Positions 1-27,814 of a stretch of 27,814 bases of DNA are shown here, piece after piece (within the stretch, counting starts at the first letter, position 1; the number at the start of each line of letters is the position of its first letter). The DNA is from a virus. The notes under the pieces are model-generated. The model saw only the letters and a list, made by a program, of their open reading frames with translations. It made no database searches and was not told where the DNA came from. The stretch covers positions 1 to 27,814 of the IMG/VR virus record IMGVR_UViG_3300028801_000090; one strand, written 5' to 3'. Both the position numbers and the translations under genes were made by a program.

Positions 1-86
1 CCCGCGCCGCCCGCGCCGCCCGCGCCGCCCACGACGCCAGCGCCGCCCGCGCCGCCCTCGCCGCCAGCGCCGCCAGCGACGCCCTC
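1..86 (+). repeat. GCC/CGC-rich 9-bp tandem repeat inside coding sequence
   Basis: The first 86 bases are imperfect copies of a 9-base unit (cgcgccgcc and variants with cac, agc, gac or ctc). Read in the frame of the downstream gene they encode Ala-Ala-Arg triplets that drift into Ala-Ala-Ser and Ala-Ser-Asp. The period stays a multiple of three, so the frame is preserved. The array probably continues beyond the left edge. Confidence 0.8.
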
Positions 87-836
87 GTTACTTTCTCACC
101 GCTACACAGTTTTGCAGAGTGGTGCATCTATCGGCGCACCTGGTGGTGGACTGGTGAATTGTCCTGGTTCAGCACGACGCACGTAGGTGCGGTGCAATTA
201 CAGAAGCCGACTGTGCTTCATTGGAGCCAGCACGTATTCGATGCCTACGTTTCAGGGGCATGGCTGCTGGTATGGACAGACACCACCTTGTACTGGATCG
301 CAAAACCCACCGTGACGACAGAGCTTGTGAATGGTCGCAGACAACTGCACAACGCGACCGGTCCGACCTTGGAGTGCGACGTGCAGAATCTCTACTTCTG
401 GCACGGCGTGATGGTGCCGGCGTTCGTGGTAGTGAAGCCTGAGTGGATTACGCTCAAGCATATCGAGACCGAGGACAATGCCGAAGTACGCCGCGTGATG
501 ATCGAGCGTTATGGTACGGCGCGATACATCAAGGATTCAGGGGCTGAAGTGGTTCACGAACTTCCGGACAACTATTACGTCAAGGGGCTGCAAGGCGCGA
601 AGCTTTATCGCAAACCGCGCAAGGATGATTCAGACATCATCATGATCTCGGTCGCCAACTCCACGCCAGAGCCCGACGGTAGCATCAAGCAGTACATGCT
701 GCGCATACAGCCCGACGCGTACAACGGAGCAGCGGCCAAGGATTGTCACGCGGCCATGGCGTCTACGTGGCGGCGGCAGGATGGGACGCTGTATTTCAGC
801 AAGCCGCAGGACTACCGCCCCGAGTTTGAATCATGA
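1..836 (+). CDS. DUF6745-family protein, 5' end outside window
   Basis: The reading frame (first full codon at position 3) is open to the left edge, so the true start lies outside the window; the first start-like codon in it, TTG at 159, falls inside the domain and should not be used. The visible part begins with an Ala-Ala-Arg/Ala-Ser repeat (to about position 86), then a Trp-rich stretch, then a C-terminal domain I recognise as DUF6745: LHNATGP, a WHG..VP segment, PEWIT, a NAEVRRVMIERYG block (around 480-515), ANSTPEPDG and a closing YRPEFES. Family members often carry long low-complexity repeats before this domain, which fits. The domain is known from actinobacteria and phages and has no established biochemical role. 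The gene heads a run of small accessory genes and overlaps the next one by ATGA. The family call is from memory of its motifs; function unknown. Confidence 0.75.
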   Translation, partial: RAARAARAAHDASAARAALAASAASDALVTFSPLHSFAEWCIYRRTWWWTGELSWFSTTHVGAVQLQKPTVLHWSQHVFDAYVSGAWLLVWTDTTLYWIAKPTVTTELVNGRRQLHNATGPTLECDVQNLYFWHGVMVPAFVVVKPEWITLKHIETEDNAEVRRVMIERYGTARYIKDSGAEVVHELPDNYYVKGLQGAKLYRKPRKDDSDIIMISVANSTPEPDGSIKQYMLRIQPDAYNGAAAKDCHAAMASTWRRQDGTLYFSKPQDYRPEFES

Positions 837-1144
837 GCGCAGAGCATCGGGCTGAAGATCAGCGGGTCGTTTGTTCCGCGGTGCGGCACGCCGACGGCCG
901 GATGGTCTGCGGCCCTCGGCACCTAGACGGCATCATGTGGGCTCAGATCCTAGGGATGACCTACGAGGACTTCGCGCGCCTTCAGCGGCTGAACGCCCTG
1001 CCGCCCTTGCCGGACGAAGCCAAAGGGTGGGCGAAAGCCGAGCAGGGATTCATTGACCAGTTCGGGACGTTCCTTACGCGCGAGGAAGCCGCCAAGATCG
1101 TCGGGAAGCCCTCGGGCGTGCTCTACAGCGAGGATCTTTATTAA
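833..1144 (+). CDS. Hypothetical phage protein, 103 aa
   Basis: ATG at 833 overlaps the preceding stop as ATGA, and a GAG lies about eight bases upstream. The product has no signal peptide or membrane segment. Its C-terminal half (QGFIDQFGTFLTREEAAKI, ending in LYSEDLY) matches a conserved small phage protein I recognise by pattern; the N-terminal part has a VCSAVRHADGRMVCGPRH segment whose Cys and His could bind metal. Function is unknown. The gene is translationally coupled on both sides: its TAA shares a base with the next ATG. Confidence 0.75.
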   Translation: MSAEHRAEDQRVVCSAVRHADGRMVCGPRHLDGIMWAQILGMTYEDFARLQRLNALPPLPDEAKGWAKAEQGFIDQFGTFLTREEAAKIVGKPSGVLYSEDLY

Positions 1145-1485
1145 TGCCTGCTCCGCTGTCATCGAAACCGTTTAACGGCCTAACCGAGGCTGAGGCAGAA
1201 CAGACGCTCGTGTGCGATGCGCATCCAGATTGCGATTGGTCAGGCCCCATGGCAGAGACCGTTGAGGTCGATACTCTAATCTGCTGCCCAAAGTGCAAGT
1301 CCGCCGTAACTACGGCCCGGGGCCTCAGCACGCAGGAATATAGGGCCGTGTGGCGAGTCCTGCGCCTTGTAGACGGCTATCTGAGTGAAATGCCGCAGGA
1401 GACCTTACACGGGCACGGGGGCGGCTTTATGACAATAGCCGAGCTTCGGCAACACGTTCAGGGGGCACTGGGATTACTGGAATAG
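1144..1485 (+). CDS. Hypothetical protein with zinc-ribbon-like cysteines, 113 aa
   Basis: The ATG shares a base with the stop of the previous gene (TAATG), which fixes the start. Two cysteine clusters lie in the first half, CDAHPDCDW and ICCPKC, spaced as in a small zinc ribbon; the second half (roughly residues 60-113) is predicted helical and hydrophilic. I do not recognise the family. The ribbon suggests nucleic-acid or protein binding, but that is inference. It belongs to the overlapping accessory operon. Confidence 0.65.
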   Translation: MPAPLSSKPFNGLTEAEAEQTLVCDAHPDCDWSGPMAETVEVDTLICCPKCKSAVTTARGLSTQEYRAVWRVLRLVDGYLSEMPQETLHGHGGGFMTIAELRQHVQGALGLLE

Positions 1486-1490
1486 CTCAC

Positions 1491-1916
1491 ATGACCAAGG
1501 ATCATCGACTCAAAGGGGCTCTGGCGAACATAGAGCGCCGTGCTCAGGCTGGCGGAAACGCCTTCAACGAGTTCTGGCCGGCCGAAAGGCTGGTGGACTT
1601 CAAGGCGTCCCGGACCATGTACCAGCGGGCCAATCATCAGCTCTACTTCCGGTTTATCTCAGCCTCACAGCCGGTTATCTACGGGCCAGCCCCGGTGCTG
1701 CCGGTGGGGACTCTCCTGCCCGGAGACCTCGGTACCGGCATGGGGCCCTACAAGCGTCCGGGGCAGGTCTTCGGTGAGCGCGATCCTGTGAGCCCGTACC
1801 TGACCTCGCGCGCCGCCGCTGTCCCACCGCTGCTGAGTTTGCCCAGTAAAGCCCCCGCCGCTGTCCCACCGCCTCAGTCCCTCCAAGGCCCCGCCTATGC
1901 AGCCGCGTCCTGGTGA
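1491..1916 (+). CDS. Hypothetical protein, Pro/Ala-rich C-terminus, 141 aa
   Basis: ATG at 1491 follows the previous stop by five bases and has GGA about nine bases upstream. The first 60 residues look folded (ERRAQAGGNAFNEFWPAERL, then YQRANHQLYFRFISASQPVIYGP). From about residue 65 the chain is rich in Pro, Gly and Ala and contains a short internal duplication of an AVPP segment encoded by a 17-base direct repeat. No known domain is recognised. The disordered tail could be a linker or an extension created by repeat expansion. The last 20 bases overlap a possible micro-gene. Confidence 0.55.
   Translation: MTKDHRLKGALANIERRAQAGGNAFNEFWPAERLVDFKASRTMYQRANHQLYFRFISASQPVIYGPAPVLPVGTLLPGDLGTGMGPYKRPGQVFGERDPVSPYLTSRAAAVPPLLSLPSKAPAAVPPPQSLQGPAYAAASW
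1814..1872 (+). repeat. 17-bp direct repeat, copies 42 bp apart
   Basis: The 17-mer cgccgctgtcccaccgc occurs at 1814-1830 and again at 1856-1872. The 42-base offset is a multiple of three, so it duplicates an Ala-Val-Pro-Pro motif in the encoded protein without changing frame. Confidence 0.8.
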
Positions 1917-1986
1917 AGGCCCGTGCCCGCTGTGCGGGCGCACGGACGCCCACAGTCACTATTCAGGGCCTTGGTGGATGACATGA
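1897..1986 (+). CDS. Micro-protein with CPLCGRxDxHxH motif, 29 aa
   Basis: A 29-codon frame starts at ATG 1897 inside the end of the previous gene and stops at TGA 1984-1986, overlapping the next ATG (1983) as ATGA. The product contains CPLCGRTDAHSH, a compact Cys2-plus-His pattern typical of a zinc knuckle, and ends in SGPWWMT. The junction pattern is the same as elsewhere in this operon. The weak point is the absence of a convincing ribosome-binding site. Translation would have to be shown; it could be a leader that couples the downstream gene. Confidence 0.4.
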   Translation: MQPRPGEGPCPLCGRTDAHSHYSGPWWMT

Positions 1987-2357
1987 GCGAGCAGCCGACT
2001 TCAAATCTTGTGAGCACGCTGCGGGAAGTATTGCGCGCTGACCCGGCACGAGATAGTCGCAATGTCCGCCTTGCCCTGAGCGACGCCATAGGCGAGATCG
2101 AGCGGCTTCGGGCAGCGCTGGAGCGCATCATGCACGGCCATAACGTCCATGCCGAGGACATGCAGAAGCTGGCGGCGGCAACGCTAGCAGGAGCACCGGA
2201 CGACTCGTCCGACGGACCCGGCGAGGAAGATGGGCCGTGGGCTGCTGGCTATAACGAACGCGCCGGACTATGCCCGCACGGCATGAGGCTCGCTGACAAC
2301 ACCTGCGGACCGTGCTCCAAGGGACTACCGAATAAAACAAAACCGGAGCATCCATGA
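1983..2357 (+). CDS. Hypothetical protein, helical N-terminus and Cys-rich tail, 124 aa
   Basis: I choose ATG 1983 over an upstream in-frame GTG at 1923 because it forms an ATGA overlap with the micro-gene stop and follows a GGTGG stretch. Residues 1-65 look alpha-helical, with an amphipathic IGEIERLRAALERIM segment; residues 70-85 are acidic (DDSSDGPGEEDGP); the tail holds CPHGM...CGPC, a possible four-ligand zinc site including the His. I recognise no named family. Small phage proteins ending in such a CPHG/CGPC element are common, without known function. Confidence 0.6.
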   Translation: MSEQPTSNLVSTLREVLRADPARDSRNVRLALSDAIGEIERLRAALERIMHGHNVHAEDMQKLAAATLAGAPDDSSDGPGEEDGPWAAGYNERAGLCPHGMRLADNTCGPCSKGLPNKTKPEHP

Positions 2358-2611
2358 GGATCATCTACGGCAACGGCCCAACCAAGTATGGTCCAGGCGT
2401 TGATATCCGGCTGACCGGCGACGAGGTAGCCATTGCGATTATGGCTTGGCTGGTCGCCAAAGGCGTTCACGTCGATGGCCCCCGGACGGTCACGGTCAAC
2501 GGCGAGTTGTGCAATAACGGGCGCGTGTACGTAGATCCCTCCGGCTTCGCCATCACTCCAAAGGGTCGGAAGCTATCAGGCAGAGGCGCTGAGAACGGGT
2601 CCAATGAATAA
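2354..2611 (+). CDS. Hypothetical phage protein, 85 aa
   Basis: The ATG overlaps the previous stop as ATGA, with GGAG six bases before it, so the start is well supported. The sequence (YGPGVDIRLTGDEVAIAI, then GVHVDGPRTVTVNGELCN and GRVYVDPSGF) reads as a compact alpha/beta domain with no membrane segment. It resembles small conserved phage proteins of unknown function. It overlaps the next gene by eight bases. Confidence 0.7.
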   Translation: MRIIYGNGPTKYGPGVDIRLTGDEVAIAIMAWLVAKGVHVDGPRTVTVNGELCNNGRVYVDPSGFAITPKGRKLSGRGAENGSNE

Positions 2612-2810
2612 AATCAACCAGAGGTGGGAGCAGTTCACCGCAGAAGCCGAGCGCCGGGGTTGCGATGTGCGGGTGGCTTACCACACAGACAGCGGCATCT
2701 GGCACGCTCTGGATCGTTCCAAGGCGCCTGCGCGTGTACCTTTAGGTCAGTGGACTGATGTTGAGGGTGGGACTGCCGAATGGTTGGCGGAGAATGGGCA
2801 AGAACCATGA
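2604..2810 (+). CDS. Hypothetical protein, 68 aa
   Basis: Starts at ATG 2604, eight bases inside the end of the previous gene. The product is soluble and mixed in charge (RWEQFTAEAERRGCDVRVAY, then GIWHALDRS and GGTAEWLAENG). It shows no recognised domain. Its stop overlaps the ATG of a membrane micro-gene. The overlap at both ends and the absence of any better frame support it as a real gene of the accessory operon. Confidence 0.6.
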   Translation: MNKINQRWEQFTAEAERRGCDVRVAYHTDSGIWHALDRSKAPARVPLGQWTDVEGGTAEWLAENGQEP

Positions 2811-2926
2811 TGCATGAGATACGAGTGTGGCTTGGTGGGTGCCTTTTGGTCGGCGGTTGGGCGGTCGCTGCTGAAATCGCAAAATGGCTTGGGGCCCATT
2901 GGGCGTTCGAACTTCGCCGGCACTGA
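2807..2926 (+). CDS. Small single-pass membrane protein candidate, 39 aa
   Basis: ATG 2807 overlaps the preceding TGA (ATGA) and the frame ends at TGA 2926, directly abutting the ATG of the HNH gene at 2927. The product begins MMHEIRVW, then a hydrophobic stretch rich in Leu, Val, Gly, Ala and Trp (about residues 8-24), then a short basic end, FELRRH. This looks like one transmembrane helix. It fills a gap that would otherwise be 116 bases of non-coding DNA in a gapless operon. No clear Shine-Dalgarno site is present, so coupled translation is assumed. Confidence 0.5.
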   Translation: MMHEIRVWLGGCLLVGGWAVAAEIAKWLGAHWAFELRRH

Positions 2927-3238
2927 ATGAACATCCTGCAGCTACTCGACAGGCGTCCTGACGTACCGCTCAAATTGCGGCTCATGGCTGTTCAGGGTGG
3001 CCTCTGCTGGATTTGTCACAAGCCGATCTGTTTGGAGAAGGGCTGCATGAACTATGCCACTAGGGACCATATACAGCCGGTGAAGCATGGCGGCACAGCG
3101 CAATCAAATATTCTGCTGGCTCATTTCGCCTGCAATGTCGCGAGACAGGCCCCGAAGCTAATGGAAAAGCGCAGAACCTATATGGAGTGGGCGCTCTCGC
3201 GCGTCAGGCGAGCAGCTCCAACCGTGTCAGATGAATAG
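2927..3238 (+). CDS. HNH endonuclease, 103 aa
   Basis: The product carries a recognisable HNH nuclease core: a CxxC pair (C27, C30; CWIC), then a TRDHIQPVKHGG block (D47, H48), N61 and the LLAHFACN segment (H66, C69, N70) followed by Arg. In this family the His of the DH pair acts as general base while the Asn and second His help hold a divalent metal; the cysteines form a structural zinc site. C35 and C40 may supply the second half of that site, since they come before the DH motif. It could be a free-standing homing-type nuclease or a nicking enzyme for phage DNA metabolism; position among accessory genes rather than next to a terminase favours the former. Start follows the previous stop with no gap. 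Confidence 0.88.
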   Translation: MNILQLLDRRPDVPLKLRLMAVQGGLCWICHKPICLEKGCMNYATRDHIQPVKHGGTAQSNILLAHFACNVARQAPKLMEKRRTYMEWALSRVRRAAPTVSDE

Positions 3239-3252
3239 AAATCCGGTTGAGC

Positions 3253-3462
3253 ATGCTTGATTTCATACGCGCATGGATCTGGCTACCGTCCCGCGAGGGG
3301 AAGTCCTACGGCTTCGCCTCGGGCTCTGAGCGCAGACGCTGGTTCGAGCGCGGGTCGGTGGAGGTTAACGGGCGGAAAGCGGCTGCGGACGATCCGTGGC
3401 CCTCAGAAACAGATAGTGTCGTACTGCATCCCAGTGGCCGGCACAGAACGACACTCGTTTAG
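3253..3462 (+). CDS. Hypothetical protein with S4-like VNG motif, 69 aa
   Basis: I take ATG 3253; a TTG two codons upstream (3247) is the alternative. The product has a hydrophobic aromatic start (MLDFIRAWIWLP), then RRRWFERGSVEVNGRKAAADDPW and a beta-like VVLHPSGRHRTTLV end. The GSVEVNG turn and following residues resemble the second half of an S4 RNA-binding domain, and closely resemble a family of small phage proteins ending in RRTTLW/V whose function is unknown. The S4 comparison is tentative because the N-terminal helices of S4 are missing. Confidence 0.6.
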   Translation: MLDFIRAWIWLPSREGKSYGFASGSERRRWFERGSVEVNGRKAAADDPWPSETDSVVLHPSGRHRTTLV

Positions 3463-3474
3463 AGACTCCGCACC

Positions 3475-3579
3475 ATGAATCTAGAAGTAGATGCGCCGCA
3501 TGGGTTCGACTGGCGTGAATGTGTGAGGGAATGCATCACTAGCGCACGCTCAGCCGTAACCGTGGACGTTAAGCCATGA
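3475..3579 (+). CDS. Micro-protein, 34 aa
   Basis: A 34-codon frame from ATG 3475 to TGA 3579. Its stop overlaps the next ATG (3576) as ATGA. The product is acidic at the start (MNLEVDAPHGFDW) and has two cysteines (RECVRECITS). There is only a weak GAG upstream. No family is recognised; the main support is that it fits the overlapping gene chain and fills the only gap. Confidence 0.4.
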   Translation: MNLEVDAPHGFDWRECVRECITSARSAVTVDVKP

Positions 3580-3716
3580 TAATACCTACGGCTGGGTGGA
3601 TTTTGGCCCGCAGCTATCAGCTGGCGCGGTTCGATGTCACTAACGAGTTTGGCGTGCGTTTGGTCGGTTGGGCCTATATCGGCCCACCGGAATCACAGTC
3701 CGAGGGACAGAAATGA
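3576..3716 (+). CDS. Small hypothetical protein, 46 aa
   Basis: ATG 3576 overlaps the previous stop and the TGA at 3716 overlaps the next ATG (3713), both as ATGA. The product (MIIPTAGWILARSYQLARF, then VTNEFGVRLVGWAYIGPP) alternates hydrophobic and polar residues like a small beta-rich protein, without a clear transmembrane helix. No family is recognised. The double overlap is the best evidence. Confidence 0.5.
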   Translation: MIIPTAGWILARSYQLARFDVTNEFGVRLVGWAYIGPPESQSEGQK

Positions 3717-3994
3717 GATATGAGACTCGTTGGCGTCGCCGCGCTAGAGAGCGCGAACAATGGCACGTCAAATTCGCTCTGTTCCCAAGGGAGATTGGTG
3801 CCGAGAGCGTATGGCTAGAGAATTATTGGCGTCGATGGTGTCCTGGGCCTTATGTGACTGAAGATGACCGCATAGACGCTATCTATGCCGCAATGGCCGG
3901 ATGTAATTGGGGCTATTGGGAATACAGTTTGCAGCCCCCGAAGTCGCCCGATAGGGACGAGAAAGTTGTTTCCATAAGAAGGCTCACCGTTTAA
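3713..3994 (+). CDS. Hypothetical basic protein, 93 aa; last gene of plus-strand operon
   Basis: I place the start at ATG 3713, which overlaps the preceding stop; an upstream in-frame TTG (3668) would overlap the previous gene by 49 bases. The N-terminus is strongly basic (RWRRRAREREQW), the middle is rich in aromatic residues (WLENYWRRWCPGPYV, then NWGYWEYSL) and the end is charged. Eight tryptophans in 93 residues is unusual. No domain is recognised. It is the last plus-strand gene before the convergent junction. Confidence 0.6.
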   Translation: MRYETRWRRRAREREQWHVKFALFPREIGAESVWLENYWRRWCPGPYVTEDDRIDAIYAAMAGCNWGYWEYSLQPPKSPDRDEKVVSIRRLTV

Positions 3995-4043
3995 CTCAAG
4001 TCCTGAGCAGGAAATAAAAACAATTCGCCCTCCCCTGCGCGGC

Positions 4044-4071
4044 GACGAAAGGGAAATTCCTACTTTTCGTC
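4044..4071. terminator. Inverted repeat at convergent junction, possible terminator
   Basis: GACGAAA at 4044-4050 pairs with TTTCGTC at 4065-4071, with an inner GGA/TCC pairing. It lies where the plus-strand accessory operon (ending 3994) meets the minus-strand late operon, overlapping the last codons of the final minus-strand gene. No long U-tract follows directly on either strand; an A-run at about 4015-4022 (a U-run on the minus-strand transcript) lies some 22 bases away. Suggestive only. Confidence 0.3.
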
Positions 4072-4239
4072 CTTGCCGTTCTTCTCGAAGATTTTGGCGG
4101 CTTCTAGACGATCAGGATGGAAGAGCAAGTCCCTAGTCGACCAAATGATCTGGCCGGACGAGGTGACCGTCGGGGATTCAGAAATCGTGATCTGCCCGCC
4201 AGAGGGCTGTATCACAACTTCCGCAGGATTGTTGGCCAT
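4060..4239 (-). CDS. Hypothetical small protein, 59 aa; last late gene
   Basis: The product starts MANNPAEVVIQPSGG and continues as a short beta-like sequence with an ESPTVTSSGQIIWS segment and a charged end (EKNGKDEK). GGAG sits only two bases before the ATG, which is too close to be ideal; an alternative start at 4290 would add 17 residues. Upstream, 4240-4440 shows no convincing gene. This may be a separately transcribed small late gene; the function is unknown. Confidence 0.45.
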   Translation of the reverse strand: MANNPAEVVIQPSGGQITISESPTVTSSGQIIWSTRDLLFHPDRLEAAKIFEKNGKDEK

Positions 4240-4440
4240 AGCTCCAGACCCGCTGCTAAGGTCCGACCATAGTATCTTTAGGGAACGCATAAAGTGTGAT
4301 AGGTGGCTAGGAAAGGTAAAACTTCCTTCCCGCAAGCAAGTTTCATGCCTAGCTGGCACTACTAAATACTGGGCTCAGATCCACCAAAAACAATCCCGAA
4401 GCTCAATAGTAATCTCTTTCCCGCACCGAGGTGAGCCAAT

Positions 4441-4704
4441 TCATTGTCGGTGGGTTCCCACGCGCGGGGCCATCACGAGATCCCCTTCGCTTGCGGTCGG
4501 GAGTGCGATCATGAGGGCCTTGGGGATCGCTTCCTTGCAAGAGGCTTCGTCCTTGAATAGATACGAATCCACATACGTCACTTCGAGCGTCTTGGGTGCG
4601 TACCAGTAGACGTGAAGAACGGCGGCATTGCCGAGGGTGCGGGGCTGGTGCTGTTCGTCAGCATTTGCGGTAGCGGCCAGTAAGAGTGCAATCAAGTATT
4701 TCAC
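4441..4704 (-). CDS. Small exported protein with Sec signal peptide, 87 aa
   Basis: I choose GTG 4704: it overlaps the upstream stop as GTGA and has AAGGA six bases before it. The product begins MKYLIALLLAATANA followed by DEQ, a textbook Sec signal peptide with an ANA cleavage site and no lipobox. The mature part is about 72 residues with a single Cys (EASCKEAIP). Being downstream of the spanins, it is probably periplasmic and might help lysis or superinfection exclusion, but nothing in the sequence proves this. Confidence 0.7.
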   Translation of the reverse strand: MKYLIALLLAATANADEQHQPRTLGNAAVLHVYWYAPKTLEVTYVDSYLFKDEASCKEAIPKALMIALPTASEGDLVMAPRVGTHRQ

Positions 4705-5048
4705 TGATGTTTCCTTCTCACGTTGATGTCGGCCCCCTCTTCTGCTCTTTCCCACTTGCGCGATTGTTCATCGACGCGGCGTTCAAGATCGTTCACCCTC
4801 TCCTGCAGCACCGCGGCTGAGGTGTCGCGTGTGGGCAGGGAATCGATCTTGGTGGTAAGTTCGGCTACGCGCTGCTCGAGGCGATCGATCTTTCCCGTAA
4901 GACCTTCCCAGAACGCACCGGCCGCCCACACGAAGCCGATAAAGCTGAACACCGCAAGCACAAACCTGTAGTTGACGGATGCCCATGAGGCGCCCTTCTG
5001 GAGCGTCCTTAAGGTCGCCGTGAAGGTTTCATCGGGCTTGGTATCCAC
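4701..5048 (-). CDS. Single-TM coiled-coil protein in lysis cassette, 115 aa
   Basis: The start is GTG at 5048, overlapping the end of Rz by 20 bases. A single transmembrane helix (about residues 28-47, FVLAVFSFIGFVWAAGAFW) is followed by two heptad-rich segments (KIDRLEQRVAELTTKI and LQERVNDLERRVDEQ) typical of a coiled coil. The topology resembles some holin-associated and spanin-like phage proteins, but Rz and a holin candidate are already present. It may be an extra lysis regulator or a second small holin. No family is recognised. Confidence 0.65.
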   Translation of the reverse strand: MDTKPDETFTATLRTLQKGASWASVNYRFVLAVFSFIGFVWAAGAFWEGLTGKIDRLEQRVAELTTKIDSLPTRDTSAAVLQERVNDLERRVDEQSRKWERAEEGADINVRRKHQ

Positions 5049-5526
5049 GAAGCTGCGCGCTCACGGCGTCGGCTCTTGCCGCAAGAAAGTTAAGCAGTCC
5101 ACCGACATCGGGGCCTGGCCCTGTCCGTACGCCAGAATCTCGCGAAGGCACCGGCTGAACATTTGTGGGGGCGGCGCTGGGATGGCTAGCTCCGCTGCTA
5201 CCACCGGTTGCTTGGGGCATGCTTCCACCATTGGGGGCTTGGTAGCACAGCCGTACATCAGCCACGGGATGAGCATCCCGATAAGCAGCCGCTTCACTTT
5301 GTTCCTGCACATAGGCTTTCTCCGCAGCGTCAGAGCGCTGCTGTAGCTCCATTGTCTTTGCTGCGGCCTCTACTTGCGTCTTCTCATCGTTGGCCGTTTC
5401 CTGCGCCTTGTAGCTCGTGAACTGGTTTTGCAGGTGGCTATAACGCACGTCCTCATAGAGATGTGTGGCGTAGCCACCTACCGCAGCGCAGAGGAGCGCG
5501 ATGGCGGCGTAGATATACGCGCTCAT
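5029..5526 (-). CDS. Rz: Rz-like inner-membrane spanin, 165 aa
   Basis: The ATG overlaps the holin stop (ATGA). Residues 4-22 form an N-terminal transmembrane anchor (YIYAAIALLCAAVGGYA), followed by a periplasmic helical stretch rich in Gln, Ala and Glu (about 29-83), then a Gly/Ser/Pro-rich region and a C-terminal helix ending RGYQAR. This is the expected i-spanin layout; with Rz1 it would bridge the inner and outer membranes and fuse them in the last step of lysis. Identification rests on topology, position after endolysin and holin, and the nested lipoprotein gene. It is slightly longer than lambda Rz because of the low-complexity insert. Confidence 0.85.
   Translation of the reverse strand: MSAYIYAAIALLCAAVGGYATHLYEDVRYSHLQNQFTSYKAQETANDEKTQVEAAAKTMELQQRSDAAEKAYVQEQSEAAAYRDAHPVADVRLCYQAPNGGSMPQATGGSSGASHPSAAPTNVQPVPSRDSGVRTGPGPDVGGLLNFLAARADAVSAQLRGYQAR
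5061..5312 (-). CDS. Rz1: Rz1-like outer-membrane spanin lipoprotein, 83 aa, nested in Rz
   Basis: A different frame wholly inside Rz, starting at ATG 5312 with GGAG eight bases upstream. The N-terminus (MCRNKVKRLL, then IGMLIPWLMYGC) is a lipoprotein signal with the lipid-modified Cys at residue 22; Met sits at -3 instead of the usual Leu and Tyr at -2. The mature part is Pro-rich (ATKPP, PAPPPQ), as in o-spanins, with three more Cys. A fully embedded, Pro-rich lipoprotein in the +1 frame of an Rz gene is the standard arrangement, so confidence is high. Confidence 0.85.
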   Translation of the reverse strand: MCRNKVKRLLIGMLIPWLMYGCATKPPMVEACPKQPVVAAELAIPAPPPQMFSRCLREILAYGQGQAPMSVDCLTFLRQEPTP

Positions 5527-5774
5527 TGGGGCGGCTCCGGTGGCTTCAGCGTTGCCTGCTTGGCGCGCCAGAAGATGAGGCTGCCGAGGGCTACGCGAAG
5601 GCCTGCGTACCAGTGGCCCCCGATCAGGGTTGTGATGTCGTGCTCGAACCCCGTTAGGTAGGCGACCACGTCACTGCCGGCAAGGATTACAAGGAAAGCC
5701 GAGATGGTCTTCTGGATATGATTGGCCCAGAAATAGGCCAGCTTGGCTTTGATAGAGGCTAGGAAGGCGTTCAT
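5523..5774 (-). CDS. Holin candidate, two transmembrane segments, 83 aa
   Basis: I prefer ATG 5774, which overlaps the endolysin stop as ATGA and has GGTGA upstream; an ATG four codons earlier (5786) is possible. The product has a basic amphipathic start (FLASIKAKLAYFW), a hydrophobic helix at about 22-40 (TISAFLVILAGSDVVAYL), a second weaker one at 57-70 (AGLRVALGSLIFW) and a charged Pro-rich tail. Size, two-TM topology and position between endolysin and Rz fit a holin, which would permeabilise the inner membrane to release the endolysin. Holins share little sequence, so this rests on topology and context. Confidence 0.65.
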   Translation of the reverse strand: MNAFLASIKAKLAYFWANHIQKTISAFLVILAGSDVVAYLTGFEHDITTLIGGHWYAGLRVALGSLIFWRAKQATLKPPEPPQ

Positions 5775-6220
5775 GAATTCACCCATTGGCCACTTGAAAG
5801 TATTTGCATTTCGCGCTTAGCGCGTCCCGGCGTCTGAAACTTGGCCCAATCGCTATCAAGTCCTGCGGCAGCCGCCGCATTCCAGTCCTGAGCGGTCAGG
5901 GCTCCCATAAAATCTGGCCAGTTGAGCGGCTTATCCCCGAGCTGGAAGGTCATAGAGATGAGCGCGGCTTGCTGGTTGTCATTCATTTGGCCCCAGTTGG
6001 GGAATTGTCTAGCGGTGTTTTCGGCTGCCGCCATATCCTTTTCCAACTGTAGGTCGGATTTTAATTGCGTCCATATGAGACCCCGATACAGTGCATCGTT
6101 CTCGGCATTTGAAATCCCTAGCGTGTGCCCATAGCCAATAAACCAGTAGCCCATCGTGTCGATGGCTGCCTCAAGGATGCATCCCTCTTCCTCGGTTATC
6201 AGAACTTCCGCGAGACTCAC
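5771..6220 (-). CDS. Endolysin, T4-lysozyme-like (GH24), 149 aa
   Basis: The start is GTG 6220, overlapping the previous stop as GTGA. The N-terminus matches the GH24 muramidase active site: EEG (general acid E12), D21 nine residues on, then GYWFIGYGHT. Compared with T4 lysozyme (E11, D20, T26), the catalytic Thr position is Phe (F27) here. The C-terminal half has the expected helical features, including a QQAALISMTFQLG segment and a WNAAAAAGL segment. No signal-anchor or SAR segment is seen at the N-terminus, so release should depend on the holin. It would cleave the MurNAc-GlcNAc bond of peptidoglycan. Fold assignment is firm; activity is less certain because of the Thr change. Confidence 0.85.
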   Translation of the reverse strand: MSLAEVLITEEEGCILEAAIDTMGYWFIGYGHTLGISNAENDALYRGLIWTQLKSDLQLEKDMAAAENTARQFPNWGQMNDNQQAALISMTFQLGDKPLNWPDFMGALTAQDWNAAAAAGLDSDWAKFQTPGRAKREMQILSSGQWVNS

Positions 6221-6456
6221 TTGGGCTTCTCCGGCTTTTCCTTCTGCCCGTGGTAAAGCGCGTCTTTCATCTCCTTCTGTTCATCGGCGTAGTAGTCCGC
6301 CTCAGCCCTAAGATCGGCAGAACGCTTGGCATCGGGCTCCTGCATCGCTTCCCGGTGCAGCGTGTCGCTACGCTCGCCCAAGGCGTGCACAGCAGCTTCA
6401 CCGGTAGACTGACGGATGTGTATCCAGATCCAGCGGATTAAGTGCTTGACGGTCAT
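6217..6456 (-). CDS. Hypothetical helical protein before endolysin, 79 aa
   Basis: The ATG overlaps the tailspike stop (ATGA) and its own stop overlaps the endolysin start. The first 15 residues are hydrophobic and aromatic (MTVKHLIRWIWIHIRQ), perhaps a membrane-associated amphipathic helix; the rest is charged and helical, rich in Ala, Glu, Asp and Lys (RSADLRAEADYYADEQKEM), ending KEKPEKPK. No family is recognised. Its position suggests a tail-to-lysis linking role, such as a spike chaperone or antiholin, without direct evidence. Confidence 0.6.
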   Translation of the reverse strand: MTVKHLIRWIWIHIRQSTGEAAVHALGERSDTLHREAMQEPDAKRSADLRAEADYYADEQKEMKDALYHGQKEKPEKPK

Positions 6457-8420
6457 GCGAGAAGGATGCCGCGCGCCTTGAGTGCCAGTAATATCTCGGC
6501 CACTGCGCCACTGGTCTGCAGCAACGTTGCAGTCGCCCCTGGAAAGTTCGTGGTGATGGTGTTACCCGTCGGAGTGCCGAAGCCGGAAGCATAGGGCGCT
6601 ACATTGCAGGCCCAACTCGTGCCATCCACGCCATTGCCGCCAAATGTCCAATTCGCGGAATTTCCTATGAGGACACAGTTACCGGTGACAGCCGCCACAG
6701 CACCCAAGCCGCTGCCGATGTTCAAAACCATGCTGCCGGTCAGAAGGAAACTCTGTCCTGAGAGCTGACCGGGAATGTTCAGGCCCTGACTCGTGGCCTC
6801 ACTGATGCGTGATACCCAAAGACCATTGAGAGTGACGTTGGCATCATGAGCACCAATCGCTGCCCCCCCTGAAGCATTGGAATAGAGCTTGCAGTCATGG
6901 ATGGAGATAGCGACGTTCGTCATCGACGACGCAGCGGCGCCGAAGTAAATGGCATAGGTCGGTAACGTCGCGGCTCGCTCAGTCGAGCAACCGATGAAAC
7001 TGCAGTCCGAACTGAAGCCGTAGGTCTGATCAAAGTACACGCCTGACCGACAGCCGTTCGCAGAGCACCACAGGTTACTGGCCCGGAAAGACGCGACTTC
7101 ATCAAGGCACAAGCAGTCGGAAGTGTTCGTACCTGAGTTGATAGCCAGGTCTGTGTCAGTGAAGCGGATGACCGTGGTGGAGGCTGGCGTCGGCACCGGG
7201 TTGTAAATCGTGGTGAACGGGGACGACAGGCCCGCGTTGTTGTTCGCGGTGCAGACTGCCGCTCGCGCCCCGGCAGCGGGGTTGAAGTTATTGAAATAGC
7301 ACCCGTTCACCAGCAGGTTTTCAGAACCGAAATTGTAGAAGCAGGCCACCGAGAAATAGCCAACAATCTTGACGCTCTTCAGCTGATTGATGAGGCTGCC
7401 GCCGGTGTTGTTGCGGGCCAAAAGTATCCCGGTCTGTGGAAATAGGTTGCTCGTCGGGATGGCGGTCCCGATAGTGAGATCCTCAAAGATGATGTTGTCA
7501 TTACCGGTGCAATCAAAGATGGCAACGCCGTTGTGCTGGGCAATCACCTGATACGTCTGGTCCTTACCGCCGATGCCGCGCACAAGAACCGGATTCTGGT
7601 TGGCACCACCGGTGAACGTACAATTGATGGGCGCTGACACAAAGTAGGGTCCGCCTGTCAGTTCCAGTCGACCGCCGGTCTGCGCGATAACGTAATAGGC
7701 CGTCTGGATGGCCGACGTCATGTCGGTAGTGCCTGGCGTTGTGTTCACCGTATAGCGCTCAGGCCGCCCCACGGCTGCAAAGAAATTCGCCACCGAACCG
7801 CCATACAGGCCGAACACGGTAGTTTCGGTCGCCGTCTGCGCGTAAGGCGTGCTTGAACCTAAGAACGTGTTGAACTGTGACTGCGGAGTCACCGCATACA
7901 TCGCGTTGAAGGTCGCCTGCGTCAGCGCATTAAGCAGCGGAACTGCGACTGTCGGGAGCCCATTGCTGTCGAATCCGAGCAGCGTATTGGCGCGAGCGGA
8001 TGCATTCGGCAGCATCGTCCACGGAGTGAGTTCCGTATCCGGCCCGTGGAAGCCGAACGTCAGAACCTGTCGCACGACGTCCTGCAATGCACGGGTCAGC
8101 CGGTCCATGCCGTTGGTGGTGTTCTCCGGCAGGTAGGCCGTGAGATTCGCAAACTCCGTGGGCTGGATCTCGGGCACCGCGGTGCGCAGGTCGACTGTCG
8201 TATTAAGGGGCGGGGCTGTGGTGAAGGTGACCTGTCCGCCGCCATTAACGCCTACGCCAGATACGGTGTAGCCGGTCGTCTGGAGTTGATACACCCCGCC
8301 CGTGATGAAGCCGACGACAAGGTCGGTGGTGGCGAAGATCTTCCACGGGAAGCTGAAGGTAACGGCCGTGCCGTTGCCTGCGTACTCAACTGGGGAAGAG
8401 TTTCCTAGCGCTATAGTCAT
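6453..8420 (-). CDS. Tailspike / tail fibre with beta-helix depolymerase-like domain, 655 aa
   Basis: Residues 1-110 look like the T7 tail-fibre N-terminal anchor: YAGNGTAVTFSFPWKIF, then VTFTTAPPLNTTVDLRT. A linker (110-210) follows. Around residues 220-265 a pectate-lyase-superfamily entry motif appears (TTDMTSAIQTAYYV, GGRLEL, GGPYFVSAP), followed by several hundred residues of short repeating strands rich in Asn, Gly and Ser, as in right-handed parallel beta-helices. The C-terminus is small and hydrophobic (LLALKARGILLA). The protein would trimerise, bind the tail through the N-terminus and recognise or degrade a surface polysaccharide. Catalytic residues cannot be picked by eye. Many Cys residues (DCLCLDE, NGCRSG, DCSFIGC) are unusual for a spike. 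Confidence 0.8.
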   Translation of the reverse strand: MTIALGNSSPVEYAGNGTAVTFSFPWKIFATTDLVVGFITGGVYQLQTTGYTVSGVGVNGGGQVTFTTAPPLNTTVDLRTAVPEIQPTEFANLTAYLPENTTNGMDRLTRALQDVVRQVLTFGFHGPDTELTPWTMLPNASARANTLLGFDSNGLPTVAVPLLNALTQATFNAMYAVTPQSQFNTFLGSSTPYAQTATETTVFGLYGGSVANFFAAVGRPERYTVNTTPGTTDMTSAIQTAYYVIAQTGGRLELTGGPYFVSAPINCTFTGGANQNPVLVRGIGGKDQTYQVIAQHNGVAIFDCTGNDNIIFEDLTIGTAIPTSNLFPQTGILLARNNTGGSLINQLKSVKIVGYFSVACFYNFGSENLLVNGCYFNNFNPAAGARAAVCTANNNAGLSSPFTTIYNPVPTPASTTVIRFTDTDLAINSGTNTSDCLCLDEVASFRASNLWCSANGCRSGVYFDQTYGFSSDCSFIGCSTERAATLPTYAIYFGAAASSMTNVAISIHDCKLYSNASGGAAIGAHDANVTLNGLWVSRISEATSQGLNIPGQLSGQSFLLTGSMVLNIGSGLGAVAAVTGNCVLIGNSANWTFGGNGVDGTSWACNVAPYASGFGTPTGNTITTNFPGATATLLQTSGAVAEILLALKARGILLA

Positions 8421-11400
8421 GGTGCGGCGGCCTCCGCTGGTTGCCGGTCAGCATTGCTAGTTCCGGGTAAATCGAACAAGTCGCCGATTCCATCTTCGGC
8501 AGCATTCACGGCGCGGCGGAAATACCAGAGGTTCTGGCCAGGGGCCATGCGGCGCAGGAAGTGAAGGTCAGAGCGTCTGAAGGGCAGGTTCTCCTGTCCG
8601 GGGAGTCCCTGTCCGCCCGTGGCAAGGTTTGCAAGGCGCGCGGGGAAGCGGTGCGCCCAGGCATCCCCGAGCATCCCGACCGAGGGCCCGAGGACCGTCT
8701 CGTACGGGTCGCGGTCACTCCAGCGCGATAGATCCTTAAAGCCTGCCATCCAAAGCGCGGGGAAGATCACCTCCCCGGTCCACCCGAGGAGGTTCGACTT
8801 ATCGAGCACTTCGCCCGCAAGTTTCCCCGGTGTCGTCTCGATGGGCTGGCCGGCGGCCTTTTGCTTGGCGACGTACGAGAGCGTGCCCATGGCGGTGAGG
8901 GCGATCAGGGCTTCGGCCGAGCGCACATCCCCGTGGGCTAGTCCCTGCATCAGTGGCATTGCAACAACGCGACTAGCCGCGAATGCAAAGCTCTTGAACT
9001 GGGCGACCGCCTTACCCCATTCCGTTGACATGAATAGCGGGGTATCCCCGACACCGGGACGTAACGTGACGCCGTGGGCTTCCCGCAGGACCGCCGACTC
9101 GAACGCTTTAGCGGCCTTCTGATCCTTCCAGGTATCCGACATCCCGAAACGCAGACCATTGACCTTTCGCCCATTGGCGGTCCCTTCGGTGGCTATACGC
9201 CGCAACATGTCTTCATCGAGGCCGGCGGCGGCGAGCTTCGCGGAAAGATTTCCGTTGACTGCGCGCCCACCGGCTACCCGGTCAGCGACATTCAGGATCT
9301 CGTGCTGGGCGAGGGTTGAGGTCATCGCCTGCACGAGCGTGATCAGCGGGGTCTCGCCCGTCCCAATCGTGAAAGCTCGAGCCGCCCCCGCTGCGAACCG
9401 CTGCTCCAGATACCGGCTGTGCGAGCCGTAGTCTCCGAGGAGTGAGGCTGAGACATTCATCGTCATATCGATGGCCGCGCCCATGCGCTGCGCTTGCCGC
9501 AAGGAGAGCTTCGCCGCTTCCATACTGGAGGCGAGCTTCGCCATGGCGGTGAAGGTATTGCCCATCCCGTAGCGAGCGATGACATTGCCGATGTCAGGGA
9601 AGTGGGCGAGCGTCGCAGCGCCCAGGAGCCGCCCGACGTTCGCCTGACGCATGAGACGCCCGGCACGCACGAAGAAAGAGCCGGGGTCCTTGGGCGCGCC
9701 ATAGATCCCATAGAGCCTGTCGCGAATGGCGCCCAGGTCCCGCAGTACGCCGTCCCGCTCGTTATCGAGTGAGACCATGCCCTTCTCATCGCCCTGCGCC
9801 CTCGCCTGTTCGATCATGTGGGCGTATTCGTCGGTGATGTCGCCGAACTGGTCTTTGAGGTCCCGGGACCCAAAGCGCTCGGTCATCTCCACTTCCGAGC
9901 CCATCGAGCGCAGGTAGGAGTGCGAAAGATGGTCGATATCGTTGACGAGGAAGGGCTCAAGCTCAGTATCCGGCATCGAGAGCGTGCGTTCCTTCATGTT
10001 GTCGGACTTAGGAACGATGCCGTCCGTCGTGTGCCAGTCCATCGTGCCGCGCTCGCTCCCCCTGACGTTACGGGTGGCGGCGTGCGCCACATCGGTAGCT
10101 TCCGCGGGATCTACCCCCTGACCGATGAAGTGCGTACGCAGGCGATCAATCCAGTCCTTGTAATTGGCATTGATCTTCTGAATGTCGTACTGGCGGGTCA
10201 GGTAGGAGTCCGCATAGAGCTTGGCCTCCTCGGGGACGAGTCCCGCCTTGGTCGCGCGCTCGTAGAGCGGCTGGAAAATGTTCTTGCGCGTCCACTGAGC
10301 GGCCTTCGCAATCTCAGGCACCGCGCTCTGATCCCCCCGGCGCATGGCCGCAGAGATACCCTCCATAAAGTCCCGGCGGGGCATGGCCTGCTGGCCTTCC
10401 TGCTGCATGCGAGTGACGTACTCGCCAAAGGCGGTCTTCCTCGCCTGCATGCCCTGAACGTGCAGCCCGTCATAGCCCCAGAGGATGCGCTCTACGGGAT
10501 TAGGATTAGCCGCCCCGCGATAGTTCTGGGTGAGCGTGCCCGGGAGGTTCGCCAGCTCGGTGAGCGTCTCGCGAGCCTTGACCGACTGGCTGCCCATGAT
10601 CCTGCCGCCGGGCGTGACCTGACCTACGGTTGCTGTCAGCGTCTGTGCCCCGCGCGCGGTAGTCAGCCCCTCTTTCGTGGGCTGACTCGCCGCAGCTGCG
10701 CCCATCGTCGACTGCTCTTCGGGGTTAACGTAGGCGGGCTCCCCGGGGAGCGAGCCCTCAAGATGGGTCTGCTGCGCGGGCTCTACGCCCTCTGCCGGCT
10801 CATGCTTGGGTATCTCGCCATCGACTGTGGCATCCAGCGCGCTACGTTGCTCGGGGCCCATCATCTTATCGCCCTCACCCTTGAGTTCTGGTGCGAGGTT
10901 GGTGCGCAGCCGCTCAAGCGTGCGGTTAGGGGCGGTGCGCGCAATACCCCCCAAGAGGCCTCCCAGGACCGCGCCAGCGCCTACATTCAATGCAGACTCA
11001 CCGAACGTGCGCGTCTCGGATAACTGATGGCTGACGAGCTCCTGACCTGCCGTGGTGGCAGCGTTGGTGAGCCCCCACCGCAACATGTTGCCGAGGCGTG
11101 TCGGCGCAGCCTCCGGAACCAGCGCCATCGTGGCGAGTGTCAGGGGATCTGTGGCGCCCGCTGCAAGACTCGCCGCCACGCCCCTGGCGCCCCCGCGTGC
11201 GATCACGCCCTGATCCGTCCGCTCGGAATCAATCTGCCGCTTCTCCTGCTCTATCTGCTCAGGGTTGGTGGCGTGTAGAAAGCGCGAACCGTAATCGTGC
11301 AGGTAGCCAGCCGGGATGTGATCGATGGGATTAAACCCGGGTTGCGCTTTACCTGATGGGAATAGCGTGTCGTTAGACCACCGGTCGTAGAGTTGGCCTG

Positions 11401-11536
11401 CGATGTTGCCGGTACGCTCGGCAGAGGCCATCACGTCCAGGGTGTCAGGGGCTGGCTGCGCCTGCTCGGGAGGTGGGGCGGGGAACCGCGGTAATGCTGC
11501 GTCCGTAGGATCTGCGCTGGAGTCCAGAACTGGCAT
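8417..11536 (-). CDS. Large internal virion (ejection) protein candidate, 1039 aa
   Basis: A very long hydrophilic protein immediately before the tailspike gene, the position of the large ejection protein (gp16) in T7-like phages. The N-terminus is Pro-rich; a Gly-rich hydrophobic segment at about 184-199 (VGAGAVLGGLLGGIAR) and hydrophobic stretches near the C-terminus (LIALTAMGTLSYVA, IFPALWMAGF) could insert in membranes. The central 400-700 region is strongly helical. Unlike T7 gp16, no lytic transglycosylase motif is seen. Assignment rests on gene order, size and composition. Both ends overlap neighbours (TGATG and ATGA). Confidence 0.6.
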   Translation of the reverse strand: MPVLDSSADPTDAALPRFPAPPPEQAQPAPDTLDVMASAERTGNIAGQLYDRWSNDTLFPSGKAQPGFNPIDHIPAGYLHDYGSRFLHATNPEQIEQEKRQIDSERTDQGVIARGGARGVAASLAAGATDPLTLATMALVPEAAPTRLGNMLRWGLTNAATTAGQELVSHQLSETRTFGESALNVGAGAVLGGLLGGIARTAPNRTLERLRTNLAPELKGEGDKMMGPEQRSALDATVDGEIPKHEPAEGVEPAQQTHLEGSLPGEPAYVNPEEQSTMGAAAASQPTKEGLTTARGAQTLTATVGQVTPGGRIMGSQSVKARETLTELANLPGTLTQNYRGAANPNPVERILWGYDGLHVQGMQARKTAFGEYVTRMQQEGQQAMPRRDFMEGISAAMRRGDQSAVPEIAKAAQWTRKNIFQPLYERATKAGLVPEEAKLYADSYLTRQYDIQKINANYKDWIDRLRTHFIGQGVDPAEATDVAHAATRNVRGSERGTMDWHTTDGIVPKSDNMKERTLSMPDTELEPFLVNDIDHLSHSYLRSMGSEVEMTERFGSRDLKDQFGDITDEYAHMIEQARAQGDEKGMVSLDNERDGVLRDLGAIRDRLYGIYGAPKDPGSFFVRAGRLMRQANVGRLLGAATLAHFPDIGNVIARYGMGNTFTAMAKLASSMEAAKLSLRQAQRMGAAIDMTMNVSASLLGDYGSHSRYLEQRFAAGAARAFTIGTGETPLITLVQAMTSTLAQHEILNVADRVAGGRAVNGNLSAKLAAAGLDEDMLRRIATEGTANGRKVNGLRFGMSDTWKDQKAAKAFESAVLREAHGVTLRPGVGDTPLFMSTEWGKAVAQFKSFAFAASRVVAMPLMQGLAHGDVRSAEALIALTAMGTLSYVAKQKAAGQPIETTPGKLAGEVLDKSNLLGWTGEVIFPALWMAGFKDLSRWSDRDPYETVLGPSVGMLGDAWAHRFPARLANLATGGQGLPGQENLPFRRSDLHFLRRMAPGQNLWYFRRAVNAAEDGIGDLFDLPGTSNADRQPAEAAAP

Positions 11537-13716
11537 CAGTAGCCCACCCCGGGGGTCTGGTTCTGGGCGGCTACATCCTCGCGCTGCCGACGTCTATTGA
11601 GTGCTGCGCGGTCCTGATCTTCCTGGGTCTGGCGCTCCACTTCTGCCATGGGGTCTGGCTTCTTTTGGCCGGGGAGTTGGTAGCGCACCGGCATGCCCTT
11701 ATCGTTGCGGACCACGTCCCAGGCGCCAAATTCGTCCTTCTGCGCAAGGCTCCAGACCCGTCCGCCAGAAGACCCCGTCTCCGGGCCCTCGACTAACCGC
11801 GCAGCGCCGTATCCCGACGCCGCCATATCTGAACGAATGTCGTCCTTGGAGAGATACGGGAACATGCGCTCGGGCGCGTACTTCATGAGTTCGCGCGAGC
11901 CATTGACCTCGGACACCCCCCACGTGGCCTTAAGATCATTAATGGCAAGCTGCTGCGCCTGTTTGAGATTGCCGTCCGTGTGATAGAAGTATTGCTTTGT
12001 GAGTTCGGAAAATTCAGCGGCCATCGGGGTGGGCGGCACCGGCACTGTGTTGCTGAGGTGCAGCCCCGGCGCCTTGTAGTGCTCATCATCCGCTAGCCCG
12101 TTGCGAATGGCGTTGCTGTCAATCGTCATCCACTTCTGCCCGGGCGAGCGCTGCGAGTTCCAGGCATCGTCCAGAAACTTCTTGTCGGTGGCGCTCCTCG
12201 CGGTAGCTTCGCGCGTAAGATTGACTGCGCCCTCAGGAGACGCGCCGGCAGTGACAGCGCTATTGATGCTCTCAGCCATCGCGCGGGTCTGCTCGTCCGT
12301 GGCTTCCATGTACGCACGAGGGTTGGCACGCTGCAGGCTCGCCAGTAACTGCGCACCCTTGGCCGCAGTATCTGGATCTGCGCCCACGATGCTGGCGCGC
12401 CCGAACGAGACAGCGCTCTCAGGAACCACGCCCACTCGGGAAGTGATGGCGACCGCCGCATTGTTGTATGCGTCAGACCCCGCAGGCGACCCCATCGTCG
12501 TGAACGCGAGATAGGAATTAACGGCCTTCTTGGCCTCCGCACTCTTACCGTCCATGGGCGTGGATGACTCAACGTGATCGCGTACGTAATCGAGCGACAG
12601 TTCTTCCTGATCGCCTTTCTTCTGAGCGCGCAGGATCTGATCGCGCATCGTCAGGCGCTGATCGTCGGTGAGGGCGCCTTTGCGCCACAGTGACTCAACC
12701 GTCCCCAGGGCGCCTGGAGTGACGGTTCCAGAAGCGATAGAGCCATCCAGCGCAGTCAATGCGCGGCGGTTAGCGGGGTCTTGCCGGCGCTCATTAGCCA
12801 GCGCCGCCCTCCCCCGGTCGACCTCTTCTGTAACCTTGGCCTGCTGCTCCGGGGTGAGCCCGGACTGTTCAATCTTCGAGAGCGCATCGGCGCCCACATT
12901 CGTATCCTGCTTGTAGGCCCCGAGGATTGAATTTGCGCTGGCAGACACCTCGCCATCCTGGATGGCACGCTCGAACGTCTTAGCGTCCTGCGGGCGAAGC
13001 TCTGCGCGCACAGCATCGTAATAGGCCTTCGCCATCGGCACTTTCTGGTCGGCCAGCATGTTGCCGATGACGCCTTCATTCATCTTGACGTGAGCCTGGT
13101 ACTTCGACTCATTCAACATGTCATCCGACCACCCTTGCTGATGGGCGAGACTTTCTAAAGAGGCATCGATGTGATCGCGATTGGTGGCGAGAATGTCGGG
13201 ATGGTTGTAGTTAGCCGCCGCAGTCTGCTGGGCGAGTTCAACCGAGGTCTGCGCGGTTTTTATGCCGAACTGGCGGTGCTGCTCAAGTTCGTGCGTGTCC
13301 AGCTGCTCTGAGAGATGGTTCCTGACCTGTCCGGCGGCTAATGCTGCGGCTTGCCGGGCCCGTGGATCGGGCACGGCCGCCACGATATTAGCGGCCTGTT
13401 CATCGAACTTCGGCAGGTACTGACCTGAGATACCGAAGGCGTCTTTCCCCTCCTTGGTAAAAGCCCCGGTACTCGGATCGTGCGTCAGTCCGAGCGACAG
13501 CGCCTGTAGTTGGTTATGGGCGTCCGTGAGCTGTGATTGACGCGCCTGATCCATGGCAGCGTTGACGTGCTGCTGCACCTCGGTGCCTGCGTACTCAACC
13601 GCCCGTCCCACTTCGCCACCAAAGGCGCCTGACGGGACTTCCTCAGGGACGTGCGGATAGGCACGTCCCGGCAGTGCATCCGGCTGGATCTGCGGGCTAT
13701 AGGTCAGATCGACCAC
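11536..13716 (-). CDS. Internal virion protein candidate (gp15-like position), 726 aa
   Basis: The start is GTG 13716, sharing a base with the previous TAG. The protein is almost entirely helical and rich in Ala, Gln, Asp and Glu, with no membrane segment until the end; the N-terminal 35 residues are Pro-rich (IQPDALPGRAYPHVPEEVP) and the C-terminus is a charged, Gln/Arg-rich tail (TQEDQDRAALNRRRQRED). This composition and its place between a small core protein and a very large one match T7 gp15, a component of the ejected trans-envelope channel. No enzymatic motif is visible. The sequence itself is not one I recognise, so the call is positional. Confidence 0.6.
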   Translation of the reverse strand: MVDLTYSPQIQPDALPGRAYPHVPEEVPSGAFGGEVGRAVEYAGTEVQQHVNAAMDQARQSQLTDAHNQLQALSLGLTHDPSTGAFTKEGKDAFGISGQYLPKFDEQAANIVAAVPDPRARQAAALAAGQVRNHLSEQLDTHELEQHRQFGIKTAQTSVELAQQTAAANYNHPDILATNRDHIDASLESLAHQQGWSDDMLNESKYQAHVKMNEGVIGNMLADQKVPMAKAYYDAVRAELRPQDAKTFERAIQDGEVSASANSILGAYKQDTNVGADALSKIEQSGLTPEQQAKVTEEVDRGRAALANERRQDPANRRALTALDGSIASGTVTPGALGTVESLWRKGALTDDQRLTMRDQILRAQKKGDQEELSLDYVRDHVESSTPMDGKSAEAKKAVNSYLAFTTMGSPAGSDAYNNAAVAITSRVGVVPESAVSFGRASIVGADPDTAAKGAQLLASLQRANPRAYMEATDEQTRAMAESINSAVTAGASPEGAVNLTREATARSATDKKFLDDAWNSQRSPGQKWMTIDSNAIRNGLADDEHYKAPGLHLSNTVPVPPTPMAAEFSELTKQYFYHTDGNLKQAQQLAINDLKATWGVSEVNGSRELMKYAPERMFPYLSKDDIRSDMAASGYGAARLVEGPETGSSGGRVWSLAQKDEFGAWDVVRNDKGMPVRYQLPGQKKPDPMAEVERQTQEDQDRAALNRRRQREDVAAQNQTPGVGY

Positions 13717-14192
13717 TAGCTACCCTGATTCCACTGGCCGTAGGCGCGCGAGCCAGACGTGATGAGAGATCCAAGGCCCTGCATAATCCCGGCCTTCTGG
13801 TCCCAACCAGCTTTGGCCAAGTCGCCCGCCTGATCAACCTGGAAACCCCAGGCCTTACGCGCAGCGTTCGTCTGGATACGCGCGATGTCCTGTGCGCCGA
13901 TTTCTGAAGTGGTCGACAGCGATCGCAGAGCCGACCCCGACATCGTGACGTTCGCCCCACCCACCTGAGCGGCCTGCTTGCCGAGGGTGGCGTTTAGGTG
14001 CTGACGATAGACGTCGGCCTGTTCCGCCCCTGCCTGAACGGTGCTCTGGGCCTGCATGCCAGAAACCTGCGCCGCCGTGCGTGCAAGAGCCGCATTGGAG
14101 TTGCCCTGCGCCATCGATGCGCCGAACTGCATCCCGCCGCCGAGCATGGAAAGGTACGGTGCCCAGTCGGTATAGCCTGCTGAATTTTCCAT
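13716..14192 (-). CDS. Small internal virion protein candidate (gp14-like position), 158 aa
   Basis: The ATG shares a base with the nozzle stop (TAATG). The product is Ala/Gly/Gln-rich, with a hydrophobic Gly/Met-rich start (YLSMLGGGMQFGASMAQGNSN) and helical repeats (ARTAAQVSGMQAQ, EQADVYRQHLNATLGKQAA) and a C-terminal VDQAGDLAKAGWDQ. T7 gp14-type proteins, which form the outer-membrane part of the ejection channel, have this size, composition and position. I judge it the most recognisable of the three ejection protein candidates. Confidence 0.65.
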   Translation of the reverse strand: MENSAGYTDWAPYLSMLGGGMQFGASMAQGNSNAALARTAAQVSGMQAQSTVQAGAEQADVYRQHLNATLGKQAAQVGGANVTMSGSALRSLSTTSEIGAQDIARIQTNAARKAWGFQVDQAGDLAKAGWDQKAGIMQGLGSLITSGSRAYGQWNQGS

Positions 14193-17100
14193 TAGCCGGC
14201 CTCTCCTACATCGACGGTGGCGACCCAGCCGAGCACGCGAAGGGGGGCTGGGTCAGACATCTGGATGCATACCGTCGCGTCATCGTCAGGCTCAGTCTGC
14301 AGCGGCACATGGATGACACCGGTATAGGCCGACACCGGCTGGTTATACAGTTCGTACTGCCGCTGAACGGACGGCACGAGGTGCTCAAAGTCAGGGCCTG
14401 CATAGAACGGATAGCTCTGATCCACCACCACAGAAAGCGTCGGCGTTTGCTTCGTGTGATTGCGAATGGGTTTCTGGTTCTGGACGTTGAAGTTCAGCGA
14501 CTGAAGCTGCGACACGTAGGGCAATCCTGCATGCACTACGCCGCCGGGATTGGTGAGCGTGATGCTGCCGCCTGCGGATACCACTTGTTGCGCGAGCACG
14601 CTGCCATCGGCAAAAATGCTCGCCAACTGACCTGCGATGTTCGCAAGTCCAGTGAAGTAGACCTTGGCAAAGGTCCACGCTGTGAGCGCTACGCTTTGAT
14701 AGGCGACAGGCACCGGGTCCAGGAACGTCACTTGAGCCTGGTCACCGTTCAATATCTGTGTAATTTGCAGACGGCACACGAGCGTCCCGTCGTTCGTGAA
14801 CCAGATGGCGTTACCGACGTCAGTTGGCTGGAAGCCCGTAAAGGCGTTGCTCATCGTGAGCGTGCCGACATCCTGCGCAAGCCACGTCGTCCCGCCCGTG
14901 ACGGTCGCTGTGGTATTGGTCGTATTGCGACCGTCGTAGGTGAGGCCTGAATCCACAAAGAACGCATCTGAGATGTACTGATATTCCCGCACCGCAAAGC
15001 GCTCGATGTAGCGCTGGTATGTGCCATTGATAGTGCGGCCGACGATGCAGTAGACCGAAAAGGTGCCGTTCTCTGGCACCACGCACACGTCCTCGAAGTT
15101 GCCTTGCGTGGTGTAGCGTGTCCATGCCACGACTTCCTGCTCTGGCAGGTACGAGCACACACACATCACGCCATCCGAACGCACACAGTAGATGAGCCCG
15201 TAAGGCTCTGGTGCGAACGCCACACGCTGACAGGTAGTGCCCACGGGGAACATCTGACGGGCAAAGACGGTGAGTTCCTTGCCGAGAAATTTGTCGTTGT
15301 AGAACTGGTAGATGATGTCGCGCAGCTTCCGGCCACCCCACTGGACATAGATGATGGTGGTACCGGTCTGAACGGCCGGCACGTTCTGCATCCCGTAGAA
15401 CTCCTGCGGGATAAGGGAAATGTCGGAGGGCGTGATGGCGCCGATGCCGCTCGAATCCGTCACACGCCAGGAAGCACTCGCGGTTCCCAGCAGAAGATTG
15501 TTCATCGGTAGAAGATTGTTAATCGGGTTCTGCTGTCGCGAGTTGATCGTTTCTGTAATGGCGTCAGAGTCCACCTGAGGGTCCGAAACGTTGAAGTTCA
15601 GGTAGTCAGACACCTGAGAGGTAAAAAGGGTCTGAGGCTGTTGAGCGGTGCCTGAAAGCACCAAGCGGTCGTTGTAATAGCAAATGTCGGACGCATACCC
15701 CTGAATCGGGGAGATGGAGCCGAACGCCCAGTACGTCGACAGACACAAGCCCGTCATGTACTGCGGAGCAGCACTGGATTGGTTGTTATAGATGTTGGTG
15801 AGCGAGCCTGTGACTTGCCTTATCACCACATTGTTCGTACCCGTAGGCGGGGCGGTATAAAACGTAATGGCGGTGCCGGTGAGATTGATGATGTAGGAAC
15901 TCGGGTCCTGAAAGACCCCGCCCACCGTTACGTAGAATTGGTTAGGGTCTGAGGTCGTAATGGCGGTGAGGCCGGTGAAGAGCTTATTTGTGCCATTGCC
16001 GCTATAGGTGAAGGGCCCCACCGCGATCTGCGGGCCACCCACAACGGTCGGCGGGAAGTTTGAGTAAATGCCTTTATAGGACTGCACCACCGCGGTGACG
16101 TGCTGTGAGTCGGTGTAGCCGGTGATGAGCGCAGCCCCGGCATTCGTTGACACGAACTGCCACGACACGCCGCACACGTTCACAAAGTTTGGGACCGGCT
16201 GGCCATCCCCGTCAGGAATCGTCCCCTGCGTGTGAACTGGTTGAAACGTCCCCGTGGCCGTGTGGTCGGTAGATACCGGCGCGTAGACGCACTGATAGAT
16301 TTTGTTATCGCTGCGGATGTACATGCCCACAGGACTTGAGGCAGTGGGATACGTCAGGATCTTCTGCGCTTCCCAAGGGGCAATGGAGTTCAGGAACTGT
16401 TCTTCTAGATAAAAGAGCGCTCCAACATGTGTCGGCTTGAATATCGGCGCGCTGGCGGTAAGCGTCACAGTCCCCTGGGTGTTGCTCGCATAGACGGTCG
16501 TCGTGCCATCCGTATTGATGTCCTGAAAGGGACCGAAGAGCAGTTGCGGGGCGGTGAAGGTAAACTCATTGGCCGTCACCCGCGTCAGCTGATACATCGG
16601 CTGCGTAGATACCACGACACTCAGAACGTCTGCCGACTGCGCCCAGCGAAGGCTCGGGAGGTCGGCAAAGGCGTAAGGGTTCGTGAGGTTGTACGGCACT
16701 GTCGCCTGCCCACCACTCACGTACGCAAACGACTGCACCTGTCCTAAGAAATCGACCGTAAAGCCCGTTAGTGATGCCGTAGCAACAGTCCAGGTGCCAT
16801 TGGGATTGAAGGTGCCGATGTAAACGACTCCGGTAATGGTAACGACCTGCCCCGCACTGAAGGTGTTGGCTGCCGTGACATTCATCAAGTGATTGCTGGC
16901 GGTGACGTGCGTGATCGTTGCGGCGGTCGTGAAGTTCTGGATGAACGCGCCTTCAGAATAGAACTGCATTCCGCCAGCCGAGAACTCACAGACGTAGCTT
17001 TGCTGATTGTTGTAGACGAAGGGCAGGAGGTAGGAACCATTCGGCGTGTTGCTCAAACAACTGCCGATGAATTCAAGGCCCGGCCGATTGGTCGCAGCCC

Positions 17101-17230
17101 CTTCCGCATTGATGAAGAAATTGACCGCTGTCTGCACAGCAGAGGCGTAGAACTGGGCATCCGTGCGATCTGCCGCGAGAGGGCTTATCTCACCCTTGGC
17201 GAACGAGACTTGCGGGATTTCTACTTCCAT
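14192..17230 (-). CDS. Tail tubular protein B / nozzle (T7 gp12-like), 1012 aa
   Basis: The N-terminus has the family hallmark FAKGEISPLAADRTDAQFY, then NFFINAEGAATNRPG. The conserved nozzle motif appears near residues 518-546 (YYNDRLVLSGTAQ, then SQVSDYLNFNV), followed by TINSRQQNPINNLLPM and the WGGRKLRDIIYQF segment. It is about 200 residues longer than T7 gp12. Two apparent insertions explain this: a carbohydrate-binding-module-like stretch at about 300-362 (YQCVYAPV, PVHTQGTIPDGD, VSWQFV) and a domain at about 405-475 resembling T7 tail-fibre N-terminal domains (FTYSGNGTNKLF, then ITFYTAPPTGTNNVVIR). The protein forms the distal tail tube and carries the fibres. ATG 17230 directly follows the adaptor stop. 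Confidence 0.85.
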   Translation of the reverse strand: MEVEIPQVSFAKGEISPLAADRTDAQFYASAVQTAVNFFINAEGAATNRPGLEFIGSCLSNTPNGSYLLPFVYNNQQSYVCEFSAGGMQFYSEGAFIQNFTTAATITHVTASNHLMNVTAANTFSAGQVVTITGVVYIGTFNPNGTWTVATASLTGFTVDFLGQVQSFAYVSGGQATVPYNLTNPYAFADLPSLRWAQSADVLSVVVSTQPMYQLTRVTANEFTFTAPQLLFGPFQDINTDGTTTVYASNTQGTVTLTASAPIFKPTHVGALFYLEEQFLNSIAPWEAQKILTYPTASSPVGMYIRSDNKIYQCVYAPVSTDHTATGTFQPVHTQGTIPDGDGQPVPNFVNVCGVSWQFVSTNAGAALITGYTDSQHVTAVVQSYKGIYSNFPPTVVGGPQIAVGPFTYSGNGTNKLFTGLTAITTSDPNQFYVTVGGVFQDPSSYIINLTGTAITFYTAPPTGTNNVVIRQVTGSLTNIYNNQSSAAPQYMTGLCLSTYWAFGSISPIQGYASDICYYNDRLVLSGTAQQPQTLFTSQVSDYLNFNVSDPQVDSDAITETINSRQQNPINNLLPMNNLLLGTASASWRVTDSSGIGAITPSDISLIPQEFYGMQNVPAVQTGTTIIYVQWGGRKLRDIIYQFYNDKFLGKELTVFARQMFPVGTTCQRVAFAPEPYGLIYCVRSDGVMCVCSYLPEQEVVAWTRYTTQGNFEDVCVVPENGTFSVYCIVGRTINGTYQRYIERFAVREYQYISDAFFVDSGLTYDGRNTTNTTATVTGGTTWLAQDVGTLTMSNAFTGFQPTDVGNAIWFTNDGTLVCRLQITQILNGDQAQVTFLDPVPVAYQSVALTAWTFAKVYFTGLANIAGQLASIFADGSVLAQQVVSAGGSITLTNPGGVVHAGLPYVSQLQSLNFNVQNQKPIRNHTKQTPTLSVVVDQSYPFYAGPDFEHLVPSVQRQYELYNQPVSAYTGVIHVPLQTEPDDDATVCIQMSDPAPLRVLGWVATVDVGEAG

Positions 17231-17950
17231 CTACCACCGCGCGATGATAGAGGGCGAATCACGCTCAAGGTCCTGCTGGTTCGCGTTTAGGTGCTGGGCC
17301 AGTGCATTGAGCCGGGCCGATTCGTAAGCGGCCTTACAGTCTGCCACCCGCTCCCTGTCTGCCCGAAGCTGTGCTCCCGCGCGCCAGCCGATGAGGTAAG
17401 ACAGCGTGTCCGAGAACATCGGGTCGAACTGCGCAGTGTTGCTCACGCACTGGATGTAGAAGAGGTAAAGCGGGTTCTGCGGGGTGGCAAGAAAATCGCA
17501 CAGGATGCAAAGACCCCCGGGGTTCGCCTGACTCTCCACCACCTTGTAGGGAATCTTCGGAATGGTGAGCGTCATCCCGACCGAGGGCCACCAATAACCA
17601 AGCCAGAACTGCGGGCCGAAGCGCTGGCCGGCAAGGGTTGTGACCTGTAGCGGCTGCAGGCAGTCGTTCGGGTACTGGTAGCTGTACTGCCAGCCCGGGG
17701 CCGCGTAGCCCTGCTGGGGGCCCAAGGGGGCGGGAACGGGTTCCTGCACCAGATTGATGTTGGTGTCGCAGAAGTTCCAGGGGGCGGACTGAAGAAGCTG
17801 GTCCCGACACTTCGGGTACCAGAAGGAGGCTATCTGCGCCTGGGCCGTCTGGTCAGGCGGAGTGATCGAATTGATGGTGACACTGATGCCTAAGTGCCCC
17901 ATCGCCATGTTGCAGATGTCGGTTTCGGACAGGGCGGTGATGCTTGGCAC
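17231..17950 (-). CDS. Tail tubular protein A / head-tail adaptor (T7 gp11-like), 239 aa
   Basis: GTG start at 17950. The start of the product (ETDICNMAMGHLGIS...INSITPPDQTAQ) and the following FWYPKCRDQLLQSAPWNF are the standard opening of gp11-type adaptors, which bind below the portal and join it to the nozzle. A C-terminal helical part (FSDTLSYLIGWRAGAQL, then CKAAYESARLNAL) also fits. Length is a little above T7 gp11 (196 aa). It directly precedes the nozzle gene, as in T7. Confidence 0.85.
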   Translation of the reverse strand: MPSITALSETDICNMAMGHLGISVTINSITPPDQTAQAQIASFWYPKCRDQLLQSAPWNFCDTNINLVQEPVPAPLGPQQGYAAPGWQYSYQYPNDCLQPLQVTTLAGQRFGPQFWLGYWWPSVGMTLTIPKIPYKVVESQANPGGLCILCDFLATPQNPLYLFYIQCVSNTAQFDPMFSDTLSYLIGWRAGAQLRADRERVADCKAAYESARLNALAQHLNANQQDLERDSPSIIARW

Positions 17951-17960
17951 GGCTCATGGC

Positions 17961-18518
17961 TCAGTCATTGGGGAACTCGATCCACACGAGTCCGACTTCA
18001 ATGGTGGAGCCCGTCAAAGTCGCCCCTGCCGCCACCGCGGCATATCCTTGCACTCCGACCTCAACCAATCCTCCGAGCGGGACCAGGTTGTCATCGTCCG
18101 TCGCCACCGTAATGGCACCCGTCTGAACGTGTCCGATTGGCAGGAAGAAGGTCCCCGCGTTAACGACCGTCCCAGCGGCGTAAGCCGTGCACTGAGGCGC
18201 AGGTCCCGCGGCAGCACCGCCCACGCGAAGGTTCGCTACCGCACCGATAGCCGTTATCGAGGTGGGTGCTGCGACTTGGCCAGATGCGCCCGTAATACCG
18301 ATCGCAGCGGGCACCGTCGTGGCGACCGTGAGCCCGAAAGACGTTGCCAAGAGATAGGCCGTCACTCCGCGGCCTCCAGAGACCGCAGAGCCGTTCCACA
18401 AGAGGGGGCCCGTCAGGGTCGTGCCGGTATAGATCGCGGGCGTGACGCTCGCGTAGGCGCAGAAGATGTTGCCCTTGCCGCCCCCGATCTGCGTGTAGTC
18501 CCTAAACCCTGCGAGCAC
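17961..18518 (-). CDS. Hypothetical virion protein, beta-rich, 185 aa
   Basis: GTG 18518 follows the previous TAG by three bases. The product is rich in Gly, Ala, Thr and Val with alternating strands (TLTGPLLWNGSAVSG, VATTVPAAIGITGASG, ITVATDDDNLVPLGG), few charged residues and no signal peptide. This composition is typical of capsid decoration or minor virion proteins. It lies directly before the adaptor gene. I do not recognise the family; a head-surface or head-completion protein is the likely role from context. Confidence 0.6.
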   Translation of the reverse strand: MLAGFRDYTQIGGGKGNIFCAYASVTPAIYTGTTLTGPLLWNGSAVSGGRGVTAYLLATSFGLTVATTVPAAIGITGASGQVAAPTSITAIGAVANLRVGGAAAGPAPQCTAYAAGTVVNAGTFFLPIGHVQTGAITVATDDDNLVPLGGLVEVGVQGYAAVAAGATLTGSTIEVGLVWIEFPND

Positions 18519-18521
18519 GGA

Positions 18522-19064
18522 CTAAACCGCCCGTGCGATCGGATTCCGAGCGTCCGGATCGACGATGGTCCTCCAGCGAGCATTGACTACTGCAACATCG
18601 GTGCGCGGGACCGCGGTCTTCGCCCCGTCCTCGTGTACAGTGACTGTGACAGGCTCATACGGGTCATCCGACCACAGCACCGGAACGTCGACCTCGAAAA
18701 TGCTGACCGGCTGGCCCATCTTGTTGTCCGGGCCGTACTGGTAACTGCCGATGACGCAGTCGGTTCTCGCGCGCACCGTCCCCTTGTAGGGGACGAACTT
18801 CGGAGGGACCCCCCGTAGTGGCGCGGTGGCTCTGGAAGCCCCCGGGCGCAGAGCCTCCAGTTCCGCCTCCGCTTCTCTCAGACGCCGCGCCATCTCAGGG
18901 TCAGGCTGAGCGGGCTTTGCGGCGAAAGCCGCCTCGAGCTTTGCGAGACGCTCTGCCAGGGCTTCATTCTGGGCCTTGGTCTCGGTGAGTTCGGCAGATA
19001 AGGTTTCACGCGAAGGTCCCGGCGGGCGCCCTCCTTTGTTCCTCAGGGCTTCTGGTTCTGTCAT
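18522..19064 (-). CDS. Hypothetical head-region protein with coiled coil, 180 aa
   Basis: ATG 19064 has AGGAG ten bases upstream. The N-terminus is basic with a GGRPPGP segment resembling an AT-hook-type turn; residues 20-75 form a heptad-rich coiled coil (ETKAQNEALAERLAKLEAAF, REAEAELEAL); the C-terminal 100 residues look like a folded beta domain (KFVPYKGTVRARTDCVIG, VSIFEVDVPVLW, VNARWRTIVDP). No family is recognised. The combination of basic tip, coiled coil and beta domain is unlike the neighbouring decoration-like proteins. Confidence 0.6.
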   Translation of the reverse strand: MTEPEALRNKGGRPPGPSRETLSAELTETKAQNEALAERLAKLEAAFAAKPAQPDPEMARRLREAEAELEALRPGASRATAPLRGVPPKFVPYKGTVRARTDCVIGSYQYGPDNKMGQPVSIFEVDVPVLWSDDPYEPVTVTVHEDGAKTAVPRTDVAVVNARWRTIVDPDARNPIARAV

Positions 19065-19068
19065 GTTC

Positions 19069-19434
19069 TTACGCTCCTACGCACCAGCTGTTGCCGCCGA
19101 CATAGCGAAAGGCGATGGACGCCCCCGCTGCGAGGGAATACCCGCCGTTGGTGGCGAGTGTTCCGATCTTTCCCCCCGTTGAGGGGTAGACCTCAAGCGC
19201 ATTCGCCCCGTGATTGGCAACGATGTAGTCCTCACCGAGCGATATCCCCGCAGGTCCCGGCAGCACCGTGCCAGTGGCGCTTGCGACCGTCGTAACCACC
19301 GACAGGTCCTGTCCCAGCGGAATCGCAAGGGCAGTCCCCTGCGTGCTCCCCGTCGCCGTCAGATTGCCGACAGTGTTAGGAATCCAGGGCGTCTGCCCGA
19401 GGGGGACACTGGGGAATCGGGTGACAAGAGCCAT
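19069..19434 (-). CDS. Small beta-rich virion protein, 121 aa
   Basis: ATG 19434 lies three bases after the previous stop. The product is a compact beta-rich sequence (LAIPLGQDLSVVTTVASATG, GISLGEDYIVANHGANALEV, YPSTGGKIGTLATNGG, AAGASIAFRYVGGNSW). It resembles a widespread small phage structural protein seen near capsid or tail genes, usually annotated as hypothetical. A decoration or fibre-tip role is possible. The lack of charged residues and absence of a signal peptide support a virion location. Confidence 0.65.
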   Translation of the reverse strand: MALVTRFPSVPLGQTPWIPNTVGNLTATGSTQGTALAIPLGQDLSVVTTVASATGTVLPGPAGISLGEDYIVANHGANALEVYPSTGGKIGTLATNGGYSLAAGASIAFRYVGGNSWCVGA

Positions 19435-19437
19435 GGG

Positions 19438-19947
19438 TTAGAACGGCTCATAGACGGCGTGTCCGCCAATCGCGCCCGAAGTGGTTCCTGTAAAGGCTGA
19501 GAGCGACAGCTCGCCCAAGTTGGCGGTGTTGCCCACCAGGTCAATTTCCTCCCAGTCCTTGGCAAGCCAGCGGGCCGCGCCGCCGTAGGCGTTGAAGGAG
19601 AACACCAGAAGGTGCCCGCCATTACCGGCCAGGCGCTGTGGGGCGGTCGAGAAGGCGTTACCCGTAATGGGTGCTGCAGCAAGAGCTGCGGTGGCCGCCA
19701 TGGCTGCAGAATCCACGGTCGAGGTCGACCCCAGAGTGACGGCTACCGTGGAATCGCGCGACAGAATGATGATCTGCGGCTGGCTCGTTGAACTTGACTG
19801 TCCGCCGAGCATGATCTCCAGCACGTTGATGCGCTGAGTACCCGAGCCTCCCTGCAGGACGAACGGGTAGGTGTTGTTGGTCATGCCTGAGGTATCACCA
19901 AATGCACTCGTGGTGATCGAGGCGAAACTGACTGTACGCTTTGACAT
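19438..19947 (-). CDS. Hypothetical beta-rich virion protein, 169 aa
   Basis: ATG 19947 is chosen because AGGAG lies eight bases upstream; the frame is open further (to 20088) but that part is Arg-rich and overlaps the next gene. The product starts MSKRTVSFASITTSAFGDTSG and is rich in Ser, Thr, Ala and Gly, with a sandwich-like strand pattern (INVLEIMLGGQ, PQIIILSRDSTVAVTLG, HLLVFSFNAYGGAARW). Aromatic and charged residues cluster near WLAKDWEEIDLVG. No family is recognised; context says head decoration or minor capsid. Confidence 0.65.
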   Translation of the reverse strand: MSKRTVSFASITTSAFGDTSGMTNNTYPFVLQGGSGTQRINVLEIMLGGQSSSTSQPQIIILSRDSTVAVTLGSTSTVDSAAMAATAALAAAPITGNAFSTAPQRLAGNGGHLLVFSFNAYGGAARWLAKDWEEIDLVGNTANLGELSLSAFTGTTSGAIGGHAVYEPF

Positions 19948-19958
19948 TTTCCGTGCTC

Positions 19959-20492
19959 CTACTTGATCGAGTAGCCGGAAACGCCGCCGAGGTCTACGGC
20001 GTCGAGATCCCAGCCAATCCACGCCACGGCCTGACCGCCCGTCATCGTTCCGACCGTGACGAACTGAAGTCCGATCCACTCTAGCCACGACACCGAGCGC
20101 GGGAGAGCGGCGGTCTGACGCACGAACTTGCCGTAGCCGGTGGGGCCTGTGAGGTTCGCGATCACTACCGCCGTGAAGTCGTACATCGTTGTGGGCGAGG
20201 ACAGAGACGAGGATGCCGAAGTAATGAGCTGTGCATCCACGCTGGTGCCGCCCAAGGGGGCCTGAATCCAGTCAATGCACAGCCACAAGCGCTCCCCACC
20301 GCCCATGTCGCGATAAGTGTTCGCACCCGCTGACAACAGCGTGTCGCTTGGGGTGTTTTCAGAGAGGTAAGCCGCCAAAGGCGCCGTGTCGATGGAGTTC
20401 GGAGCGATATAGGTCCCGGCAGCTCCCACGATGGACACGTAGTTCTGCGTTGAAATGTCGCTAAAGGAGAACTGAACGTCGCGCATGGTCAT
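19959..20492 (-). CDS. Bbp16-like capsid cement protein candidate, 177 aa
   Basis: ATG 20492 has a strong AAGGAG seven bases upstream. The gene directly follows the capsid gene, where BPP-1 has its cement protein Bbp16. The product is beta-rich, with the arrangement I associate with that family: an N-terminal SFSDISTQNY, then TYRDMGGGERLWLCIDW (compare IGxGEPLYL), VDAQLITSASSSL, and a closing LEWIGLQFVTVGTM. Such proteins lock capsomers together on the outer head surface. The similarity is by pattern and position, so moderate. Confidence 0.6.
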   Translation of the reverse strand: MTMRDVQFSFSDISTQNYVSIVGAAGTYIAPNSIDTAPLAAYLSENTPSDTLLSAGANTYRDMGGGERLWLCIDWIQAPLGGTSVDAQLITSASSSLSSPTTMYDFTAVVIANLTGPTGYGKFVRQTAALPRSVSWLEWIGLQFVTVGTMTGGQAVAWIGWDLDAVDLGGVSGYSIK

Positions 20493-20503
20493 GGTGGTTC
20501 TCC

Positions 20504-21505
20504 TTAGGAAACCGTGGCTTCGGTGTTGAGGATCTGGTCGACCTTGCGAAGCGGAATTCCCAGGAACTTGTATTCGATCTGGGTCAGACCCTCCTCTACG
20601 CTCAAGGCGGCGTTGGATTTCGCCAGCGCCTGAATCTTCAGGATGCTGAACATGGTGCGGTTCATGTAGAACGCACAGTTACCGGCCGTCAGTGAGGGCA
20701 GACGGTCAATCGAGCGGCTCATGAGGCCGATGAGATCCGCCGCGATGTTGTTGGATGTGATGGTCGTATCGATGTTGCAGATACGAACTACATACCTCCA
20801 ATCCGGTACCGCCAGGCCACAGCGCCACTCCCAGTACTCCCGATACGCCATCATGCGGGCGCCACCGACGCCTGCGACGTTCTCCACTACCTGGAGGCCC
20901 AGGTCATGGTGCTGCAAGCCTGCCTGTGAACCCTTCGGGAAGATGCCAAAGACCGAGTTCGGTCCCCAGCACACGAGCCAGATGGAGGTATTGACGGAGG
21001 CCGAACCACCTCCTGAAATGATGTTCTGTGCGAATGCGCCGCCCGAGATTTTGTTGTATCTCGGAAAGAGTCCGCGGAAGACCGAAGGCGCTGCTGTCGG
21101 GTCACCGTAGATGGTGAGCTGCGAGAAGCCCTGGTTCATCGATTCGATGAAGGCATCCGCTTCCGTCATGCGGAAGGCAGCTTCTTGGCCGTTGAGTTCG
21201 GCCACGGACTTATCCACTTCGAGGAAGCCTGCGAGTTCCGCGGTAGCCTCATCCACACCCATCGTGGTGGACTTGCTCGGCGGAATGCCCTGGTTCATGG
21301 CCCGGGCCATGACGACCGGCAAACCCGTGCGCTGGATTACCCTGTGACCGGTGGCAAGATTGCCTTCCTGCCAGTGCATGTCCGGGAGCATCTCGTTCTT
21401 CTGAGCGAGTAGCTCAACGATGAGCGGGATGCGTCCACCGGGATCGGAACGCGTCGCCCAATCGGCAAGGGTGAGAACGTTTGAAGCAACAGCTATTTGG
21501 GTCAC
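20504..21505 (-). CDS. Major capsid protein (Bbp17/GP7-like), 333 aa
   Basis: GTG 21505 with AGGAG upstream. The sequence follows the GP7/Bbp17-type capsid family: LTLADWATRSDPGGRIPLIV at the start, DMHWQEGNLATGHRVIQRTG, PPSKSTTMGVDEATAELAG, VDKSVAELNGQEAAFRMTE, DAFIESMNQGF, then GLFPRYN. Length is typical for an HK97-fold capsid without a delta domain, consistent with the separate scaffold gene upstream. It forms the icosahedral shell. Identification is firm at the family level. Confidence 0.88.
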   Translation of the reverse strand: MTQIAVASNVLTLADWATRSDPGGRIPLIVELLAQKNEMLPDMHWQEGNLATGHRVIQRTGLPVVMARAMNQGIPPSKSTTMGVDEATAELAGFLEVDKSVAELNGQEAAFRMTEADAFIESMNQGFSQLTIYGDPTAAPSVFRGLFPRYNKISGGAFAQNIISGGGSASVNTSIWLVCWGPNSVFGIFPKGSQAGLQHHDLGLQVVENVAGVGGARMMAYREYWEWRCGLAVPDWRYVVRICNIDTTITSNNIAADLIGLMSRSIDRLPSLTAGNCAFYMNRTMFSILKIQALAKSNAALSVEEGLTQIEYKFLGIPLRKVDQILNTEATVS

Positions 21506-21524
21506 TCAAGCACTCCTAGACGCG

Positions 21525-22169
21525 TCAGCTCGGGTTTACGCCGTAGAGCTTTTCCTGGGCGCGCTCGCGCAAGCTGCGGTTGTCCACAGGCTTTGGCGGG
21601 GGTTCCGGGCGGCCGAGGTCGTCCTCGGACAAAAGCTCACCAACCAGACGCATCGCATTGGTGAAAACGGGGTCGTTCAGCTGCCGCTTTGCGACTTCGC
21701 GGAACTTAGGATCGAAGGAGGCGAACCAGCCCACCGCGGTCTTCGCGGCAGCGAGTTCTTCGGACGAGAACGTGGCCTTACAAGCCGCTTCATTGGTCCG
21801 ATTGGTGTCCTCTATCGTCTTGAGCCACTGGGCATTCGCATCGCGCGCAAGTTCGACGTAGAGGTCCGCAGTCTTCTGCCTCGATTCGGGCGGGTAGCTC
21901 TTCAGGGCTTCCGTGAACTTCGTCACCATGCTTTCGGGTGGCTTGAAGTCATCGGGGAGCGTGAAGAGCGGTGCGTCCGGATCAGTCTTGGCGAGCTCTG
22001 CCTTCGGGGGTTCTGCGGGTGCTTCGGCTTTTGCGGGCTCAGAGCCTGTCTGAGGTTCCGCGGGCTTGGCTTCCGTTACCGGGGCAGGATCAGCGGGTGT
22101 AGCGGTGGGCGCAGCTGCAGGTTCTGCAGCCGGGGGAGTGCTTGAATTTCCCGGTTCGCCTTCGGCCAC
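21525..22169 (-). CDS. Capsid scaffold / assembly protein, 214 aa
   Basis: GTG 22169 has GGAG seven bases upstream. The first 65 residues are low-complexity (Pro, Ala, Glu, Lys, Thr: AKAEAPAEPPKAELAK), and the rest is charged and helical (SRQKTADLYVELARDANAQW, SSEELAAAKTAVGWF, SLRERAQEKLYG). Position directly before the capsid gene, acidic/helical composition and size fit a scaffold, which would guide procapsid assembly and leave before maturation. It is the first gene of the capsid block after the antisense HTH gene. Confidence 0.75.
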   Translation of the reverse strand: MAEGEPGNSSTPPAAEPAAAPTATPADPAPVTEAKPAEPQTGSEPAKAEAPAEPPKAELAKTDPDAPLFTLPDDFKPPESMVTKFTEALKSYPPESRQKTADLYVELARDANAQWLKTIEDTNRTNEAACKATFSSEELAAAKTAVGWFASFDPKFREVAKRQLNDPVFTNAMRLVGELLSEDDLGRPEPPPKPVDNRSLRERAQEKLYGVNPS

Positions 22170-22246
22170 ACGTATCTCCGTCGTACGCGGGCGAAGTTGA
22201 ATCGGAAACTGGTATTAGGGAATGGTCACAAGTTAAATGCGTAAAT

Positions 22247-22420
22247 ATGGGTAATCGGTTGAACGTTTCGGCAGCGGCGAAATTCCTCAAAGTGAGCAGG
22301 AAAACGTTGTACAACTGGACCCGAGAGAACGTCGGGCCGCCGCGCATCCTCATAGGAAAGCGCTATTACTACACCGCAGAAATGCTCACCCAGTGGTGGG
22401 AAGCGCGCCGCTTAGCCTGA
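22247..22420 (+). CDS. Helix-turn-helix DNA-binding protein (HTH_17/MerR-like), 57 aa, antisense in head operon
   Basis: The product fits the excisionase/MerR-like HTH_17 pattern: LNVSAAAKFLKVSRKTLYNW (helix-turn-helix, residues 5-24), then the RENVGPPRILIGKRYYYTAEMLTQWWE wing and helix. ATG 22247 is the best in-frame start; upstream codons to 22142 are open but antisense to the scaffold start, and no clear Shine-Dalgarno is present. It lies opposite to all surrounding genes, between the scaffold and Bbp19-like genes, and its 3' end overlaps the Bbp19 stop by nine bases. Such proteins bind DNA as small regulators or excision cofactors. The domain call is strong; expression and role are unknown. 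Confidence 0.8.
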   Translation: MGNRLNVSAAAKFLKVSRKTLYNWTRENVGPPRILIGKRYYYTAEMLTQWWEARRLA

Positions 22421-22840
22421 TTTCTTCTTCGAGGTTTCCGGCTTCGGCCGCTCGCGCTCAAGTTCCGAGCGCACACGAAACCATAAACTGAGTTCTACGT
22501 CACATATCCACTGCTCCAGCTGATAGGCAATGGAGCGCCTACCTGCGATCTCGCACATGACGCTGTTGGAAGGGCTCCAGTACGGCGCATTCCATCCACA
22601 GGGACCCGCGATTACCCGCGCCACGAACCGCACGCCTTCATCGGTTGCCAGAATCGCCCTGAGATCATTTTCGGCCTGCAGGTCCTTCTGCTTGTCCGAG
22701 AGCGCCTTTTCCTTGAGCGCTTTCGGGTCATTGGACTTCTGCGGTCTGTCGAGAAACTTATCCGTCGGATCAGGTTTCTTCCCCGGTTCAAAGAGACTCT
22801 CGGCCGATGTGGCAGGACCTGCGGCTTCTTCCTCCGTCAT
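22412..22840 (-). CDS. Bbp19-like phage protein, 142 aa
   Basis: The ATG overlaps the portal stop (ATGA). The N-terminus is charged and disordered; the conserved part begins at about residue 55 (AENDLRAILATDEGVRFVARVI), the DLR.VL.T.EG.R signature of the Bbp19 family, followed by CGWNAPYWSPSNSVMCEIAGRRSIAYQL, which matches the family's G.R.....L pattern. Members lie between portal and scaffold genes in BPP-1-like phages; their role is not known. The end is basic (KPETSKKKSG). Confidence 0.75.
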   Translation of the reverse strand: MTEEEAAGPATSAESLFEPGKKPDPTDKFLDRPQKSNDPKALKEKALSDKQKDLQAENDLRAILATDEGVRFVARVIAGPCGWNAPYWSPSNSVMCEIAGRRSIAYQLEQWICDVELSLWFRVRSELERERPKPETSKKKSG

Positions 22841-24765
22841 GCGCCCTGCCCGGCCCCAATAGCTTTAGCGATGTCCCCAAGGCCCCCTGAGGCGCCGGCA
22901 TCGGCTGCGCTCTTGAGCGCTCCTGCGTGCGCCTGCATCGTCTGGGCGGCCTGTGCCTGCTGCTCGAGCTGAGCTTGTTTCGCCTGCACCTGCGCACGCT
23001 GGGAGCGGATCTGTTTGACCGTCGCATCATCGCGCACGCATTCCGGAGGCGCCCCCACCGCTGCCGCATACTTCTCAATCGACATGTCCGCATCCCACTT
23101 ATCCAGCGCGGGGTTATTGGCCATCTGCTCGGCCTGCGCGACCTGCAGCACGTATTGGGTCAGCTGCTGAATCGACTGGGCGGTTACTGCATTGATGGCT
23201 TGCGCGAGAATTGAGATGTACTTCACACGAATGGACGCGCCCTTCAAAGCCGGCGGCGGGGGCGGAAACTTCCCATGCCGAAGACACTCAGCAAAGAGCC
23301 AGTCGTGCAGCGGGTTGAACAGATCAAAGTTCATCTGCCCCAATACCGGGCCTAGCATCAGCAGCTTCTCTTGCTGCTTGGCGTTGACTTCCGCCGCGGT
23401 CTCCTTCTGCCCACCGGGAGAATCCCGCTCTGCCTGAATGAAGAGAGCGAATATATCGGCGTGGCAGATGCCATTGATGCGTCCCTGGGTTTCCTTGATA
23501 TCGGCGAGTAAGTCCTGCGTTTCTGGCTTGATGAGGTAGGCGGGCTCAAAGCCGATTTTATTCCCGTCGGGAGCCGCAAACGTCACATCCCCGGGCAGCT
23601 GGCTCGTGCGTTGATTGCGCAACGAGGGATGGGCCACCATCGGGGGGTCGACATGCTTATCGATGGCCTGCGCTTTGCGCTTCTGCTGAAGCTGAAGCGC
23701 GCGGGCGTCGCCGAGACAATCCATGGCAGGACCGCGGCCCCAGGCGTCTTCGGAATTCGTGTACCAGCGCGCACAGAAGACCGGGAAGTCCCTGAATCCA
23801 CCCACGCGCAGCAGCTTCTTTTCATCCTCCGCCTGCCCTTCAGTCTTCTGGGCGCTGTTTTTCAAAACCTTATCGGGTTCACCACCGCGCTCGTAGGTGA
23901 CGGATCTGAAGCGCATCCCGCGAGGGCCCAAGGCGCCGGGCTTGTACTCGGGGTTTTCCTCCACCGCGTGAACGAGTGACACCCAGCTATCGCGCTGGTT
24001 CTGCTCCCACTGTCCGCGCACGTAACGGGAGATATTCACCCACGTCTCTTCCTTGCGCGGGTCAAAAGTCCCATCAGCCTGCTTGACGGAGAACTTCTCC
24101 ACGACCTGCTGAACCGTCCAGCGATAGTCGCGAAACCACGTATTAACCCTGCGATGACGGTCGTTGCCGATGTAATAGCTGCCGATCGTGAAGGGTTGGA
24201 AGTGCGGGATGTCATCCTCCCCATTCTTAGGCAGCGGCCACTCGCGTCCCAACGCCATGATCCCAAACACCGGGTATTCGCCGAAGCACTCCGACAGCGC
24301 GTTATAGAAGTTCGAGCGTGAGAGAAGATCGCGAACGATCTTTGTCGTAGCTGACAACCATTCCTTGACCCCCTTGGCTTCCATGAGAGCGTCGTCCGTG
24401 AGTTCGTACGCGAACCACGGGCGTGCTTCCGATGCGGTCCCGGACATCAGTCCCGCCTGACAGGTATTGATGGCCGATAGTGGGGTTGAGTCGACAATGG
24501 CCCAGTTACGCCGCCAGCCGCGATTTGTGTCCCACGCATCATTCACCATGAAGCGACCGCGGTATGGCCGAAAATTCTCACTTAAATCACGCCAATTTGG
24601 ATACCAGGTCATCCGATCAATATTCAGCATCGACTTGCGGCGCTCGAGTCTCACTTTGAGAGCTTCCGGTATCCCGCCGCGCTTGCGATTTCTCTGACGC
24701 AAGGCGGATGAAGGCTGTACGAGCCCCTCATCCGGCGTCATGTAACCCATCCGTGTGTCGAGCAT
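22837..24765 (-). CDS. Portal (head-to-tail connecting protein), 642 aa
   Basis: Recognised as the head-to-tail connecting family of T7-like/BPP-1-like phages: WRDLSENFRPYRGRF (residues about 58-72), INTCQAGLMSGTASEARPWF (99-118), VKEWLSATTKIVRDLLSRSN, the SECFGEYPVFGIMALG stretch, then FQPFTIGSYYIGNDRHRRV and the long helical stem. The C-terminal 70 residues are Gln/Ala-rich and coiled (QAKQAQLEQQAQAAQTMQ), as in the portal barrel. Twelve copies would form the DNA entry vertex and the base for the adaptor. Length is in the family range. Confidence 0.9.
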   Translation of the reverse strand: MLDTRMGYMTPDEGLVQPSSALRQRNRKRGGIPEALKVRLERRKSMLNIDRMTWYPNWRDLSENFRPYRGRFMVNDAWDTNRGWRRNWAIVDSTPLSAINTCQAGLMSGTASEARPWFAYELTDDALMEAKGVKEWLSATTKIVRDLLSRSNFYNALSECFGEYPVFGIMALGREWPLPKNGEDDIPHFQPFTIGSYYIGNDRHRRVNTWFRDYRWTVQQVVEKFSVKQADGTFDPRKEETWVNISRYVRGQWEQNQRDSWVSLVHAVEENPEYKPGALGPRGMRFRSVTYERGGEPDKVLKNSAQKTEGQAEDEKKLLRVGGFRDFPVFCARWYTNSEDAWGRGPAMDCLGDARALQLQQKRKAQAIDKHVDPPMVAHPSLRNQRTSQLPGDVTFAAPDGNKIGFEPAYLIKPETQDLLADIKETQGRINGICHADIFALFIQAERDSPGGQKETAAEVNAKQQEKLLMLGPVLGQMNFDLFNPLHDWLFAECLRHGKFPPPPPALKGASIRVKYISILAQAINAVTAQSIQQLTQYVLQVAQAEQMANNPALDKWDADMSIEKYAAAVGAPPECVRDDATVKQIRSQRAQVQAKQAQLEQQAQAAQTMQAHAGALKSAADAGASGGLGDIAKAIGAGQGA

Positions 24766-24769
24766 GGCT

Positions 24770-25063
24770 TTAGCTCTCTGGCTTCATCTTCACGCGATCC
24801 AGCACGGCGTGCGGCGTCTGCTCTTCCCGGGTGCCGGAATTGCCGTGACGCTTCGCATCCGCATTCGGGTGAGTAGCATCCGCATAGCCACCCCCGGGCA
24901 GATGGCCTACGGTTTCCTTGTGGTGGTGCGCGATACCGCCACGGTGATGCACCGGGAATCCCCCGAGGACGGGGTCAACTTCGCGCGCATCGGGGGTTGA
25001 GGTCTGTCGAGGACGTGCGCGTAGCGTCTCGCGATACCCTTTACCGGACTTGTAGTCGCTCAT
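24770..25063 (-). CDS. His-rich small protein before portal, 97 aa
   Basis: ATG 25063 is fixed by AGGAG eight bases upstream; the frame is open further but that part overlaps the previous gene and is Arg/Ser-rich. The product is charged, Gly/His-rich and probably disordered (MSDYKSGKGYRETLRARP, then VHHRGGIAHHHKETVGH and DATHPNADAKRHGNSG), ending DRVKMKPES. About ten His lie in 97 residues. The clusters could bind metal or nucleic acid. No family is recognised. The stop (TAA) lies four bases before the portal start. Confidence 0.6.
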   Translation of the reverse strand: MSDYKSGKGYRETLRARPRQTSTPDAREVDPVLGGFPVHHRGGIAHHHKETVGHLPGGGYADATHPNADAKRHGNSGTREEQTPHAVLDRVKMKPES

Positions 25064-25073
25064 GAGAGTTCTC

Positions 25074-26315
25074 CTAGAAGACAAAACGGACGGGTGGGAT
25101 GGGGTCTGAGATCGGCAACAAGGGCGTCGGTTGCGCGGTGGCAAGGGTGAAGAGCGGGGTCGTTGAGGGAACCTGCATCATCCAGCCAAACTGCTGCGTG
25201 GCTGAGTGAGGCCCGTAGTTCACGTTGTAAGCGCTGTAGTCGGATGCGAAGGCGATATCGAACACATCCCCGATCTGGTGATAGATCCCACCGTAAGTGC
25301 CGGGCTGCACCGCTACGCAGCGGAAACCGGTATTGGGCGGCGTCGGAGGCGGTAAGAAAATCGCCGCCACATTCGGGAAATCGAAGTGCTCCTGAGTCTT
25401 CGCCCCACGCCACTGGAGAGATTCGTACTGCTGAAAGACAAAGGGTTTAGGCGCCTGATTCGGCGTGATCTGCGTGATGATGACGTTTGGGAAGTCGTAT
25501 GGCGCTTGTGGCGGCTGACGCTTGAACTGCAGATCCGGGAACGTCGACTGAACGAAGGGAGACGTGGGCTTTAGGTTCAACGCAACGACGTTCGGGAAGT
25601 CATACGTCGCCTGTGCCTGCTGGCGCTTGTAGCTGTAATCCTCGCTCTGACGCTGAACGAATGGCGCTTGCGCTGCAGCGATCCCCAGGATGAGTGCATT
25701 CGGGAAGACGAACGGGTCCTGTGCCGGTTGGCGTTTAAAGACCGGGGTGTACTGTTCCCCCTGCACCAGGGGTTCAGGTTGCGGCAGATAGATCGTCGAG
25801 CGGCCATATTGCCCGGAGAGCGAATCTCGATGCTTCAGCTGGTCATCAAAGAGTGTCGGGATGAAGGGCTTCGCACCAATCTGACTCAAGTTCGCGACGA
25901 GATTCGGAAGCGGAGACGTGTCCTGAATCTGACGCCGCGTATGAATGGCCGGCATCATGACAATGGACCCGGGCTGCCCGGGGACGATGTGCAGGCCAAA
26001 GACCGAGGTGAGCAGGTTCGGCGCGTCCGGCAGCTGACCCTTCATCGTCTCGCGGTGATAGGTCTCGCTGTTCGCGTCGAGATTCAGGACCGTGTTGAGC
26101 GAAGGCCCCGGATGGCGAACCAGAAGGTTCGGCAGCAGGTCCATCGTCTGGCCCTTGAGGGACTCGCGATGATAGACCTGGTTGGAGACGTCAAGATCGT
26201 ACTGAAGAGGCGGCGCAGTGAGTCCGGGACCTAAGTGAAACAGCAACAGGTTCGGTGGGGCAGAGGTGTCCTGCCACTGCCTGCGCCTGAATACGGGGGT
26301 ATGAATCACTGCCAT
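25074..26315 (-). CDS. Repeat protein with nine ~35-residue units and separate C-terminal domain, 413 aa
   Basis: Residues 1-330 divide by eye into nine units of 32-46 residues. Each contains a basic pair and Gln (KRQ, HRE or RRQ), a short spacer and a PNL/PNV/PNA element followed by hydrophobic residues and a Pro-rich loop, for example FKRQPPQAPYDFPNVI and YHRESLKGQTMDLLPNLL. Units 6-9 share a FDFPN/YDFPN core; units 2-3 have the YHRE..KGQ form. Residues 331-380 form a different domain (FRCVAVQPGTYGGIYHQIGD, VFDIAF, QQFGWMMQV) resembling small stand-alone phage proteins (PG.YGG.....GD.FD....GWM). The last 33 residues are Pro-rich. There is no signal peptide or TM segment. It lies in the head operon just before the portal module, so it is probably a virion protein; function unknown. 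Confidence 0.75.
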   Translation of the reverse strand: MAVIHTPVFRRRQWQDTSAPPNLLLFHLGPGLTAPPLQYDLDVSNQVYHRESLKGQTMDLLPNLLVRHPGPSLNTVLNLDANSETYHRETMKGQLPDAPNLLTSVFGLHIVPGQPGSIVMMPAIHTRRQIQDTSPLPNLVANLSQIGAKPFIPTLFDDQLKHRDSLSGQYGRSTIYLPQPEPLVQGEQYTPVFKRQPAQDPFVFPNALILGIAAAQAPFVQRQSEDYSYKRQQAQATYDFPNVVALNLKPTSPFVQSTFPDLQFKRQPPQAPYDFPNVIITQITPNQAPKPFVFQQYESLQWRGAKTQEHFDFPNVAAIFLPPPTPPNTGFRCVAVQPGTYGGIYHQIGDVFDIAFASDYSAYNVNYGPHSATQQFGWMMQVPSTTPLFTLATAQPTPLLPISDPIPPVRFVF

Positions 26316-26316
26316 A

Positions 26317-26625
26317 TCAGAACGGAGAGATGAACGGCAGCCCCTTCAGCGCTGCTTCCTGAGCTTCCTCCACCACCTTCTTGAAGGGCCTGCAAATACC
26401 TGTCAGGAAATAATCGGCCCCACACCCATCGCAGATGTGATGGTCACACTTCTTGCACCAGGATCGCGGACGCGTGCGTTTGGGATCGTTGATTACTACG
26501 CGCTGACAGTGATAACAGGTGAACGTCGATGTCTCAAAAAGCCCTCTCCCAGCCCCCGTCGGAAGACCCGCCTTGTGGACAAGCTCATCAGATACACCGG
26601 CCCCTGCGTGCCGGTGATCCGTCAT
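26317..26625 (-). CDS. Multi-CxxC zinc-binding protein, 102 aa
   Basis: I choose ATG 26625, with GAAGGG seven bases upstream; ATG 26658, three bases after the previous stop, would add 11 residues. The product has three CxxC knuckles: C37/C40 (CYHC), C57/C60 (CKKC) and C65/C68 (CDGC), plus C78 and the DHH pair at 61-63, arranged like a cross-brace zinc finger. The WCKKCDHHICDGCGA core resembles small phage zinc proteins found near structural genes, which have no assigned function. No catalytic motif is seen. Confidence 0.7.
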   Translation of the reverse strand: MTDHRHAGAGVSDELVHKAGLPTGAGRGLFETSTFTCYHCQRVVINDPKRTRPRSWCKKCDHHICDGCGADYFLTGICRPFKKVVEEAQEAALKGLPFISPF

Positions 26626-26661
26626 GAAATACCCTTCGTGGTCGCGTTTACTGCCCATAGT

Positions 26662-27814
26662 TCACATGAGGATGGTGCCAAGAAGCGGGAGAGTTACGAT
26701 GCCAGCGGTTTGGCTCAACACGCCAATCACAGCCTGAGCGCCATTGGTGTTCGCGTCCGTCCAGCCAAAGGCTGCAGACGGTGTGGCGCTACCGGCGTAG
26801 ATCTCATAACACTGTTCCGCACCAAAATTGGCAGTCGCGGTGTTCGAGATGTTGTTGACGTCGGTAAATCCGGTGCAGGCAAATCCTGCATTGGTAACGC
26901 CTACCGTCGTGTGCTGTGCGATGGCGGCCAGCGCTATGGCCGGTGGCGCTGCCAGCGACTGGCCGGAACTCGCCGTTAGGACGGACCCCGATGACCACAC
27001 GGCAGAAGCTGGCTGCGTCGGGTCTGCGGGACTTGCTGATGCGAGCCCTGAAATCTCAACGAGCGTGACCGAGCCAGTTGTGAAGTTGAACCCCGCAGAG
27101 GCAAAGGACACCTTGACGGTGTGAGAGCCAGCCACGACGGTGCCGCCCGGCAGGTACCAGATCCCGGCCCCGAGGTTACTCACCGTCCCCACGAGCACGC
27201 CGGGCGGCGTCTCAAGCGCCGTGAGTGCTGTGCTATAGGTCGTGTCTACGCACGTCGGCACCGGATGACCCCCGCCGGCGGACGTATTGAAGTAAGAGGC
27301 AATGCAGACGATGGTGTTACCTGCCGTCACGCCGTTGATGGTGACGACAATATCTGTGGCATTGCTGACCGTCTGACCGTTGACTGACTGGACGACCGCG
27401 ATTGAGGGCGCTACGTATTCAGCAAACGCCACCGCGAAAGTGGTGAACGTATCGGTGCCATGGATCGTCGTGAAATTGGCAAGCGCGTTGCCTGTGGCAG
27501 TGACGCGGGCATCCTCAAAAGCCTGGCCCGTGTTCTGGGAGGCCCCGTAACGTAAGGTGAAGGCGAGCGGGGAAGTCCCGGCAGCCGACACATTGTTTTG
27601 ATTGATATCGTAGGTATACCCGAGGAGTAGCGCCGGCTGTGTCGAGACATTGACGTTGTTCGACGTAATTGCATTCGTGCCGGTCCCCGGTGATGCCTGC
27701 GTGTTCTTCGTGGCAACGCCGATATAGGAAGCAAGCCCGGAGTACTCCGCAACCACCATGTTGCAGGTGCCGGGAGTGCCACCATTGAACGTCGCGGTAA
27801 GCGTCGTGATACCG
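26662..27814 (-). CDS. Tandem beta-sandwich (Ig-like) protein, 5' end outside window
   Basis: The frame continues past the right edge without a stop (codons before the ATG at 27759 read ITTLTATFNGGTPGTCN), so the visible 383 residues are the C-terminal part. Two copies of one beta-sandwich unit can be aligned by eye: LTATFNGGTPGTCNMVVAEY-SGLAS and VKVSFASAGFNFTTGSVTLVEI-SGLAS, each followed by a Thr/Ser/Ala-rich section and a closing FAVAFAE or QAVIGVLS strand. A further linker starts VQSVNGQTVSNATDIVV. The composition suggests a secreted or surface-exposed structural protein such as a head fibre, decoration or adhesion protein. No signal peptide can be judged, since the start is missing. Confidence 0.7.
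   Translation of the reverse strand, partial: GITTLTATFNGGTPGTCNMVVAEYSGLASYIGVATKNTQASPGTGTNAITSNNVNVSTQPALLLGYTYDINQNNVSAAGTSPLAFTLRYGASQNTGQAFEDARVTATGNALANFTTIHGTDTFTTFAVAFAEYVAPSIAVVQSVNGQTVSNATDIVVTINGVTAGNTIVCIASYFNTSAGGGHPVPTCVDTTYSTALTALETPPGVLVGTVSNLGAGIWYLPGGTVVAGSHTVKVSFASAGFNFTTGSVTLVEISGLASASPADPTQPASAVWSSGSVLTASSGQSLAAPPAIALAAIAQHTTVGVTNAGFACTGFTDVNNISNTATANFGAEQCYEIYAGSATPSAAFGWTDANTNGAQAVIGVLSQTAGIVTLPLLGTILM

Follow-up and report, generated by a model that had tools for sequence, protein, structure and literature searches.

A nine-repeat phage protein with a Bbp15-like C-terminal domain encoded upstream of the portal gene

The phage of IMG/VR record IMGVR_UViG_3300028801_000090, which is known only from environmental DNA, encodes upstream of its portal gene a protein of 413 aa that is built from nine degenerate tandem units and ends in a domain related to small proteins of the Bbp15 type. 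The whole record (27.8 kb; 27,814 nucleotides) was analysed and is referred to here as the window. The repeat is undescribed in the databases searched, and the C-terminal domain belongs to a common, already known family of the capsid block. The best explanation, to which a probability of roughly 45% is given, is that the product of the gene is a rapidly evolving structural accessory of the virion, in which docking on the head or neck would be the task of the SH3-like Bbp15-type domain, and the nine units of about 36 residues, rich in Pro, Gln and aromatic residues, would extend outward as a stalk or as a multivalent binding array on the surface of the particle. The array would have been lengthened and diversified by the duplication and exchange of units.

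Nine degenerate units and their sequence

The repeat gene lies at 25074..26315 on the minus strand and begins with ATG; in two related phages (L007 and L008) the corresponding slot is occupied by a gene that shares the C-terminal domain. An overlapping plus-strand ORF of 188 aa (25668-26234) was set aside, as the minus-strand frame has both relatives and an operon context. When residues 1-330 were compared with themselves, 116 windows of fourteen residues exceeded the threshold, compared with 2.2±2.9 in 500 shuffles, none of which reached 116, and the best lags were 35, 71 and 38. An HMM of the nine units (35 positions, consensus vyhRqkgQdtfdfPNllalhlgPpqPfvqldfdd) returns nine domains in the 413-aa protein. 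The unit boundaries were set manually, and a unit that is part of the HMM therefore has no independent score in it; independence is provided by a leave-one-out test in which each unit was scored with a profile of the other eight against 1000 shuffles per unit, and eight of the nine units were recognised by the rest. The repeats are therefore statistically real, in line with the original prediction of nine degenerate units of about 35 residues over some 330 residues.

Three subtypes can be distinguished by eye. The first, RRQxQDTSxxPNL, is found in unit 1 (residues 8-46, 26178..26294; 0/1000 shuffles as good as the unit) and unit 4 (residues 125-159, 25839..25943; 0/1000). The second, HREsxKGQ...PN, is found in unit 2 (residues 47-84, 26064..26177; 1/1000), in unit 3 (residues 85-124, 25944..26063; 0/1000) and as a remnant in unit 5 (residues 160-191, 25743..25838). 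The third, KRQxxQxxxDFPN, comprises unit 6 (residues 192-227, 25635..25742; KRQxxQxxxFPN), unit 7 (residues 228-262, 25530..25634) and unit 8 (residues 263-300, 25416..25529), each with 0/1000, together with the degenerate unit 9 (residues 301-328, 25332..25415), which is truncated, ends in a Pro-rich linker and is the weakest pass (5/1000). All nine lie on the minus strand. At least two subtypes had been predicted, in units 2-3 and units 6-9; both groups are present, and units 1 and 4 make a third. Unit 5 was not recognised by the other eight (686/1000 shuffles as good) and lacks the FPN core, so it is a unit by position only, placed by spacing; a degenerate junction of this kind agrees with the boundary that had been suspected at this unit from its missing PN. 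The units are 28-40 residues long with a period of about 36, and by eye their anchors follow one another at distances of 38, 38, 40, 35, 32, 36, 35 and 38, that is, 32-40 residues apart.

No Pfam, NCBIfam or PHROGs family matched the whole protein up to E 10, in line with the initial failure to recognise the repeat, and these three collections gave no enzymatic or lectin domain. There was likewise no match among PDB sequences (E <= 10) or isolate phages (tblastn, E <= 1), and the unit HMM matched none of the other 3978 ORFs of the fetched loci, which include the N-terminal parts of the proteins in the same slot. As judged by these sequence searches, the repeat of about 36 residues is new to the databases covered.

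The repeat region contains 13% Pro and 10% Gln, and the AlphaFold model of the whole protein, made with four sequences, has a very low confidence (mean pLDDT 27), at which extended, folded and disordered states are indistinguishable. Together with the finding that the N-terminal parts of the relatives have no sequence in common, this suits the view of a disordered accessory protein under low constraint, tethered by its C-terminal domain, in which the repeats are a by-product of duplication. Against this, the units have kept their aromatic and charged residues and the Q + FPN pattern despite a DNA sequence that has diverged to 61-79% identity (first 38 bases of units 1, 4 and 6-8, compared in register), the compact genome of the phage has retained so large a gene, and two relatives also have a gene in the slot. 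A disordered by-product is thus considered rather unlikely.

A Bbp15-type domain at the C-terminus

The last 85 residues (residues 329-413; 25077..25331, minus strand) are common to the window protein and its counterparts in L007 and L008, with 48-59% identity and the ending DP[IV]PPxRFV[FY], which reads DPIPPxRFVF in the window. A profile of the three sequences, the A2 HMM, found a short ORF in L017 (MASKVRAKVPGYYGGIYRSKGDVFILSDDKHFSARWMDKV...; E 6e-6 in that genome, E 7e-6 against all ORFs), located downstream of the MCP gene and the gene next to it. Similar small proteins exist in L009, L010, L011, L013, L014 and L016 as well as in BPP-1 (Bbp15) and Shamal, and wherever a cement-type gene was read, the stand-alone protein directly follows the cement-type protein. 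The comparison of the C-domain profile with the stand-alone proteins gave an hhalign probability of 93, and a repeat profile comparison with a shuffled null gave a score of 30.2 against 8.7±1.8 (0/200). This bears out the prediction of a distinct C-terminal domain resembling short stand-alone phage proteins, and the profile evidence identifies the 85 residues as a diverged copy of a Bbp15-type small protein. The core VxA..GxYxG..GDxFxl..W is common to Bbp15 and the window domain. Bbp15, however, is a stand-alone protein whose gene comes after the cement gene, whereas the window domain is fused behind nine repeats (328 residues), carries an insertion ahead of the Trp, ends in a PIPPxRFVF tail, and is encoded upstream of the portal gene. 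Bbp15 is not mentioned in the BPP-1 head paper. In-frame deletions in a BPP-1 lysogen are on record for bbp16 and bbp17 (PMC3863775).

For the C-terminal domain, AlphaFold with twelve sequences modelled most of the core at a pLDDT of about 84 and arranged its short beta strands in an SH3-like way, so that a small SH3-like beta fold is predicted. Foldseek returned no match to this model with E <= 0.001 in PDB and BFVD. Several other candidates were rejected: membership of DUF7210 (PF23843), for which the domain scores 11.3-13.9 bits, below the curated cut-off of 27 bits; PDB matches to the C-domain profile (a fucose-binding lectin at E 0.6 and Pst1 at E 0.7), which are weak and were taken as chance; and isolate-phage matches of the L008 protein or of the C-domain by itself (to tape measure and internal virion proteins at E 4-10), which are at chance level.

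A second, diverged Bbp15-type domain is encoded in the window itself. It sits after the coiled coil of a 180-aa protein downstream of the MCP gene (18522..19064, minus strand; profile score 17.0 vs 8.9±2.1 for the null, 0/200), and it is this gene, not the repeat gene, which fills the post-MCP position.

The predicted fold brings in the lambda packaging chaperone gpFI, which is described as being bound to the gpE lattice and as assisting the association of terminase and prohead (PMC4856287). gpFI has a small SH3-like C-terminal domain, and its gene likewise follows a capsid gene if Bbp15 is taken as the point of comparison, since Bbp15 comes after MCP and cement as FI comes after E. The repeat protein might then be an accessory of assembly or packaging, with a gpFI-like C-terminal domain on the capsid lattice and the repeats as a flexible arm that recruits partners; it would act during assembly, and exposure would not be needed. 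The slot of the repeat gene near the terminase and portal genes is compatible with such a role. In structural comparison, the C-domain model reached Z 3.8 over 50 residues with the C-terminal domain of gpFI (2lsm), a value which is tied with those of unrelated folds. The link to gpFI stays a lead because the sequence profiles do not support it: the hhalign probability is 0.2-0.3, and the score is equalled or exceeded by 57/200 and 59/200 shuffles. The repeat gene moreover lies outside the FI position, to which the domain copy at 19064..18522 is nearer, and a packaging factor would not normally be expected to have its N-terminal part swapped wholesale. A role in assembly or packaging is accordingly regarded as not very probable.

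A slot upstream of the portal gene with a replaceable N-terminal part

By sequence, the phage is a podovirus of the BPP-1/epsilon15 type. The portal, or head-to-tail connecting protein, is encoded at 22837..24765 on the minus strand (PF12236 E 7e-116, phrog_332 E 3.5e-133), and the MCP matches phrog_212, with relatives of 46-52% identity that include those of Limnohabitans phage DC33, the Caulobacter phages Jess A and BL94, Pseudomonas phage Shamal, phiV10 and TL-2011b. Internal virion proteins are also encoded. The gene order leads from a large He_PIG/fn3 protein (seen in L003, where it has 1195 aa with Ig-like He_PIG and fn3-like domains) to a surface-type protein of 462 aa in L003, cut by the contig end in the window (26662..27813, minus strand), then to a Zn-ribbon gene (26317..26658, minus strand; 113 aa) that is 1 base away from the repeat gene, and from the repeat gene to a small gene of 97 aa (MSDYKSGKGYRETLRAR...; 24770..25063, minus strand), which has counterparts in L007 and L008, and the portal gene. 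The repeat gene thus has surface-type genes on one side and the portal on the other; it lies in the structural block, among head genes as expected. The contig end at window positions 1-87 consists of a GC-rich 9/27-base tandem repeat.

A block of surface-type genes between terminase and portal is found in the group of the window phage, and most of the distant relatives have only one or two small genes there. In L008 and L003 this interval holds a GNAT-like gene (named by eye), as in BPP-1. A 158-aa protein encoded just upstream of the slot gene in L008 (L008:4357-4833) is 55% identical to one in L016 (L016:11377-11850); in the former phage the gene precedes the portal, in the latter it belongs to the post-MCP block, and it has therefore changed place. 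This shows that genes of the head block occur in the interval between surface genes and portal.

Relatives were sought with a DNA pattern of the C-tail, the C-domain, the portal, the N-terminal parts of L007 and L008, and the Zn-ribbon protein. Three further IMG/VR contigs carry a 100% identical repeat protein and are near-identical to the window over 5.2-7.6 kb; they come from one and the same phage and contribute no further diversity. Two other phages, with portals that are 73-75% identical, have a gene on the same strand in the same slot, encoding 455 aa (L007/L006) and 287 aa (L008), so that the C-domain fusion was found in three distinct phages only. Two scans of genome contigs found no further relative; they used few exact peptide patterns and so exclude little.

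While the C-terminal domain is conserved, the N-terminal parts of the three slot proteins do not align. The L007 protein has repeats of its own (37 windows vs 9.7±6.7 when shuffled), with the motif W[AST][LI][RA][DE]Y near residues 22, 93, 133, 279 and 350; these W[AST]LR[DE]Y repeats have spacings of 40, 71 and 146. The N-terminal part of the L008 protein is unrelated by sequence, and self-comparison found no internal repeats in it, which implies that repeats are dispensable for the role of the slot gene. In L048 (L048:5995-6945), a protein whose N-terminal part is 43% identical to the L008 type has a C-terminal part of another kind (fn3-like by eye), which on sequence grounds is evidence of module exchange. 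The slot gene is modular, as N-terminal parts are replaced over a conserved C-terminal domain and L048 pairs the L008-type N-terminal part with another C-terminal one.

These findings bear on two other roles. An internal scaffold or tape-like spacer, which the original prediction had entertained, would fit the regular period and the position among head genes. It is very unlikely, because a separate scaffold-type gene (22169..21525) precedes the MCP gene and the N-terminal part is replaceable, having been replaced in two relatives; the slot proteins differ in length (287, 413 and 455 aa) as well as in N-terminal sequence, and podoviruses are not known to have a tape measure. The neighbouring genes for large Ig/beta-helix-like surface proteins and the swapping of the N-terminal part between relatives could also point to a component of the tail rather than the head, one associated with receptor binding or a depolymerase, such as a spike adaptor. 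Here the C-terminal domain, which is related to genes of the capsid block and not to tail genes, argues the other way, as do the gene with a tail-protein N-terminus located elsewhere (8420..6453) and the family searches, which found no enzymatic or lectin domain; a tail component is quite improbable.

The accessory virion protein proposed here resembles the head fibres and decoration proteins of phages in being accessory, variable and encoded beside capsid genes, and an elongated design is plausible for it. It differs from them in having no sequence match to any annotated one, and its place on the virion is a prediction. The C-terminal domain is named as its putative 'anchor' because of gene position.

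Zn-ribbon genes and repeat proteins in other phages

A DNA scan for the motif of the upstream Zn-ribbon gene found 18 further phage contigs (L057-L074), of which several are overlapping copies and a few have no evident Zn-ribbon ORF at the match. The window protein and the copy in L069 are 33% identical over 63 residues (pairwise E 7e-7). In several contigs the Zn-ribbon gene (TFTCxHCQ...) clearly adjoins genes for beta-helix, collagen-like or repeat proteins.

The Zn-ribbon gene of L069 is followed directly by a gene for a 515-aa repeat protein (L069:1564-3111, minus strand), whose units number ten or eleven, measure 34-40 residues (about 38) and read DKWFAEASRPTYRK...; after it come a scaffold-like gene and the gene of a phrog_334 major head protein. 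Like the window protein, it thus comes directly after a Zn-ribbon gene, has units of about 38 residues and is encoded near scaffold-like and MCP genes. In contrast, its DKWFAEASRPTYRK... units have no detectable homology to those of the window, its C-terminus is unrelated, and its capsid lineage (phrog_334) is a different one; no match to it was found in isolate phages. L072 and L074 encode repeat proteins a few kb downstream of the Zn-ribbon gene, with units of 32-34 and 34-36 residues. The former (L072:3828-7538) has 1236 aa; its many 32-34-residue units read EREPxVDWLPxFPDFAR..., and its N-terminus holds two different Pro-rich units. The repeat protein of L074 (L074:5276-6361) and the large collagen-like ORFs of L058/L073 have similar-looking C-terminal parts, NAPFKPSGRDTHDGGHLRR....

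No homology was detectable between the unit profiles of L069, L072 and L074 and that of the window, or among the three, and column-shuffled nulls gave no support for homology between the window unit and the units of L007, L069, L072 and L074. Seen at a small number of loci and as raw co-occurrence, the similar period and setting across phages may reflect convergence or extreme divergence. A wider proposal is that these proteins, from phages unrelated to one another, make up a class of modular virion appendages not described before, occupying a slot in the head block, often by a TFTCxHCQ Zn-ribbon gene, in which tandem units of 32-40 residues rich in Pro and aromatic residues are remade in each lineage with period and setting persisting, and in which the C-terminal parts are exchangeable (Bbp15-type here, others in L048 and L069). 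It is put forward tentatively, as somewhat doubtful.

With no match in the databases, the repeat offers structural studies a clean target, and it also lends itself to testing whether the number and sequence of units tune binding to the host or the environment. If the C-terminal domain is a dock on the capsid or neck, a function would emerge for the Bbp15-type proteins whose genes adjoin the capsid genes in many podoviruses, and it would become clear how phages fix quickly evolving surface modules to a head that stays conserved.
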